Source of the DNA: Pedobacter aquatilis
GTDB lineage: Bacteria > Bacteroidota > Bacteroidia > Sphingobacteriales > Sphingobacteriaceae
Length of the DNA stretch: 64,000 nucleotides
Assembly (NCBI RefSeq): GCF_030409415.1
Contig: NZ_JAUFPW010000012.1
Span: 186,001-250,000, forward strand
Reading direction: 5' to 3'
Shown: one piece after another, positions 1 to 64,000 of the stretch
How positions within the stretch are numbered: the stretch's first letter is position 1
Layout of the letters: each line of letters opens with the position of its first letter
Position numbers and translations under genes: made by a program
Notes under the pieces: generated by a model
What the model was told of the DNA's origin: nothing
Seen by the model: the letters and a program-made list of their open reading frames with translations, nothing else
Database searches by the model: none

Positions 1-168
1 ATTCCATCCTGGATTTAGCGATCAAAACTCAAAATACTACATCCTCGGATGTTTGATTATGGTTTAGGTCTATGCAAGCGATCATAAAAGCAAATCGCGA
101 CAACTTTTTAAAGATTTTAATGTTACATATCTATACATTCAGCAATAAGGCAAAAAAAAATCGTAATT

Positions 169-342
169 ATGGAAGAGCAAAACCAAAATAAAAAGGACAA
201 AGAAAAAATCGGAAATATTCCCGCCGAGGAAATTAAAGGCAGTGATGCAGATATGGATTACGGAGACGACCTGGACGCTAGGGAAAAGGCAAAGCAAAAT
301 AATGGTAGCGATGCTGACACAGACACCTCATCTAAAGGATAA
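169..342 (+). CDS. Small acidic hydrophilic protein
   Basis: A 57-residue ORF starting MEEQNQNKKDKEK, rich in Asp, Glu, Lys and Asn, with no hydrophobic segment and no cysteine. An A-rich stretch precedes the ATG, as is common in Bacteroidota. I do not recognise a family. The composition resembles the small disordered stress-associated proteins that recur in this window (for example at 59728-59886). Function is unknown. The reading frame is clean and compositionally coherent, but the short length keeps confidence moderate. Confidence 0.55.
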   Translation: MEEQNQNKKDKEKIGNIPAEEIKGSDADMDYGDDLDAREKAKQNNGSDADTDTSSKG

Positions 343-827
343 TTCTGAATGCACAAGCCTGATTCACAACTAAAACCTCGCGGAAAAAGGGTGAATATAC
401 CAAAGTGAATAATCATGGGCAACTTACCTGGGTACTATGGAAGCAAGAATGATAACAGTTAAACAGTATACATCCATTGATTTTATGCCCGCCGGTAGCT
501 TAATTTCCTTGGCCGCAATTTTGAGCTTAGGCTGGGAAGTTCGATATTTTACTTTGCCGAGGCAACAATACTTCTGTTACATCTCCCTCGCCAACTAACC
601 TATAACTGCCAAAAGAATCATACCACTCAAGATACACCGTAAATTAGTTCCTTACAGTATTAGCTAGTTTGGCCTTCAGACCATGCGGCCTGTTATTTGA
701 AAAGGAAACCCTATTTTAATTGTCATTTACAGCCCTTGCAGGATTAATGGGGCTAGTGACTAATCGTAAAAAAGATAAACAAATACTCGGAGTTGCGATC
801 CGGGAATTAAATCAATTTAAAATTAAT
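343..827. other. Gene-free stretch with a possible coding remnant
   Basis: No convincing gene. On the minus strand, 529-645 reads in one frame without an ATG and contains YLEWYDSFGSYRLVGEGDV, which looks like the remnant of a protein end, but I cannot name it. The frame of the next gene is open back to a TTG at 720, but the conserved part of that protein begins at the ATG at 828. Confidence 0.4.
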
Positions 828-1097
828 ATGGAAAACTTCAATTTAGCCATTAAACACAGATCGCTTGAGCGGAAATTTCAGGTAAGCGAGTACATGCACC
901 ACATAGATGATAAGTGCAACATCTGCATTTTTGAAAACGAAAACTTTGTCGCTGGATTTGTTACCGGCCGTTATGGCGTGCTTGAGGTATGCAAAAATCC
1001 TGGTAAACTAAGCAAAAAAATGCTAGAGGGTATCGCAGATTTATTAGAGCGGGACCTTCATTTCGGAAGTGCTAAACTATTTTGTGATTATGAATAG
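828..1097 (+). CDS. Small protein of the window's dispersed beta-rich family
   Basis: 89 residues from the ATG at 828. The pattern is an N-terminal strand, then CNICIFENENFVAGFVTG, then a Gly-containing turn and a C-terminal helix (LSKKMLEGIADLLERD). The same order (short strand, [FY]xIxxNGkxxG, G-x-L, helix with IgexIE) is seen in the proteins at 8330-8554, 15330-15614 and 22189-22428 and in the N-terminal half of the 6667-7269 protein. Function is unknown. The last 8 bp overlap the start of the membrane-protein gene at 1090, which suggests translational coupling. Confidence 0.55.
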   Translation: MENFNLAIKHRSLERKFQVSEYMHHIDDKCNICIFENENFVAGFVTGRYGVLEVCKNPGKLSKKMLEGIADLLERDLHFGSAKLFCDYE

Positions 1098-1626
1098 TCT
1101 CATCCGCACCGCACTAAAAGTTGTCATTTGCGACATTTCAGGTACAAGTGTCATGACCCTATTCAGCTGGATGACTTCAAAGAAAAAGCCCGGCTTCCAG
1201 GAACCTGCACACCTGGGCAAAATGGCTCATCGCCTCTTACCATTAATCTCCAAAGATAAATCCCGCCTGGTGGGCTGGGCCGCACATTACGGAATGGGTG
1301 GATTATTCACCATACTATACATTTATCTCTGGGAAAACAGGAAATTAAAATGTGATCTTAGCACGACTTTATTGCTGGGACTGGTGAGCGGGGTAGCCGG
1401 CGCAGGCATTTGGAAAGCCACTTTCAAATACCATCCACTGCCAGGAAAAACCAACTATAACCTTTTTTATCTGCAACGTATCCCTGCACATATCGTATTT
1501 GCCATCTTTGGAAGCTTGACTTACCACATCATAAATAAGCACGAAAATAACATGGCATCCCAAAAAGTGCTACCTGTTGAAGTGGATTATCAGGCTTCGG
1601 AGAGTAGAAGGATAACATTACCTTAA
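1090..1626 (+). CDS. Conserved hypothetical multi-pass membrane protein
   Basis: 178 residues from ATG 1090, chosen over the in-frame ATG at 1069 because the hydrophobic N-terminus MNSLIRTALKVVICDISGTS begins there. About four membrane segments are visible: residues 5-25, 55-80 (AAHYGMGGLFTILYIYLW), 87-105 (LLLGLVSGVAGAGIW) and 130-150 (IPAHIVFAIFGSLTYHII). A conserved-looking HPLPGKTNYN loop precedes the last one. It resembles the DUF1440/DUF2938-type small membrane proteins in layout, but I cannot assign it firmly. It overlaps the upstream gene by 8 bp. Confidence 0.7.
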   Translation: MNSLIRTALKVVICDISGTSVMTLFSWMTSKKKPGFQEPAHLGKMAHRLLPLISKDKSRLVGWAAHYGMGGLFTILYIYLWENRKLKCDLSTTLLLGLVSGVAGAGIWKATFKYHPLPGKTNYNLFYLQRIPAHIVFAIFGSLTYHIINKHENNMASQKVLPVEVDYQASESRRITLP

Positions 1627-2079
1627 CATCCTTAGCTCAAGATAGAGCAGCTTGAAGTGTTTCAAGACAAGTTCATTTGCTCAGCATTTGGCCAGTGTAT
1701 ATCATATTTGTTGAGAGGTAGCTTAAGAAAGCAAAGTTGATGGTGGTAAAGAATTTAGGAAAGCTAATCGCCTGACCAAAAAATCATCAGCTTCTGCTGT
1801 AAAGGTCGATAGCTGATGCTGGGATAGCCAGTAAAAAAATGAGGTATGTTACCTCATCCAGCGCATATTTCCCCAGTTCAACTCCGCTGATGTAAATTTT
1901 AATATCCAGTAGAAGGAATTAATCCCAACAACCTTTTTTATTTCAAAGATTTCTGCTACAGATCCAGAAAGGCCTATTTTGGCATTAACTTGGGTATTTA
2001 TGATAGCGTTTAAGCAGCGAAACGCGATTGAACTCATTTTCAATCGCCATGCAATTTTAACGTTTTTTATATTTCAGTA
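1627..2079. other. Gene-free stretch
   Basis: No convincing gene. A 64-codon minus-strand ORF at 1849-2043 (starting MKMSSIAFRCLNAIINTQ) has a protein-like composition but no family I recognise and no promoter I can see. Confidence 0.4.
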
Positions 2080-2274
2080 TCAGAGACAACAATCCTGAAT
2101 TACATTGGTTATCAGTAATGAGTGCTTGACCAATACATTGCGAGCATGAATTATTGCCTGTTGGATCCAAATAATTATAAAAATAACCAGATCACCAATT
2201 CCTTGGCCTTCTTTCGTTTGCAATAATTTGTCCCGGTCGCGGGGTACCTGTGTATGATTTTTGTTTTCCTCCAT
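2080..2274 (-). CDS. Possible small single-span membrane protein
   Basis: A 64-residue ORF from the ATG at 2274 (MEENKNHTQVPRDRDKLL) with a charged N-terminus and one hydrophobic segment (LVIFIIIWIQQAII). It lies about 150 bp downstream of the ECF sigma gene in the same direction. A small membrane protein also follows the second sigma gene in this window (20532-20678), which slightly raises the chance that this is real. No family recognised. Confidence 0.3.
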   Translation of the reverse strand: MEENKNHTQVPRDRDKLLQTKEGQGIGDLVIFIIIWIQQAIIHARNVLVKHSLLITNVIQDCCL

Positions 2275-2425
2275 TTGCGCCAATCCACAACAATTATCCA
2301 AAAATTAAAATCATATGACCTTAACACACAGCCAGTGTTTTTAGACGCGGGCATGTTGAGAAAAATATATAAAAAGCAGGATCAAAATTTAATACGCCAA
2401 ACTTTATTTTTTGGGATGTTTATAC

Positions 2426-2938
2426 TTATTTATCCTCCTGGTACATCACCAGATGCTTTTTAAGCGCCACTCTAGCTTGATGGATGCGGGTTTTCACAGT
2501 TCCAAGCGGAATCGAAAGTTCCTGCGCAATCTCCTCATATTTATACCCCTCAACATACCGCACGAACGGCACCCGGTAGGCTTCAGACAGCCTGTTAAGT
2601 GCCTTACGAATGTCCCCCATAGCGAAACTGCCTTCTGCGGTATTCTTTGCTGAACTCACCATCAACTGATCGGAAGAAATCTCTTCAGTCTGCACGACCA
2701 TAGATTGCTTTTTAGCTCTCCTGCGGTATTCATTGATAAAAGTATTGCGCATAATCACAAAAAGCCAGCCCTTGATATTAGTACCTTCTTCAAAACGGTC
2801 GTAAAATCGCAGCGCTTTCATTAGCGTATCCTGCATTAAATCATGGGCATCTTCCAAATCACCAGTAAACTTTAAGGCATGCGCTAAAAGCGCTTTGGCA
2901 TGCGGGTGCACATGCACATTGAACTCATTCGCAGTCAT
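2426..2938 (-). CDS. ECF RNA polymerase sigma factor
   Basis: 170 residues. Region 2 covers about residues 10-75, with the core-binding DAHDLMQDTLMKAL and WLFVIMRNTFINEYRR. Region 4 is at about 110-165, with the helix-turn-helix YEEIAQELSIPLGTVKTRI. This is the sigma-70 family ECF type that redirects core polymerase. No anti-sigma gene lies next to it. The protein at 20716-21228 is a same-length paralogue sharing the GYKYxEIAxELxIPLGTVKTRIH block. Regulation cannot be inferred from the sequence; the surrounding genes suggest a stress role. Confidence 0.93.
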   Translation of the reverse strand: MTANEFNVHVHPHAKALLAHALKFTGDLEDAHDLMQDTLMKALRFYDRFEEGTNIKGWLFVIMRNTFINEYRRRAKKQSMVVQTEEISSDQLMVSSAKNTAEGSFAMGDIRKALNRLSEAYRVPFVRYVEGYKYEEIAQELSIPLGTVKTRIHQARVALKKHLVMYQEDK

Positions 2939-3114
2939 ATCGGTTTTTCTTTTAGGTAGGTTTACTTAAGCAAAAAAAATACCAGCCTTGGATTTTCTCA
3001 TGATTTTTTACAAAACATTATATCAGAAAGGGTTTCAAATACGCAAGTCAAATTTTATCAAACCAATATGGATTCTGGAGTGTTATTGCATTAACCTATA
3101 AAACGAAAAACATT

Positions 3115-3273
3115 ATGGCAAGAGGAACAAAAGTCGAAAGAAACTCTGTGTCCAATCAGGACCACGAGATTGCTTACGAGGCAAAAAAGCTGGACGTTAA
3201 ACAAGAGAAGATAAAAGATGCGAAAGCATCTGCTGGTAACCAGCGTAAAGCAATCGAAAAAAAAGTAAAATAA
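3115..3273 (+). CDS. DUF3606-like small basic protein
   Basis: 52 residues (MARGTKVERNSVSNQDHEIA...). The block HEIAYEAKKLDVKQEKIKDA resembles the helix-turn-helix-like DUF3606 pattern of an acidic 'xEvxYwxkkfgvs' helix followed by 'eelk.Av'. DUF3606 proteins are short and of unknown function. A strong terminator follows directly, so this is a monocistronic unit just ahead of the ligase D gene. The second DUF3606-like protein of the window lies 4 kb away, next to the Fpg-like gene. Confidence 0.65.
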   Translation: MARGTKVERNSVSNQDHEIAYEAKKLDVKQEKIKDAKASAGNQRKAIEKKVK

Positions 3274-3277
3274 GATA

Positions 3278-3300
3278 AGCCCCGCTAGCGGAGCTTTTTT
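3278..3300 (+). terminator. Rho-independent terminator
   Basis: The inverted repeat AGCCCCGC/GCGGAGCT around a CTAG centre is followed by six T. It closes the small DUF3606-like gene 8 bp before the ligD start codon, so ligD is probably read from a promoter inside this short gap or by read-through. Confidence 0.8.
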
Positions 3301-3307
3301 CGCATCC

Positions 3308-6202
3308 ATGAAAATAGCCACCTACAACATCAACGGCATTAATGGCCGCATTGACACTTTGCTAAAGTGGCTCAAAAAGTCAAATACGGATATTGTCTGC
3401 CTGCAGGAGCTTAAATGTGAAGATAAATCCTTTCCAATTGTTAAGATCAATCAGGCCGGCTATCAGGCCATCTGGCATGGGCAAAAAGCCTGGAATGGGG
3501 TAGCGGTACTTTCCAAAAAACCAATTAAAGAACTCCGCAGAGACTTGCCAGGAAAAGATGAGCAATTTACGCATAGCCGCTACCTGGAAGTATTTACTTA
3601 TGACACCGTTATCGGCTGCATTTACCTGCCATTCGGAAACCCGCTGCCTGGGGAAAAATATGAGTACAAGAAGCGCTGGTTTGCAAGGTTAATCGAACAC
3701 GCCAGTACCTTATTTGCTACCGGTCTTCCCATCATCTTAGCCGGAGATTACAACGTCATGCCAACCGAGCTGGATACCTATAAACCCGAAAAATATAAAA
3801 ACGATGGGCTCTTCCACCCCGAAGTACGTCAAAACTTTCAAGACCTCTTAACCCAGGGCTGGACCGATGCTATCCGGACGCTACATCCAAACGAGCGCAT
3901 TTATACTTATTGGGATTACCTGAGGAAAGCATGGGAGCGAAATGCCGGTCTTCGCTTAGACCATTTTCTGCTCAGCCCGGATCTTGCCGAAAAACTAAAG
4001 AAAGGATTGGTAGATAAAGAAGTCCGCGGCTGGGAAGCGGCAAGTGACCATGCCCCAGTCTGGATTGAGCTCGCATCGAAACCATTAAAGAAAAACCTGA
4101 AAAAAGCTAAAGCCAACACTAAAGAAAAAGGAAATTTTATTGCTGGACTGCCTAATCATATCCAGCAGCTTATCAAAGCCGGGGCACAAACCGAAATGCC
4201 TACAGGCATTAAACCCATGAAAGCCACGCTGGTGGATGAGCCTTTTGATGAGCCTGGCTGGCTTTATGAAATTAAGTGGGATGGCTACCGGGCCATTTCT
4301 AACCTTGAAAATCAACAGTCTAAAATATTTTCCAGAAACAACCTGGAATTTACCCAGTTTGAAAGTATCACAAATGCCCTAAAAACCTTAAGCTTCAAGG
4401 CCATCCTGGATGGCGAAATTGTGGCACTAAAAGGTGATGGTACGGCCGATTTCGGCGCCCTGCAGAACTGGAAAAACAAAAGAGACAATGAACTTCATTA
4501 TTACATATTTGATATCCTTTACCTCGAAGGTCATTCCCTGCTCGAACTCAACCTTTCCCAACGCCGTCAGATCCTGGAGGCGATATTGCCCGACGACAAC
4601 GAAAGCTTAAAATTAAGCAAAGCCTATGAAACCAGCGGCATAGATTTTTTTGATGCAGCCAAACGCATGAAACTTGAAGGCATCATCGCTAAACGATCTG
4701 ACAGTTATTATTCATCCGACAGCCGCTCTAGAGAGTGGCTGAAAATCAAAGCCAAAAAACGCCAGGAAGTCATCATTGGCGGCTACACCAGAAATGAAGG
4801 CACTGAAAAATATTTCAGTGCCCTAGCACTAGGGTTGTACAACAGCAAATGCGAACTGACTTACATCGGTAAAGTCGGTACCGGCTTTAACGCAGCCACC
4901 CAAAAAGCACTCATGGCCGCTTTTGAAAAGCTGATCACCAAAACCTGCCCCTTTCAAACCATACCCGATGTGGATGAACCCTCACAGTTTCGGCCACAGC
5001 GCTTAGGCGCTAAACCCATTTGGCTTAAACCTAAACTCATCTGCGAGGTAGAATTTGCTGAGCTTACCAGCGATGGCAAACTCCGTCAGGCATCTTTTAA
5101 AGGACTACGGGAAGATAAGAACCCAAAAGAAGTCATGCTGGAAATTGAAAAACCTACGCTAAGCACCGTAGAAGAAGTTAAACTGGAACATGACCTGGAA
5201 GCACATGACGAAGAAAACACTAAAACGAAAACAACAAAACCACCTAAAACCAAAACCTTAAAAAAACAAACGCCACTAATCCAGGGAACCGGCGATACCC
5301 TGGAAAAGAAAATCGATGGGCATATCCTAAAATTCAGCCACCTGAATAAATTATACTGGCCGGAGGATAAAGTGACTAAACGTGACATGTTTAATTATTA
5401 TGACGCCGTTTCACCGCTGATGCTCCCTTACCTTAAAGACCGGCCGATGTCGCTGAACCGGTACCCCGGAGGCATCCACAGCCAAAGTTTTTACCAGAAA
5501 GACGTGACAGAAATCGCGTCATCATGGGCCAAAACGATGGCCCATACCAACGAAAAAGGAGAGGAGAAAAGTTACCTTTTGGGAAATGACAAGGCCACGC
5601 TGCTCTGGATGGCAACACTCGGCTGCATTGAAATGAACCCCTGGTTTTCACGCGCCCAAAGCCCGGACCATCCTGATTATTGCGTCATTGATTTAGATCC
5701 GGATGAAAACACTTTCAACCAGGTCATCCAGGCCGCGCAGGTGACCCATCAGATACTGGAAGACATCAACGTACCCAACTTTGTTAAAACGTCCGGATCT
5801 ACCGGCATTCACATCTACATACCGCTTGGCGCAAGATATACTTACGAACAAAGCCAGCTTTTCGCTAAACTTATAGTACGTGAGGTTAATCGAGAGCTGC
5901 CTAAATTCACTACGCTCGAGCGTAGCGTTAGCAAACGCGGTGGAAAGATGTACCTGGATTTTCTGCAGAACCGTCCCGGAGCAACCATTGCCGGTGTTTA
6001 TTCGCTGCGGCCAAAACCTGGCGCTACGGTTTCCATGCCACTCAGTTGGGAAGAAGTCAAGCCTGGACTCAAGATGAAAGACTTTAACATATTTAATGCC
6101 TTAGACAGACTCAAGGAAACCGGCGATTTATTCGCTGACGTACTCGGTAAAGGTATTGACATGCATAAAGTTATACAGGAGGCGCAAGGGAAATTTGGCT
6201 AA
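3308..6202 (+). CDS. ligD: Exonuclease III-DNA ligase D fusion (EEP-LIG-POL)
   Basis: 964 residues. Residues 1-256 are a complete exonuclease III/AP-endonuclease-type domain: N7, E34 (LQELK), GDYN at 146-149, LDH around 217-219 and SDH at 246-248 are the expected metal and catalytic residues. Residues about 300-600 are an ATP-dependent ligase: KWDGYR with nucleophile K323, ILDGEIVAL, then EGIIAKR and the OB fold. Residues about 690-964 are the LigD archaeo-eukaryotic primase-type polymerase, with DLDPDE and GIHIYIP. A Lys/Thr-rich linker separates ligase and polymerase. The usual LigD phosphoesterase (PE) domain is absent and the ExoIII module occupies its place in the PE-LIG-POL order. LigD works with Ku in bacterial end joining; no Ku gene is visible here. 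It ends in a terminator shared with the convergent lipoprotein gene. Confidence 0.95.
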   Translation: MKIATYNINGINGRIDTLLKWLKKSNTDIVCLQELKCEDKSFPIVKINQAGYQAIWHGQKAWNGVAVLSKKPIKELRRDLPGKDEQFTHSRYLEVFTYDTVIGCIYLPFGNPLPGEKYEYKKRWFARLIEHASTLFATGLPIILAGDYNVMPTELDTYKPEKYKNDGLFHPEVRQNFQDLLTQGWTDAIRTLHPNERIYTYWDYLRKAWERNAGLRLDHFLLSPDLAEKLKKGLVDKEVRGWEAASDHAPVWIELASKPLKKNLKKAKANTKEKGNFIAGLPNHIQQLIKAGAQTEMPTGIKPMKATLVDEPFDEPGWLYEIKWDGYRAISNLENQQSKIFSRNNLEFTQFESITNALKTLSFKAILDGEIVALKGDGTADFGALQNWKNKRDNELHYYIFDILYLEGHSLLELNLSQRRQILEAILPDDNESLKLSKAYETSGIDFFDAAKRMKLEGIIAKRSDSYYSSDSRSREWLKIKAKKRQEVIIGGYTRNEGTEKYFSALALGLYNSKCELTYIGKVGTGFNAATQKALMAAFEKLITKTCPFQTIPDVDEPSQFRPQRLGAKPIWLKPKLICEVEFAELTSDGKLRQASFKGLREDKNPKEVMLEIEKPTLSTVEEVKLEHDLEAHDEENTKTKTTKPPKTKTLKKQTPLIQGTGDTLEKKIDGHILKFSHLNKLYWPEDKVTKRDMFNYYDAVSPLMLPYLKDRPMSLNRYPGGIHSQSFYQKDVTEIASSWAKTMAHTNEKGEEKSYLLGNDKATLLWMATLGCIEMNPWFSRAQSPDHPDYCVIDLDPDENTFNQVIQAAQVTHQILEDINVPNFVKTSGSTGIHIYIPLGARYTYEQSQLFAKLIVREVNRELPKFTTLERSVSKRGGKMYLDFLQNRPGATIAGVYSLRPKPGATVSMPLSWEEVKPGLKMKDFNIFNALDRLKETGDLFADVLGKGIDMHKVIQEAQGKFG

Positions 6203-6205
6203 AAC

Positions 6206-6236
6206 AAAAAGGGTTTCTGTAAACAGAAACCTTTTT
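6206..6236. terminator. Bidirectional terminator between ligD and lipoprotein gene
   Basis: The hairpin has arms GGTTTCTG/CAGAAACC, one bulged G and a TAAA loop, and is flanked by A5 and T5. It sits between two convergent genes and can serve both. Confidence 0.85.
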
Positions 6237-6255
6237 AAACAAGAAAAGCAAAATC

Positions 6256-6462
6256 TTACATTTTGCTCATCGTGTCTTTTTTCATCGAGTCTGCCATCAT
6301 GGTATCTTTCATCATTGTATCGCTACCCATTGCCATTGAAGTATCCGCCATGGTGCTGTCCATTGATGTTGAATCCGCGCCATCTGCTTTTTTCTCTGAA
6401 CAAGCTGCGATGCTTAAGCTTAAAGCCAAAGCTACAAAGCCTAATTTGAATAAATTTTTCAT
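6256..6462 (-). CDS. Small Met/Asp/Ser-rich lipoprotein
   Basis: 68 residues. The N-terminus MKNLFKLGFVALALSLSIAAC is a signal peptide with lipobox IAAC. After Cys20 the chain is an imperfect repeat of (M)DSTMADTS / MMKDTMMADS units. Lipidation is expected; function is unknown. The methionine-rich repeat could bind copper or act as an oxidant sink, but that is inference. It has the same size and style as the lipoprotein at 13211-13405. Confidence 0.8.
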   Translation of the reverse strand: MKNLFKLGFVALALSLSIAACSEKKADGADSTSMDSTMADTSMAMGSDTMMKDTMMADSMKKDTMSKM

Positions 6463-6666
6463 TTTGTTTTTGTTTTAGTTGTTATTAATCTACTGATTAT
6501 GAGTTAATATCACTTGGAAACAAAGGGTAACCCAAACCCGCCACATTTATCCTCGATTATTCTACTGTAGAGTTGCTATGGTTATTTATACTCATTTATC
6601 CTCCAAGAGAAAACATCAAACAGATTGAATAAAACTTATTGAAAAATAAGGTGTTAACCTTAAACT

Positions 6667-7269
6667 ATGAAAAACATCGAACGGGAAAGCATAAAACCTA
6701 AGACCAAAGGAATTATCCTCGGCGCGGTTATAGCCTTTGGAATCACTTCAGCTTACCTGATCCAAAGAAGAAAACAAAAAAATAAAAGAAAACCTATCCC
6801 AAAAATATTCAACCAGGACAACCTCACCATGGAAAGATATGTATTTAACCTGCCAACGGACGAAGGCAATATCGAGGCGGTAATTGAGCAGGGCGGCGAA
6901 TGTTACGCCGTCCACATTAATGGAAAATACACAGGCTCCATGTGGCAGGACGAAGAAAAAGGCATGCAGTGGAATACCCATGATAAGGACTTAGAACCAT
7001 ATGTCTGGGAAATCGCGGCAAACCTTTCTGAGGCTTTCTCGAGAAAAGGATTCCCCTCCATATTAAAAGGAACCTATAACGAAATCACCGCCACAAACTG
7101 GAAAACCAGCGAAACCCTGGAAGTGATTATCAGCGAGGAAACCGATATGGGGGTATTCAGCACTTTTTTGAAAGACGAGGTACTCAACATAGTCACTTTT
7201 GAAGAGCACCTGGACCTGATCGTTAAAAAAGAGAACGATGATTATTTCCAGCTCATCGGCATTAACTAA
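6667..7269 (+). CDS. Membrane-anchored two-module protein of the small-protein family
   Basis: 200 residues. A membrane anchor at about 14-31 (GIILGAVIAFGITSAYLIQ) is followed by a basic stretch. Residues about 55-125 match the window's small-protein fold (CYAVHINGKYTGSMW...LEPYVWEIAANLSEAF). Residues about 138-200 (NWKTSETLEVIISEE...VTFEEHLDLIVKKENDDYFQL) are a second module that recurs in the 14634-15167 protein. Function is unknown. It heads a tight cluster: 11 bp to the next gene, then 3 bp and 11 bp. Confidence 0.75.
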   Translation: MKNIERESIKPKTKGIILGAVIAFGITSAYLIQRRKQKNKRKPIPKIFNQDNLTMERYVFNLPTDEGNIEAVIEQGGECYAVHINGKYTGSMWQDEEKGMQWNTHDKDLEPYVWEIAANLSEAFSRKGFPSILKGTYNEITATNWKTSETLEVIISEETDMGVFSTFLKDEVLNIVTFEEHLDLIVKKENDDYFQLIGIN

Positions 7270-7280
7270 ACGAAAAATCC

Positions 7281-7541
7281 ATGGATACCGAATACCAATA
7301 TAAAAATAAAGAAGCTATTCCTGACCCGGAAGAAATCCGCGAACGCTTCCCGATAGAAGAGGATTCAGATACCCTTGAACCATATGATGATGCCAGCGAA
7401 CACCGCGAAATCAATCTTGATGATCCCGGCGAGCTAAAATACTGGTTAAACGAATTTCAAATCAGCGAACAAACTTTAAGGGATGCGGTCGCAATGAATG
7501 GCACCAGCGCCAGAGCAGTTAAAAAATATTTAAGCGTTTAA
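7281..7541 (+). CDS. DUF3606-like protein
   Basis: 86 residues. The acidic N-terminal half contains PDPEEIRERFPIEEDSD. The C-terminal half INLDDPGELKYWLNEFQISE...LRDAVAMNGTSARAVKKYL follows the DUF3606 layout of a helix with YW, a turn, a second helix and a G-x-S-x-x-x-V end. Function is unknown. It ends 3 bp before the Fpg-like gene, so it is almost certainly co-transcribed with it. Confidence 0.7.
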   Translation: MDTEYQYKNKEAIPDPEEIRERFPIEEDSDTLEPYDDASEHREINLDDPGELKYWLNEFQISEQTLRDAVAMNGTSARAVKKYLSV

Positions 7542-7544
7542 GCC

Positions 7545-8318
7545 ATGGCAGAACTCCCTGATTTAACTGTCTTTGCCAAAACCTTAAGTAACAGGTTTAA
7601 AGGTAAGACTTTAAGCAAGCTGGAAATCAAACATAGCAAAAAGCTTAACGTAAGCGAGGATGAATTAAAAAGCGCCTTGGAGCATCAGAAACTCACCAGC
7701 GTTGAACGCTCCGGCAAAACCCTGCAGTTTCATTTTGGGAAAGACAGCATATTTGGCCTGCACCTTATGCTCCGAGGCGAACTGAAAGTCATAAGAGAAA
7801 ACGAGCCGCTGCTAAAACATAACATCCTGGTTTTTCACTTTTCAAAAGACGGATTTGCTGTTACCGATACCCTAAAGCAGGCCACCCCCACGCTCAACCC
7901 GCCAGAAAATAAAACCCCGGATGCAATGGACATCTCTGGAACCGATTTTTTAACCCTGCTATCAAAGCGCCGGAAAAAAATTAAAGAAGTCCTCATGGAC
8001 CAGAAAGCGATTCGTGGAATCGGTAATTCTTATAGTGATGAGATTTTGTGGGATGCTAAAATTTCACCTTTATCGATTGCAAACCAAATACCGGAAAAAC
8101 AGGCCAAAGCCCTGCATCAATCCATCACCAAAGTCTTAACCCAGGCCATTAAAGACATCGAAAAAGAAAATGGGGATGAACTCAAAGGAGAGCTCCGGGA
8201 CTTTATGAAAATCCACGGCGCAAAAATCACGCATTCTCCGACCGGCAAAATCATAAAATCTGAAACCATAGCCGGCCGCTCGGCTTACTTTACCGATGAG
8301 CAGCAACTCTACACTTAA
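7545..8318 (+). CDS. Fpg/Nei family DNA glycosylase-like protein lacking Pro2
   Basis: 257 residues with the family architecture: N-terminal beta sandwich beginning MAELPDLTVF, helix-two-turn-helix around 145-190 (KEVLMDQKAIRGIGNSYSDEILW), and a C-terminal end with GRSAYFTDEQQ. Family enzymes begin MPELPE; the catalytic proline amine is replaced here by Ala, while Glu3 is kept. The C-terminal zinc-finger cysteines are absent (HSPTGK...GRSAYFTDEQQ), giving a zincless finger. It may bind damaged DNA without normal bifunctional glycosylase/lyase chemistry, or use another nucleophile. It sits in an operon with a DUF3606-like and two small-family proteins. Confidence 0.88.
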   Translation: MAELPDLTVFAKTLSNRFKGKTLSKLEIKHSKKLNVSEDELKSALEHQKLTSVERSGKTLQFHFGKDSIFGLHLMLRGELKVIRENEPLLKHNILVFHFSKDGFAVTDTLKQATPTLNPPENKTPDAMDISGTDFLTLLSKRRKKIKEVLMDQKAIRGIGNSYSDEILWDAKISPLSIANQIPEKQAKALHQSITKVLTQAIKDIEKENGDELKGELRDFMKIHGAKITHSPTGKIIKSETIAGRSAYFTDEQQLYT

Positions 8319-8329
8319 AATCTATTAAC

Positions 8330-8554
8330 ATGAAAAATCTATCCGTCAATATCGAGAATACTATCTATCAGATTTCCCTTCAAAAAGACCGCACCTTTCT
8401 TATCAGAGAAAACGGAAAAGCAATCGGCAATATTTATCCTTCCCAAGGCCACCTAAAACTGATCTGGAAAAGTGGTGACCAGATTGAAAAGCAGCTGATC
8501 AAAGAACTTGGAGAATGCATCGAATCCCACCAGCTTTCTATCCAGGTGCTCTAA
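8330..8554 (+). CDS. Small protein of the dispersed beta-rich family
   Basis: 74 residues: MKNLSVNIENTIYQISLQKD, then TFLIRENGKAIGNIYPSQGHLKLIW, then a C-terminal helix ELGECIESHQLSIQVL. This is the most compact example of the family shared with 828-1097, 6667-7269, 15330-15614 and 22189-22428. It lies 11 bp after the Fpg-like gene and is probably the last intact gene of that operon. Function is unknown. Confidence 0.7.
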   Translation: MKNLSVNIENTIYQISLQKDRTFLIRENGKAIGNIYPSQGHLKLIWKSGDQIEKQLIKELGECIESHQLSIQVL

Positions 8555-8570
8555 GTTAAACCCAAAAACC

Positions 8571-8812
8571 ATGCAAACTGAAAACCTGATCGGCATCGCC
8601 ACCGGTTGCCTGATCGCCATATCGCTTTTGCCACAGATCTAATTCGTCAAAAAAAGATGCAAAAACCATCTCTGTCTTTATGTCCTTTGCATTACTGGCC
8701 GGAAACGGAGTATTGTGTTAATGTGGTTGAGATATATTAGCCTGCGTTGCAGCCTTCTCTAAATCATTGATTTTCAAATTTTTAGCACGGTTATTTAAAA
8801 AGTTGATACCGC
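8571..8812 (+). pseudogene. SemiSWEET (PQ-loop/MtN3) sugar transporter pseudogene
   Basis: The frame starts MQTENLIGIATGCLIAISL and LPQ, then stops. A second frame continues KKDAKTISVFMSFALLAGNGVL, and a third gives FSKSLIFKFLARLFKKLI. Together they trace the three helices of a SemiSWEET protein (ENLIG, LPQ, DAKTIS and LAGNGVLW are family hallmarks). At least one in-frame stop and two frameshifts are needed, one at an A7 tract. It lies 16 bp after the small-family gene and was probably once in the same operon. Confidence 0.7.
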
Positions 8813-8975
8813 TTGTAGACCTTTGTTTTGGCAGTTTACCCACACTATTGCAGAATAGCTTTAATTGGAATGTGTACCAGGATTTCTTTGTACGTAGAAG
8901 CCTTTTGTCTGGATAATAGTATAGACTCCTAGTTTAAATTAATGTGGGCATTTTTTTCAAAAAATCGAACAAACA

Positions 8976-9692
8976 TTATTTACTTTTCGCAATTGTAAGT
9001 CTGCGCAAAAACACCGGGGCAGATTTCAGGGACTTCCTGAATCCGCTATCGCTGGTGAATTTTAGCTCCTTTATAACACGTGTTTCATAGGTAAGGTCAA
9101 ATTTGTCCTGGATGAAAGGCCAGGGTTCTACAGAAAGGTTCTCACCGCTCTTATGCAAATAGTAAGATGAGTTATTTGGTCCATCACTGATTTCGAGTTT
9201 ACGGTTTTCTGGGGGAATCAGATCCTGGCATATCAGCAGTGAGAAAGCATCACAGAACTCGAGGAGATTGTAGGCTTTATCAATGTCAGTTTTCTTTAGC
9301 CCTGACTCTTTTAGCCAGTCTTTTTCCTTTCCGTTTATCTCCGCAATAAACGCTTTTGCTTTTGGTTCCTTGCCATGGGTAAATTTAATGTGCCGAGCAA
9401 TCAAAAGGCTTATAAAACGGCTTTTGGTCAGGGCCATATCGATTTGCGCTTTAGCCCTTTTCAGATTAAAGGTCGTTGACTTAAAATCAAGTGGGGCGCC
9501 GTTTGAATCGATCAGGGGTTTAATATCGAATTCATTGTAAACATCGTCATGTTCGCTGCAGGCGATAACTGTCTCCAGCCAACTCGGGCTATAATCAGCT
9601 GTTTTCAATAGTGCACATATCTGACCGGAAAGTAAGCCATGGGCACGTTGGGTAATTATTGTCCAGCCCTTATCATCATACCTTGTTATCAT
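8976..9692 (-). CDS. DUF3891 family protein
   Basis: 238 residues starting MITRYDDKGWTIITQRAHGLLSGQI. The sequence TQRAHGLLSGQI and the EHDDVYNEFD block match my memory of DUF3891, a family of mostly helical soluble proteins with conserved His and Asp residues of unknown function. These suggest a metal site of HD-domain type, but this is inference. It is a single gene with no operon partner. Confidence 0.75.
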   Translation of the reverse strand: MITRYDDKGWTIITQRAHGLLSGQICALLKTADYSPSWLETVIACSEHDDVYNEFDIKPLIDSNGAPLDFKSTTFNLKRAKAQIDMALTKSRFISLLIARHIKFTHGKEPKAKAFIAEINGKEKDWLKESGLKKTDIDKAYNLLEFCDAFSLLICQDLIPPENRKLEISDGPNNSSYYLHKSGENLSVEPWPFIQDKFDLTYETRVIKELKFTSDSGFRKSLKSAPVFLRRLTIAKSK

Positions 9693-9873
9693 TGATTTAT
9701 TTTATGGTAATACTAATTGATTTTGAACTGTTATTAATGTTCTTTATTTTTCTTCCTTTCACACTATACACTTCTGATGCGGACCTGTGAATCACTCCAT
9801 TTAGATATGTGTTAAAATTTTATTGCATGCAGTTTATCTCCAGCTTCATTGCAGGTAAAATTTTCCAAATACT

Positions 9874-9915
9874 AAACAGGCAGGCGGAATCCTTTACCAC
9901 GCTGCCTGCCTGTTT
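9874..9915. terminator. Strong hairpin after the SDR gene
   Basis: Perfect 12-bp arms AAACAGGCAGGC/GCCTGCCTGTTT enclose an 18-nt loop, 22 bp beyond the SDR stop codon on the minus strand. There is no long T-tract, so it is either a factor-assisted terminator or an mRNA-stabilising hairpin. Confidence 0.6.
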
Positions 9916-9936
9916 GATGAGGAAGATCAATTCTCC

Positions 9937-10746
9937 CTATAAACTTTTCTTATGCTCGACATTTACCGGTTGCTGTACTTTTTCCATCTGCTCAGCCTGT
10001 AAGCTGTCTGGAGTAATGTTCCCAATGGCAACCTGGAGCTTGTTTTTCAACCCCGAGACAACCATATCTTTTCCTGCAAGTAAGGCCTCATAGCCATCCT
10101 TTGCAACCTTGGCAGGATCCCCGAGATCACCTTCCTGGACAATTTTCGCATTAAGCATATCCGCTTTTCGGAAAAAATCAGTATCGGTGGCACCCGGTAA
10201 AAGCGAAGTTACGGTAACCCCGGTATCTTTTAATTCTACACGGATGGCCTCGGAAAAAGAATGAACAAAAGCCTTGGTACCATGGTAGACTGCTTGATAT
10301 GGTCCAGGTGCTTTACCGGCAATCGACGCCAGGTTTAATATTTTTCCTGCGCCGTTCTTAACCATGTCCTGCGCAAAGTACTTAGTTAGTGTCACCAGCG
10401 AAGAAATATTTAGCTGGATAATGTCCAGTTCACGGGCCAGTTCATTTTCAGTAAACTTCCCGTAAACGCCCTGGCCGGCATCATTAACTAATACATCCAC
10501 CGGGATCGAAAGGCCTTTAATGTGGGTATATAAATCTTCTGCCGCACCTTCATCAAACAGGTCCAGGCTAACAATAATTACCTCAATACCATGTTTTTCC
10601 AGTTCGCCCGCAGTTAGTTTGAGTTTGTCTTCATCGCGAGCGACAATTATCAGGTTCTTTTTATCTTTAGCAAATAACCTGGCGAGCTCCAGTCCAATGC
10701 CACTGGTGGCGCCGGTGATGAGCGCGAATTGCTTCTTATTTTCCAT
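9937..10746 (-). CDS. Short-chain dehydrogenase/reductase
   Basis: 269 residues from the ATG at 10746 (MENKKQFALITGATSGIG); an in-frame ATG at 10785 is possible. It has the Rossmann motif TGATSGIG at the N-terminus, a DVLVNDAG strand, the catalytic Ser in NLASIAG and YHGTK as the YxxxK pair. This is the classical SDR NAD(P)-dependent oxidoreductase fold; the substrate cannot be read from sequence. It is divergent from the Crp-like regulator at 10904, with a 157-bp intergene. Confidence 0.9.
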   Translation of the reverse strand: MENKKQFALITGATSGIGLELARLFAKDKKNLIIVARDEDKLKLTAGELEKHGIEVIIVSLDLFDEGAAEDLYTHIKGLSIPVDVLVNDAGQGVYGKFTENELARELDIIQLNISSLVTLTKYFAQDMVKNGAGKILNLASIAGKAPGPYQAVYHGTKAFVHSFSEAIRVELKDTGVTVTSLLPGATDTDFFRKADMLNAKIVQEGDLGDPAKVAKDGYEALLAGKDMVVSGLKNKLQVAIGNITPDSLQAEQMEKVQQPVNVEHKKSL

Positions 10747-10903
10747 TTTTTCAAATTCTAGGTATTTCTTCAACACCGACTCCAAGCAAAAAGATTTGTT
10801 TTTGTGAATATTTCTAAGCTAATGTCCAGCATATTGTCTTTACTTTATTGATAAAATCAAAGCTTCTCGGCTGAATTTTTTTATTCATTTCCACTAATAA
10901 CTT

Positions 10904-11554
10904 ATGGATAAGATTTACATTTTGCCACTTGCATCAATATATTTTATCTTCACTTCAAAAATATACAACGTGAGCCATCCCGAAATCATCAGCAGAACGC
11001 TATCCAGGTTAGTCAACTTTAACGAAGATCAGCTTAAACTTTTCTTATCAAAATTCATAATAAAAAAATTAAAGAAAGTTGAGTTCCTGTTGCGGGAAGG
11101 CAAAGTCTGCAAAGCGATGGTCATCGTAAATCGTGGCGCTTTGCGATATTTTGGCATTAATGAAAGGGGGGAGCAAAGTCACTGGTTCGCTTTCGAAGGG
11201 GAATGGCTTGGTGATTATGAAAGTTTTTTGACCCAGGCCCCCTCACAGCATTATATCCAGGCGCTTGAAGACACAGACGTGTTCTGCCTTACTTACCGGG
11301 ATATGCAGCAGCTCTACAATGAAGGTGCGAATTTTGAACGGTTCGGGAGGTTAATTGCGGAGGAACTTTTCATCTCAATTGGTCGTTCCAGATACGAACT
11401 GGCCAGTTTGCCAGCGATACTACGTTATAAGAACCTGATTAAAAACTATTCCGAAATACATAAACGCATTCAGATTAAACATTTGGCTACATACTTAGGG
11501 ATTCAGCCACAAAGTCTTAGTCGCATCCGTAAAGAATTAGCGAAGTCAAAATAG
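10904..11554 (+). CDS. Crp/Fnr-type transcriptional regulator
   Basis: 216 residues from the ATG, or 194 from a GTG at 10970, where the family-like part begins (SHPEIISRTLSRL). A cyclic-nucleotide-binding beta roll covers about 40-135 (LLREGKVCKAMVIVNRGALRYF, GEWLGDYESF). The C-terminal helix-turn-helix is IKHLATYLGIQPQSLSRIRKEL. It has no Fe-S cysteine cluster. It lacks the GEmaaL-type ligand pocket of true CRP, like many Bacteroidota members. It is divergent from the SDR gene, a possible target. Confidence 0.88.
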   Translation: MDKIYILPLASIYFIFTSKIYNVSHPEIISRTLSRLVNFNEDQLKLFLSKFIIKKLKKVEFLLREGKVCKAMVIVNRGALRYFGINERGEQSHWFAFEGEWLGDYESFLTQAPSQHYIQALEDTDVFCLTYRDMQQLYNEGANFERFGRLIAEELFISIGRSRYELASLPAILRYKNLIKNYSEIHKRIQIKHLATYLGIQPQSLSRIRKELAKSK

Positions 11555-11631
11555 ATTGAGCCCGAAGCAATATGTGATTTAAGTAACCTGTGTTATTTTA
11601 ATTTTTCCCATTTTCAAAGATTTTTGAGACC

Positions 11632-12402
11632 ATGAAAGTACATTCAATCCTTCGGGTCAATGAATCTCAATTCAACCGATACCTTTACTACTGCGGCTTG
11701 TCGCATTTTGCTCTTGCTTTTCTGATTCTACTTATCATGCCATTTGAGCATCGTCAAATCATGGGTATCAATCTATGGATAAAACCATTAAAATTTGCTG
11801 TTTCAATTGGAATCTACGCAATCAGTTGGTCGGCAATTCTAAGCTATTTTCCTCAACAAAGTATTATTCGCCGATTCGCCCGCTTCACTGTATTTGCACT
11901 TTGTTTTGAAATGCTGGCAATATCCAGTCAGGCAGCCCGAGGGGAATTGTCTCACTTCAACCAATCCGGAATATATAATAGTACAGTTTATAGCCTGATG
12001 GGGACTATAATTACTGCTCAAACCGTTTTTTCCATCATTGTCAGCATTCCAATGTTCCAATCAATGCCTCAAAAAATTGGATATGCTATGGCTTGGGCCC
12101 TACGATTTGGGATTGCCACATCAATCCTGTTTGCGCTTCAGGGCGGCTATATCGGATACCACATGTCACATACCATAGGTGGTACCGATGGGAGCAAGGG
12201 CATTTTAATATTAAACTGGAACAGGCAGTATGGTGACCTCAGAATTGCCCATTTTTTTGGAATCCATGCTTTGCAAATTATCCCGCTATCAATATGGCTT
12301 TGCCGTATCAAAAAAATCTTATTGATTATCCTCATCGGTAGCTGTTATTTTCTTTTGGTAAGTTTTGTGTTTTACCATGCATTGCTTGGAAGGGGCTTTT
12401 AA
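11632..12402 (+). CDS. Seven-span membrane protein of unknown function
   Basis: 256 residues with about seven hydrophobic segments, at roughly 22-37, 53-72, 83-100, 123-142, 155-175, 200-220 and 230-250. Between them lie the polar conserved-looking motifs GINLWIKPLKFA, SQAARGELSHFN, GYIGYHMSHTIGG and DLRIAHFFGIHALQ. Several histidines near the membrane (SHFN, YHMSH, AHFFGIHALQ) could bind haem or metal, but I cannot name a family. It follows the Crp-like regulator after 77 bp and is probably read from its own promoter. Confidence 0.75.
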   Translation: MKVHSILRVNESQFNRYLYYCGLSHFALAFLILLIMPFEHRQIMGINLWIKPLKFAVSIGIYAISWSAILSYFPQQSIIRRFARFTVFALCFEMLAISSQAARGELSHFNQSGIYNSTVYSLMGTIITAQTVFSIIVSIPMFQSMPQKIGYAMAWALRFGIATSILFALQGGYIGYHMSHTIGGTDGSKGILILNWNRQYGDLRIAHFFGIHALQIIPLSIWLCRIKKILLIILIGSCYFLLVSFVFYHALLGRGF

Positions 12403-12655
12403 TTATCAAGTAATTCTAGAAAGAAATCGATGGCCTGCCTATCATTAAGTATCTTAGCATTGTAACATCATTACATTCAATCTGACACTAAAAAATAGAA
12501 TCTTTACTCCTTTTATTACCCAATAGATACTCTTCACTTTTCAATACTTTTCCAAATCCTTACGAATGTGTAATAAACACCCTATAATTTTAAAGCATGT
12601 TATTATTCAGATTCATTGCCCGCGTTATTTTCTAATGATAAAATAATTAGCGTTG

Positions 12656-12741
12656 AGATTTCGCGGGAAGGGAACAACTTATTCCAGAATTTAGGGTTAA
12701 TCTGCTACGGAATCCCTTGTTTATCCAAGCCGAAATCTCCA
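12656..12741. repeat. Internally deleted copy of the MITE-like repeat
   Basis: It starts GAGATTTCGCGGGAAG and ends AAGCCGAAATCTCCA, so its ends are inverted repeats. Left part (GATTTCGCGGG...CAACTTATT) and right part (TCTGCTACGGAATCCCTTG) match the 170-bp copy at 22586-22755, with the middle missing. Confidence 0.75.
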
Positions 12742-12853
12742 AATAGGATGCCTTTATACCTATAAAAAAGATACGTTGATAAAAAACTGCGCTATCAAGA
12801 ATGCCCTTGAACTTATTGCAATGGCTTTTAGATATAGGATTAGGAAATAAAAA

Positions 12854-12879
12854 AACAGGTGCATGAGATTACACCTGTT
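12854..12879. terminator. Hairpin, terminator-like on the minus strand
   Basis: Arms AACAGGTG/CACCTGTT with a 10-nt loop. Read on the minus strand it is followed by T7. No gene that it would end is convincing, so it may close an unannotated small transcript. Confidence 0.5.
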
Positions 12880-13210
12880 CTTAAGCAAAGAACATCAACC
12901 ATGAACGCAGATCTATTAGCAATTTAACAAAAAAACCAGTCACACTAAATGCAATTGGTTTGTATGCTGCCAAGGAGTGGATAAACGTATCCTAAAATAG
13001 CATCGGTTAATTCCCGATGGCCAACGAAAATGTTCCTTAACATAATACATGATACTGGCATAAGGTCGTTGCAAAAGGGAAGACAGGCACATAAATGTGG
13101 CCTATCTTCAAAATAATGCTCTCTTGAAATCGAAGATAAAACGAAAACTGTTGACAATTATCAATTAAAATTAAGTTCTTTAGATTATAGTCTTAAAACG
13201 ATTCCAAAAG

Positions 13211-13405
13211 CTATTCAGTTGGCGGGAGCGTCCTGGTAGATGAATCGATATTTGTGGTATCCCTAATCTGCTGACTGCCAGTTGCAGTTGTATCAATGGT
13301 GTCAGTATTTACTTCTGATTCTCTGTTCTTCTCGGCTGTATTGTTGTTGCATGCAGTCAAAAAAATAAAGATTGCGGCGATAGCCATTAATTTTAAATTT
13401 TTCAT
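13211..13405 (-). CDS. Small lipoprotein
   Basis: 64 residues. Signal peptide MKNLKLMAIAAIFIFLTAC with lipobox LTAC. The remainder is hydrophilic and rich in Thr, Asp, Asn and Ser (NTDTIDTTATGS, RDTTNIDSSTRT). It is likely lipidated and disordered, of unknown function, comparable to the 6256-6462 lipoprotein. Confidence 0.7.
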   Translation of the reverse strand: MKNLKLMAIAAIFIFLTACNNNTAEKNRESEVNTDTIDTTATGSQQIRDTTNIDSSTRTLPPTE

Positions 13406-13986
13406 AGTATTCCTTTTTGATGTCTTTTGAGAACATTATTTATTGTTTAAGGTTTGAGTTTTTTTGTGTATTCCTCAGCCAAAGATTTAATAAGTAAAAT
13501 GTTAAATATCCGCAAAACCTTAAAAAAAATTACCTAAAGTTATCTTATGAATTGCAAACGGCTTAACTAATAAACTAAAACGCAATAGGTAACTACGCTT
13601 TATTAATAAAATCTCCAGCATAATTTTGAAACTGGATAAAACGGTAAAGGAATGGAAAAGAAAGCTGGTCCTAACCCAGAACAAATAAACTATTAATCAA
13701 AGGTAGTCATGCTAGCCGCCTTTGTCAAGCAAGGTCCAATTCGAAAGAAAAGCTCGTGTTGCACTATATTATTAATGAACGGTTACTATTATAATTTTAC
13801 AGTTCTGATGTCTAAAGGTTCACAATTTGAATCCCAAGGCGAAAAGAGGGGATTGTTATTCAACGGTTGGTTGCATTATGCTCACTTTTTATTGCATGAG
13901 TTATTAACCAAACCTATCATCCACTTTAGTGTTTTACTAATACAGATTCTCCAACCTCAAATGGTATACAAAGAAACAGTTTACTT
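13406..13986. other. Gene-free stretch
   Basis: AT-rich, with nothing recognisable. An ORF at 13709-13993 has no convincing start or composition and overlaps the next gene. Confidence 0.4.
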
Positions 13987-14439
13987 ATGCTGAAAGTTAC
14001 CTATATAAGTTTGGCTAAAATGTTGACGATCACCATTACTATTTTCCTTTATTCCTGCCACAAGGAAGATTCAGGAAGATACGCAATGGATAAGAACACT
14101 TTTGTCCCTTCCGTGATACTGAAAAGCAATTACCAATTAGAATTCATCACTAGGCTAGCAAATGGGTCCGGCGCCGTTGCTTATGCCAATAAAAGAAAGG
14201 CATATTGGAATGCATATATCAAAGACCTACGTTGTCATTACGAGGTAATACCGAATATATTTCTAAGCGATTTGTCCTCAGAAGATACTGATGTGCTGAA
14301 TAAAATAGATAAATCTTCGGCAGAGGATGGTAAGAAGATTACCATTGAGGCAATTCTTCAGTCCGATCAGGATCTTATTGCCATTCATATTCGCGCGGTA
14401 TCGAATAGCGGAATAGATAACGCAGTAATACGCAATTAG
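13987..14439 (+). CDS. Putative lipoprotein of unknown function
   Basis: 150 residues. A hydrophobic N-terminus ending FLYSC gives a lipobox at about residue 24, then HKEDSGRYAMDKN. The mature part is mixed alpha/beta (SNYQLEFITRLANGSGAVAYANKRKAYWNAYIK), with no motif that I recognise. It probably sits in the periplasm or outer membrane. A 39-codon ORF follows in the same direction. Confidence 0.5.
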   Translation: MLKVTYISLAKMLTITITIFLYSCHKEDSGRYAMDKNTFVPSVILKSNYQLEFITRLANGSGAVAYANKRKAYWNAYIKDLRCHYEVIPNIFLSDLSSEDTDVLNKIDKSSAEDGKKITIEAILQSDQDLIAIHIRAVSNSGIDNAVIRN

Positions 14440-14447
14440 GCTGAAAA

Positions 14448-14567
14448 ATGGATTGGCTCATTAAAAGAAAACTTGAACGATACACAGTTGTTTATGAAAA
14501 TGTACTAGGTGATTTATTCAATATTACTTGTCACTGGGGGAGAGACTATTATTTCAGAGAAAATTAG
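14448..14567 (+). CDS. Possible micro-ORF
   Basis: 39 codons starting MDWLIKRKLERYTVVYE, 8 bp after the putative lipoprotein gene and before the gene at 14634. It has a basic N-terminus and an aromatic-rich C-terminus (HWGRDYYFREN). Only position and an uninterrupted frame support it. Confidence 0.25.
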   Translation: MDWLIKRKLERYTVVYENVLGDLFNITCHWGRDYYFREN

Positions 14568-14633
14568 TGGATTATACCGGATCAAATAAGTGATCTAAAA
14601 AGCGGAATATTAACTCAAATACATTAAATAGCT

Positions 14634-15167
14634 ATGAAAGAATTGGAAAATCAAAACCCTGAAGTGTCCAAAACTCCACTGGACGATCAATCGCTACACC
14701 CGGCAGACCGTAGCAATATGCCCGAAAGTCAGATTCCTGTTTTTAGGAGTAACCGGGAAGCTGAACTAGGTCAGATGAAAACCAAGGCTGGGCACTTAGG
14801 TACAGAAGTGGGTGAGGGTGATTTCGGGTCAGAAGAGGCTCGGGCAGATGCAGATAAAGGGAATAAGGGTAGTGGAGGTAATATGCCCTACTCTATATCC
14901 AAGAAAAAATATAATTCAAAAGAAAGGTTTCCTGAAACGCTCATGCAGAATTATCCCGAGATAATAGATTATAATTGGAAAACCAGCGAAACGTTGGAAA
15001 TTATACTAAAATCAGGAAATTCTACAGAAGGCTTTGCAAATGCACTTAAAGATAGTTTGTTGCTCGAGATCTCTTTCGCTGAGCATCTGTATATGATGTT
15101 AAAGGAAAATGGACATGCTTATTTTAAAATCATTGAATTAAATAAAAATTCGTCTGAGAAAAGTTAA
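14634..15167 (+). CDS. Two-part protein with shared NWKTSETLE module
   Basis: 177 residues. Residues 1-90 are hydrophilic, Gly/Glu/Lys-rich and probably disordered. Residues about 113-170 (YNWKTSETLEIILKSG...LEISFAEHLYMMLKENGHAYFKII) match the C-terminal module of the 6667-7269 protein, including an identical NWKTSETLE and the same F-x-E-H-L and Y-F-x-[LI]-I ends. Function is unknown; the shared module probably mediates a common interaction. It has no membrane anchor, unlike its relative. Confidence 0.65.
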   Translation: MKELENQNPEVSKTPLDDQSLHPADRSNMPESQIPVFRSNREAELGQMKTKAGHLGTEVGEGDFGSEEARADADKGNKGSGGNMPYSISKKKYNSKERFPETLMQNYPEIIDYNWKTSETLEIILKSGNSTEGFANALKDSLLLEISFAEHLYMMLKENGHAYFKIIELNKNSSEKS

Positions 15168-15329
15168 CCGGATTGAAAGGCAACTTAGCCTCATGAGCTC
15201 CCATTGGACCTGAGTTTGTGAGTTAGCTTTGCTGTGCCGCTTGGACTAATCAACACCGCAAAGTAAATTTCGTTTTTTTTTGATCATGATGAATAATATT
15301 AGGCAGAACCGAATATACTGATTCACGAA

Positions 15330-15614
15330 TTATATTCGGTTTTGAATTTCCCCAATAATCTGATTTATAATTGTAGTTTGTAGTTCGGGGCCCTTTGAGT
15401 CGGTCGATTTAACAGTTTCAGGAAAGGTTGCTTTAAGATCTCCGTAGGCTATTAGTCGCCCCTCGTTGCCTTGTAGCTTTAAGGCTCCAATAATTTCATC
15501 GACATGTCTAATCAGAAAGAATTCATGCTTCTGGGAGATTGTAATTTTGTAATATTGGTTTCCTTGTTCAATGTTCATCACAAATGGGACCATAGTGTGT
15601 TTTCTTTTTAACAT
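15330..15614 (-). CDS. Small protein of the dispersed beta-rich family
   Basis: 94 residues from ATG 15614; later in-frame ATGs at 15593 and 15578 are possible. The core VMNIEQGNQYYKITISQKHEFFLIRHVDEIIGALKLQGNEG has the family order of strand, strand with F-x-[LI]-R, and I-G turn, and a helix IINQIIGEIQNRI at the end. It is related to the 74-residue protein at 8330-8554. Function is unknown and it has no clear operon. Confidence 0.5.
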   Translation of the reverse strand: MLKRKHTMVPFVMNIEQGNQYYKITISQKHEFFLIRHVDEIIGALKLQGNEGRLIAYGDLKATFPETVKSTDSKGPELQTTIINQIIGEIQNRI

Positions 15615-15911
15615 ATTATTTTACCTAATACTTACTGGAGTGTTTGTTTATTATGTTACTACCTTATACATAATTCAGAAACCATTGTTAGGTTAACTTT
15701 TCAAGGTTGTTTGAGGTTTTTAGGTAAATAACAATTTAGCACTGTTCTAAGACACCTCATCCCAGCACGTTCCCTAAATGCTAAAACATAATTTTTTAAA
15801 TTTAGGTTTTTTATAAGCAGGTCACGGGGTTCGACTGGGTCAGCCTTAAAATTCTCCAGCTTCTACTTTAAATTTCCTATAATTCATACGCTTTTTTTTG
15901 CAGCATAAAGG

Positions 15912-18113
15912 CTAGCGTCTATTCCAATGTAATTCATACATCTTGTCGCCTTCCAACGTTAGCTCAAAATCCTTATCCATCTGTATGTTTTCTTTATGGT
16001 CACTACCATGAAGTGAAAATGATAAACCCTTATAAGTGTTTTGTCCATCAACGTCTTTATTTACAATTTTTAGTATATGAGTCATTTTTGGACTGCCCAG
16101 CATTTTAAAACGTACAGATTTTTCTTTTTTTTCCATTATCGCATACGGCCCGTCTATGAATATCATAAAGTTATTTTTTAGGATAGTGATGAAATGTCTT
16201 GGTAAAATCCCAAATGCGTTCCCCGCACCGTAAACCTCCTGACCGACTGAACCGCTTTTTTTGTTTCCATCCTGAATATCCTCTAACACTATCCAAAGTC
16301 CTTTTTCCAATTTACCTGTTTTCACCTCTTCCGATAGTACCTCGGGGGATAACATTGGCGGATAGTAAAAGGGTGCCCGGTGTATCAAGTATAGGATATA
16401 CTCAGCACATAGGAGCTTAATACTGGGTAATATTTGCATGTCTTTCGCCTGTTCAAGGTAGTCATGCAAAGCACTAAAAACCTCCTGTTCCTCGTAGGCT
16501 GCAGTATATGGAGCATCGGTCAGGGGAAATAAAGCAAAAAATGTTGGAATCTCTTTGCAATATCCATAACTGCATTCCCAGAGCTGAACATTTTGAAAAA
16601 TTGCAGCAATGCATCTGTAGCTAATGTTGAGGTAGCGTTTGTTGCCTGTTATTTTAAATAATTTTAGCAAAGCCCCTGCGGCAAAAGCAGTGTTATTAGC
16701 TTGATACATAATATCATATCCGACTCTTTCCAGTCGATTTGCTGCCCGGATTGCTTCATCAAGATATTTTTTCGATCTGGTAAGCTCATAAGCTTTTAGC
16801 ATTACATGCGCGTACAATCCAGCTACGTCAGTCTCTCCACCCTTGCCAGGTTCGGTTTCAGCCTTCACGATTTCCAAAGAATCCATTTTGTAGAATACCG
16901 GCCATGTGTAGTCAAACTTGTGCGCAACTTTTATTGCAAATCCAATAGAGTCTAAAAATAATTTTCTGGCCGCTTTATCGCCATCCAGTGCCATTCTGGA
17001 AAGATTTAACAAAGGATGATGCAAGTACCATGAATCCATTACTAAAGGAACTTTCTGTTCTTCTTCACCTTTAAGCATATCAACAGCTCCGGGGTGCCAT
17101 CTTACCAATGATTTCAGTTTTTCATCATAAAATGACGGCAGTCCTTTTTTAATGATTTCTGTGACGGGTAGACTTACACCACTCCATTTAGTATAATCCA
17201 ACAATGGTAACAATACAGCTAGTTGAACCATTATCTCGGGAGGCGTCTGATAATCGCATAAATAAGCATTCAAATAACTGTTTTCATTGAGGCGGGTCCA
17301 ACATCCAGGGTTATATATTAAATCTTCTAACCCATGGGATAAAATTTTTGGCCAGTTTCTGTACTGAGTAGTCGGTCTTGGGAGCATTTTATAAACTTCA
17401 CAGAGCATCTCCAAGTAATCGATAGCGAGATCAGACTGTGGGTTAAGTTTTGTGTTTAAACAAATAAAGGCGTCCGAGAGCACGATTGACTTTCCAGATC
17501 GAAGTGGCTTGGTTATGCTGGGTGGTAATGCCAGGCCTAACTCAGGAAGTTTGCCTCCCACTACGCCGCTTAATGAGGTGTTTGTCTGCTGACAATAATC
17601 ATTTAGTGAACTCAGATTCTGGAAATACAGGACTCGCATCCTGCTTTTAGGTTTAGAAAAGTATGCTAGCCCGGATCGGGTATGGCGTTGTATGCAGTGA
17701 AGGGTTCCAAAGTCTTTTATCGGCTGAGTCTTGGAATGCTGTAATAAAATATCTCTTGGCCAAAACGAAAGAAAGATTTCATAAGCAGGTGTGAATGTAC
17801 ACTTGTATTGCAGCACTGCATAATCTAGAGTTTTTAATGAAATGTTAATCAGAAAATGACCAATCACAGCCTCAATTCTAACCGAAACTCCTCCATCAAC
17901 CGTTCTTGATTTAAATTGATTTATTTTCCCAGATGGGACGTAACAAGGACGGAAATATATCGGCGCCTGGTTGCTATTGCTTATCCTAATCCAAACCGAA
18001 TCAGATGTAAGGTAAACTTTCAATTCAATTTCTGCATGTTCCTGGCGATAAAGCACCATTGACGCTTCAATTTCACTTAACGCACTCAACGCCCACGGAG
18101 ACAGTCCTTTCAT
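15912..18113 (-). CDS. Large alpha/alpha-barrel protein, probable carbohydrate-active
   Basis: 733 residues without a signal peptide. Residues about 1-130 are beta-rich. The centre (about 240-600) has repeated helical hairpins of the six-hairpin type, including ETDVAGLYAHVMLKAYELTRSKKYLDEAIRAANRL and NTAFAAGALLKLFKITGNKRYLN. The C-terminus (about 640-733) is beta-rich again. This layout is typical of glycoside hydrolases and epimerases of the (alpha/alpha)6 superfamily. The specific family and catalytic acids cannot be named. It lies in the same direction downstream of the GT39-type glycosyltransferase, which fits a glycan role. Confidence 0.65.
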   Translation of the reverse strand: MKGLSPWALSALSEIEASMVLYRQEHAEIELKVYLTSDSVWIRISNSNQAPIYFRPCYVPSGKINQFKSRTVDGGVSVRIEAVIGHFLINISLKTLDYAVLQYKCTFTPAYEIFLSFWPRDILLQHSKTQPIKDFGTLHCIQRHTRSGLAYFSKPKSRMRVLYFQNLSSLNDYCQQTNTSLSGVVGGKLPELGLALPPSITKPLRSGKSIVLSDAFICLNTKLNPQSDLAIDYLEMLCEVYKMLPRPTTQYRNWPKILSHGLEDLIYNPGCWTRLNENSYLNAYLCDYQTPPEIMVQLAVLLPLLDYTKWSGVSLPVTEIIKKGLPSFYDEKLKSLVRWHPGAVDMLKGEEEQKVPLVMDSWYLHHPLLNLSRMALDGDKAARKLFLDSIGFAIKVAHKFDYTWPVFYKMDSLEIVKAETEPGKGGETDVAGLYAHVMLKAYELTRSKKYLDEAIRAANRLERVGYDIMYQANNTAFAAGALLKLFKITGNKRYLNISYRCIAAIFQNVQLWECSYGYCKEIPTFFALFPLTDAPYTAAYEEQEVFSALHDYLEQAKDMQILPSIKLLCAEYILYLIHRAPFYYPPMLSPEVLSEEVKTGKLEKGLWIVLEDIQDGNKKSGSVGQEVYGAGNAFGILPRHFITILKNNFMIFIDGPYAIMEKKEKSVRFKMLGSPKMTHILKIVNKDVDGQNTYKGLSFSLHGSDHKENIQMDKDFELTLEGDKMYELHWNRR

Positions 18114-18551
18114 AGCTTCTGGTTTTAAGGTTAGATGTTTGATAACATGCTTATTTAAAATATTGTTTTTCCAAGTTGGGAGCTACCGTCAATCTTATTT
18201 ACAACTTGTTTTGCACAGTTTCAAATTTCTAGAATGTTGAATTACATTTAAATTAAAACGGGAAATTCTGCATTAACCGTTATGCTAAACCAAAATATGG
18301 ATTATCTTTGAATAGCTGATCATAGCGAACAGTTCATAGGCTAGAGTTTTATTCTTTTTAGAAGTTCCAAATAAATGCCAATATATCAAATGGGGTATTC
18401 ATTTAGGTTGTAGATAAAGGTATAAATTCAAACTTAAACGTACTATTTCTATCAACACTTTATAGGGCGCATTTTTACAGAATGAAATGCACGGAAAATG
18501 CGAACGCTTTTCCTCAAAACTCAACTTCTGCTTTAGAATGTAAAATTAGAC
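18114..18551. other. Gene-free stretch
   Basis: AT-rich intergene between two minus-strand genes. No gene, repeat or clear hairpin was recognised. Confidence 0.4.
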
Positions 18552-20126
18552 TTAAGATGAATCGATACTATTCAACACTTCCATTGAGCTAACGTCAGTT
18601 TCACCTGGATAAAAATCCTTTTTTTCCTTTAAAAATTGTTGCTGAAATCTTTCATTTGTGTTATTGAGAATGTATATATGAAGGCATCTCAAATGCGAAT
18701 TTTCAAAATTGTGTACCCCGACTATTTTGACATTATCTGCGAGTTGAATAGCATGTTTCAAACCTTTCTTAGATATCAAAATAATATTTCTGCCAGATAG
18801 TGACTTCGGCGCCTCAAGTATAAAACTGTTTGAAGGAGAAATGACGGGAAGGTCATTTTGGTCTCCATAGTATTTTAGTGCACCAGCAATAGCATAATTA
18901 TCGGTGTATACAAGTATCGGCTTGACAGTGCTTTTGTTTGCCACTGAATTTATTCCTGCAGCAAAGTCAGACCAGCAAGTCATATCTGCAAAGAACTGTG
19001 GTAATTTGCCTACATGGCCATCCTGCCAAAGGAGTGGCCTTCGAAAACCAGTAAGGCTGACCATTTTCGAAATGTAAATTCTGGTGAAATTCAATGTAAA
19101 TAAGGGAATTACAAGGGGTAGGCTCAACACACTAAAGCTATACAATACCGTGAAAAAGAAGCCTATTTGAATTCTTGATTTTCTGAAAAGCAATATCTCC
19201 CAACATAAGCCTCCATAGGCGAAAAAAATCGGAAAAATACCTAATACATAGTATAGTTTGCCTGGAAGTAAACTAATCCCAACTAGAAGGGTAAGAAGAC
19301 AAAGTAGGAATGAAATTTCTAACGCATTCTTTTCTCTTTTAAAAAGTAAAAACATACACCCTGCTGTCCAAATAGCGACACTAGCACCATGAAAGAAAAA
19401 AAGTTGAAATAGATAATCGCCAATATCAACCCTCGCAGTTTTCTCAGTCACAATAACAGAGTAATGCAGAATGGGAAACCCGTGATTCCATTGCCATAAA
19501 AAGTTCGGAAAGATTACAATAAGCATTAGCAGCACCGGGCCGCCCATTTTTTTGCTCACCAGGCATTTGTATCTTCCTGTGGTTAAAATATAGCTTAAGA
19601 GTAGAACGATTGGGTAACAAATGATGGTATATTTATTCAGCATACCAAAAGACAAAGCCAGAGCACAAGCATACAGATCTTTTGGTTGCTCATATTTGTG
19701 ATAAGATAATATAGTGTAGGTGAGTAGTACCCAGAAAAACTGATCAAACACGGCAGGCTGAAGAAGATAAGAGGTGGCAAGAAAGGCCGGGGAACAGATT
19801 ACTGCAGAACAGGCAATACAAACCGCCAAATTTCTTCCGCCCACTATTTGGGTGATTTTTCCGGTTAAAACAACCGTAAAAGCAGAGAATAAAGAAGGGA
19901 AAAAACGCCATGCAGTTAAGGAATTTCCAATTAATGACGCAATTGCTGCGATCCAGGTAATAAGAGGCGAAATATCCAGATAACCAAATGCAAAATCTTT
20001 ACTCAACGCAATATAATAGAGCTCGTCCGCGTGGAGGCCATATCTGTTTATTGTGAATAAGTGTACCAGGAATTTCAATATGCCAAATAATACAACAATG
20101 ATATTGGTTTTATAGGCGGAATGCAT
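18552..20126 (-). CDS. GT39-type integral membrane glycosyltransferase
   Basis: 524 residues from the ATG at 20126 (MHSAYKTNIIVVLFGILKF); the frame is open to an ATG at 20219. The first periplasmic loop RYGLHADELYYIALSKDFAFGYLD carries the conserved DE pair and GY-D-x-x-P pattern of the dolichyl-phosphate-mannose/ArnT (PMT_2) family. About ten membrane segments follow, then a soluble C-terminal domain (about 400-524). The family transfers sugars from polyprenyl phosphates at the outer face of the inner membrane. Acceptor and donor are unknown. The alpha/alpha-barrel gene downstream may act in the same pathway. Confidence 0.85.
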   Translation of the reverse strand: MHSAYKTNIIVVLFGILKFLVHLFTINRYGLHADELYYIALSKDFAFGYLDISPLITWIAAIASLIGNSLTAWRFFPSLFSAFTVVLTGKITQIVGGRNLAVCIACSAVICSPAFLATSYLLQPAVFDQFFWVLLTYTILSYHKYEQPKDLYACALALSFGMLNKYTIICYPIVLLLSYILTTGRYKCLVSKKMGGPVLLMLIVIFPNFLWQWNHGFPILHYSVIVTEKTARVDIGDYLFQLFFFHGASVAIWTAGCMFLLFKREKNALEISFLLCLLTLLVGISLLPGKLYYVLGIFPIFFAYGGLCWEILLFRKSRIQIGFFFTVLYSFSVLSLPLVIPLFTLNFTRIYISKMVSLTGFRRPLLWQDGHVGKLPQFFADMTCWSDFAAGINSVANKSTVKPILVYTDNYAIAGALKYYGDQNDLPVISPSNSFILEAPKSLSGRNIILISKKGLKHAIQLADNVKIVGVHNFENSHLRCLHIYILNNTNERFQQQFLKEKKDFYPGETDVSSMEVLNSIDSS

Positions 20127-20191
20127 TTCTGATTTACTGCATCTGTTCCGTATTATCTTGGGAGACTCGGTATGCGCAGAAACGGTAAAGA

Positions 20192-20395
20192 TTAGCTTGC
20201 GAATATTTCCCTCCCACATACAAAAACATTAAAAGTGAATTGACCACTGTAAGCGTGCTTATTTATTATCTTAAAAGCCTTTACTTTTGTGCTTAAAGAG
20301 ATTACATCCCTAAAATCAATTGATAATGTTTCAGGCGAGTGAAACCCGATTGAGACATCAAAATTACGTAGCTCAAAAATTAGTGTTTCAGCCAT
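20192..20395 (-). CDS. Possible small protein
   Basis: 67 residues from the ATG at 20395 (MAETLIFELRNFDVSIGFHSPE), with a beta-strand-like alternating pattern. It lies between the second ECF sigma unit and the glycosyltransferase, all on the minus strand. No family recognised. Confidence 0.35.
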   Translation of the reverse strand: MAETLIFELRNFDVSIGFHSPETLSIDFRDVISLSTKVKAFKIINKHAYSGQFTFNVFVCGREIFAS

Positions 20396-20531
20396 ATTGA
20401 TGCCTCTTTGATTTAGTAAGTGTATATTGTCCTGGGCGGGTAGGTTTGGATGCATATTTTCAGAGCCGGCATGGTGGCTTAATTTTCAGATTACAGAATT
20501 GAATTAATAAAAAGGAAAAATGATTACCGCA

Positions 20532-20678
20532 TCATTTACAAAATACCACCACTGGATAAGCTTTCGAAACTGATATCTGCTTTTGATAATGGCGGCTGAG
20601 GATTATAAAAACTCCGGCTAAATAACTTACGCAAATAAGTAATATTAAGACCCGTTCAATAAGTTGTAGTTTTCTCAT
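20532..20678 (-). CDS. Small single-span membrane protein
   Basis: 48 residues: MRKLQLIERV, then the hydrophobic span LILLICVSYLAGVFIILS, then a basic tail. It starts 37 bp downstream of the ECF sigma gene in the same direction, so it is likely co-transcribed. It is far too short for a standard anti-sigma factor, but the position makes a regulatory partner conceivable (inference). Confidence 0.4.
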   Translation of the reverse strand: MRKLQLIERVLILLICVSYLAGVFIILSRHYQKQISVSKAYPVVVFCK

Positions 20679-20715
20679 CTGGTAAAAATCTATCAATTCT
20701 ATAAATTCCTGGTTT

Positions 20716-21228
20716 TCAATTTTTGGGTCTATATATTTTGAGGTATTTCTTAAGTTCTTCTCTTGCCATATGAATTCGGGTTTTAACCGTACCTAGTGGA
20801 ATGTTTAGCTCTTTAGCAATTTCAGCATATTTATAACCTTCGAAATATCGTTGGAATGGTATGCTGAATGTTGGGTTAATCGCTTTCAGAGCTTTTTGAA
20901 TATCGCCCAATGCAAATCCTGATACTGCCAAATTAGAACTTGCTGAACTGCTTAGCTGGGCGTAAGTGATCTCTTCTTCGTTTGTAATCACCGCAAGTTT
21001 AGCTTTTTCTTTACGGTAATAACTGATGAAAGTATTTCTCATAATAACATATAACCAGCTATTCAAATTTGTTGAGGAATCAAACTTCTCACAAAAGCGA
21101 AATCCTTTCAATAAAGTTTCCTGGACCAAATCTTTTGCATCATCTGAATCCCTGGTAAAACCAAGTGCGTGGGAAAATAGCATTGCTTCTACTCGCTTTG
21201 CAGCAATGGCAAATTCATTGGTTTTCAT
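20716..21228 (-). CDS. ECF RNA polymerase sigma factor
   Basis: 170 residues from the ATG at 21228 (MKTNEFAIAAKRVEAMLFSHAL), preferred because it gives the same length and alignment as the sigma factor at 2426-2938. Region 2 includes DAKDLVQETLLKGF and WLYVIMRNTFISYYR. Region 4 includes YAEIAKELNIPLGTVKTRI. Residue-level similarity to the first sigma factor is high throughout region 4. No adjacent anti-sigma gene. Confidence 0.92.
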   Translation of the reverse strand: MKTNEFAIAAKRVEAMLFSHALGFTRDSDDAKDLVQETLLKGFRFCEKFDSSTNLNSWLYVIMRNTFISYYRKEKAKLAVITNEEEITYAQLSSSASSNLAVSGFALGDIQKALKAINPTFSIPFQRYFEGYKYAEIAKELNIPLGTVKTRIHMAREELKKYLKIYRPKN

Positions 21229-21558
21229 AGGCTTGATTGGATTAAGGTAATAAACTAACAATGAGAAAATGCGTTTGTTTCATCCATGCTCCTCACTCAA
21301 GAATTTCGGGTATAAATTCGGTACAAGGTTTGCTATTTTACGTATATATTGCCCGAAGTCTAGATAAACCGCGTTCAAATTAACGCCCCCTCATCACTAT
21401 AAAAGGCCCCTATGCGAAGTAATTTGATAAGGTCCGCCGATCCAAACCCCTCTTGAAATAGTAGATTCGTTTGTGCTGAATGGTTTGTTGGAATATGTTT
21501 TTGTTTAGCTTTTGCAAAACAAAAACTGCTGATTAAAATGTTCAATAAGCCTATCAAA
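21229..21558. other. Gene-free stretch
   Basis: Intergene between the sigma gene and the IS21 fossil. A 60-codon minus-strand ORF at 21375-21557 begins with a hydrophobic run but has no further support. Confidence 0.4.
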
Positions 21559-22125
21559 ATGAATAAACTAAGACAGATGATCCGTCTATACAGTCAGGGA
21601 TTGGAACCAAGCGCATCTATGGAATGGAATCAACCTTAAGCAATACCATTAAAAAGTATATTTACATCTGGCAGACATTCACCGACCGTAAAAACGCACT
21701 TCGCTATTTCGGGGGTATACCGGAGGCGATTTTTTCTAATGAGCTTGGCGCTTCTATTACAAGGGAAAGCAGGTATGAGGCGGTACTCAACGATGAGTTT
21801 TTCAGCGTTTGCGGAACATTATAACACAACATTTGTTCCCACATATGCCTACAAACCTCGAGACAAATCAATCCTAGAAGGAGCTGTGAAGCCTATTTGT
21901 CGAAGCATCTATAAAATGCCTGATAACAGCCAATTTGAGACTTTGAGCAGCTCTATTCTGAGATGTTCCATTTCTGGAAATCCGTAATAACAAACCTTTT
22001 TCCGGCGGAAGCCGTTCACGCAGGGAACAGTCTTGAGAAATCGACATGAAGCGTTGCCGTGCTTAATCCCGTTCAATATGAGGTGCACAAGTTGGCGATG
22101 GTTACGATAATGAGAAATGGGTGTT
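21559..22125 (+). pseudogene. IS21-family transposase (IstA) fossil
   Basis: It starts MNKLRQMIRLYSQGLEPSAS, the IstA N-terminus, then the frame breaks. Another frame gives IKKYIYIWQTFTDRKNALRYFGGIPEAIFSNELGA, and a third gives AFAEHYNTTFVPTYAYKPRDKSILEGAVK and then NNKPFSGGSRSRREQ. These are the helix-turn-helix region and the DDE-domain end of IstA. A large internal part is missing and several frameshifts are present. No istB follows. The element is dead. Confidence 0.8.
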
Positions 22126-22188
22126 AGATATCATTAAAATGCCATCACCAATGCTTACTAAAAAATTTTAGGGTATATATTTATTGGC

Positions 22189-22428
22189 TCACTCACCACC
22201 CAAATCTTTTCCTATGCCCATGCGTTTAACCAATAATGTAAATACACCCTTAGGTAGCGTGTATCCATAGGTATGTGACCATTCAGCATTCGTAAATGTC
22301 AATATTCCTTTATAAACTCCGTCAATATAAATTCGAAATTGGTTAGATTGATTTTCTAGTCTGGACACCACGATTGTACGGTTATTGAATACGACGATAC
22401 GCGTATCCGTGTATGGATTATTAAACAT
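22189..22428 (-). CDS. Small protein of the dispersed beta-rich family
   Basis: 79 residues. Strands RIVVFNNRTIVVSRLENQS are followed by FRIYIDGVYKGILTFTNAEW, which matches the [FY]xIxxNGkxxG signature of the family (compare CYAVHINGKYTG at 6667-7269). The C-terminus ends in a basic/Gly tail rather than the usual helix. It lies next to the IS21 fossil in a repeat-rich area. Function unknown. Confidence 0.5.
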   Translation of the reverse strand: MFNNPYTDTRIVVFNNRTIVVSRLENQSNQFRIYIDGVYKGILTFTNAEWSHTYGYTLPKGVFTLLVKRMGIGKDLGGE

Positions 22429-22585
22429 CAGAGCGATATGTGGTTAGGTATGAGGGTGGCTAATATACTACCAAAATCAAAAAGTTTTGTATGATATTCC
22501 TTACGGCTATAAAAGAAAACTGGTGTAATGATAAAGGGTAAAATCAGCGGCTAATCGCGAAAATAATATTGCCTAAATTATATCG

Positions 22586-22755
22586 GGATTTCGCGGGGAG
22601 CAATCAACTTATTTCGACTTTTGGGTCAGCGTGTTTTGCTCTAGATTGACCACTCAAATAAACTGATGATTAATGTGCTAAAAATAACTTATACGTTTTC
22701 TTGGACTGGTCAATCTGCTACGGAATCCCTTGGTCAACGAAGCCGAAATCTGCCG
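22586..22755. repeat. MITE-like repeat, full-length copy (170 bp)
   Basis: Outer ends GGATTTCGC and GCCGAAATCTGCC are imperfect inverted repeats. Inside there is a second inverted pair, AGATTGACCACT and ACTGGTCAATCT. The copy at 57541-57710 has the same length and the same ends; shorter relatives are at 12656-12741, 28850-28900 and 52102-52159. No coding capacity. Confidence 0.8.
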
Positions 22756-22901
22756 GGTAGAGTGACTTTCTATAATAGAGTATCTGTTATCTTGTAATTG
22801 GTCAACAGCCTGTTGACCAGTTGATGATTTATAAAACGAATAAAACTTTGACAATATTTTAAGTTAGAACAATAAATGCAGAGGACATTGACCAAGCCTC
22901 G

Positions 22902-22979
22902 CCGGAGATAAATTGTCTGCAAAGTTTTGCTTGTCTATATTTTAGTGAATTGGAGGGGGGTAATACGAATTGGTTTTTG
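22902..22979. repeat. Second dispersed repeat, copy 1
   Basis: About 80 bp similar to 57930-58009: both share CCGGAGATAAATT, AAAGTTTTGCTT, ATTTTAG-GAATTGG and AATTGGTTT. Both copies lie 150-220 bp beyond a full-length MITE-like copy in the same orientation, so the two repeats may be parts of one larger decayed element. Confidence 0.65.
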
Positions 22980-23219
22980 CATTTGACGAGTGTATGCGCA
23001 TTTGCAAGTCAATTATTATGATCATAGCTTTATTGTAATGCCAAAATTACTATTGAAACCAAACGTAAGTATTCACTGCTAAAAATTGTTCATTTTTTAC
23101 ATTGTCATCAGGAATAAAGCTTCCATTCCAGCAGCAGTGTAGATATTCACCATATCCCTCATACGCCCTAGTAGCAACTTTTAGATTTATTAGTTTTAAA
23201 ATAAACTTCTAGGACTTTC

Positions 23220-23591
23220 TTAAGCGGATAGTATACCTTTTGCAACTTCACTATCCAGGGGCTTTAGAATGTAATCCTGCACCATAGGATAATTTCTCGA
23301 TCGTTCCCGGTCTTTCACATCTACTGAAGAACTCAGGATATAGACCTCCATTTGGATTTCCGTATCTAAAGAACTTAAGGCTTCCAGTACGTCCCATCCG
23401 TTCATTTGTGGCATATTAAGGTCTAAAAAGAGCCATACACAACCAACATTTTGTTCATTCTGGAGGTACTCCAGGCCTTTAATGCCGCTATCGAAGCATT
23501 TTATAGGTAGATTGGTATGTTCTGCGATAATTTCCCTGTTAATGAAGAGACTGTACTCATCATCATCGATCAAAAAAATTTCATTCCTCAT
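23220..23591 (-). CDS. Single-domain response regulator
   Basis: 123 residues forming one receiver domain: acidic pocket DDDE near residue 9, phospho-acceptor Asp in LFLDLNMPQMNGWD, Ser/Thr switch in VYILSSS, and Lys in YILKPLD. It has no output domain, so it must act by protein contact or phosphotransfer. It is divergent from the PAS/H-box protein at 23808 (217 bp), its most likely partner. Confidence 0.92.
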   Translation of the reverse strand: MRNEIFLIDDDEYSLFINREIIAEHTNLPIKCFDSGIKGLEYLQNEQNVGCVWLFLDLNMPQMNGWDVLEALSSLDTEIQMEVYILSSSVDVKDRERSRNYPMVQDYILKPLDSEVAKGILSA

Positions 23592-23807
23592 TTCTAATGT
23601 TTATAAAGCGTAACATGCCATTTGAACTTATCACCCGCAACAGTTTGTGAGGATTTCTGGATCATTGCTCCAATCTCGTTAAAATAAAATGATTCTCGGC
23701 ACAAGAATATCAAATTGGGTATTAATTGGGATTAAAAATGTATAAACTCCTTTAATGACTTAAAACAATAATAATGGTCTGGCTGTTGTGATGAATATCC
23801 CGTAATT

Positions 23808-24440
23808 ATGCAGAATTTTCCAGAAATATGTGGCCTCATGGAGGCTTCTTCTTTCTATTACATCATCAGCATTGATATGAATGGTCGTTATGCTTATACT
23901 AATGCCAATTACGCAAAGCATTTTGCCAAAGTATCTCCGGGCTTGGTTGGTCAGCCTTATTACATCACCATGCATCCCGATGATACATCGACCTGCGAGC
24001 AAGTTGCAGCACAGTGTTTTCAACATCCCGATAAGTTATTTCCAGCAACCATCCGGAAGCACGATGGCCTTGGTGGATTCATATTTACCCAATGGGAGTT
24101 CCGCGCTATTTTTGATGAGAAAGGTCAGCCTTCGGGGATTTTCTGTGTTGGTTATGATATTTCTGAACTAATGATTCAAAGAGACCAGTCAAAAAGAATT
24201 TCAGAGGAGATTAATGCACAATCTACTTTACTTGAAGAAATTGTTTTCACACAAAGCCATACCGTAAGGGCGCCACTTGCTAATCTGATTGCGCTCACAC
24301 GGATTCTTAAAAAAAACCTGCATAACCATCAGTACAGCGGACAACTGGCGGATATGATTCTCGCATCTGCAGCGAGACTCGATGAGATCATCACCGATAT
24401 TGTATCTAGTGTGAGAGCACAAACCGACAAGACTGAATGA
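23808..24440 (+). CDS. PAS protein with H-box region but no ATPase domain
   Basis: 210 residues. The PAS domain covers about 10-125 (FYYIISIDMNGRYAYTNANYAKHF ... FCVGYDISEL). A coiled helix is followed by an H-box-like stretch, SHTVRAPLANLIALTRIL (about 155-172), and one more helix that could form the dimerisation/phosphotransfer hairpin. The chain ends where a kinase ATPase domain would begin, and the DNA downstream shows no remnant of one. It may therefore accept phosphate from another kinase or act as a phosphatase or adaptor for the divergent receiver protein (inference). Confidence 0.85.
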   Translation: MQNFPEICGLMEASSFYYIISIDMNGRYAYTNANYAKHFAKVSPGLVGQPYYITMHPDDTSTCEQVAAQCFQHPDKLFPATIRKHDGLGGFIFTQWEFRAIFDEKGQPSGIFCVGYDISELMIQRDQSKRISEEINAQSTLLEEIVFTQSHTVRAPLANLIALTRILKKNLHNHQYSGQLADMILASAARLDEIITDIVSSVRAQTDKTE

Positions 24441-24967
24441 TTAAATAACATTATTAAATTTAATCTCTGACGGCATATTTTAATTTTTTTATTTAAGGCT
24501 TGTCTTCCGATTTGAATGCCCTGGCATAAAAAATTAAACTAGAATAACATTGTTGCTTGTATAAAAACTGATCAACGGTGCAACCTATTGCTCGGTATTG
24601 AGTAACTCTATGTTTTTAACAATTAAATGGTTGTTGGAATATTCAGTTTCGAAACTAACCTTGTCACCTTTTAATCGCATTCTTTTGAAGTTGTGATTGA
24701 TAAATTTTACGGTGTGGGCATTGAAAAAATCCCGATCCAGACAATTTATTAAATGACATTATTATTTAAGCCTCCCGCAAGACTGATGGCATTATAAACT
24801 TGTTCTTATAAAGCAGCATTATATTTTTATGCCTTAGTGGATAAACCAGAAGAGAATGCCCCCTTTGTGCCAATTTTTTTATGGTTGATAACTCTGTTGT
24901 TTTATATTGAGTTATGTAAAAGATTTTTTTGGCGAGAGGGGCAACTGATACTGGTTTATCCAAGAAA
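24441..24967. other. Mostly gene-free stretch
   Basis: It contains the possible coding remnant at 24585-24758. A minus-strand ORF at 24766-25020 overlaps the catalase 3' end and is not accepted. Confidence 0.4.
24585..24758 (-). pseudogene. Possible remnant of a small OB-fold-like protein
   Basis: An open frame between two stops reads DRDFFNAHTVKFINHNFKRM, then GDKVSFETEYSNNHLIVKNI and ELLN. The GDKVSFE...vkNI ending resembles the last strands of cold-shock-type OB folds. No ATG lies upstream of the conserved-looking part, so it is a remnant or uses a non-standard start. Weak call. Confidence 0.3.
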
Positions 24968-27160
24968 CTAAGCAGGTATCTTTCTAGGTATTTCTCTATT
25001 CCAAAATCTGTGCATGGCAATCATTTTTGGAAAGAGTGATGAAATCGAACTGAGCTTGTCTGAAACTATGATCCCCTCGTCAAGCACGGTTTCTTCAGAA
25101 TACTCCGCTGGCAACTTCTTAAAAAAGTAACTGGCTTCCAATACCTGAATCGCAGCACTCTCCGCAGCTATAGCCTTACAGTGTTTGAAAGCCTCATTTA
25201 AAAAGTGGACAGCATTAGCGTCAGCTTCCAGCGTGGCTGAGCTATTTACGCCTCCTGGCAAGTAAACAGCATCATATAAAACCGATGCCGCCGTGAGAAA
25301 ACTTTCGTCAACCTGCATCCGCTCATCATCCGCACAAATTAACTCACCTTGCTTCGGGGCGATGATGTGAACAACAGCCCCTTTGCTTACGAGTAAATTT
25401 TTGATCTTACTCACAGATTGTCCATCAACGCCATCGGCCGCCAAAATAGCCACCTTTCTGGTGGAAATGGAATCCTTAATCGTTCCATTCATACTGAGGG
25501 CTTCCGAACTGGCAATCTCTCCTTCGATATTTTCAGGCGTATAATCGGCAGAGTTGCCGTCTGCAGGGATGCTGCCATTCAATTCCGAAAGGGCAATTTC
25601 AGGCACGTGCAAGCCAAGTGCATAGGCCACAGATGCGGCTAGCCCTTTGTCAATATGGGCTAGAAGGCCTAGCATGCGTTCACGAATTGCTGTCAGCTTA
25701 ACTTTGCCAAGCTCAAAACTCAATGCGTCGGTAAGATGGTTTTTTTCTGCTTCTGACTGGCTATTTAGAAAGAGCCTTGCCTGCGAGAAATGGTCAAAAA
25801 AGCTCTTGCTCCTTGCCCTAATTTTTCTGGCATCAATACGTTCATTGTAACTGACAAATCCTCCATCGGCTTCCTTTACCTGTAAGGGATCATTGCCAGC
25901 AATGTCATTTGGCCCATAGCTCGTTTTGCCTCTGTTTATCGTCTGGCGCATGTAACCATCCCTTTGATTGTTATGAACCGGTACAATTGGTCGATTTATC
26001 GGAATTTCGTGGAAATTCGGACCGCCAAGCCTTATCAACTGCGTATCAGTATATGAAAAGAGTCTTCCCTGGAGCAAAGGATCATTAGTGAAGTCAATTC
26101 CAGGAACTACATGCCCTACATGAAATGCCGACTGCTCAGTTTCTGCAAAAAAGTTATCGGGATTTCGGTTCAGCGTCATCTTCCCAATGCGCTGTACAGC
26201 CACAAGCTCTTCAGGAATAAGTTTTGTTGGGTCCAGAAGGTCGAAACCATACTTGAATTCATCCACTTCTGGAACAATCTGCACGCCAAGTTCCCATTCC
26301 GGAAAGGCACCCTCTTCAATTGCATCCCAAAGGTCTCTTCGGTGGAAATCCGGATCCTTGCCAGAAATATTCTGCGCCTCATCCCACGCTAAAGAATGAA
26401 CGCCTAGCAAAGGTTTCCAGTGAAACTTAACAAAGCTCGACTGCCCTTTTTCATTGACAAAACGAAATGTGTGCACGCCAAAACCTTCCATCATTCTATA
26501 ACTTCTTGGTAATGCCCGATCGCTCATCAGCCACATAATCATATGTGAAGATTCAGGAATCTGCGAAATGAAGTCCCAAAAAGTATCATGGGCAGAAGCA
26601 GCCTGTGGCATTTCATTATCTGGCTCCGGCTTAACTGCATGAACTAAGTCAGGAAATTTGATGGCATCCTGTATAAAAAAAACAGGCATATTGTTTCCTA
26701 CCAAGTCAAAGTTTCCTTCTTTGGTATAAAATTTTACAGCAAATCCCCTCACATCCCTGGCCAAATCAGTTGATCCACGCGAACCAGCAACCGTAGAAAA
26801 ACGGACAAAAACAGGCGTTTCAAGGCCAGGCTCACACAAGAATGAGGCTCTAGTTAAAGATGACATGTCTTCATATACTTTGAAGACGCCATGTGCACCC
26901 GATCCTCTCGCGTGTACGATTCGCTCCGGAATGCGCTCATGGTCAAAATGGGTAATTTTTTCACGCAGAATAAAATCTTCCAATAAAGTTGCGCCACGAT
27001 CTCCCGCTTTAAGCGAATTCTGGTCATCATTTATTTTAACGCCGTGATTGGTAGTCATCTGCTGTCCGCTACTATCGGCAACAAATTCCTGAAGTTTATT
27101 GGTTTTATCATTTGTAGGCTGAGTGGATTGCCCACCATTACCTGTCATTTTCTTAGCCAT
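24968..27160 (-). CDS. katE: Large-subunit catalase HPII
   Basis: 730 residues from the ATG at 27160 (MAKKMTGNGGQ), preferred over an upstream in-frame start that would overlap the DUF892 gene. The catalase core has the active-site His in RIVHARGSGAHG, Asn in FDLVGNNMPVFF and the haem Tyr in LFSYTDTQLIRLGGPNF. The C-terminal 160 residues are the flavodoxin/DJ-1-like domain of clade 2 catalases (RKVAILAADGVDG). It decomposes hydrogen peroxide in the cytoplasm. It starts 7 bp after the DUF892 gene, clearly one operon, and is divergent from an ankyrin gene. Confidence 0.97.
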   Translation of the reverse strand: MAKKMTGNGGQSTQPTNDKTNKLQEFVADSSGQQMTTNHGVKINDDQNSLKAGDRGATLLEDFILREKITHFDHERIPERIVHARGSGAHGVFKVYEDMSSLTRASFLCEPGLETPVFVRFSTVAGSRGSTDLARDVRGFAVKFYTKEGNFDLVGNNMPVFFIQDAIKFPDLVHAVKPEPDNEMPQAASAHDTFWDFISQIPESSHMIMWLMSDRALPRSYRMMEGFGVHTFRFVNEKGQSSFVKFHWKPLLGVHSLAWDEAQNISGKDPDFHRRDLWDAIEEGAFPEWELGVQIVPEVDEFKYGFDLLDPTKLIPEELVAVQRIGKMTLNRNPDNFFAETEQSAFHVGHVVPGIDFTNDPLLQGRLFSYTDTQLIRLGGPNFHEIPINRPIVPVHNNQRDGYMRQTINRGKTSYGPNDIAGNDPLQVKEADGGFVSYNERIDARKIRARSKSFFDHFSQARLFLNSQSEAEKNHLTDALSFELGKVKLTAIRERMLGLLAHIDKGLAASVAYALGLHVPEIALSELNGSIPADGNSADYTPENIEGEIASSEALSMNGTIKDSISTRKVAILAADGVDGQSVSKIKNLLVSKGAVVHIIAPKQGELICADDERMQVDESFLTAASVLYDAVYLPGGVNSSATLEADANAVHFLNEAFKHCKAIAAESAAIQVLEASYFFKKLPAEYSEETVLDEGIIVSDKLSSISSLFPKMIAMHRFWNREIPRKIPA

Positions 27161-27167
27161 AGTGTTT

Positions 27168-27722
27168 TTATAATTCGTCAGCAGCTTTAGTAATAATTTC
27201 GTTTCCGGCAATGTCAGAAAGCTTAGCATCCGCAAGCTTTTCTTCCGATAAGGTTTGCCCTAAAATGTCTGCAACCTCAGACAGTCCAAGTGATGTGGCC
27301 AGCTGGAAAAGGCCAGTGTAAGAGGCGATCTCATAATGCTCAACTTTTTGGGAAGCCAGGATAATCCCCATGTCCCTGGTCGCAGTTCCGGCCCTGGTTT
27401 CTTCAATAATTCCCTCGCCCTCCTTTGTCAACCCTTCCATCGCATCGCATTTTTTTGCTACAGGTTTCTCCCCTAATAAGACAAAAATCTGCTCGATCCG
27501 ACCCACATGACCTTCAGTTTCTTTCAGGTGTGACTTAATGGCGGCGATTAAGTCCGGAGAAGTTGCGGCCGAAATCATTTTTGCCAAAGCTTTTACCAAA
27601 TGATTTTCCGCCCAGTAAAGGTCACGGATACCATCTGTAAAAAGTTCTTTTAATGGAGCCGATGGTTCGGCCTCAGGCTTTGTGCTCAGTTTTGGTGCAC
27701 TGTCGCTTTCTTGTTTTTTCAT
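27168..27722 (-). CDS. DUF892 (YciE/YciF-type) ferritin-like protein
   Basis: 184 residues. After a charged N-terminal 25 residues, a four-helix bundle is visible: FTDGIRDLYWAENHLVKALAKM, LKETEGHVGRIEQIF, KVEHYEIASYTGLFQLA and EEKLADAKL, each with the Glu/His typical of a di-iron site. DUF892 proteins are stress-induced ferritin-like proteins. It is the first gene of the operon with katE, which fits handling of iron and peroxide together. Confidence 0.9.
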   Translation of the reverse strand: MKKQESDSAPKLSTKPEAEPSAPLKELFTDGIRDLYWAENHLVKALAKMISAATSPDLIAAIKSHLKETEGHVGRIEQIFVLLGEKPVAKKCDAMEGLTKEGEGIIEETRAGTATRDMGIILASQKVEHYEIASYTGLFQLATSLGLSEVADILGQTLSEEKLADAKLSDIAGNEIITKAADEL

Positions 27723-28066
27723 GTATGTTTTGTTAAGGTAAATGAATGCTAACTACTTAAAATTCTCTAATTATCTCCACCAGGTCTTATGATTCTGAAA
27801 CACCGGTCATGAAATATTACTTGTGACTTTCTAATTAATATCACATTTGGTTCTTACATAACCACATGAAACGAACATTAGTTTTACATTATTAAATTGA
27901 AATCACTAATTAGAACACCCTGTTCTGTAAGTTTATTTCATGGCTTCATGCGATTCTGAATGCAGCAGAAAAAATTAAAACCAAAATCAGATTTAAAGGT
28001 TATTGCAATATTACTGGAAAATGTAATTATCTGCATTTGGCCTTAACCTATATGTACAATACCTTT
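27723..28066. other. Divergent promoter region
   Basis: 344 bp between the DUF892-katE operon and the ankyrin gene. It must hold both promoters, but I see no clean TTTG/TANNTTTG pair. Confidence 0.4.
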
Positions 28067-28543
28067 ATGGAAAATATCGACCAACTTATTATTCCGGCAG
28101 CAAGGCAAGGAGAAAATGAAGTCATTTTGGAACTCATTAAAAGAGGTGTCAACCTAAACATTCAGGACCAGAAAGGATACACACCGCTTATCATTGCTGC
28201 CTATAATAACAGACTTGAAACAGTAAGGCTCTTAATCGATAATGGTGCGCAGTTGGATGATACAGATGCTGGCGGTAACACTGCATTAATGGGTGCCAGC
28301 TTTAAAGGTTATCTTGACATAGTGCAATTGCTGGTAACCCGGGGAGCAGAACTCAACATTCAACACGGCAATGGCGGTACAGCGCTTATGTTTGCTGCGA
28401 TGTTTGGCAGAAATAATGTATTGGAGTATCTCTTAAGTACTGGGGCCGATAGGGATATAAAAGACCTAAGAGGACAAACAGCCGCCGACCTTGCCGCCAT
28501 GCAGGGAAACGAAGTAGGGTTAGATCAGTTAACTAAATCTTGA
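28067..28543 (+). CDS. Ankyrin-repeat protein beside catalase
   Basis: 158 residues from the ATG at 28067 (MENIDQLIIPAARQGE); an ATG at 28052 is also possible. Four ankyrin repeats of about 33 residues are visible, each with the TPLIIAA / TALMGAS / TALMFAA turn-helix start and DNGA/TRGA/STGA ends. No signal peptide. Ankyrin proteins encoded beside catalases are known to support catalase activity (AnkB with KatB in Pseudomonas). The divergent arrangement with katE suggests the same role here. Confidence 0.88.
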   Translation: MENIDQLIIPAARQGENEVILELIKRGVNLNIQDQKGYTPLIIAAYNNRLETVRLLIDNGAQLDDTDAGGNTALMGASFKGYLDIVQLLVTRGAELNIQHGNGGTALMFAAMFGRNNVLEYLLSTGADRDIKDLRGQTAADLAAMQGNEVGLDQLTKS

Positions 28544-28984
28544 GGTAGATGTGTTTGAACATCCTCAGTAAAGAAGGCCCATAACAGATCAGTTTAGAGT
28601 TAATAATGCTAAGGCAACAGCCGATCTTTTAAAACAAACCTATCCTGTCTGTTGACTATTTTTTGCATCAATGGCCTGAACATTTGCTTGAGATGCCTCC
28701 CTTACCACCAACAGGTAATATTTGGGTTGATAGGTGCAATTTAAGATTGTTGATCATTCAATAAGCTTGTGCTGCAAAGAGCGTAAATCCACTTGTGCCG
28801 GAAGGCGCTGTAAATAAAAGAGCGGATAATTTGTTTTTCCATGCCGAGTGGAGATTTCGGTTATCTTAAGCAAGTTATTCGTGTCAGATTGACCACTCTA
28901 AAAAAACAAAATTTATCACTAACATATTATTTTTATCTTGTCGGGGGTCGTCAGTATACACTAGAACACTCTAACCCCTGATTC
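28544..28984. other. Gene-free stretch
   Basis: No convincing gene. It contains one end of the MITE-like repeat (28850-28900), directly before the transposase fossil. Confidence 0.45.
28850..28900. repeat. Solo end of the MITE-like repeat
   Basis: TGGAGATTTCGG followed about 25 bp later by CAGATTGACCACTC. This matches the reverse complement of the right end of the 22586-22755 copy. The other half was not found nearby. Confidence 0.6.
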
Positions 28985-29231
28985 CTAAATAAGTTGATCA
29001 GTGCTGATGATTTTTCTGTCGCTGGAAAGATTTTCCAAATAGTCGACAAGCATCAGTTTTATGAACACAACAAGATCGATACTTTTCTGTCTAATACTTA
29101 GCGGTTGCGCGATAAACGAAATCGAGATCGGGCATGTCGCTTAAACGTTTGTAAAAATTATCTGTGGGGATATAGTCTGAGCGTTGAAAGCTGATAAAAA
29201 GCTTTTCATGATAGTTCTTCTTGCCTTGCAT
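28985..29231 (-). pseudogene. Truncated IS1182-like transposase
   Basis: From the ATG at 29231 it reads MQGKKNYHEKLFISFQRSDY and then DLDFVYRATAKY before a stop. A shifted frame continues SIDLVVFIKLMLVDYLENLS and SDRKIIST, ending at a stop. This is the N-terminal part of IS1182/IS5-group transposases (IDPVVFFKLxLVGYLEN). The DDE catalytic region is missing. Confidence 0.75.
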
Positions 29232-29304
29232 GATATAAAAATACAATTTATATTATTGATTAGCAGTTAATTGAATATATTAATCGCAAAATGACGATGA
29301 ATTA

Positions 29305-29340
29305 TTTGCCTAGGATAGTTTACAATCGTAATATTGCGAT
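29305..29340 (+). promoter_or_regulatory. ars promoter with overlapping ArsR operator
   Basis: TTTG (29305-29308), a 20-bp spacer and TAATATTG (29329-29336) match the Bacteroidota -33/-7 promoter. The near-perfect inverted repeat ATCGTAATATTGCGAT (29325-29340) covers the -7 element, exactly where ArsR would block transcription. A second, poorer copy lies upstream at about 29282-29298. Confidence 0.65.
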
Positions 29341-29348
29341 ACAGAATT

Positions 29349-29678
29349 ATGGGACTTACAAAGACAGAAATATTTACAGAAGAGCAGAACCAGCTTTCGA
29401 TACTACTGAAGGCTATTGCCCATCCCGCAAGGATTGCAATCCTGCAGCAGATCATATCGGCGAACGCCTGCATCTGCGGAGATCTTGTGGAAGAGCTTGG
29501 CCTTGCACAGGCGACGATTTCCCAGCATTTGAAAGAACTAAAAAATGCAGGTATCATCCAAGGAACAATCGATGGGGTTAAAGTGTGCTATTGTATAGAG
29601 CCAAAAACATGGAAGCTGTTGGCAAACCTGTTCGGGGAGTTTATGGGGTCTTATACCGATCCGCAGGGCTGTTGCTAG
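29349..29678 (+). CDS. arsR: ArsR-family metalloregulator
   Basis: 109 residues from the ATG at 29349 (MGLTKTEIFTEEQNQL). Winged helix: KAIAHPARIAILQQI, the recognition helix LAQATISQHLKELKNAG and the wing GTIDGVKVCYCIEP. Candidate As(III) thiols are the CIC pair (NACICGDLVEEL), the C-Y-C pair and the terminal GCC. It represses the operon until arsenite binds. The operator overlaps its own promoter. Confidence 0.92.
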   Translation: MGLTKTEIFTEEQNQLSILLKAIAHPARIAILQQIISANACICGDLVEELGLAQATISQHLKELKNAGIIQGTIDGVKVCYCIEPKTWKLLANLFGEFMGSYTDPQGCC

Positions 29679-29731
29679 CCCCTTTTTTGAGCAAATACAT
29701 CGCAAAATTAAGATACATAAATAAAGAGGAT

Positions 29732-30196
29732 ATGAAATTATCAGAAATCAAAACCATCTTGGCAACCGCTGAAGCAGTTAATTTCCGAGTAGAAAACGGG
29801 GAAACCGTACCCGAACATTTCCATGTGACCGAGGTGGGCATCATTACCAAGGACTTTATCGACTGTGGAGGTAAGGTTCGCCATGAAAAGGTAGCCAACT
29901 TCCAGCTATGGGATGCAGATGACTATGAGCATCGCTTAAAAGCAGAAAAACTGCTAAATATCATTTCGCTTTCCGAGAAGGTACTGGGAATGGAAGACCT
30001 TGAAATCGAAGTGGAATATCAATCTGGAACCATTGGCAAATATGACCTCAGTTTTGACGGAACGAATTTCCTACTGCTGGCTAAACAGACTGCGTGTTTG
30101 GCAAACGAGGCTTGCGGAATCGAAGCGTCAAAAAAGGAAATGGTTAATCTGGCAGGCCCGGCAAAGAGTTGTACACCTGGTGGCAGTTGCTGTTAA
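29732..30196 (+). CDS. DUF6428 family protein of arsenic operons
   Basis: 154 residues from the ATG at 29732 (MKLSEIKTILATAEAVNFRV), which follows an AGAGGA Shine-Dalgarno-like stretch. Motifs include PEHFHVTEVGIITKDFIDCGG. The C-terminus has extra cysteines (TACLANEACG and CTPGGSCC). DUF6428 proteins occur almost only inside ars operons; the biochemical role is unknown. The cysteine-rich tail suggests arsenite binding or delivery (inference). The downstream gene starts 7 bp later. Confidence 0.85.
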   Translation: MKLSEIKTILATAEAVNFRVENGETVPEHFHVTEVGIITKDFIDCGGKVRHEKVANFQLWDADDYEHRLKAEKLLNIISLSEKVLGMEDLEIEVEYQSGTIGKYDLSFDGTNFLLLAKQTACLANEACGIEASKKEMVNLAGPAKSCTPGGSCC

Positions 30197-30203
30197 CCCG
30201 CTT

Positions 30204-30689
30204 ATGGAAATAAGGGAACTATTGGCCTCAGATTGGGAGGCTGTAAAATTGATCTACGAAAAAGGCATAAACAGGGGCAATGCCACTTTTCAGGCTAGCG
30301 CACCCTCCCACGAAGAATGGGACAGCACCCATCTTTTAACCTGCAGGATTGTTGCCGAAGAAAAGGGAAGATTGGTCGGATGGGCAGCATTGACACCTGT
30401 TTCCTCACGTTGCGTATATGCAGGGGTAGCTGAAGTTAGCGTATATGTTGACCCCGAACAATCAGGTCAGGGCATCAGGCTTGCACTCCTAAAAGAACTC
30501 GTTGGGTTGAGTGAAGCAGAAGGAATATGGACGCTGCAAGCAGGTATATTCCCTGAAAATATCGGAAGCCTTCGCATCCACGAAAAGGCGGGCCTTAAGA
30601 TACTTGGGATTAGAGAAAAAATTGGAAAACAGAACGGCGTTTGGAGGGACACTGTACTAATGGAAAGAAGAAGTAATACAATCATTTAA
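30204..30689 (+). CDS. GNAT N-acetyltransferase of ArsN type
   Basis: 161 residues from the ATG at 30204 (MEIRELLASDWEAVKLIYEKG). GNAT fold with acetyl-CoA loop VDPEQSGQGI in motif A and the conserved NIGSLRIHEKAGLK end. The opening and the GNATFQ segment match phosphinothricin-type acetyltransferases, which in ars operons are called ArsN and acetylate the arsenical antibiotic arsinothricin. Substrate is inferred from context. Spacing is 7 bp upstream and 11 bp downstream. Confidence 0.85.
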   Translation: MEIRELLASDWEAVKLIYEKGINRGNATFQASAPSHEEWDSTHLLTCRIVAEEKGRLVGWAALTPVSSRCVYAGVAEVSVYVDPEQSGQGIRLALLKELVGLSEAEGIWTLQAGIFPENIGSLRIHEKAGLKILGIREKIGKQNGVWRDTVLMERRSNTII

Positions 30690-30700
30690 CGATAAAATTT

Positions 30701-31120
30701 ATGAAGAAAATATTAGTGCTATGCACCGGAAACAGTTGCAGGAGCCAAATCGCAGAAGGCTATTTAAGGCATTTTGCCGGAGATAAGGCAGAAGTATATA
30801 GTGCAGGTATCGAAACACATGGCGTAAATCCAAAGGCCATTGAGGTTATGAGAAGGGATGGCATAGACATTTCCGGGCATACCTCAAACAATATTGATGA
30901 ATATTCAGGATTAGATTTCGACTACGTGATCACTGTTTGCGATAACGCAAAAGAGAACTGCCCGTATTTCCCGATCAATGCAGTAAAGTTCCATTATAAC
31001 TTTCCGGACCCAGCAAAAGCTACAGGAACAGAAGAAGAGGTCATGGGAGCTTTCCGCGAAGTAAGAGAGATGATCCGCAAATACGCACAGAACTTTGTTA
31101 TCGAGAACCTAAAGCGTTAA
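30701..31120 (+). CDS. arsC: Arsenate reductase, low-molecular-weight phosphatase type
   Basis: 139 residues. The P-loop CTGNSCRS carries nucleophile Cys8, with Cys13 and Arg14. The redox pair is Cys80 and Cys87 ([10 protein letters not shown]), and the general acid is in FPDPAKATG. It reduces As(V) to As(III) using a thioredoxin-type disulfide cascade. It ends one base before the ACR3 gene. Confidence 0.95.
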
Positions 31121-31121
31121 G

Positions 31122-32186
31122 ATGTCGGTAACTAATTGTGCGCCCACAGTCGAGCGAAAAAAACTGGGTTTCCTTAACCGTTACCTCACCCTTTGGATAT
31201 TTTTGGCGATGGGAATCGGGGTAAGTGTTGGTTATTTTATACCATCATCATCATCGGACTTTATTAATTCATTCTCCAGCGGAACAACAAATATACCACT
31301 GGCAATCGGGCTGATCCTGATGATGTATCCGCCACTGGCTAAAGTGAGATATGAGAAGATGGGCGAAGTATTCAAGGACACAAAGGTTTTAACCGTTTCA
31401 CTGGTATTGAACTGGGTCATCGGGCCGCTATTGATGTTCTTTTTAGCGATAACTTTTTTAAGGGATTATCCTGAATATATGGTTGGCCTGATCTTAATTG
31501 GACTTGCCCGTTGTATCGCAATGGTCGTGGTGTGGAATGAACTGGCAGGAGGAAACCGTGAATATGCAGCTGGCCTTATAGCGCTGAACAGTATTTTTCA
31601 GGTATTGTTGTACAGTGTTTTTGCCTATGTTTTCATTACGATATTGCCTCCCTATTTTGGATTAAAAGGTCTGGAAGTGGACATCACAATTGGTGAAATT
31701 GCCAAGAGTGTCGGCATATACTTAGGTTTGCCTTTTGCAATGGGTATTATCTCAAGGTTCGTTTTGCTCAAACTTAAGGGAGAAGAATGGTTCCGGGAAA
31801 AGTTTGTGCCGATGATATCCCCGATTACCTTGATTGCATTGCTTTTCACTATCGTAATCATGTTCAGCCTTAAGGGTAACCTCATCGTTCAGATTCCGAT
31901 GGATGTGGTCCGGATTGCGATACCGCTAGTGATCTACTTTTCGATCATGTTCGTGGTCAGCTTTTTTGCAGGCAAATACTTCGGTGCAGATTATTCACGC
32001 AGCACATCAATTGCTTTTACGGCAACGGGAAACAACTTCGAACTGGCCATTGCAGTTGCCATAGGCGTATTCGGGATCAACTCTGGTCAGGCATTTGCAG
32101 GAGTGATCGGTCCACTCGTAGAAGTTCCAGCGCTGATTGCGCTGGTCAACCTCGCATTCTGGTTTCGCAGGAAATATTATAAATAA
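31122..32186 (+). CDS. acr3: Arsenite efflux transporter ACR3
   Basis: 354 residues with ten membrane segments. The conserved [20 protein letters not shown] contains the essential Cys of ACR3 (BASS superfamily). [16 protein letters not shown] is the second conserved helix. It exports As(III) by antiport with protons. It is the last gene of the operon, followed by a hairpin. Confidence 0.96.
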
Positions 32187-32189
32187 AAA

Positions 32190-32214
32190 ATGCGGCAATG
32201 TTCAGTTGCCGCAT
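32190..32214 (+). terminator. Hairpin ending the ars operon
   Basis: Perfect arms ATGCGGCAA/TTGCCGCAT with a 7-nt loop, just after the acr3 stop. The T-rich run follows only about 10 bp later, so termination may be partial. Confidence 0.65.
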
Positions 32215-32350
32215 ACTAATCTATCTTTTATGGTTATTTAATATTCGCGAATTGAAAATATTTTAAGAGAAGCTGGACAAACACTAATAGGCCTGGTAGG
32301 ACTTTGGGCGCTGTTTTTCTCAGCCTAGTAATCTATATCAACATGAAAGA

Positions 32351-32362
32351 TGATCTTTGTCA
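32351..32362 (+). promoter_or_regulatory. Possible FNR/FixK-type box
   Basis: TGAT-N4-GTCA, one mismatch from the two perfect boxes in this island. A CTTTG resembling the end of a -7 element lies at 32389-32393, which would place the box near -42. It lies 46 bp before the chosen start of the NPD-like gene. It is weaker than the other two boxes. Confidence 0.4.
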
Positions 32363-32407
32363 CATTCTTGCAGGCCAAAAAGATGGTTCTTTGAATTAAA
32401 ACGCAAA

Positions 32408-34231
32408 ATGGCACATACTTTTCATATCCCGGTACTAGGTTTGGCTTATTCTATAGACACACCGCTCAAAGTTGCAAAATTTGGCATTTCATCTGTTGTA
32501 TCTATCGTTGATGATGAACTTTGCGAAAGAATGCGGCAGTACCATGCTGAGCTGAATGACGAAATTTTTGTAGGTATTTTAAAGTCCGAAAACGATTTCC
32601 GTGCTAAAAGAATAACTGCATATCTCAATTTGATAAAAAAAATAGTGGATAAGCAAATAGATGCGATCAGAAATCAAAAATTTGAACCAGAGGAAGATAT
32701 TATCAAGTATTTTGAATTACTGCCTCAGACAGCGCCTTTAAAAATTGTTTATGAATTGATGTTAGCTGAAAAATCACCTGCAAGGAGAAAAACGCTCCAA
32801 AAGCAGCTAAGAAACGAAATTAAACCGGGCAGGATTGATGTTAACATCATGGCGAAAGTTGATAAAATCAACTTCATTAAAGGCATTAATTCCGGGCTTG
32901 AAAATAGTGATGCTTTGGCCGCTTTGAGGGGATTTGCCAACAGTAATCTGAATTCAGCTGTAGTGATTTCTGCCGGTTTAAATCCGAGGTTATACAGCTA
33001 TCTGGAAACATTTGAAGATTTTTATCCAACCGGGAGTGGAGTGTGTCATAAACAAATTATTTTAAAAGTCAGCGATTTCAGGTCTGCAAATGTTCAGGCA
33101 AAACTGCTCGCTAAGAAAGGTTTGTGGGTCAGCGAATTCAGGATTGAATCAGGTTTGAACTGTGGTGGTCATGCTTTTGCAACCGAAGGGTTACTACTTG
33201 GACCGATTTTGCGCGAGTTTAAAAACTCGAGGGAGGCACTGCATAATGATTTGCTCCCAATTTACACAGGCGCCTTAAATTTAAAAGGAATACACGATAA
33301 TTTTATACCTGAGCAAAGAATAACAGCGCAAGGGGGAATTGGAACTGCAGGTGAACAAAATTATTTAATGGAAAATTACGGCCTTGATGCAACAGGTTGG
33401 GGGAGTCCTTTCTTGTTGGTTGATGAGGCAACAAGTGTTGATAGCGACACTTTAAACCAACTTGTTATCGCGACTGAAGATGATTTTTATTTAAGCAATT
33501 CATCTCCACTCGGCGTACCCTTCAATAATTTCAGAAAAAGTTCAGTAGAAACAGAAAGAATGGAGCGAATAGCTAAAAACCGTCCGGGTAGTCCGTGCAC
33601 CAAAAAGTACCTGTGCAGCAACACTGAATTTACTACAGAACCGATTTGCACGGCATCAAGAAAATACCAAAACCTGAAAATTAAATCGCTCGAATCCTCA
33701 AATTTATCAGCAATTGAATTAAGCAGACAAATTGATTCCGTTACCGAAAAAATATGTCTTTGCGAGGGTTTGTGTAGTTCCACTTACATCAAATACAACT
33801 TACTAAAACCAAAAGAAAGTAAAGCCATAAGTATTTGTCCGGGGCCAAACCTGGCTTATTTTTCGAAAAAATACACATTAAAAGAAATGATTGACAACAT
33901 CTATGGTAGAATTAATTTGCTTGATGGTATTCACAGGCCAAATCTATTTACCAAAGAGTTAAAATTATACATAGACTACTTTAATAAAGAAGTTGAAAAC
34001 TTTAGTAATGGTATCTTCAACGTGGTTCAAACCAATAAAAAAATCGATTACCTGAAAAAATTCTATAATCAGCTTCAGCAAGGAGTAGACTATTATCGCA
34101 GCAGCATTGAAAAGGCCGATGCCAATTTAAAAGTATGGAGTCAGGAGCAGATCTCTTTATTTGAAAAAGCAGTCATGCAAATAGGTGATTTAACACCTCA
34201 ATTGTTAAATTTGTGCAGTAAGTCGGAGTAA
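32408..34231 (+). CDS. Uncharacterised nitronate monooxygenase-like protein with Cys clusters
   Basis: 607 residues from the ATG at 32408 (MAHTFHIPVLGLAYSIDTPL). The first 380 residues look like an FMN TIM barrel of the nitronate monooxygenase group: IDTPLKVAKFGISSVVSIVD at the start, then GGHAFATEGLLLGPIL and ITAQGGIGTAGEQNYLMENY. The remainder is unusual: Cys pairs near 397 (CTKKYLC), 415, and 450-456 (CLCEGLC), then a helical tail. These could hold an Fe-S or metal centre (inference). It lies 24 bp before the FixL-like kinase and is probably in its operon, which argues for a role under low oxygen. Confidence 0.75.
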   Translation: MAHTFHIPVLGLAYSIDTPLKVAKFGISSVVSIVDDELCERMRQYHAELNDEIFVGILKSENDFRAKRITAYLNLIKKIVDKQIDAIRNQKFEPEEDIIKYFELLPQTAPLKIVYELMLAEKSPARRKTLQKQLRNEIKPGRIDVNIMAKVDKINFIKGINSGLENSDALAALRGFANSNLNSAVVISAGLNPRLYSYLETFEDFYPTGSGVCHKQIILKVSDFRSANVQAKLLAKKGLWVSEFRIESGLNCGGHAFATEGLLLGPILREFKNSREALHNDLLPIYTGALNLKGIHDNFIPEQRITAQGGIGTAGEQNYLMENYGLDATGWGSPFLLVDEATSVDSDTLNQLVIATEDDFYLSNSSPLGVPFNNFRKSSVETERMERIAKNRPGSPCTKKYLCSNTEFTTEPICTASRKYQNLKIKSLESSNLSAIELSRQIDSVTEKICLCEGLCSSTYIKYNLLKPKESKAISICPGPNLAYFSKKYTLKEMIDNIYGRINLLDGIHRPNLFTKELKLYIDYFNKEVENFSNGIFNVVQTNKKIDYLKKFYNQLQQGVDYYRSSIEKADANLKVWSQEQISLFEKAVMQIGDLTPQLLNLCSKSE

Positions 34232-34255
34232 AAATCCAGCTAACACAGCGTTTAT

Positions 34256-35449
34256 ATGGAAAGAGCAAGGTTACTGAGTGCGATAATAGAAAATGCAATT
34301 GATGGTATTATTACGATCGACGATAGGGGAATTATCGAACATGTTAATCCTGCAGCGCTTAAACTTTTCGGCTTTGAAAACGGTGAGTTAATCGGTAAAA
34401 ATGTGTCGGTTTTAATGCCTATGCCAGACAAAGAAAAGCATGATTCCTACATAAAACACTATAACGATACCGGTCAAAAACGCATCATTGGCATTGGCAG
34501 AGAGGTAACCGGACAAAGGAAAGATGGCTCTACCTTCCCTTTTCGTCTAGGTGTTAGCGAAGTTAAATTTAGTGACCGTAAAATATATACGGGCTTTATT
34601 CACGATTTAAGTAAGCTTAAAGAAAATGAAGCCCGGATTTTAAGTTATACAGAGCAACTGGAAGATAGAATTAGGGAACGCACGCAAGATTTGGTTAAAC
34701 TGGTTTCGGAACTTCAATCGGCAAAGGAACACGTTAATGCTCTTTTTGAAAAAGAAAAAGAACTAAATCAGTTAAAAACCCGGTTTGTTTCAATGGCTTC
34801 TCACGAATTCAGAACACCTTTGAGTTCAATACAGCTATCGGCAACATTAATTGATAAGTATAATCCAAAACGCGATACCGAAAATATCGAAAAACATACT
34901 GGTAAAATTAAAAACGCAGTAGGTAACCTTACCACAATTCTCAACGATTTTCTGTCTCTTGAAAAATTAGAAGCCGGAAGAGTTGAGGTTAATCCATGCT
35001 GGTTTAATGTTGTTCGTTTCGCTGAAGAAATTGTTGAAGAAATGCAGCTAATCAGCAAACAGGATCAGCATATTATTTATGAACATAAAGGAACCTCAGC
35101 AGAGGTGAACTTAGATAACAACCTTTTAAAAAACTGTATAATTAACCTAATCTCAAATGCGGTGAAATATTCAGGAGAAAATACGATGATCCAGTTTAAC
35201 AGCGCTTTAATGGATAACGAATTAATAATTGAAGTAAAAGACAATGGAATTGGTATTCCTGAGGCCGACCAGCAAAACCTTTTCGAACCATTTTTTAGAG
35301 CCCACAATACCGGTAGCATTCCGGGAACCGGACTCGGCTTAAACATTGTTAAACGGTATATTTCTTTAATGCAAGGTGAGGTATCTTTGGAAAGCGCACA
35401 AAATATTGGCACCACAATCCGCCTGAAAATTCCTTTTACAAATCAATAA
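34256..35449 (+). CDS. FixL-like haem-PAS oxygen-sensor histidine kinase
   Basis: 397 residues. The PAS domain (about 5-120) contains KHDSYIKHYN...IIGIGREVTG: His62 and Arg82 are 20 residues apart, like His200 and Arg220 of Bradyrhizobium FixL, the haem ligand and the oxygen-contacting Arg. Next come a coiled coil, the H-box MASHEFRTPLSS, DNGIGI and GTGLGL. It is soluble. Low oxygen should activate autophosphorylation and transfer to the regulator encoded 13 bp downstream. The domain assignment is strong; haem binding is inferred from the conserved residues. Confidence 0.93.
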   Translation: MERARLLSAIIENAIDGIITIDDRGIIEHVNPAALKLFGFENGELIGKNVSVLMPMPDKEKHDSYIKHYNDTGQKRIIGIGREVTGQRKDGSTFPFRLGVSEVKFSDRKIYTGFIHDLSKLKENEARILSYTEQLEDRIRERTQDLVKLVSELQSAKEHVNALFEKEKELNQLKTRFVSMASHEFRTPLSSIQLSATLIDKYNPKRDTENIEKHTGKIKNAVGNLTTILNDFLSLEKLEAGRVEVNPCWFNVVRFAEEIVEEMQLISKQDQHIIYEHKGTSAEVNLDNNLLKNCIINLISNAVKYSGENTMIQFNSALMDNELIIEVKDNGIGIPEADQQNLFEPFFRAHNTGSIPGTGLGLNIVKRYISLMQGEVSLESAQNIGTTIRLKIPFTNQ

Positions 35450-35462
35450 TTTTCCATTTTAA

Positions 35463-36494
35463 ATGAGCAAAAAAGTTCTGATAATTGAAGACAACGATGA
35501 TATCCGCGACAGCACAGCTGAAATTTTGGAGCTTGCGGGATATAAAACCTTTACCGCTGTTAACGGTAAAATCGGTGTAGATTCAGCCATTAAAAATCAT
35601 CCGGATCTTATTTTGTGTGATATTATGATGCCTGAATTAGATGGCTATGGCGTGTTGTACCTCTTGCATAAAAACCCGCAAACGGCTTCCATCCCCTTTA
35701 TCTTTATTACTGCAAAAAGCGAAAGGGCTGATATGCGAAAAGGTATGGAAATGGGTGCTGATGATTATCTAACCAAACCTTTTGATGATATCGAATTGCT
35801 AAAAGCGATTGAAGGCAGGTTGAAAAAATCAACAACAAGCGGTAAATTTAACCACCAATATAGCGATACACAAACACTATTTGCTGATTTGATTAAAAAA
35901 GGAAAAATTAGAATTTTAGCCAATAAGCAAATCATTTACATAGAAGAAGACCAGCCTACGCACGTTTACTTCGTAAAAAAAGGACAGGTAAAAACCTACA
36001 AAAGGTTTAAAGATGGACGTGAGTTATCGTCCGCGCTCTACCAGCCTGGCGATTTTTTTGGTTATGAAAGTCTGTTTACAGAAACCCCTTACCAGGATAA
36101 TGCGGCTACGCTTGCCGATAGTGAAATCATCTTGATACCCAAAACGGAATTTATCGACTATCTCTATCAACACCAGCCCATTTCGGCTGCATTTATTAGA
36201 CTTCTATCTGGCAATATTCGCGATAAGGAAAATCAAATGTTGCAGCTGGCTTATTTTTCAGTACGTAAGAGGGTTGCAGATGCACTAATCCAGGTTGCGG
36301 AGAAATTTGATTCAATAGCAGATGACAAATCCACTATTAAAATCTCCAGAGATGATTTAGCCGCAATTGTGGGTACCGCAAGCGAGACGGTTAGTAGAAT
36401 GCTCGCTGATTTTAAGGAAGAGAAACTGATAGAAAAAAGTGGTAATGCTATTAAAATCTTCTCGATAGATAAATTAAAAAATATCAAGCATTAA
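35463..36494 (+). CDS. Response regulator fused to a Crp/Fnr module
   Basis: 343 residues. The receiver domain covers 1-120, with phospho-acceptor D53 (CDIMMP) and the switch Lys in LTKPFDD. A Crp beta roll is at about 140-250 (DQPTHVYFVKKGQVKTYKRF, PGDFFGYESLF) and a Crp/Fnr helix-turn-helix at about 300-320 (ISRDDLAAIVGTASETVSRML). It has no Fe-S cysteines. In rhizobia FixL acts on FixJ, which then induces FixK; this one chain combines the receiver and the FixK-type DNA-binding part. Likely targets are the TGAT-N4-ATCA boxes at 36520 and 40939. Confidence 0.93.
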   Translation: MSKKVLIIEDNDDIRDSTAEILELAGYKTFTAVNGKIGVDSAIKNHPDLILCDIMMPELDGYGVLYLLHKNPQTASIPFIFITAKSERADMRKGMEMGADDYLTKPFDDIELLKAIEGRLKKSTTSGKFNHQYSDTQTLFADLIKKGKIRILANKQIIYIEEDQPTHVYFVKKGQVKTYKRFKDGRELSSALYQPGDFFGYESLFTETPYQDNAATLADSEIILIPKTEFIDYLYQHQPISAAFIRLLSGNIRDKENQMLQLAYFSVRKRVADALIQVAEKFDSIADDKSTIKISRDDLAAIVGTASETVSRMLADFKEEKLIEKSGNAIKIFSIDKLKNIKH

Positions 36495-36519
36495 TTTTTG
36501 AGCTAAAAAAAATCATTCC

Positions 36520-36584
36520 TGATCAAAATCACTTTTTAAGGTGACTCACCTCAGGGCTGCTGCCCTAAACAAACGATAGTTTTG
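36520..36584 (+). promoter_or_regulatory. FNR/FixK-type box and promoter
   Basis: TGATCAAAATCA (36520-36531) is a perfect TGAT-N4-ATCA palindrome and continues CTTTTTAAGG. The -7 element TAGTTTTG (TANNTTTG) is at 36577-36584. Box centre to the end of the -7 element is 58.5 bp, the same as before ccoNO, placing the box near -65. Confidence 0.75.
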
Positions 36585-36602
36585 AGCACTAAAAATTTGT
36601 TT

Positions 36603-37034
36603 ATGAAAGCAATCGCTTATAACATTAAGCCCGATGAAAAAGAATGCCTGGTACTTGCCAATCATAAAAAGCATGATATCACTATAATTGCAAATAGCCT
36701 TTCTTTTGAAACCATAGCATTTGCCGAAGGAAAGGAAACGCTTTTAGTTTTTAACAACGATATTGTTGATGAGCAAATTGTAAATAGGTTAAAAGAATTG
36801 GGCGTTAGATACATAGCAACTTCATCATTTGAAACCGGACACCTTGATTTAAAATCCGCGGCAAAAGCCGGATTAAAAATAGCCAACGTACCACTGAAGG
36901 ATGAGCAAAGTCCTTTAGATAGAATGAATCGGGTCATTAAAAATCTTGATAATTGGTCAGCTGGAAAATGTGTTGGAAGTGCCTGTTGTTGCCAGAATAA
37001 TTGTGGTGTTGTTAAATCATTAAATCAAGAGTGA
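36603..37034 (+). CDS. Stand-alone D-lactate dehydrogenase-like domain with Cys tail
   Basis: 143 residues from the ATG at 36603 (MKAIAYNIKPDEKECLVLAN); the promoter at 36577-36584 rules out an earlier start. Residues 1-110 match the N-terminal half-domain of D-2-hydroxyacid dehydrogenases (ETLLVFNNDIVDEQIVNRL, GVRYIATSSFETGHLDLKSA, GLKIANVPL). The NAD-binding Rossmann domain is absent. The C-terminus carries CVGSACCCQNNC, five cysteines within 12 residues, likely a metal or Fe-S site. The stop codon overlaps the hemN start (TGATG). It is a possible ligand-binding or redox-responsive partner; function unknown. Confidence 0.8.
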   Translation: MKAIAYNIKPDEKECLVLANHKKHDITIIANSLSFETIAFAEGKETLLVFNNDIVDEQIVNRLKELGVRYIATSSFETGHLDLKSAAKAGLKIANVPLKDEQSPLDRMNRVIKNLDNWSAGKCVGSACCCQNNCGVVKSLNQE

Positions 37035-38380
37035 TGGACACGCTAGCATTATTAAAAAAATACAATGTTGCTGCACCCCGCTACACAAGTTATCCAACAG
37101 TGCCTTTTTGGGATGTAGATAAATTTGGGACCGACCACTGGCTTTTTTCAGTTAGGAAGTGTTTTGATAAAAGTAAAAATGATGGGATAAGTTTATACAT
37201 CCATCTTCCCTTTTGCGAGAGTTTATGTACTTATTGCGGCTGCAATACCAGAATAACTAAAAACCATCAAGTAGAAAATCCATACATTGAGGCTTTGCTA
37301 AAAGAATGGCAAATGTATGTTGGAGTTTTGGGCGAAAAACCTAAGATAAAAGAAATTCATTTAGGTGGCGGGACACCAACTTTCTTCAGCGCAGAAAATC
37401 TATCAAAATTAATAAAAGGTATTTTATGGAATAGTGAGCCTACTGCAGATTCCGAATTTTCTTTCGAAGCACATCCCGATAATACCAGCGAGGCGCATTT
37501 ACAAACACTTTACAACCTTGGTTTTCGCCGTTTAAGTTTAGGGATTCAGGATTTTGATGAAAAGGTTCAGCAGATGATCAATCGTTACCAAACGCCACTG
37601 CAGGTTGAACACGTAACCAAACTTGCCCGAAAAATTGGCTACCAGTCTATAAACTTTGATTTAATTTATGGACTTCCGTTTCAAAGCTTAAAAGGTTTGG
37701 AGGAAACGATAAACCAGGTGATTAACTTGAATCCCGATAGGATTGCATTTTACAGCTATGCGCATGTACCATGGCTGAAACCCGGCCAAAGAAGATATAC
37801 AGAACAAGATTTACCCAACAGTAAAATGAAGTTTGAACTGTACAATTTGGGTAAAAGCAAATTACTAAAAGCCGGATTGGAAGAAATCGGGATGGATCAT
37901 TTCGCAAAAAAAAGCGACAGCCTGTTCACCGCTTTGGATCAAAATAATCTGCACCGAAACTTTATGGGCTACACCCATCAGCATACCGCGTTACTTATTG
38001 GTCTGGGTGTTTCATCAATAAGCGATAGCCTAGATGCTTTTGCACAAAATGCTAAAACTGTAGAATCATATCTCGAAAAGATTAACAAGGATAGTTTTGC
38101 AATAGAAAAAGGTCATATTTTAACTGATAGAGATTTAAAAATCCGCAGGCAAATTACAGAAATTATGTGCCGTGGTATGAGCAGCTTTACCAACGGGATT
38201 TCACAATCCATACACCACAAACTTGCACCCCTGATCAACGATGGATTGATTTACTTAAGCGAAAACAGACTCATCGTTAACAATTCCGGTAAACCCTTTT
38301 TAAGAAACATATGTATGGCATTCGATGAGCGGTTGTGGGAAAAAACTCCAGCCACGCAGATGTTTAGCTATTCGATTTAG
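37034..38380 (+). CDS. hemN: Oxygen-independent coproporphyrinogen III oxidase
   Basis: 448 residues. It starts with APRYTSYPTVPFWD, the HemN signature. The radical-SAM cluster motif CESLCTYCGC begins at about residue 61, and LGGGTPTFF follows. It converts coproporphyrinogen III to protoporphyrinogen IX without oxygen, supplying haem for the cbb3 oxidase under microaerobic conditions. It is translationally coupled to the upstream gene and 31 bp before ccoI. Confidence 0.95.
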   Translation: MDTLALLKKYNVAAPRYTSYPTVPFWDVDKFGTDHWLFSVRKCFDKSKNDGISLYIHLPFCESLCTYCGCNTRITKNHQVENPYIEALLKEWQMYVGVLGEKPKIKEIHLGGGTPTFFSAENLSKLIKGILWNSEPTADSEFSFEAHPDNTSEAHLQTLYNLGFRRLSLGIQDFDEKVQQMINRYQTPLQVEHVTKLARKIGYQSINFDLIYGLPFQSLKGLEETINQVINLNPDRIAFYSYAHVPWLKPGQRRYTEQDLPNSKMKFELYNLGKSKLLKAGLEEIGMDHFAKKSDSLFTALDQNNLHRNFMGYTHQHTALLIGLGVSSISDSLDAFAQNAKTVESYLEKINKDSFAIEKGHILTDRDLKIRRQITEIMCRGMSSFTNGISQSIHHKLAPLINDGLIYLSENRLIVNNSGKPFLRNICMAFDERLWEKTPATQMFSYSI

Positions 38381-38411
38381 TATTCAATACAGCATCAAAA
38401 TTTAGGCAAAG

Positions 38412-40796
38412 ATGGAAAAACTATACAAAATTGCTTCCAATGAAATTTGTTACCATTGTGGCGAATTGCTTGATTGCGTCATACATAGCCTTGACAACCA
38501 CGATTTTTGTTGCGCAGGCTGTAAAACCGTCTATAAAATTTTATCAGAAAATAATCTCTGCAATTACTACAGCTACAACGATACGCCCGGGAAAAGGATT
38601 CAAAATAAGCGTCATTTTGAATATTTAGAAGAAGCTTCAATAATTACGCAGTTACTGGATTATCAACATGAAAAAGCAAGCATTATTACCTTCTATATTC
38701 CTGCAATTCATTGTAGTTCTTGCATCTGGCTTTTAGAACATCTCTATAAAATTAACGAAGCAATTTTTTCTTCCAGAATCGATTTTTTAAAGCGCCAGGT
38801 TACCATCGGCTTTAAACATGAAGAAATTTCCCTTAGAAAACTCGTTGAAACTTTGGCAGATATCGGTTACGAACCACTTATTAGTTTGCAAGATGTCGTA
38901 AAAGAGCATGGTAAATCTATAAACAAAACCCTCGTTCAAAAAATTGCTGTTGCCGGTTTTTTAATGGGCAATGTTATGCTTTTCAGTTTTCCGGAATATT
39001 TTGGGCTAAATGGATTTGAATCGCAATTTCAAAAGCTTTTTGGCTGGCTGAATCTAGCATTTTCTATTCCGGCAGCATTGTATTGCGGGAAAGAATATTT
39101 TACATCAGCCATTACAAGTTTAAAACATAAACAAATTAACCTCGATACGCCACTTGCGCTAATTATTACTGTGCTATTTATGCGCACAGCTTTCAACATT
39201 ATTTTTGATAGGGGACCTGGTTTTGCAGATACCCTAACTGGCTTGGTTTTCTTGCTTTTAATGGGTAAATGGGTGAAGCAGCGAACCTACCACCACATAT
39301 CATTTGAAAGAGATTACCGGTCCTACTTCCCCCTTGCGGTAACCAAATTGGAAAACGGTAAAGAAACACCTATTGCGATAGAAAAGATAAAAATTGGAGA
39401 TAGGTTATGGATACGAAACGGAGAAATTGTGCCTGCTGATGCGATTTTAATGAAGGGTGATGCCTGGATGGACATGAGTTTTGTTACCGGGGAATCAGAA
39501 CCAATTGCTAAAATTTTGGGCGAAATTATTTATGCCGGTGGACGGCAAACTGCCCAGGCAATTGAAATTGAAGTGATTAAACCGGTTTCTCAAAGTTATC
39601 TGACTGGTTTATGGAATAATGACAACTATCAGGCTCGCTCAAAAAAACAGACTTTTAATGATAGCATCGCAAAGTATTTCAGTCTGGTCGTTTTCATAAC
39701 TGCTTTTGGTGCAGCGGTCTATTGGCTTTTTGAAAATAATACACAAAAAGCATGGGCCGCATTTACGGCAGTTATTATTGTGGCTTGTCCTTGTGTGCTG
39801 TCCTTAAGTACACCATTTACACTTTCTGCAATTTTATCAATTTTTGATAAAAAAGGATTTTATGTAAAAAATACAGATGCAATTGAAGCATTTGCCGCTT
39901 GCGATACGATAATTTTCGATAAAACAGGAACCTTAACGACCGCGGATAATTCAGAACTATTATTTACGGGTTTTCTCGATTATCACGAACAGGTGCTCGT
40001 TGCATCATTGGTTAGAAATTCTGCCCATACACTCAGCCGGCAAATACTACAAAACCTTTCATGCGCCAATTACCTGCCGGTTTCGAATTACATGGAAATA
40101 CCAGGGAAAGGAATTACTGGCGTTATTCACAATAGCGCGCTATATCTGGGAAATACAGGTGTTTTACCCGAAACGTTAAAAAATATTCAGCATAATGGTG
40201 TTCATTTTGTAATAGATAAAGAATATAAAGGTTGCTTTCAATTAAGGCAACAATGGCGTGAGGGCTTGCCTGAACTGCTGAATCAACTTGCAAAAAACTT
40301 TAAGCTTCATGTTTTGTCTGGTGATACTGACCACGAATATTCGATACTTAAAACTTTATTTCCCGGTAATTCAAGGATAAACTTTAAAGCAAATCCCCAC
40401 CAGAAATTAGAATATGTTTTATCAGAGCAACAGAGAAGTAAGAGCGTTATCATGCTTGGTGATGGATTAAATGATGCAGGCGCATTAAAGCAAAGCGATT
40501 TTGGAATTGCCATTACCGATAACATAAACAATTTTACGCCTGGTTGCGATGCAATCCTAACGGGAAAGAATATTGGCTTGCTCCCAAATTTTGCTGCACT
40601 CAGCCGGGATGGTTTAAAGGTTATTAAAATAAGCTTTGCGATTGCTATCCTATACAACTGTATTGGCATTTATTATGCCGTTCAGGGGACTTTATATCCA
40701 TTAATTGCTGCCGTTTTAATGCCAATAAGCACCATTACAATTATATCTTTTACCTCTGTCGCTACGCATTTTTTCGCCCGTAAAAACAGATTATGA
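38412..40796 (+). CDS. ccoI: Copper-translocating P-type ATPase for cbb3 assembly
   Basis: 794 residues. The N-terminus has Cys pairs (CYHCGELL, CCAGCKTVY) and a second site, HCSSCIWLLEH. Membrane helices follow. The CPC motif is at about 459-461 (ACPCVLSLS), the phosphorylated Asp in DKTGT is at about 503, and GDGLNDAGAL is near the end. This is the FixI/CcoI group that delivers copper for the CcoN binuclear centre. The stop overlaps the ccoS start by 4 bp. Confidence 0.95.
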   Translation: MEKLYKIASNEICYHCGELLDCVIHSLDNHDFCCAGCKTVYKILSENNLCNYYSYNDTPGKRIQNKRHFEYLEEASIITQLLDYQHEKASIITFYIPAIHCSSCIWLLEHLYKINEAIFSSRIDFLKRQVTIGFKHEEISLRKLVETLADIGYEPLISLQDVVKEHGKSINKTLVQKIAVAGFLMGNVMLFSFPEYFGLNGFESQFQKLFGWLNLAFSIPAALYCGKEYFTSAITSLKHKQINLDTPLALIITVLFMRTAFNIIFDRGPGFADTLTGLVFLLLMGKWVKQRTYHHISFERDYRSYFPLAVTKLENGKETPIAIEKIKIGDRLWIRNGEIVPADAILMKGDAWMDMSFVTGESEPIAKILGEIIYAGGRQTAQAIEIEVIKPVSQSYLTGLWNNDNYQARSKKQTFNDSIAKYFSLVVFITAFGAAVYWLFENNTQKAWAAFTAVIIVACPCVLSLSTPFTLSAILSIFDKKGFYVKNTDAIEAFAACDTIIFDKTGTLTTADNSELLFTGFLDYHEQVLVASLVRNSAHTLSRQILQNLSCANYLPVSNYMEIPGKGITGVIHNSALYLGNTGVLPETLKNIQHNGVHFVIDKEYKGCFQLRQQWREGLPELLNQLAKNFKLHVLSGDTDHEYSILKTLFPGNSRINFKANPHQKLEYVLSEQQRSKSVIMLGDGLNDAGALKQSDFGIAITDNINNFTPGCDAILTGKNIGLLPNFAALSRDGLKVIKISFAIAILYNCIGIYYAVQGTLYPLIAAVLMPISTITIISFTSVATHFFARKNRL

Positions 40797-40975
40797 ACAT
40801 ACTTTACTTTCTGGTTGGTTGTAGTGTACTTATGGCAGTAATATTTTTGGCAGCTTTTTTCTGGGCATCAAAAACGGGTCAGCATGATGATGTTTATACT
40901 CCTGGTGTTAGAATTCTTTTCGATGATGAAGATAAAACTGATGAAAATCACTTTTCAAGGCAATCATCATCATAA
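40793..40975 (+). CDS. ccoS: cbb3 oxidase maturation protein CcoS
   Basis: 60 residues: one N-terminal membrane span (LYFLVGCSVLMAVIFLAAFFWA), then the CcoS-type KTGQHDDVYTPGVRILFDD with a short acidic tail. CcoS is needed for cofactor insertion into cbb3. The 3' end of the gene carries the FNR-type box for ccoNO (40939-40950). Confidence 0.9.
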   Translation: MNILYFLVGCSVLMAVIFLAAFFWASKTGQHDDVYTPGVRILFDDEDKTDENHFSRQSSS

Positions 40976-41003
40976 TTGGGATCCCACCACTCCAATACCT
41001 TTG
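40939..41003 (+). promoter_or_regulatory. FNR/FixK-type box and promoter of ccoNO
   Basis: TGATGAAAATCA (40939-40950), a perfect TGAT-N4-ATCA palindrome followed by CTTTTCAAGG, nearly identical to the box at 36520. The -7 element TACCTTTG (TANNTTTG) is at 40996-41003, 34 bp before the ccoNO ATG. Box-to-(-7) distance is again 58.5 bp. The box lies within the ccoS coding region. Confidence 0.75.
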
Positions 41004-41036
41004 CGACACTAATACTAACAAACCTTTCTTATCTAT

Positions 41037-43178
41037 ATGCAGTTAGAAAAATTTACTTACGACAATAAGATTGTCCGCGATTTTGGTATTGCAACAATTG
41101 CATGGGGCCTTATCGGTATGACAGTAGGTCTTATTGTTGCTATCCAGCTTTTTACACCAGGCATGAATCTGGGTAATCAGTACACCACCTTTGGCAGAAT
41201 CAGACCTTTACACACAAATGCGGTAATTTTTGCCTTCGTCGGCAATGCTATTTTTATGGGTGTTTATTATTCTCTTCAACGCCTGCTCAAAGCGCGTATG
41301 TTTAGTGATGCGCTGAGTAAAATTCACTTTTGGGGATGGCAGCTCATAATTCTGTCTGCAGTAATTACGCTACCACTGGGTTTTACAACATCTCACGAAT
41401 ATGCGGAACTGGAATGGCCTATTGATATTGCCATCACTTTAATTTGGGTGGTATTTGGTATTAATATGTTTGGTACAATATTTAGAAGAAGAGAACGCCA
41501 TTTGTACGTTGCCATTTGGTTTTACATAGCTACGTTCGTAACCATAGCGGTATTGCATATTGTAAATTCTTTTGAATTACCAATCTCTTTTATGAAGAGC
41601 TATTACGTGTATGCGGGCGTTCAGGATGCGCTTGTACAATGGTGGTACGGACATAACGCAGTAGCCTTCTTTTTAACAACGCCTTACCTGGGAATGATGT
41701 ATTATTTTCTTCCAAAAATGGCTAATCGTCCGGTGTATTCTTATAAATTAAGTATCCTCCACTTCTGGTCTTTAATATTTATTTACATCTGGGCCGGTCC
41801 GCACCACTTATTATATTCTTCATTGCCTGGATGGGCGCAATCTTTAGGCGTAGTATTTTCAATTATGCTGATTGCTCCAAGCTGGGGTGGTATGATTAAT
41901 GGTTTGCTAACACTAAGAGGCGCCTGGGATAAAGTAAGAGAGGATGTGACTTTAAAATTTATGGTCGTTGCGCTAACCTGCTATGGGATGGCAACCTTCG
42001 AAGGACCTTTATTATCTATTAAACAAATCAATGGCGTTGCACACTTTACCGATTGGATTGTTGCGCACGTACACGTAGGTGCATTAGGTTGGAATGGATT
42101 TTTAACTTTTGGCGTTTTGTACTGGTTAATCCCCCGTATTTATAAAACAGATTTATACTCTAAAAAAATGGCTCGTTTCCATTTCTGGATAGGCACTTTG
42201 GGTATTCTTTTTTACGCCGTACCGATGTATTGGGCTGGCTTTACCCAGGGTTTAATGTGGAAAGAATTTACCGCTGAAGGTTTGTTGAAATACCCGAACT
42301 TTTTGGCTGTGACCTTACAAATTATTCCGATGCATGTTTTCAGAGCTGTCGGAGGCGCATTTTATTTAACGGGTGCTATTTTTATGGCTTATAATTTGGC
42401 CAAAACCATGTTAAAAGGTAAGCTGGTTGCAAATGAAAATGCAGAAGCGATGGCTCTGGAAACGGTTCTGGCAGATACCAATCCCATGGATAAATCCTGG
42501 CACCGCATTTTAGAGCGTAAGCCAATGAAGTTTATGGTAATGTCCTTAATTATCATTTTAATTGGTGGTATGGTGGAAATGATGCCAACTTTTACCATCC
42601 AGTCGAATGTGCCAACCATAAAAAGCGTGAAGCCTTACACCGCTTTAGAGTTGCAAGGAAGGGACTTATATATCCGCGAAGGTTGCGTGAACTGCCATTC
42701 ACAAATGGTCAGACCTTTTCGCTCTGAAACTGAACGTTACGGGGAGTACAGCAAGGCCGGAGAATTTGTCTATGACCATCCTTTTTTATGGGGAAGTAAA
42801 CGCACGGGACCTGATTTACATCGTTTAGGTGGCAAATATTCAGATGCCTGGCATTTCAATCATTTGGTCGACCCAACATCTATGTCGCCCGGAAGTATTA
42901 TGCCCCCTTACCCATGGCTGGTAGACCAGAAGTTAGACATTACGACCACGCCGGGAAAAATCAGGGCAATGCAAACTCTTGGTGTTCCGTATCCGGACGG
43001 TTTCGAACGTGAGGCTAATGATGAGCTAAAAAAGCAATCAGAAAAAATAGCTGCTGAGCTAAACCAGAACAACATTAAAGTAAACAGCGATAAGGAAATT
43101 ATTGCCATTATTGCTTATCTGCAGCGCTTAGGAACGGATATTAAAACCAATAAAGAAAATATTCCATCTAATCAATAA
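41037..43178 (+). CDS. ccoNO: cbb3 cytochrome oxidase fused subunits I and II (CcoNO)
   Basis: 713 residues. Residues about 1-480 are CcoN with about twelve membrane helices and the haem/copper ligands in RPLHTNAVIFAFVGN, WWYGHNAVAFFLT, GPHHLLYSS and HVHVGALGWNGF. The C-terminal part is CcoO, with one membrane helix (about 500-520) and the haem-c motif CVNCHSQMVRPF at about 550. Fusion of CcoN and CcoO is usual in Bacteroidota. It is the catalytic core of the high-affinity terminal oxidase. Confidence 0.97.
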   Translation: MQLEKFTYDNKIVRDFGIATIAWGLIGMTVGLIVAIQLFTPGMNLGNQYTTFGRIRPLHTNAVIFAFVGNAIFMGVYYSLQRLLKARMFSDALSKIHFWGWQLIILSAVITLPLGFTTSHEYAELEWPIDIAITLIWVVFGINMFGTIFRRRERHLYVAIWFYIATFVTIAVLHIVNSFELPISFMKSYYVYAGVQDALVQWWYGHNAVAFFLTTPYLGMMYYFLPKMANRPVYSYKLSILHFWSLIFIYIWAGPHHLLYSSLPGWAQSLGVVFSIMLIAPSWGGMINGLLTLRGAWDKVREDVTLKFMVVALTCYGMATFEGPLLSIKQINGVAHFTDWIVAHVHVGALGWNGFLTFGVLYWLIPRIYKTDLYSKKMARFHFWIGTLGILFYAVPMYWAGFTQGLMWKEFTAEGLLKYPNFLAVTLQIIPMHVFRAVGGAFYLTGAIFMAYNLAKTMLKGKLVANENAEAMALETVLADTNPMDKSWHRILERKPMKFMVMSLIIILIGGMVEMMPTFTIQSNVPTIKSVKPYTALELQGRDLYIREGCVNCHSQMVRPFRSETERYGEYSKAGEFVYDHPFLWGSKRTGPDLHRLGGKYSDAWHFNHLVDPTSMSPGSIMPPYPWLVDQKLDITTTPGKIRAMQTLGVPYPDGFEREANDELKKQSEKIAAELNQNNIKVNSDKEIIAIIAYLQRLGTDIKTNKENIPSNQ

Positions 43179-43183
43179 ATCTC

Positions 43184-43363
43184 ATGTTCGAACAAATAAA
43201 AAACCTGGCAGGTAGAGAATTTTATCTAATTAGTTCATTAATAATCTTCCTCTTCTTTTTTATTCTGGTGAGCATTTACCTCGTAAAATTGAATAAAAAC
43301 CATATACGAATGATGAGTAAGTTACCATTGACCGATAACGATACAGAACATGAAGAAGATTAA
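43184..43363 (+). CDS. ccoQ: Small cbb3 subunit, CcoQ/FixQ-like
   Basis: 59 residues, one membrane span (LISSLIIFLFFFILVSIYLV), then a basic and finally acidic tail. Position between ccoNO and ccoP, size and topology fit CcoQ. The sequence itself is not diagnostic. The last 14 bp overlap the ccoP start. Confidence 0.75.
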   Translation: MFEQIKNLAGREFYLISSLIIFLFFFILVSIYLVKLNKNHIRMMSKLPLTDNDTEHEED

Positions 43364-44297
43364 TTTAACCTTGCTTTTAAGCTTAACATCTGTAATTGTG
43401 TTTGCTGCTGATGAAGCTTCGGTGGCAGAACTTCCAAAATCAGATCCAAAATTATTGGGCTTAAACCAGCCTGATTTAGTGATTTTAATACTGTTGATTT
43501 TTGCGGCTGTATTGCTTTTTGTATCCATTACCTTGTTAAACGCATTTAAGGTGATGTATAAGGAACAACTAAATCCAACACCACTTAAACTACCCGTTAT
43601 GGATAAGGCTCTGGATTACGACAGCTGGCTAAAAACTAAGAAAACAAAGCGGTCCATCTGGAATAAAGTTTTAGGTTTAAAACCCATTGAAGAAGAAAAG
43701 AATCTGATTATAGAACATGCTTATGATGGTATCCATGAGCTAAACAATCCTGTTCCCGGCTGGTTTAACTTTCTTTTTTACGGAACTATTTTATTTGGTG
43801 CAGGCTACTTGTTCTACTATTATATTGGTGGTTATGGTTTAAATCAAGACCAATTGTACGAAGCTGAAATGGCAAAATCTCTTGAGGAAAAAGCAATTTA
43901 TCTTGAAAAATCTGCAAACACAGTTGATGAAAATTCTGTAAAATTCGATAATTCGGTTGCGGTTTTAGAATCAGGGAAAAACATTTTTAGTGGTAATTGT
44001 GCGGTTTGCCATGCGCCAACAGGCGGAGGTATAATTGGTCCGAATCTTACCGATGATTTCTGGTTACATGGTGGCGGGGTAAACAATGTGTTTAAAACCA
44101 TAAAATACGGAGTACCAGAGAAAGGCATGGTGAGCTGGGAAAAACAACTTTCGCCAAAGCAAATCAGTGATGTAACCAATTATATTTTATCATTACATGG
44201 TACAAATCCGGCTGGAGCAAAAGCGCCACAAGGCGAAAAATATGAAGAAAAAAGCCCGGCAGATAATGAAATGAAAGAAGATGATTCAAAAAAATAA
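43350..44297 (+). CDS. ccoP: cbb3 oxidase subunit CcoP, mono-haem
   Basis: 315 residues. It has an N-terminal hydrophobic segment, membrane helices at about 43-65 and 138-160, and one haem-c motif, CAVCH, at 217-221, followed by GPNLTDDFWLHGG. Proteobacterial CcoP usually has two haem-c motifs; this one has a single CxxCH. The tail is charged and Lys/Glu-rich. It overlaps the upstream (14 bp) and downstream (17 bp) genes, consistent with tight co-translation. Confidence 0.94.
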   Translation: MKKINLTLLLSLTSVIVFAADEASVAELPKSDPKLLGLNQPDLVILILLIFAAVLLFVSITLLNAFKVMYKEQLNPTPLKLPVMDKALDYDSWLKTKKTKRSIWNKVLGLKPIEEEKNLIIEHAYDGIHELNNPVPGWFNFLFYGTILFGAGYLFYYYIGGYGLNQDQLYEAEMAKSLEEKAIYLEKSANTVDENSVKFDNSVAVLESGKNIFSGNCAVCHAPTGGGIIGPNLTDDFWLHGGGVNNVFKTIKYGVPEKGMVSWEKQLSPKQISDVTNYILSLHGTNPAGAKAPQGEKYEEKSPADNEMKEDDSKK

Positions 44298-45645
44298 AGC
44301 CGAGCAAAAAAAAAGCAGGAACTTTCTTTATCCTAAAAAACCTTCAGGAAAACTTTACAACTATCGTAAATGGCTAAGTTATGTTTTATTGCTTTGTTTG
44401 TTCAGCTTTCCTTTTTTGAAATATAAAGGAGAACAATTGGTTTTATTAAATTTTCTGGAAAGAAAATTTGTATTCTTTGGATTGATTTTCACGCCGCAGG
44501 ATTTTTATCTTTTTGCTTTCGCAATGCTCATTTTTATACTCTTGGTTATTTGTTTTACAGTTATTTTGGGTAGGTTATGGTGTGGCTGGATCTGCCCTCA
44601 AACTATTTTTATGGAAATGGTTTTCCGGCGAATAGAATATTGGATCGAAGGGGATGCTGTCCGTCAGAAAAAATTAGACAAACAACCCTGGAATAGCGAG
44701 AAAGTTTTAAAAAAAGGGGGTAAACATTTTATCTACATCGTTATATCGTTTGCCATCGCAAATACTTTTTTGGCTTATTTAACCGGCTCTGAAGTCTTAT
44801 ACAAAATCATTGCTGAACCTATAACATTACATCTTTCAGGTTTCATTTCGATATGTTTTTTCACGGCGATATTTTACGGTGTGTTCGCCTATGCGCGGGA
44901 AGTCATCTGTACAATAATTTGCCCCTATGGAAGACTGCAGGGCGTTTTATTGGACAATCAGAGTTTAATTGTTGCCTATGATGAAAAGCGTGGTGAACCC
45001 AGAGGAAAACTATCGAGGAACCTGTCTGATGTCATGGGCGATTGTGTTGATTGTGCATTATGTGTGCAGGTTTGTCCTACCGGAATTGACATTAGAAAGG
45101 GAACTCAACTTGAATGTATTAACTGCACGGCTTGTATAGATGCCTGTGATGGGGTGATGCTAACAATCAATAAACCCAAACGGTTGATCGGGTTTTACAA
45201 TAACGATTACATTAAGTTCAGAAAAACATTTAAAGCAGGAACAAAAGCTTATGGTTATGCTGCTGTTTTAGCCATAGCTGTTTTGCTCTTTTCATCATTA
45301 ATTTATAAAAGGGAGCATGTGCAGACCACGGTTTTGCGGGCGAGTGGAACACTTTTCCAACAGCTACCGGATGGAAAAGTCAGCAATTTATATACCGCCG
45401 AATTAATCAATAAGACCAACAAAGAAATACCATTTACCTTCCGATCGTCGCAAGAAACCGATAGCCTAATTTTTATTCAAAAAGAGCAGTTTTTGCCAAA
45501 GGAAGGAACGGTTTATTTAACCTTTTTCCTGGTTAAAAAACCTGTAACGATTAAGCGTTATAAGAGCGAAGTGAAGTTTGAAGTTTTGACCAATAATTCA
45601 ATTATAAGCACAGCCAAGACAAGTTTCTTTGCAAATCCAAATTAA
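44281..45645 (+). CDS. ccoG: Cytochrome c oxidase accessory protein CcoG
   Basis: 454 residues. Membrane helices and WCGWICPQTIFMEMVFRRIE are typical of CcoG/RdxA/FixG. Two ferredoxin-type clusters follow: CVDCALCVQVCPTGIDIRKG and CINCTACIDACD. The C-terminal domain is an Ig-like fold. CcoG is proposed to reduce Cu(II) for cbb3 assembly. The fixH gene follows by one base. Confidence 0.95.
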   Translation: MIQKNKAEQKKSRNFLYPKKPSGKLYNYRKWLSYVLLLCLFSFPFLKYKGEQLVLLNFLERKFVFFGLIFTPQDFYLFAFAMLIFILLVICFTVILGRLWCGWICPQTIFMEMVFRRIEYWIEGDAVRQKKLDKQPWNSEKVLKKGGKHFIYIVISFAIANTFLAYLTGSEVLYKIIAEPITLHLSGFISICFFTAIFYGVFAYAREVICTIICPYGRLQGVLLDNQSLIVAYDEKRGEPRGKLSRNLSDVMGDCVDCALCVQVCPTGIDIRKGTQLECINCTACIDACDGVMLTINKPKRLIGFYNNDYIKFRKTFKAGTKAYGYAAVLAIAVLLFSSLIYKREHVQTTVLRASGTLFQQLPDGKVSNLYTAELINKTNKEIPFTFRSSQETDSLIFIQKEQFLPKEGTVYLTFFLVKKPVTIKRYKSEVKFEVLTNNSIISTAKTSFFANPN

Positions 45646-45646
45646 T

Positions 45647-46075
45647 ATGAACTGGGGAGGAAAACTGATTTTAGCCATGCTTATTTTCATTGCGTTTATT
45701 TTAGCAATGGGAGCATTTATGTTAAATAAGCAAAGTAATGATGCACTTGTAGAAGGTAATTACTACGAAAAGGGGCTAACCTATGACAAGGAATACCAGG
45801 CTAAACAAAACACAATTGACGATGGGCAAACACCAATCATTATTATCAACGAAAAACACATGGTTATACAAATGAAAGATAGTACTGATTATGAGTTGCG
45901 TTTAATCCGCCCATCTGATGCAAAAGCGGATAAGAAATTAAATGGACATACCATAGGGGATAAAAATTTGATACTAATAGCAAAAAAGCCACAGGATAAA
46001 GGCTTGTGGTTTTTGGATATCGACTGGAAAGTCAACCATAAAAATTATCGTTTTAAACAAAATATTACACTTTGA
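45647..46075 (+). CDS. ccoH: FixH/CcoH family assembly protein
   Basis: 142 residues from the ATG at 45647 (MNWGGKLILAMLIFIAFIL), chosen because it follows the ccoG stop. One N-terminal membrane anchor; then NDALVEGNYYEKGLTYDKEYQ, the FixH signature, and a beta-rich periplasmic domain. Needed for cbb3 stability in other bacteria. Its TGA overlaps the next start. Confidence 0.9.
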   Translation: MNWGGKLILAMLIFIAFILAMGAFMLNKQSNDALVEGNYYEKGLTYDKEYQAKQNTIDDGQTPIIIINEKHMVIQMKDSTDYELRLIRPSDAKADKKLNGHTIGDKNLILIAKKPQDKGLWFLDIDWKVNHKNYRFKQNITL

Positions 46076-46773
46076 TAAACTTTTTTCCATTGGCTTTTTT
46101 AATGGGTTTATTTGGTTCCCTGCATTGTGCTGTAATGTGTGGGCCGATAATGTTATCATTGCCCATGCAAAGAAGGAGTTTATTTGAGGGCGGTTTAAGC
46201 TTGCTTCTGTATCAATCTGGAAGAATTCTCACATATACAGTACTAGGTTTTATTGCAGGCTGGATTGGGCAAACATTCAGCATAATTGCTAATCAGAAAA
46301 TATTGAGCATCAGCCTGGGAATGATGTTAGTTTTAATGCCCATTATACAGTTTAGTGCAAAGTATGGGAAAGTGTTAAGTAAGGTGCAACTCGCATTTGT
46401 TAATCCGATGAGTAAACTGACCTCAAAAGTTTTTAAATTACCTTTTTGGGAATTTTTTGCAGGGGCTTTGAATGGTATTATTCCTTGCGGGATGGTATAC
46501 CTGGCGTTCGCTACCGCGATTAATTCTGCTAACGCTACAGGTGGTGCTGAGTTTATGTTTTTGTTCGGATTAGGCACGGCACCACTATTGATCATGATTT
46601 CTTTAGGCGGCATTTATTTAAAACGCTACATCCGGTTCAATACTAATAGGCTGATTCCCTGGTTTATGTTATTTGTTGGGATGCTCTTAATTTTAAGAGC
46701 CTGTGAATTGGGTATTCCTTTTATATCCCCGTATACAAACACACATTTTAGCAAAGGCGCAATCTGCAAGTAA
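46072..46773 (+). CDS. SafE/DsbD-like membrane protein of cbb3 cluster
   Basis: 233 residues from the TTG at 46072, which overlaps the fixH stop; the next ATG is 46102. Six membrane spans, with HCAVMCGPIML in the first and GIIPCGMVYLAFA in the fourth, the paired-Cys pattern of the sulfite exporter TauE/SafE and cytochrome-biogenesis DsbD_2 proteins (the CcoG-H-I-linked 'urease accessory UreH-like' group). Probably handles copper or thiols for oxidase maturation. Last gene of the island. Confidence 0.88.
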   Translation: MINFFPLAFLMGLFGSLHCAVMCGPIMLSLPMQRRSLFEGGLSLLLYQSGRILTYTVLGFIAGWIGQTFSIIANQKILSISLGMMLVLMPIIQFSAKYGKVLSKVQLAFVNPMSKLTSKVFKLPFWEFFAGALNGIIPCGMVYLAFATAINSANATGGAEFMFLFGLGTAPLLIMISLGGIYLKRYIRFNTNRLIPWFMLFVGMLLILRACELGIPFISPYTNTHFSKGAICK

Positions 46774-47472
46774 ATAGGCAGCTCAGCTGTTTAAAAATTT
46801 TAGATTTTTCTCATTTACCACGGCACTCCTGTGATGGAAAAAGTCATTTGGCTAATCTAGTAATCCAGCGAACAATAAACGCCTAAGGGTATGGGCAGTT
46901 AGGATATCATTTCTTCAAAATTGGAATGATTATCTGATTTTGACAAACAGATATGTCAGTCTAACCCGATAATCTCCTCGGCCGGAGAGACTGACATCCA
47001 TCGTAACATCTCCATCGTTTTTTATCCGGTACACCATTAAAATACTTATCCCGGACGTTGCTGGAATACACTTTCTACATTCTTTATCTGCGCAAAAAAG
47101 GTGATTAAGGATTGCAGTTTTAGATCATTCAGATAGCCGAATATTTCACTTGCCATCCGGTTCTCGATACTCAATAAAACATTTGAAATTCCTAGGAAGT
47201 TTGCCCCGAGCATAGGCTGTGTATAATAGATTTGTCTCTTTTAAATCCTCAATCCCATAAAGGATTACAACAGGAGCGGGTCCTATTCACCTTGAAAGGA
47301 AATCCGTTCGGTGCAAAAGAGTCAAAAGCACCTACCGGGATTGAAATCAGGGATAAAAAGGCTATAAAAATGATTATAATCTTTGGTCCTATGACTTCTT
47401 TTCTGTGCTGAAGCCATCGCTTTGAAATCATCACCTTATTGGCTAAATGAAAATATTAGATTAAACAGAACT
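46774..47472. other. Mostly gene-free stretch
   Basis: No strong gene. It contains the possible small ORF at 47046-47213. A minus-strand ORF at 47249-47434 has one hydrophobic segment (KIIIIFIAFLSLISIPVGAF) after MMISKRWLQHRKEVIGP; it could be a small membrane protein, but I have no further support. Confidence 0.4.
47046..47213 (-). CDS. Possible small ORF or gene remnant
   Basis: 55 codons: MLGANFLGISNVLLSIENRM, then ASEIFGYLNDLKLQSLITFF, with an amphipathic helical character. The frame stays open upstream (YYTQPMLG), so this could be the end of a decayed gene. No family named. Confidence 0.3.
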   Translation of the reverse strand: MLGANFLGISNVLLSIENRMASEIFGYLNDLKLQSLITFFAQIKNVESVFQQRPG

Positions 47473-48189
47473 TTACTTATTGACTGTTTTCTCAAAAAGC
47501 AGAAAATGTTGCAGAGGCAAAAATGTACCGTTTTTGACCAGTTTAAAACCATTGGCTGCTAATTCTTTTTTCGCTTGCTTTACACTCATCTTATGCTCAG
47601 CTTTTATGGCCACCGCAGGATCCTCCTCTTTGTACTCGAGTAGCAGAAGCTTGCCATCTGGCTTAAGTGCCTTGCTCAAAGCAGCCAGATAGGCTACAGG
47701 GTCTTCTAGTTCGTGATAAACATCCACCATAAATGCCAGGTCGATGGAATTGGGTGGTAAGTTAGGAGAAATTTCTGTACCCTTAATCACTTCAACATTG
47801 AATAGTTTATCATCAAGAGCTTTTTTTTTGAGATAGGCAATTGCATCATTTTGAATCTCCACAGCATAGACTTTACCCTTTGGAACGCGATGGGCAACCC
47901 GGGAAGTGTAAAACCCCGAGCCTGCACCCACATCGGCAACTACACTATTGCTTTTTAGCGGCAGGGAAGCGATGGCTAATGTGGTGTTTTCTTCCTGCGC
48001 TCGGCTGTTGCGTTCCAGCCAGTCTACACCCTCAAAACTCATGACGTGAGCAATCTCTCTACCCAAATAAACCTTTCCAGTACCATTAAAAGGTGGTTTT
48101 TTGAACGTGTAAGGTGATTTATCCTGGGAAAATGCAGTATTTAAACATATGACAAGACATAGGGAAAGAAGAAGCTGAGCTATTTTCAT
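47473..48189 (-). CDS. Methyltransferase-fold protein with signal peptide
   Basis: 238 residues. The N-terminus MKIAQLLLSLCLVICLNTAFSQ is a clear signal peptide. Then VVADVGAGSGFYT (SAM motif I), VYAVEIQND, LAFMVDVYHEL and LLLLEYKEED mark a class I methyltransferase. SAM is not expected in the periplasm, so the export signal is the puzzle: it may be a repurposed fold, or act before export. A single gene. Confidence 0.88.
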   Translation of the reverse strand: MKIAQLLLSLCLVICLNTAFSQDKSPYTFKKPPFNGTGKVYLGREIAHVMSFEGVDWLERNSRAQEENTTLAIASLPLKSNSVVADVGAGSGFYTSRVAHRVPKGKVYAVEIQNDAIAYLKKKALDDKLFNVEVIKGTEISPNLPPNSIDLAFMVDVYHELEDPVAYLAALSKALKPDGKLLLLEYKEEDPAVAIKAEHKMSVKQAKKELAANGFKLVKNGTFLPLQHFLLFEKTVNK

Positions 48190-49315
48190 AACGATATGGG
48201 TTAGAGTAGAAACGCTAAGTATCCCCGAAAGTTTCTAATAATCGTCTTTTAATACATCGCATCCGATTTTCATCTATCACCTCGCTAGTCCTGTGTGATG
48301 TCAAATCTATAGAACGTTTATTTTGACCGAAGGTCTTAAAGCAGTAAGTAAACAAAATGAAGTAATTCAGAAACCTCATATGTAGTTTCAGTGAGAACCC
48401 TGGTTGTGAAGGGATGAATTGTTAGTGTGAGGTCGGTTTATTTCTTCAATCAGGGTTCTTTGTTCCTGTATTAATTTTTTTGTGTACAAATTTGTTTCCT
48501 CTAAACCACCCCAGCTTGATGCCCAGGATTCATTATTATTTATATTGGGAAACATTTTTTTATGCAACTGAAAATTTGGCGCGCAAAAGGCCTTCGATTA
48601 GTTTAACAATGTATCGGATTAAGGGCTTATAAGCAATCTAACAGATGCCTGAACTTTATAATGGCATTCTAAAATTTTTCATTTCACAGAAGTTATAATT
48701 TAAAAAGTTAGCCTCTGAAAAAGAAAGTGTGAATTGCCGTTGAAAGGGTGAAAGCAAATCGATAGCAAACGACTTTTTGGGATAATAACCCTACTACCTT
48801 CTCAATAAAAAACTATTCAGAGGCTTACCGACGCGGTAATCATTTTCAACTGCCTCTACTTTAAGTTTCCGATTTAAAATCAAGTCAGATTTTATAGACC
48901 TTTTTAATAAATTTTAACGACTGTAACGGAATGTTTTAATGAAGTCATACTTTGTTAAGTTAATTATTCCTTTTTTGAGCAAACTTCTATCTCTATAATA
49001 ACGATTTAAGTATCCTTAATATTTGATATAATCCAATTTCGCTGTGATCTTTATCAAATTAATAAGCCAGTAGAGATTGGCCTGATTTCATTAGGAATAA
49101 ACTTAATGCAAATTACTGCTAATCTTTTTGAAGAAGCCTTAGTTGGATTGGTTTTTTCAATATCCATTACGAGCTTAATTTTAGTTTTGTAGATTTATCT
49201 GCTTTAACGCATTTACCTATCAATTTAAGCCTGAATGCTACTGCGACAACTCCAAAAACCCACAACTTTGCGGATTATTTGTAAATTAAATACTACCTTG
49301 TACCGCAAAAATGCA
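48190..49315. other. Gene-free stretch with an inverted-repeat element
   Basis: 1.1 kb without a gene. The 48708-48828 element is the only structure recognised. Confidence 0.5.
48708..48828. repeat. Small element with terminal inverted repeats
   Basis: Left end TTAGCCTCTGAAAAAG and right end CTATTCAGAGGCTTACC are inverted copies of TAAGCCTCTGAA (one mismatch). About 120 bp, no coding capacity. It looks like a MITE or the remains of an insertion sequence; no second copy was found in the window. Confidence 0.5.
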
Positions 49316-49852
49316 ATGAACGCTTTTATCCCTATAGTTTTCTTCAGTTATTTGGGCTTTAATTACACAAGTGTAGATCCCCTGAAGGGCAAAGATTTGT
49401 TTGGAAGTCCAAAAGAAATTAAGGAAGGTTGGCTCGGCTACTTGAAGTCAAAAACCAACGTCCTTAAATTTAGCAATGTTCCAATGTTTATCATAGATAA
49501 GCCTGATGGTACGCACGCGAAGATATTAGGGATCCCGAAGAACCCAAACCTATGGGCTTCTAAATTCATAGGCAAAACGACTGTGGAAAAAGTAGCCATA
49601 TCGAAGACTCTAATTCAAGGGATACATACCCATTCGATGGGTGAAGCTGTTTTTAAAGTATTTGCTATAGTGCAAAGATCAGATAAATCGAACTTGGCAA
49701 ATCCAAAAGGAAAATCCATTCAAGCTAAGTTCCCTTACAAAGTATCGGTATATCAAAATGAAGGGCTTAAATGGAACCCAATTTTAGAAAGGGTAATAAA
49801 TAATATTGAGGCTTATCAAAAACTACAATACGAGATTGCCATTAACTACTAA
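49316..49852 (+). CDS. Hypothetical exported protein
   Basis: 178 residues from the ATG at 49316 (MNAFIPIVFFSYLGFNYTSV), with a short hydrophobic start that may be a weak signal sequence. The rest is alpha/beta with KDLFGSPKEIKEGWLGYLKSK, MFIIDKPDGTHAKILG and a Lys-rich end. No family recognised. It stands alone between two long intergenic stretches. Confidence 0.6.
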   Translation: MNAFIPIVFFSYLGFNYTSVDPLKGKDLFGSPKEIKEGWLGYLKSKTNVLKFSNVPMFIIDKPDGTHAKILGIPKNPNLWASKFIGKTTVEKVAISKTLIQGIHTHSMGEAVFKVFAIVQRSDKSNLANPKGKSIQAKFPYKVSVYQNEGLKWNPILERVINNIEAYQKLQYEIAINY

Positions 49853-50041
49853 AGCAGAAACCTATCCCTTGCATAAGGTCAGCGAATTTATAATATAACC
49901 TATGTTAGATGAATTGGAATGATGACTTTTTGTAGCCGTTAGGGTAATGAAGTGTTTTTCGCTTTTCATAATACTGATAAAGTAGGCTCTTACTTTCCAA
50001 ATGCAATGTAAGCATGAAATCTTTACTTTACTGATTTATTT

Positions 50042-50872
50042 TCACTCTGAGCGAACAATATACTTATTGAGTTGGCTGGGCATTAACCCAAACTTCTTTT
50101 TAAAAGAATGAGAAAAATGCGAAAGGCTTTCAAAGCCCAAATCCAAATAGATAGCTGAGGGTTTTAGATGCTTGTTTTCAATCAAAGATTTTGCTGCATC
50201 TAATCTTCGGGATAGCAGCCATTGTCGAGGTGGAAGAGCAAATGCTTTTTGAAAATCACGTTTAAATCCTGCGAGGCTCCTGCCGGTTAGCTGAGCGAAT
50301 TTTTCTACTGGTACATTAAAATGAAAATTATTAAGCATGAACTTTTCTAGATCAATTTTGTGAGGTTCTGCGTAATCAAACAAAAAATACCGTAATGCAG
50401 GAAGCGCCAGCAGCAATAATTTAATGCCTTCTTTGACTTTTAAAATCCCCATCTCATCGGTCATGGTTGCCCCCGAACTTCTAGCATAAGGAACGATGGA
50501 TTGAAAATAGCCCTGCAAAAATTCATTTGAGGGAATCAGAAGGTTTGGGCTTCCGATGTATTTGTCCTGGGATTTAATTTTTTCTTCTAGTGCAATTTTG
50601 CGCATTAAGTCTTCTTGAAGTGATATTACAATGGTCTCATAGCTTCCGTTCTCGCTGGGTGTTTTGGTAAGCGTGCCCAATTGGTTTTTTCCAATCAGCA
50701 ACATTTCCCCCGCCCCCATGGAAATGCTTTGTGCGGAGGTTTCCAGTTTAAATTTACCGGAAACCTGCAGTATCAAAGTATGGTGATTCCAGAAACATGC
50801 TTTCTGTTTCTTTTGCGTAGAGAGATAAGAGTAAAAAATTACACCCGGAAGAATTTCTGTTGGACTTTCCAT
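50042..50872 (-). CDS. AraC-family transcriptional regulator
   Basis: 276 residues. N-terminal cupin-like sensor domain (about 20-110; SISMGAGEMLLIGKN). The C-terminal pair of helix-turn-helices covers about 175-276: VPVEKFAQLTGRSLAGFKRDFQKAF and PSAIYLDLGFESLSHFSHSFKKKFG. It follows the aldo/keto reductase gene without a gap (50872/50873), so the two form one transcript, and the reductase is a likely target. Confidence 0.92.
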   Translation of the reverse strand: MESPTEILPGVIFYSYLSTQKKQKACFWNHHTLILQVSGKFKLETSAQSISMGAGEMLLIGKNQLGTLTKTPSENGSYETIVISLQEDLMRKIALEEKIKSQDKYIGSPNLLIPSNEFLQGYFQSIVPYARSSGATMTDEMGILKVKEGIKLLLLALPALRYFLFDYAEPHKIDLEKFMLNNFHFNVPVEKFAQLTGRSLAGFKRDFQKAFALPPRQWLLSRRLDAAKSLIENKHLKPSAIYLDLGFESLSHFSHSFKKKFGLMPSQLNKYIVRSE

Positions 50873-51844
50873 TTATCGCGCTAAATATGTACTCCCTTTG
50901 ATGGCATCTATTGCAAAAGTACTATTTAATGTGTTCATTTCTTCTTTGCTAAACTCGATTTCCATTGCAGCGATATTTTCAGCCAGGCGGGATCGTTTGC
51001 TCATACTCACTAAGGGCATGATATGTTGGCTCTGCTGTCTTACCCAAGCGATCGCAAGCTGTGTCGGGGTAAATCCCTTTGCGGACGCCAAACTTTTCAG
51101 TACTTCGACTTTTTGAAGATTATTTACCAGATTTCCTTCTTGAAATCTGGAAAAATGCTGTCGGTAATCCTTATCACTAAGTGGTGCGCTTAATCCGCCG
51201 CTCAATAAACCTTCAGCAGTGTTTGCAAAAGCGACGACGGCTATCCCTAAATCTCTGGCTGCTGGGAGCAATTCATTTTCTATTTGCCTATCCGCTAACG
51301 AGTAGCCGATTTCCAGTGCGCTTATCGGATGAACATCGTTGGCTTTACGCAGCTGCTCGGCAGTTATTTCGGATACACCGATGTGACGGACTTTTCCCTC
51401 CTTGACCAGTTGAGCTACCGTTCCGATAATATCCTCTACTGGGACGCTACCATCCATCCGGCTAGGTTGATATAGGTCAATGGTTTCGGTGCCAAGTCTG
51501 GTGAGTGAGTAATTGATAAAGTTTTTAATTGAATTTGGCTTAAGGTCAAGGCCTAGCCATTGACCGTTATGGAAAATCGCACCAAATTTGACACTGATAA
51601 ATGCCTCATGCCGTCTCTCTTTTATCGCTTTTCCGATGAGCAGTTCGTTGTGGCCAGCGCCGTAAAAATCGCCGGTATTTAAAAAGTTGATGCCCAGATC
51701 CAAGGCCTCATTAATAGTAGCAATACTTTCTGTTTCATCAGGGGTAGGTCCTCCCCAGATTGAAGACATTCGCATGCAACCCAGCCCGAGGCTGGATACG
51801 AAAGGACCATCCTGGCCCAATTGAATTTGATTGAAGTTTTTCAT
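50873..51844 (-). CDS. Aldo/keto reductase
   Basis: 323 residues from the ATG at 51844 (MKNFNQIQLGQDGPFVSSLG). TIM barrel of the AKR superfamily: catalytic Asp and Tyr in NTGDFYGAGHNE, Lys in SVKFGA, and the cofactor end SKRSRLAENIAA. At the usual catalytic-His position it reads DLYQPSRMDGSVP (Ser instead of His), as in some AKR13-like groups. NADPH-dependent carbonyl reduction is likely; the substrate is unknown. First gene of the operon with the AraC regulator. Confidence 0.92.
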   Translation of the reverse strand: MKNFNQIQLGQDGPFVSSLGLGCMRMSSIWGGPTPDETESIATINEALDLGINFLNTGDFYGAGHNELLIGKAIKERRHEAFISVKFGAIFHNGQWLGLDLKPNSIKNFINYSLTRLGTETIDLYQPSRMDGSVPVEDIIGTVAQLVKEGKVRHIGVSEITAEQLRKANDVHPISALEIGYSLADRQIENELLPAARDLGIAVVAFANTAEGLLSGGLSAPLSDKDYRQHFSRFQEGNLVNNLQKVEVLKSLASAKGFTPTQLAIAWVRQQSQHIMPLVSMSKRSRLAENIAAMEIEFSKEEMNTLNSTFAIDAIKGSTYLAR

Positions 51845-52101
51845 ATCACAAATATCTATCAGAGAAAGGAAATAAAATTGTCTGCACGGCTCAATTAATT
51901 TGCTTATACGGCTCATGCTTCCGATCTTAAAAAAACAAACCACCTCACTGCCGAACGAAAGGATATTGAAGGAATGGATTCTGTATCTGCTTATTTTCAG
52001 AGTAATAACAAGCGAGACAATGTGTCAAAACATGAACCATTGATACATTGAATGTTCAAGATCTGGCAACTATTGTGGATATGCTACAAGTGAGTAATGA
52101 G

Positions 52102-52159
52102 TTCTCTTGGATTGGTCAATCCGCTACGAAATTACCTGGTCGATGAAGCCGAAATCTTC
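52102..52159. repeat. Solo right end of the MITE-like repeat
   Basis: TTCTCTTGGATTGGTCAATC, then CGCTACG and GAAGCCGAAATCTTC match the right third of the 22586-22755 copy. No left part is visible upstream. Confidence 0.65.
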
Positions 52160-52327
52160 ACCTATGGCACCGAAGAGAATATGTATTCTATAAGCTTGGT
52201 ACAGAAAGAAGTCACCATGGATAATTTATTTGTGCCTTAGTACAAGGTATCGAAAGGATTCAAAATGCTGCTTTTACTGGATTGTTTTGCCCACTAAAAA
52301 CCAAAATTTTAGGCAAGCACCTATACT

Positions 52328-52412
52328 TTTACCCTAATTCTATTACAGGAATTGCAAATATTTACCCTAATTCTGTTACATGCATCTCAACATCTACCCT
52401 AATTCTATGTCC
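52328..52412. repeat. Three spaced direct repeats
   Basis: TTTACCCTAATTCTATTACA (52328-52347), TTTACCCTAATTCTGTTACA (52361-52380) and a degenerate third, TCTACCCTAATTCTATGTCC (52393-52412). The period is 33 and 32 bp, about three helical turns, with unrelated 13-bp spacers. This suggests a protein-binding array or the end of a mobile element rather than a CRISPR array. Confidence 0.7.
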
Positions 52413-52847
52413 AATTATTAATTTATTTCAGCTTGTTTCGTGAAGATATGTAGGGATTAGCAGCGAAAATAGATAAGTAAGTTGCACAAATGCTTGCGCT
52501 TTTAGTATTATACCTACTCGACTTAACTTCTACATAAGTCCTAGCATTTATGCAGATGGTTTCATTCTCCATCGCCTCCGCAGATTAAATGGATTTATGA
52601 GAATTTAGGTGAGATTACTGGCTTAGATTTTTGGACTCACATAGAGGAGAAACTTGCAGGTGTTAATTGGAATAAGAGAAGCCTATGTCATAAAATCCCA
52701 AGAAATACTTGAACACTAGAATTTATACGTTATTATATTCATAATGGTGGTAAAATCTCTCTGCTTTGAAATTCTTTAAGGCTATGTATTATCTTTAAAA
52801 AGTAGGATTTCAAAGTTCTACAACGTTTGAGAGCGTTAATTTAGATT

Positions 52848-52881
52848 AGAACAGGTGTATGGATTTATACCTGTTCTTTTT
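52848..52881 (+). terminator. Rho-independent terminator without an upstream ORF
   Basis: Arms GAACAGGTGTA/TATACCTGTTC and five T. It is preceded by GAGAGCGTTAATTTAGATTA, a 20-mer that also directly precedes the terminator at 60014-60045. Confidence 0.75.
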
Positions 52882-53020
52882 ATATCACAAAATTGATACT
52901 TGCTTGATTATCAGTGAGGTTAATTAAAAATTATATTTGTAACGGTCATCTGGAACTAACTGAGGACTAATTTAGGTTACCTTAATCAAGATATTAATCG
53001 ATGATTAACGTTTTTGTTTT

Positions 53021-53049
53021 AAAGCACTTACGGGGTAAGTGCTTTTTTA
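53021..53049 (+). terminator. Rho-independent terminator without an upstream ORF
   Basis: Perfect arms AAAGCACTTAC/GTAAGTGCTTT with a short G-rich loop and T6. A TANNTTTG element (TATATTTG) at 52933-52940 could start a transcript of about 100 nt that ends here. Confidence 0.75.
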
Positions 53050-53137
53050 TTTCCAAATAATTTAAACAATTGTTGGTGTTAATGGTTTAATATTGCACAT
53101 CCATCTACCGATGGTCGACATATATTTGGTTTAAAAT

Positions 53138-53166
53138 AGCAGGGTTTTTTTCTCTGCTTTTTTTTT
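53138..53166 (+). terminator. Rho-independent terminator without an upstream ORF
   Basis: Arms AGCAGGG/CTCTGCT (one G-T pair) with a T-rich loop, then T9. Third terminator within 320 bp. Confidence 0.65.
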
Positions 53167-53484
53167 ATTTTATGATTCCATATCTAAAAGCCATCAGAAC
53201 AAGTTCCACAGCATTCCTTGCTCCAAAATTTCTCATTAATGCATCTCTATTTCAAGCAACGATACGTCTGCTTAGGAACGTTTTGACGCCTTTGGAAAAC
53301 TCGTCCAATAGGAGCTGATCTCACGCATTAGTTCATCCTAGTTCTACTTTGTGTTTCCAAGAATAGTTTCAATTATTGCCTCTAAAAAGGAATTATTGTC
53401 TTTCTGAATCAGATAGATTTAAAATTATAAAACTAAAGCAAATAAGCAGAGTTGTAAAAAAGTACAACTTTAAAATTTAAGCTT

Positions 53485-54489
53485 ATGAACGATAATAAAA
53501 TGAGCCGTCGTAAAGCGCTCAGTGGGTTAACACTTGCCATGGCAGCAGTTGCAGCCACCCCGGTTTTAACTCATGCATCTCAGCCTTTGGATTTGAATTT
53601 TCAACCTGCAGATCTTCAAGATCCAACCACAAAATATCCAAGACCACCCTTTACTCATCAAAATCAGCCTTGGCCTGCATTGGCAAGTAAAATGGAACCA
53701 AGACCTGATCATGGAGAAACCAGCTATAAAGGTTCTGGCAGATTAGCTGGTAGAAAAGCATTGATAACCGGGGGAGATTCGGGTATGGGTAGAGCTGCGG
53801 CAATTGCCTATGCCCGGGAAGGTGCTGATGTAGTCATAAATTATCTCCCGCAAGAAGAACCGGACGCAAAAGAAGTTATTGAACTGATAAAAAAAGCCGG
53901 TAGAAAAGCAGTTGCAATTCCTGGTGATATTCGAGATGAGGTTTTTTGTAAAAAATTGGTCGATGAGGCCGCCAAGCAATTGGGAGGTTTAGATATTTTA
54001 ATCAGTAATGCAGCGCGCCAACAATCCAACCCTTCCGTGCTAGACATTACTACAGACCAATTCGACTGGACTATCAAAACTAATATTTATGCACCTTTTT
54101 GGATAATCAAATCAGCAATACCCTATTTAAAACCGGGCTCATCAATAATTGGAACTACGTCTGTACAGGCTACGGATCCTTCACCAGATTTATTCGATTA
54201 TGCTTTAACGAAAGCAGCAACAACAAACTTTATTAAGTCGCTGGCAAAGCAATTAGGTCCAAAAGGCATAAGGGTAAATGGAGTAGCACCGGGTCCAATC
54301 TGGACACCTCTTCAAATGGGTGGCGGTTCTACCCCTGAAAAATTGAAAGAATTTGGGAAAGATACTCCACTTGGAAGACCCGGACAACCGGCAGAACTGG
54401 CATCTATTTACGTACAGCTGGCTGCCAATGATGCAAGTTTTTCAACCGGACAAATTTATGGTGCAGCCGGCGGTAACGGTCAGCCATAA
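53485..54489 (+). CDS. Tat-signal short-chain dehydrogenase
   Basis: 334 residues. The N-terminus MSRRKALSGLTLAMAAVAAT is a twin-arginine signal (RRKAL) ending at about LTHA; a Pro-rich linker with DPTTKYPRPPF follows. The SDR domain has TGGDSGMG (cofactor loop), LISNAARQ, catalytic Ser (GTTSVQA) and YALTK. It resembles the YghA/YdaD type of glucose- or aldehyde-reducing stress SDRs. Export by Tat would carry the NAD(P)-bound folded enzyme. Confidence 0.92.
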   Translation: MNDNKMSRRKALSGLTLAMAAVAATPVLTHASQPLDLNFQPADLQDPTTKYPRPPFTHQNQPWPALASKMEPRPDHGETSYKGSGRLAGRKALITGGDSGMGRAAAIAYAREGADVVINYLPQEEPDAKEVIELIKKAGRKAVAIPGDIRDEVFCKKLVDEAAKQLGGLDILISNAARQQSNPSVLDITTDQFDWTIKTNIYAPFWIIKSAIPYLKPGSSIIGTTSVQATDPSPDLFDYALTKAATTNFIKSLAKQLGPKGIRVNGVAPGPIWTPLQMGGGSTPEKLKEFGKDTPLGRPGQPAELASIYVQLAANDASFSTGQIYGAAGGNGQP

Positions 54490-54525
54490 TATTGATGATT
54501 TTTCTCTATTGGAAAAATATTTAAT

Positions 54526-54558
54526 AACAAAGGGATTCAATTATTCGATCCCTTTGTT
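54526..54558. terminator. Bidirectional terminator
   Basis: Arms AACAAAGGGAT/ATCCCTTTGTT between the convergent SDR and hydrolase genes. Confidence 0.8.
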
Positions 54559-54570
54559 GGTTTAAAAGAC

Positions 54571-55338
54571 TTACAGGTTGTCTACCTGTTCTAACCAGTT
54601 AACAACGTATTCTGCAACTTCTTCCCACCCGGGTTCGCCGCAAATATAGTGGCTTCTTCCTGCAAACTCTTTAAAACTTATGATGCTTGATGGATCTGTG
54701 TAAGCATCAAAATTTTTCAGCGTTAATGTATTTGGAATAATTTCATCTTTTTCACCAGCGATCAATAAAAGTGGTGCATGTGGTGCTTCAACGTCGATTT
54801 TGCCATCATCGCCCATGCAATCCCGTAGAACGTTTCGACTATCATGCGTAGCAAACTCATTAAAGGCTTGACTAGAGGAAGCTTCATCTAATGTATTTGC
54901 AAAAGAGCCATGAAAAGCCTTATCATCCATAAAGAAAGGCTCGTTACCCTTGAATGGATTTGCAATTAATGCACTGTTTTTAAAAAAGCCCCAGTCGAAA
55001 TCAAGCATACCATTTGGCGCTACAGAATTAATTGCCACACCTGAGGCAGCCAATCCTTGATTTATGAGCAACTGAACAATTAATCCACCCACGGAGTGAC
55101 CAATAACTATTGGATGTTCAGTTTCAGAAACAACACTCTTTATTTTAGTTATAATATCCTGCAAATGCAAATCTCCCAATCCTTCTGGTGGGTTGGCCCT
55201 TAATGTAGCAGGCTCTCCATCATGTAATGGCCATGCCGGGGAAATACAGTTGTAACCTTGTAATGAGAAGTATTCTTCCCATTTTTTCCAGCTTTTTGGA
55301 TTTTGGAACATTCCGTGTATAAAAATGATATTTTTCAT
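54571..55338 (-). CDS. Alpha/beta hydrolase
   Basis: 255 residues from the ATG at 55338 (MKNIIFIHGMFQNPKSW). Oxyanion motif HGM near the start, nucleophile Ser in IGHSVGGL, acid in AGEKDEIIP and His in GRSHYI form a complete triad. No signal peptide. Esterase or lipase-like; the substrate is unknown. Convergent with the Tat SDR gene. Confidence 0.9.
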   Translation of the reverse strand: MKNIIFIHGMFQNPKSWKKWEEYFSLQGYNCISPAWPLHDGEPATLRANPPEGLGDLHLQDIITKIKSVVSETEHPIVIGHSVGGLIVQLLINQGLAASGVAINSVAPNGMLDFDWGFFKNSALIANPFKGNEPFFMDDKAFHGSFANTLDEASSSQAFNEFATHDSRNVLRDCMGDDGKIDVEAPHAPLLLIAGEKDEIIPNTLTLKNFDAYTDPSSIISFKEFAGRSHYICGEPGWEEVAEYVVNWLEQVDNL

Positions 55339-56135
55339 TGTGATTCTTTTATGTACTTCTACAACATTACTTCTATACGCTGAGTTTTCAAACAATTTGC
55401 TTTATTCGTTTAAGAAGTGGCATTCCAATTATACAGTAACAGTTAAATGTTAGTATCAATTCTCCAAAGAAGTGTGACTTTCACCTTGTACTTTCACAAT
55501 AGCAGTAAAAGTTCCATTTAACGCTATAACGACTTCTGGTACATCATCCATTCGGTGGATTCTGGACTTTTTAATCTCAGTATAGTTTCTTCCTAAGTAA
55601 TTACTTCCTTATTCAATGCATTATTAAGAAATATTCCGTTGTAAAAAAAAGTGTCTTTACTAAATTCATAATCGCCTCCGACCTCTGAGATTTTTTGGCC
55701 GTCCATGCAAGCGCGTATTGGAGCAGTATGATAATAACCGGTGCAATTAGTCCTACTGCTAATGTAACTTCAGGCAAAATCATAGATGCTAAAGTAGAGC
55801 TTAGTATTAAAACAACCCCAAATTAAAAGCCTATAGCTTTGCTAGAGTTCTTTTTTTTCCGAAATACGGATGAAAATAAATATGTGGGTTTAGGCTACAA
55901 TTGCTAAAAAAGCTACACTGCCCAGGCGTTTCCTCAAAAATAAGTGTTTACATAAAATAAATAAATATTTTAAGTTCAGCGTATCATTAGACTATTAAAT
56001 GTAGAAAAAACAGGCGATTTGCTTAATAACTACCTATTCAAATTTAAGTTGCATTCCGGTTGCTGGCGCCATGCATATCAACATTTTAACAATTTGAGTT
56101 AGTTTGAGCAAGCCAACAGCTCTATAGCTAAAGGG
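55339..56135. other. Gene-free stretch with degraded coding traces
   Basis: Contains the remnant at 55456-55830. Nothing else recognised. Confidence 0.4.
55456..55830 (-). pseudogene. Decayed gene for an unknown membrane protein
   Basis: One frame reads MILPEVTLAVGLIAPVIIIL and LQYALAW, a membrane stretch. Another frame downstream reads IHRMDDVPEVVIALNGTFTA and IVKVQGES to a stop at 55456. No single frame joins them and no start is clear. It looks like one or two degraded genes; weak call. Confidence 0.3.
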
Positions 56136-56255
56136 CTATTTTTTATTGAATGCTTTTAAAACCATTGCAGTAACCAAAGCACCAGAAAGGTAATAGGCAA
56201 CAGTCAATATTTTTGTTTTTGATGTCCTAGTTACAGGCTCATCATCAAGCCCCAT
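56136..56255 (-). CDS. Possible small membrane protein
   Basis: 39 residues: MGLDDEPVTRTSKTK, then the hydrophobic ILTVAYYLSGALVTAMVL and a basic end. The frame is open upstream (NLLEKMGLDD). It follows the response-regulator pseudogene in the same direction. Confidence 0.35.
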   Translation of the reverse strand: MGLDDEPVTRTSKTKILTVAYYLSGALVTAMVLKAFNKK

Positions 56256-56268
56256 TTTTTCAAGCAGG

Positions 56269-56638
56269 TTAACTGCACCAACTATCAACCCTTTTTATAA
56301 TATCATAAATATCAAAAGGCTTGACAATTAAATCATCCGCCTGGCATTTCTTGCGGATTTTTTCGATTTGCGTATTGGACGTCATCATCACCACCTGGCG
56401 TGTTTGAAAGCTTTGGATCCTTTTTAACAAGTTTGCAGATATCCAGACCATTTCCGTCAGGAAGCATTACGTCCAGTAGGCAAAGGTCCGCTTTCAGGGT
56501 ATTAAAACCTGCCATCAGGGGGATAAGGGCACTAAACTTTTAACTGTATAGTTTTTTTCTTCCAAAAGGATGGTCAGGATTTCAGTGATTTCTTCACTGT
56601 CCTCAAGGATACAAGTTACTTTATTTGTTTTCTGGCAT
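56269..56638 (-). pseudogene. Frameshifted response regulator receiver gene
   Basis: From an ATG at 56638, pieces in different frames read KVTCILEDSEEITEILTILL, LKADLCLLDVMLPDGNGLDI and VVMMTSNTQIEKIRKK to IVKPFDIYDIIKRV. Together they make a receiver domain with Asp in LLDVMLP and Lys in VKPFD. One extra base near 56395 breaks SNTP-VVMMTSN, and a second shift lies near the start. A sequencing error cannot be excluded. Confidence 0.75.
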
Positions 56639-56949
56639 GCCCACAAGGGGCTATTTTTGCATAATTTTATGCAAAACTTTCAACCCATGTTTATTTTAAA
56701 CAATGATAATTTAACGTATTTCTTTCCTGAAACTATGCCCGCGCATATCAACAATAGACCCAAAATAAGGTTTTTAAATAGAGACAACTCAAGGCTTTAA
56801 ATCAAAACCGCATGGAGTGCTTATAAAACAGATTTTAAAATCTTTTAGGAAAGCCTTTGCGTTTATTATATCAAACGACGGTGAAAACCCGGAAACAGAA
56901 TTCGCTGAAAATCTATAACAGAGTAGGCAGGAAACAAAACTTGAATATT
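56639..56949. other. Gene-free stretch before the GG-leader gene
   Basis: AT-rich, presumably with the promoter of the peptide gene. The frame of that gene is open to 56857, but the upstream part is basic and unlike a leader. Confidence 0.4.
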
Positions 56950-57183
56950 ATGAAAATGCAAGAATTGAATTTAAACGAAATGAAAGAAATTAACGGTGGC
57001 GGTATCCTTGGTAACAATGATTCTGCAAGTTCTGGTGGTTTGGGCGGTGCGCTGAATATTGGCAATCTGTTATCATTCTCCAACACAACAACTGATGGAG
57101 ATGAGTCCAGCAGTACCTCGTTCTCACTGGGGAATAACATTGGTGGCAGCTTAGCTGGTATCTCTGATTCCTTAAGATCATAA
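56950..57183 (+). CDS. Orphan double-glycine leader peptide (bacteriocin-like)
   Basis: 77 residues from the ATG at 56950. The leader MKMQELNLNEMKEINGG has the spaced Leu/Met/Ile and GG of double-glycine leaders recognised by C39-peptidase ABC exporters. The remainder (60 residues) is Gly/Ser/Asn-rich with GILGNNDSASSGG, GGALNIGNLLSF and LGNNIGGSLAG, and has no Cys. It is probably an exported peptide or RiPP precursor. No peptidase-transporter, modification or immunity gene is nearby. A strong terminator follows 21 bp after the stop. Confidence 0.7.
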   Translation: MKMQELNLNEMKEINGGGILGNNDSASSGGLGGALNIGNLLSFSNTTTDGDESSSTSFSLGNNIGGSLAGISDSLRS

Positions 57184-57204
57184 GCTGAAAGCTTATCTGA
57201 ATGC

Positions 57205-57242
57205 AAAGGGTGTATCTTTTAAAAAAGGGTACACCCTTTTTT
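57205..57242 (+). terminator. Rho-independent terminator of the GG-peptide gene
   Basis: Arms AAAGGGTGTA/TACACCCTTT with an A/T-rich loop and T6. Confidence 0.8.
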
Positions 57243-57380
57243 AGTTATATTTGTCAGCTAAGCACTTACGAGATTGTCACAAAACGCCTTCCCACTAAAC
57301 CAGAATTACCGCACCCTGTTTGCCACACCTTGGCTAATACTGACTTTCTATTTCAGTAAAATACGGGGTTATTAGCTCTT

Positions 57381-57563
57381 TCATGTCCTAGTGGAGCTTT
57401 TTTTCTTCCCCTCCTTTGTATCAGCATGCTCATCACTTTGAGTATGCTTGTCTGGAAAATCTTTCCCGAATGTTTTGTCGATGGCCAGGGACAGACCGCT
57501 TTTAAAATTAACACAGAGTATTTGATCATCGGCCTTCTTAGAGATTTCGCTAGGAATCATCAA
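57381..57563 (-). CDS. ORF whose start lies in a MITE-like repeat
   Basis: 60 codons. The first eight residues (MMIPSEIS) come from the MITE-like copy at 57541-57710. The remainder (ILCVNFKSGLSLAIDKTFG, then a charged KHTQSDEHADTKEGKKK tail) is protein-like. It may be the 3' part of a gene cut by the insertion. Confidence 0.3.
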   Translation of the reverse strand: MMIPSEISKKADDQILCVNFKSGLSLAIDKTFGKDFPDKHTQSDEHADTKEGKKKSSTRT

Positions 57564-57710
57564 CTCATTTCGGAATTTAAGATCACTGGATTCCGGCGTA
57601 AACTGGCCGTTTTGATGATTTGGTTACTAGTATGTTATAGTTGTATTGCTGATTTTCTCGAACTGGTCAGTCGGCTACGGAATCTCTCGTTCTGTGAATC
57701 CGAAATCTCC
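57541..57710. repeat. MITE-like repeat, full-length copy (170 bp)
   Basis: Left end GAGATTTCGC...ATCAACTCATTTCGG and right end ACTGGTCAGTCGGCTACGGA...GAAATCTCC. Same length and order as the copy at 22586-22755. Confidence 0.8.
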
Positions 57711-57929
57711 AGTTTAGTTTTTGAGTAGATTTTTTAAGATGTCTGTCGTATGTTAGATGATTCGCAGCTGAAGCCCATCTTCGTGGTAAATATACCTTGC
57801 TCATCTTGATAATCCCTCAAGTTTAACATAGTCCGGGGTATGGCTTAGCAGGTGGACAATTGTAATAACAGTTTTTTTATGAGTTACAGATGTATGATGG
57901 ATAAACCGGATTATATTGAGCCCGTCTAA

Positions 57930-58009
57930 CCGGAGATAAATTTGCTATAAAGTTTTGCTTATCTGCATTTTAGAGAATTGGCAAAAAGTGGTCAAGTTAA
58001 TTGGTTTAT
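57930..58009. repeat. Second dispersed repeat, copy 2
   Basis: Partner of 22902-22979 (shared CCGGAGATAAATT, AAAGTTTTGCTT, ATTTTAG). It lies 220 bp after the MITE-like copy. Confidence 0.65.
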
Positions 58010-58265
58010 GCACCTATATTAGGATGTTGCAAAAAGCACAATTATTCAATGCAACAATCCATGGAGCAGATATGTATCAAACGCTACAGGTATTAAAGGC
58101 AAGCGATGCGTTCGAAGAAGGGGAAGATTATATTCTAAAAATTGTGAAAAGCTAAATTCCAATTCAAAGCAAACCATTAAACAAACATATTTTGCTTCGA
58201 ACGCTAATGAACTGACCAAAGTCTCCGTAATATACACCATTCACCCGGGCCGGCATTTGATAGCG

Positions 58266-58344
58266 TTTTTCACATTATAATGTGAAAAATATCCACAGTT
58301 CACACAAAAACCAGCTTTTTCGCTATAATTCACATTATAATATG
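58266..58344. promoter_or_regulatory. Pair of palindromic operator-like sites
   Basis: 58266-58289 is a perfect 24-bp palindrome built on TTCACATTATAATGTGAA. 58329-58344 repeats the core as TTCACATTATAATATG. The two centres are about 60 bp apart, 140-220 bp upstream of the lipoprotein gene at 58487. They look like binding sites for a dimeric regulator. Confidence 0.55.
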
Positions 58345-58486
58345 TTTTAGCGATTACCGATTACTATATCAAGGTTATTTTCGATACTGATGTAGCGTTA
58401 ATCCTCATATTTCCGTTTAAATGATAAACCATAAGAAAATCAATCCGATAAAAAACTTAAGGTTGCTTACCCCTAAAACAAAGCAA

Positions 58487-58870
58487 ATGAAAAGAATCCT
58501 TGTTTTTATTTTCGCGATCAGTATGCTCGTCGCTTGTTCAAAAGAGAAGATTACCGGCCAGTCCGGACCAGAAATCCGCTTGTCCAACAGCAGCCAGCAA
58601 ACCTTTAAGAACATCATTGTCAATACCGGAACCGGAGAAGTAAATTTCGGCGATTTGGACGCCGAAAAAAAGACAGCCTACAAGAAATTTACTAAAGCGT
58701 ACAGCTATGCCTTCGTTAAACTGGAAATCGATGGAAAAACATACACCATCCAGCCCATTGATTATGTCGGAGAAACGCCACTAAAAGATGGCCGCTATAC
58801 TTACCAGATAAGCGTCAATGTCAACCAGGGTCAATACAGTAACTTAGGCTTAAAATTAATCGAAGAATAA
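58487..58870 (+). CDS. Lipoprotein of unknown function
   Basis: 127 residues from the ATG at 58487 (MKRILVFIFAISMLVAC); lipobox LVAC. The mature domain is beta-rich with NNxG turns: IRLSNSSQQTFKNIIVNTGT, YAFVKLEIDGKTYTIQPIDY, RYTYQISVNVNQGQYSNLGL. Predicted surface or periplasmic lipoprotein. Codons appear GC-richer than the surrounding repeats. Confidence 0.8.
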   Translation: MKRILVFIFAISMLVACSKEKITGQSGPEIRLSNSSQQTFKNIIVNTGTGEVNFGDLDAEKKTAYKKFTKAYSYAFVKLEIDGKTYTIQPIDYVGETPLKDGRYTYQISVNVNQGQYSNLGLKLIEE

Positions 58871-58993
58871 GAAAGCAAATCGCTTGCCCGGATTTATTGC
58901 TTGCCTTTGATCTGAAATTGAGTTCAGAGCCGCCAGTAGAGGTATGATCGAGGCGCGTTAGAAAAGTATTAAAACCAAAAGATCAAAAACAGC

Positions 58994-59019
58994 AAAGGCA
59001 CCAAATGAACGGTGCCTTT
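58994..59019. terminator. Bidirectional terminator
   Basis: Perfect arms AAAGGCACC/GGTGCCTTT with an 8-nt loop, between the convergent lipoprotein and PfpI-like genes. Confidence 0.75.
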
Positions 59020-59040
59020 ATCAAATAATAATATCAATTC

Positions 59041-59721
59041 TTAATCCATGAGCTCAATCAGAGCCCTTGCAGTAGGTCCGGCCGAAAGCGGGTTTTGGCC
59101 GGTGACCAGCAGCCCGTCTACTTCCACATGAGAGAGGAAAGGCACCAGTGCTGTTTTCACATCCGCCCCAAGCTTTCCCAGCGTCTCTTCTAATAGATAG
59201 GGCACATTGCCCGCTCTGCCCACTAGCTTTTCTTCCATATCACTAAAGGCAGCAACCATTTTCCCTCTTAAAAATCCCGGCCGCTGGCCCTCCGCACTAA
59301 TTAGCGCCGCAGGCCCGTGGCATACCATTCCAACTGGTTTGCCAGCATCCAGAAGATCCAATATCAATATCCCGCTGTCATTATCCCTGGCCAAATCCCA
59401 AATAGGTCCATGACCGCCCGGATAAAATACGGCATCATATTCCGATGCAGAAAGCTGGTTCAGTGGCACCGTATGTGAAAAGGCATGTTTGGCTACCGCA
59501 TCATCCAAAAAGCGGCGGTTTGACCCCGTGATATGCTCGGTCAGTTCGCTCATCGGATCTACCGGTGGCCTGCCGCCCTTGGGACTGCTTAGAGAAACCG
59601 AATAGCCTGCATCAATAAATTCATAATATGGGTCGGTAAACTCACCCAGCCATACACCCGTCTTGCCATCCGTATTTTCCATCTCACTGTGAGAGGAAAG
59701 CACCATCAGTATCTTTTTCAT
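59041..59721 (-). CDS. DJ-1/PfpI family protein (Hsp31-like)
   Basis: 226 residues. MKKILMVLSSHSEMENTDGK opening, Glu in GVWLGEFTDPYYEF, FYPGGHGPIWDL and the nucleophile elbow GMVCHGPAAL with the conserved Cys. This is the Hsp31-type group with a long N-terminal loop, linked to glyoxalase III, deglycase or chaperone activity. It is read after the small gene at 59728 (6-bp gap). Confidence 0.93.
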   Translation of the reverse strand: MKKILMVLSSHSEMENTDGKTGVWLGEFTDPYYEFIDAGYSVSLSSPKGGRPPVDPMSELTEHITGSNRRFLDDAVAKHAFSHTVPLNQLSASEYDAVFYPGGHGPIWDLARDNDSGILILDLLDAGKPVGMVCHGPAALISAEGQRPGFLRGKMVAAFSDMEEKLVGRAGNVPYLLEETLGKLGADVKTALVPFLSHVEVDGLLVTGQNPLSAGPTARALIELMD

Positions 59722-59727
59722 CTTTTG

Positions 59728-59886
59728 TTATTTAATATCGTTCGGAGCGATTTCATTGCCTTCCTCATCAATCTGCTGATGGGCATTCCAGTTACCCTCA
59801 TTCGCTGGGCCTTGAGCTTCCGTAGCCCCGTTTTTATTTTCTTCCCGCTCCTGCGGATCTTTGTCTTTTGGATCTGTCATCATCAT
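59728..59886 (-). CDS. Small acidic hydrophilic protein in operon with PfpI-like gene
   Basis: 52 residues from the ATG at 59886 (MMMTDPKDKDPQEREENKN), rich in Asp, Glu, Asn and Lys, no hydrophobic part. It ends 6 bp before the DJ-1/PfpI gene. Composition resembles the 169-342 protein. Function unknown; a stress-related disordered protein is plausible. Confidence 0.55.
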   Translation of the reverse strand: MMMTDPKDKDPQEREENKNGATEAQGPANEGNWNAHQQIDEEGNEIAPNDIK

Positions 59887-60013
59887 ATTTTTAAATGAAC
59901 AACAATCCAGCATGCCAATGGTTCGGGAAAAATAATTCAGGTCCGAATCATACAGCAATGCTCATTTCCAAAGATTTCTCTTATATTAGTTATCGAGAGC
60001 GTTAATTTAGATT

Positions 60014-60045
60014 AAAAGGGTACTGATGAAAATCGGTATCCTTTT
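60014..60045 (+). terminator. Rho-independent terminator with shared upstream 20-mer
   Basis: Arms AAAAGGGTACTGAT/ATCGGTATCCTTTT (G-T pairs) and five T; the 20-mer GAGAGCGTTAATTTAGATTA is directly upstream, as at 52848. It could also end the 60104-60505 gene from the other side. Confidence 0.6.
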
Positions 60046-60103
60046 TCATTCTTAATACAAGCACTGTTCAAAATCATTCAAACAGCTTCTCAATAAATCA
60101 GGC

Positions 60104-60505
60104 CTATTGAAGTTCATAAGACTCCCGGAGATACACAAACAGTCCCGGGCGAACCTCATCCACTCGGGAAATCCGGATATGGTTCTCAAATTTTTTGCCT
60201 GAGGGGATACTTTTAACCACTGGTTTTTCAACATGTGCAACCGATGAATAAAATTTGATATCCATTTCCTTCTTCATCGGCCTTATAATCAAAAAACCAA
60301 CCATTTTGGTAAACACGATACAATTTGGCGTTACTCCTATAAGCACATCCGGCCAGCCGGATACCTCCGCCAGAATTTTATCAAAGGCCAATACCAGCTC
60401 GGCGGAACGCCCGACAAATAGACTGTCCAAATCTACCTGCTGGCAATAGTGGCGGTAGTTATTCCAGGGCAGTTCACGATCACATTTCGGGCAGGTCCAG
60501 CTCAT
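60104..60505 (-). CDS. DUF5655 protein with N-terminal zinc ribbon
   Basis: 133 residues. MSWTCPKCDRELPWNNYRHYC has a CxxC plus H/C, a small zinc knuckle. The following part, with DSLFVGRSAELVLAFDKILAEV and CIVFTKMVGFLIIRPMKKEM, is the DUF5655 pattern (a small alpha/beta domain that often occurs with transport or nuclease proteins; function unknown). Confidence 0.8.
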   Translation of the reverse strand: MSWTCPKCDRELPWNNYRHYCQQVDLDSLFVGRSAELVLAFDKILAEVSGWPDVLIGVTPNCIVFTKMVGFLIIRPMKKEMDIKFYSSVAHVEKPVVKSIPSGKKFENHIRISRVDEVRPGLFVYLRESYELQ

Positions 60506-60773
60506 CGTCCATTTTTTTTATTACCACAGCGAAATTGATGCCAATGCCTAAACAGCGCAATCCCACAGCGCTATCAGCATTTATTGTCTGCCAAATCAAT
60601 CAGGCGGGAGTTCTGTTATCTCTATATGGGATCCACAGTCCGATATCAAAGCCAAAATTTTAATTTACTGTCCACGTTTTTATTATTCGTATATGATCAG
60701 AGTTTATAATAAGCTACAGACTATTAAGAAGGCCGAAAAACTAATTTTTGTAAACAAGACTTACTGAATCGTC

Positions 60774-61076
60774 ATGAGTAATGGAACTTTTATTAAAACA
60801 GAAAATTATCTATCAACAGCCAAAACACTATATTTGGACAATGTTTTGGCTGCGGATAAAATTGTTTTAATCTCTTGGTTTGAAACTTCAAAAGTCTTTC
60901 AGTCTTACCTGGTAAAATTTATCGAAAGTGGTAATCCCAATGTAGACGGTCTTTCCAGATGTTTTGGCCTTCAAAGCAGCATTCCCAAAGTTATGATTAT
61001 TGATAGTGACAGTAAATCTATACCTGAAAAGAATGGCAAAAGGTCTATGCAGTTTGATGGAATACTGAATCCATAG
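60774..61076 (+). CDS. Hypothetical protein
   Basis: 100 residues (MSNGTFIKTENYLSTAKTLY). Alternating strand and helix pattern: KIVLISWFETSKVFQSYLVKF, KVMIIDSDSKSIP. No motif or family recognised. The frame is clean, but there is no operon support. Confidence 0.45.
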   Translation: MSNGTFIKTENYLSTAKTLYLDNVLAADKIVLISWFETSKVFQSYLVKFIESGNPNVDGLSRCFGLQSSIPKVMIIDSDSKSIPEKNGKRSMQFDGILNP

Positions 61077-61265
61077 TTCAATTCTTTCGTGATGCCTTTA
61101 ATTTGTTTGTCATCAAGTGCTAATCCAATCTTGGACTAACCAATTAATTTGAACCCGTTGTAACAATTTAAAATTATTTGTAAGATCACTAATAAATAGA
61201 GTGTTAGGAAGAAAATATTTTTGGCGTGAAGGGCTCAATCGTAGTCGGTTTAGCCAATAAAGTGA

Positions 61266-61293
61266 AAATTCCTACGAAAGCAGGGATTTTTTA
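61266..61293. terminator. Terminator-like hairpin after the Fic pseudogene
   Basis: Arms AAAATTCCT/AGGGATTTTTT with a short mismatched centre and T6, between the Fic remnant and the empty region to its left. Confidence 0.5.
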
Positions 61294-61312
61294 TAACCGT
61301 TTTTTACGCACC

Positions 61313-62521
61313 CTATTTAGGTAGTTCAGCCACCGGCTTACCCTTCATTCCTTGGTTGACCAGATAGCCAATAAATTTAGAGAAGGTGCTGAAATCCTGT
61401 TCAACACTGGCATTCTCTAGCGCTTTCATTATTCTTTCCGCTTTTCAACTGGTATTACAGTCCATGGGTATCCACCCGATGCTAGCATGGTATTCATCAG
61501 AAACCTACCCATCCGTCCATTGCCGTCCATATACGGATAAATGAATACAAAAATAAAATGGCCAAGTACAGCCCTCAAATATGCCTCGGTTTCATTCTCC
61601 AATAATTCGAAAAATACAGGCATGCAATCCCGCCTCACCTCAACGCCCAGGGATACATGTTGCGGATTTCCAATATAGACCTGATGGCTTCTGTAGCCTG
61701 AAAGGTCAGAAGCTTTCAATATTCCCGCTGTTATAATAGGGTCAGACAGCTCGCGGTACCACTTTTGATGATCCTGATCTACCGCTGCGCCTGAATTTTT
61801 ACCTTTTAGGATACTGGCAAGCGTCTCTTTTACTGCGCCAAAAGCCTGAAAATAGCCACGGGCGGGCCATTGCATCCCATTGTTGTCTATCCTCTTCCCT
61901 GTGCTGTGAATTCCTGTTACCGGAACTTACCCGCTCGATGAGTTCAGGGGTAACCTTATAACGCTCTATTGACAGGGAGTGATAAGCATCGGTAATGTAT
62001 ATAGCTTCGACGTTTTCCATATAGGCATCAATATCATTTGGGGCGCCGGGTGCAGCTGGAAAATCCTGGAGCACAACCTCCCGCATTTGTTGCCACATGA
62101 GCTTAAGGCGGTTGACAAAAGGAGAAAGTTCTCGCAAGGAAAGATTAATATTCAATTTAACCTGAAAGGGATCATCCTCCCGGACATCGTAACCGGCCTG
62201 TCGCATCGTGTCTATAATTTGGTCCGCAATTCGATCGCGCCCAATGTTCCTGAAAGCCCCAGCGAGCCTGCCCGCTATGGTCGTGTGGCAATTATCCAAT
62301 AAAACCGGCAAAAGCTCGGATGCGTCCCGGATGAGTGAAAGCGCTGTCCTGGCATCAAGCCCATTCCCACTAGAGACGGCTGGGCTACTGTAAATAATTG
62401 CCCCTTGTAAGCTGTAGATATTGATTCCCTTTTCATCAGCCAGAAGACCATGCTCAGGTAAATCAACCCTATGGTTGAAAACCGAAGTGTTGTATGGCAA
62501 CGGAGTGGGATGATTGCCCAT
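61313..62521 (-). pseudogene. Fic-family protein pseudogene
   Basis: It starts at 62521 (MGNHPTPLPYNTSVFNHRVD). The N-terminal Fic_N-type helices are intact, up to a frameshift near 61857 (ARP-WLFSG versus ARGYFQAFGAVKE). The Fic core follows, with FVFIYPYMDGNGRMGRF, where the catalytic His of HPFxDGNGR is Tyr. A 1-bp deletion at about 61427 shifts the last part (ALENASVEQDFSTFSKFIGY), which ends at 61313. Fic enzymes AMPylate proteins; this one cannot. Confidence 0.88.
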
Positions 62522-62716
62522 ATTTTTATTTCTATCATTAAACGGTTAATAATCGGGAAAATCCGAAGACGGATGTGCTATTGTCCATTTATATATTGAT
62601 CAATCGGAATTTATAAATCTTTTGATACGTTTGTAAATGCTGGGAATACTTTATGTATTAAAAAAATTGAACTAAACTTTTAGGTATATCTTTTTTATAA
62701 CTATATTTATGAAAAT

Positions 62717-64000
62717 ATGATTATGAAAAGATTTATTATGATGCTTGGCGTAATTTTGCGAACAAACGGATTGTTGGCGCAGCAAGATTTGAGTCCGCAT
62801 TACCAGAAAAATCTGGAATCCATTATCTTATCTGTCTCCCTAAAACCAAATAGCCAGATCACATTCAGATATTTCGAGGACTATTATCGGGAAATTTCTT
62901 ACCGGAATCCAGGTAAAAGAGATAGTATTATTAGCAAGAGGCTAAATGTGAAAAACCCCACGCTGTTAGAATACAACAGCATGCTAATGGATCCTGCCGG
63001 ACCTGTAGAACGATCTTACCCTTTGCTATTAGTTCCTGGCGATACTGTTATGCTAAAAACAGGAATGAATGCAGGAATCCTAATTCAATCTAGTACAGGA
63101 CTAGAACAGTTTGCCGATAGTATAATTTATTTTCCGAAAAGTTATCACTGGTCATATGATGAAGATGCGAAATTTTTAAAAACAGAAGGAGTGAATAAAA
63201 TGGTTGAAAAAATTGATGATCGGTTTGAAAAAAATGAAGCATCGATTAAAAATACTGGTTATGATTACGCTCATTTAGCAGCGCTTAAATATCTGAATGC
63301 AAACATTAAATACATTTCAATCTCGAAATTACTTTCAGACAAACATCTTACATTTTCAAAGCTTACTGATAGCCTTTATAAAGATTTATACAATCATGCA
63401 GGCGAAATCAATTCTGTAAGTACCGTTAATAACCTTCAAACTAGCAACAGTATTATTAGATATAATTCAGTCCGGCAAAATCAGGAACTCGCCAATAGTG
63501 ATATTTGGTCATGGATAGTCGGAGCAGATATTCAGCTCAAACAAACAGATTTTTATCGAAACTACCTGACCTTTTTACTGGCGCAAACTTTTAAGCAGTT
63601 ACCTGCGGATCTGCCCAAATTAACTCAGGCGCTTGACCTCATTAAGGAAGAAGTTCCTGCGATTGATACCCTGTTTCAGGTTTCAAATATACTAAAGGAG
63701 ACATATATAGATTTTCCCACTGCCAGAAAAAGACTCAGATCATTCGCTAACGGTCGATACAGTTTTATTATTGACAGTGATGAAAAGTCAGCAAACCGTG
63801 AACTCAAGAACATCAAGAATTTATCAGCAGTTGTTCTGACGGATTTTTCGGGAAATAAAACTGATTTCAAATCCCTCATAACAAACGGGAAAGCCAGACT
63901 CACTGTGATAGACTTTTGGGCTAGTTGGTGTATCCCCTGTATTGCCGAAATCCCTTTTATGAAGATAGTTGAACAGAAATTAAAGGGGAAGCCTGTAAGA
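62717..64000 (+). CDS. TlpA-like thioredoxin-domain protein, cut by the window end
   Basis: 428 codons open to the window edge from the ATG at 62717 (MIMKRFIMMLGVILRTNGLL, then AQQD, a probable signal peptide). Residues about 30-370 are a helical/beta N-terminal region typical of Bacteroidota TlpA-like proteins. TVIDFWASWCIPCIAEIPFM near the end begins the thioredoxin domain with the redox pair WCIPC. Periplasmic thiol-disulfide exchange is expected. The 3' end is outside the window. Confidence 0.85.
   Translation, partial: MIMKRFIMMLGVILRTNGLLAQQDLSPHYQKNLESIILSVSLKPNSQITFRYFEDYYREISYRNPGKRDSIISKRLNVKNPTLLEYNSMLMDPAGPVERSYPLLLVPGDTVMLKTGMNAGILIQSSTGLEQFADSIIYFPKSYHWSYDEDAKFLKTEGVNKMVEKIDDRFEKNEASIKNTGYDYAHLAALKYLNANIKYISISKLLSDKHLTFSKLTDSLYKDLYNHAGEINSVSTVNNLQTSNSIIRYNSVRQNQELANSDIWSWIVGADIQLKQTDFYRNYLTFLLAQTFKQLPADLPKLTQALDLIKEEVPAIDTLFQVSNILKETYIDFPTARKRLRSFANGRYSFIIDSDEKSANRELKNIKNLSAVVLTDFSGNKTDFKSLITNGKARLTVIDFWASWCIPCIAEIPFMKIVEQKLKGKPVR

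Follow-up and report, generated by a model that had tools for sequence, protein, structure and literature searches.

The window analysed here, a stretch of 64,000 nucleotides of Pedobacter aquatilis DNA (contig NZ_JAUFPW010000012.1, positions 186,001 to 250,000), contains an oxygen-related gene island that starts with an open reading frame for a 607-aa protein. For this protein and its family, the working name NPDx is used. The genes of the island are arranged in the order NPDx, FixL-like kinase, receiver-Crp fusion, P36, hemN, ccoI, ccoNO, ccoP, ccoG, ccoH and a gene for a DsbD_2 protein. The relevant features of the window are as follows:

32347..32366, no strand assigned: Crp/Fnr-type box AAGATGATCTTTGTCACATT, about 42-61 bp ahead of the NPDx start codon
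32408..34231, plus strand: NPDx, putative flavo-Fe-S, FabX-like protein of 607 aa, from the ATG at 32408 to the stop codon at 34231
33161..33172, plus strand: predicted catalytic-His loop C-G-G-H of NPDx (codons 252-255), invariant and aligned with EGPLAGGH of FabX-like proteins
33596..33838, plus strand: putative [4Fe-4S] site of NPDx (codons 397-477) with the invariant residues Cys397, 414, 450, 452 and 477
34256..35449, plus strand: FixL-type heme-PAS histidine kinase
35463..36494, plus strand: receiver domain fused to a Crp-family DNA-binding protein
36516..36535, no strand assigned: second Crp/Fnr-type box, ahead of the P36-hemN pair
36603..37034, plus strand: P36, 2-hydroxyacid dehydrogenase half-domain with a Cys-rich tail
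37034..38380, plus strand: HemN, oxygen-independent coproporphyrinogen III dehydrogenase (from its translation), a conserved neighbour
38412..40796, plus strand: CcoI/FixI copper P-type ATPase (from its translation), a conserved neighbour
40935..40954, no strand assigned: third Crp/Fnr-type box, ahead of ccoNO (23.7 bits)
41037..43178, plus strand: CcoNO, fused cbb3 oxidase

NPDx and the kinase gene, which starts at position 34256, are separated by 24 bp. The PAS domain of the kinase matches the heme PAS domain of rhizobial FixL (2.4e-32) and has kept the heme-His segment KHDSYI. The receiver-Crp fusion encoded next to it is a probable FixJ/FixK-like partner. Of a D-2-hydroxyacid dehydrogenase (PF00389), P36 comprises the substrate half alone, and it ends in the Cys-rich tail GKCVGSACCCQNNCG; it was also matched in 39 related loci, usually directly before hemN and with the same Crp/Fnr box ahead of it. 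Upstream of NPDx (29334-32186), the genes for an ArsR-like regulator, an ArsC-like phosphatase, an ACR3-type transporter, an acetyltransferase and a CC-rich protein form, to judge from their sequences, an apparent arsenic cassette unrelated to the oxygen island.

NPDx is a real and strongly conserved family. A genome scan yielded 131 relatives, of which the best 80 all belong to the Bacteroidota, and the closest ones are 56-66% identical. Moreover, 112 of the 296 Bacteroidota genomes sampled contain a match (111 full-length and one fragment), and thus the open reading frame cannot be attributed to chance. The conserved N-terminus M-x-H-x-FHIPV speaks for the placement of the start codon. Carrier genomes, including the source genome, almost always possess a single copy. 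One genome has a second copy in pieces (G095:C1:4371179-4372856), with several partial matches, one of them containing two TGA stops, and this copy is apparently a decaying paralogue. The source protein has no significant match among the Pfam and NCBIfam models, including PF03060, TIGR03151 and TIGR02814, and across 76 aligned members no Pfam family was consistently common, with NMO ranking outside the 25 commonest. When Pfam, NCBIfam, PHROGs and the PDB were searched directly at the HMM and sequence level, only chance or coiled-coil matches emerged, a fold search of BFVD returned nothing beyond a generic phage NPD, and a plasmid search was without a match. Among the open-licence papers retrieved by literature searches, none describes the family, as judged by titles and abstracts. 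NPDx is therefore a widespread enzyme family of the Bacteroidota that has no name in the family libraries searched.

A structural model calculated with AF2 from the 76-sequence alignment (pLDDT 91.9, pTM 0.92) has the FMN-type TIM barrel fold of the NMO/FabK superfamily (residues about 1-375), followed by a cysteine subdomain (about 376-500) and a helical tail (about 510-606). The tail, which is poorly conserved, consists of the helices 513-534, 539-569, 579-593 and 595-606. A Foldseek comparison with the PDB placed PfaD (9.7e-11) and the Helicobacter pylori FabX (1.9e-10) at the top, and the further matches included the enoyl reductases DfnA and MlnA, FabK, NMO and the NADH:quinone reductase PA1024, with E values of the top matches between 1e-10 and 1e-6. 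In the best explanation, NPDx would be a flavoenzyme of the cytosol that belongs to the NMO/FabK/FabX superfamily and has a predicted bound FMN. Both the flavin-barrel fold class and the linkage to low-oxygen genes described below can be regarded as very likely.

The H. pylori enzyme FabX (HP0773) is a decanoyl-ACP dehydrogenase/isomerase containing FMN and a [4Fe-4S] cluster with the ligands C300, C304, C308 and C320, the catalytic residue His182 and a positively charged ACP-binding helix formed by K152, R160 and R164 (PMC8626469). FabX-like proteins of about 419 aa, which are mostly 36-41% identical to FabX where aligned, are encoded in two Bacteroidota families of the sample (f15 and f17). 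Profile alignments by hhalign revealed that NPDx is colinear with these proteins over 269-272 columns with scores of 43.9 and 36.8, whereas the maxima from 60 column shuffles per comparison were 28.5 and 31.9, reversal gave 16-20 and ordinary NMO proteins scored 24.7 over 60 columns only. The alignment places H255 of NPDx on His182 of FabX, QGGIGT on AGGIFTG and SPLG-PF on the S-TGYPMR segment. Moreover, C397, C414, C450 and C452 coincide with the cysteines of the PNC, KC-YI and CLC motifs and are thus common to the FabX-like family.

The conserved residues of NPDx include motifs of an enzyme active site. Among the invariant residues are N146-I-M, S188-A-G, K220/D223/R225-S and E247-S-G-x-N-C-G-G-H255 on the N-terminal side, Q308-G-G-x-G, G330-W and S366-P-L-G further on, and C397, C414, K448-x-C450-x-C452 and C477-P-G-P-N in the cysteine region. 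The invariant H255 corresponds to the catalytic histidine that follows the GG motif in FabX. C252, which is located three residues before H255, is invariant in NPDx, while FabX and the FabX-like proteins have Ser or Ala at this position. The glutamate E175 of FabX is shifted by one residue in the alignment. In an ambiguous register, the invariant R225 aligns with K152 in the ACP-contacting helix of FabX, and K232, K236 and K237 are nearby. Seven of the 11 cysteines fall into two groups (397/403/414 and 450/452/456/477); among the aligned orthologues, 252, 397, 414, 450, 452 and 477 are invariant, whereas 403 and 456 vary. From this conservation, we infer that NPDx is likely to bind an Fe-S cluster, and C397, C414, C450, C452 and perhaps C477 are probably the ligands of a [4Fe-4S] centre. 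The spacing C-x3-C-x3-C-x11-C of H. pylori FabX is absent, and for this reason NPDx was not filed as FabX; the order of the cysteines is that of the FabX-like Bacteroidota family.

An earlier note, made from the DNA letters, had described an FMN-barrel-like part, at least seven cysteines in two groups and a long helical tail, encoded 24 bp before an oxygen-sensor kinase, and had proposed to compare the structure with FMN barrels. All of these descriptions agree with the results given above, with the refinement that two of the grouped cysteines are not invariant. The suggestion that the protein is a redox enzyme also gains support from the fold, the FabX-like alignment and the invariant cysteines, and the statement that it resembles none of the known cbb3 accessory proteins is right within the searches made. 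Neither of the two outcomes that the note had named as refuting, a structure unrelated to FMN barrels and a lack of conservation with fixL-type genes, was observed.

A de novo search of the upstream regions uncovered the palindrome TGAY-N4-RTCA with A/T-rich flanks. It is present within 150 bp of the NPDx start in 60 of 81 near-relative loci and in 14 of 60 loci elsewhere, as compared to 33 of 519 other genes (6%). The same box precedes ccoNO (27/44), the P36-hemN pair (14/14) and ccoI (14/48), and of all sites in the window, the one ahead of ccoNO at 40935 scores highest with the motif derived from the NPDx upstream regions. Thus, at the level of sequence, NPDx has the Crp/Fnr-type box and the gene linkage of the cbb3/low-oxygen regulon in common with ccoNO and hemN. 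The box is presumably bound by the receiver-Crp fusion, and NPDx may be induced at low oxygen together with the cbb3 oxidase and HemN. Upstream of NPDx, there was no enrichment of the classical Fnr pattern (TTGAT-N4-ATCAA) or of NsrR-like patterns. A genome-wide scan that allowed two mismatches gave 98 sites as compared to 67 in the control; this excess is modest, and no genome-wide regulon is therefore claimed. Another strong TGAY-N4-RTCA-like site is located at 17129-17148 and has no start of a gene longer than 90 aa within 250 bp.

The gene neighbourhood was compared in 80 near-relative loci, mostly from Sphingobacteriaceae. At least one of fixL, the receiver-Crp gene, hemN and the cco genes lies within 8 kb of NPDx in 67 of them. 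Outside the Sphingobacteriaceae, NPDx is mostly located away from fixL, either alone or beside nos, hemN, RIC and Rrf2 genes, and the recurrent neighbours are nosZ (assigned by TIGR04246), NosDFYL (named by their sequences), RIC, Rrf2, COX15, hemN, a truncated globin and a multicopper protein. In nos-linked loci, NPDx is adjoined by a 542-aa protein (L131:7250-8878, minus strand, and five related loci), which at L131 combines a long N-terminal part of membrane-embedded appearance with a truncated globin at the C-terminus (PF01152, residues 425-514). Among genomes that carry NPDx together with the respective gene, nosZ was found within about 15 kb of NPDx in 16 of 54, against an expectation of 0.4, and ccoN in 7 of 82, against an expectation of 0.6; these cases are not all independent because they are confined to about four and three taxonomic families, respectively. 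In counts that are not corrected for phylogeny and that follow clades, ccoN exceeded the cut-off in 82 of 111 NPDx carriers and in 62 of 185 non-carriers, and nosZ in 54 of 111 and 44 of 185, respectively. Outside family f17, both associations are weaker (p = 2e-4 for ccoN and 0.05 for nosZ).

The distribution of fatty acid enzymes would be consistent with a role in lipid synthesis. Among 148 sampled genomes, the FabX-like proteins (30 genomes) and NPDx (57 genomes) never occur together, and an O2-dependent desaturase is present in 90 of 111 NPDx carriers versus 89 of 185 non-carriers; both patterns follow clades. The source genome itself encodes an acyl-ACP desaturase (PF03405, 1.3e-140). Based on this exclusion and co-occurrence, an acyl-ACP flavoenzyme for low oxygen is the preferred reading. 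According to this working hypothesis, to which we assign a probability of about 0.4, NPDx would be a low-oxygen-induced flavo-Fe-S acyl-ACP enzyme in an O2-sparing route to unsaturated fatty acids, complementing the O2-dependent desaturase. By analogy with FabX/UfaA, the enzyme would accept an acyl-ACP (or acyl-CoA) intermediate, H255 would abstract the alpha proton and the hydride would be transferred to FMN. The Fe-S cluster might then relay the electrons to an acceptor for which ample O2 is not required, such as a quinone, ferredoxin or traces of O2. The 2,3- or 3,4-unsaturated intermediate formed could serve the synthesis of unsaturated fatty acids under conditions in which the O2-dependent desaturase is unable to function. 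The substrate, the reaction and the electron acceptor are those that we infer. No fatty acid genes were recognised beside NPDx, and many genomes with cbb3 oxidase and desaturase lack it, as do two genomes of the same genus that possess a desaturase. Furthermore, 21 carriers are without a recognised desaturase, and thus NPDx is not simply a back-up everywhere.

The same 21 carriers render the link to desaturation less than strict, which would suit an enzyme acting on another acyl-ACP, acyl-CoA or polyketide-like substrate, for instance a PfaD/FabK-like enoyl reductase or one that tailors special lipids or quinone side chains. PfaD and the enoyl reductases of trans-AT PKS systems are indeed as close in fold as FabX. 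However, among the families compared, NPDx aligns better by profile with the FabX-like family, which has the same four cysteines. Moreover, the vicinity of NPDx contains no recognised PKS or ACP genes and PfaD (TIGR02814) is absent from all 296 sampled Bacteroidota genomes, and this alternative appears unlikely. A protective function against nitrosative stress, by oxidation of nitronates and nitroalkanes or by handling of NO, is suggested by the name of the superfamily and by the neighbours nosZ-LDFY, RIC, Rrf2 (of the superfamily of NsrR) and the truncated globin in other lineages. This function is rather improbable, since the source genome has no nosZ match and carries NPDx next to cbb3 and hemN genes, ordinary NMOs align more poorly and are missing from the Pfam families listed for the 76 members, and the cysteine domain is of the FabX type.

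The linkage to both respiratory enzymes and to CcoI, NosDFYL, COX15 and HemN would also be compatible with a factor that takes part in the maturation or repair of cbb3 oxidase and/or N2O reductase and donates electrons to copper, heme or Fe-S assembly. We judge this to be similarly improbable because many genomes with cbb3 or nosZ are devoid of NPDx, 18 carriers have neither ccoN nor nosZ above the curated cut-offs and NPDx has the fold of a flavoenzyme that oxidises its substrate. The earlier note had also considered an additional sensor feeding the FixL kinase. Conservation with fixL is evident among the near relatives, in which fixL immediately follows NPDx in 38 of 80 loci and is no more than 8 kb away in 51, but the association is not obligate, as fixL is generally absent from the vicinity elsewhere. 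Moreover, the invariant catalytic histidine and the relationship to acyl-ACP enzymes argue for an enzyme, and the Crp/Fnr box in its own upstream region for a target of the regulon. Thus, of the earlier interpretation, the redox enzyme is supported, whereas a sensor role is very improbable.

Returning to the acyl-ACP enzyme, NPDx probably allows the bacteria to make an essential lipid when oxygen runs out, perhaps unsaturated fatty acids. It is more doubtful that NPDx represents a new and widespread class of flavo-Fe-S acyl-ACP enzymes, which would provide aerobic Bacteroidota with an O2-independent route to unsaturated lipids (neither FabA nor desaturase) under the operator of the cbb3 oxidase and, in denitrifying lineages, beside N2O reductase. 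If the lipid reading holds, it would explain how desaturase-dependent bacteria maintain fluid membranes during respiration of N2O or at very low O2, and the low-oxygen respiration regulon would gain a gene for lipid synthesis. Even without the lipid reading, the family, carried by more than one third of the sampled Bacteroidota genomes, is a hitherto unrecognised component with links to both cbb3 oxidase and N2O reductase, and H255 and C397/414/450/452 are clear residues to test.

With nitronate monooxygenase and FabK (PF03060, TIGR03151), NPDx shares the barrel and the phosphate-binding GG motif; in contrast to these proteins, it has no HMM match and a weak profile score, and none of the ordinary members compared possesses such a cysteine domain. 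PfaD and the trans-acting enoyl reductases (4yx6, 4z9r, DfnA, MlnA), compared by fold only, are the top structural matches and resemble NPDx in size and in their extra helical parts. The likeness to H. pylori FabX comprises the FMN TIM barrel, the catalytic His after GG, the C-terminal cysteine subdomain behind the barrel and the low-oxygen setting. However, the identity is about 15%, NPDx is much longer (607 versus 363 aa), the cysteine spacing differs, and an extra helical stretch (about 50-140), the helical tail and the position in a respiration locus are peculiar to NPDx. The FabX-like Bacteroidota family (L203, L209, L212 and relatives) is probably of the kind found in gut Parabacteroides, whose FabX-like protein has been related to gonococcal NGO1024 (PMC11300592). 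Its members have the pattern C..C..CLC..CWTC instead of the C-x3-C-x3-C-x11-C of H. pylori FabX, and the ligation of the Fe-S cluster may therefore vary among FabX-type enzymes. The final CWTC pair of these shorter proteins lacks a clear counterpart in NPDx, whereas both families share the four cysteines C..C..CLC and align colinearly by profile over about 270 columns.
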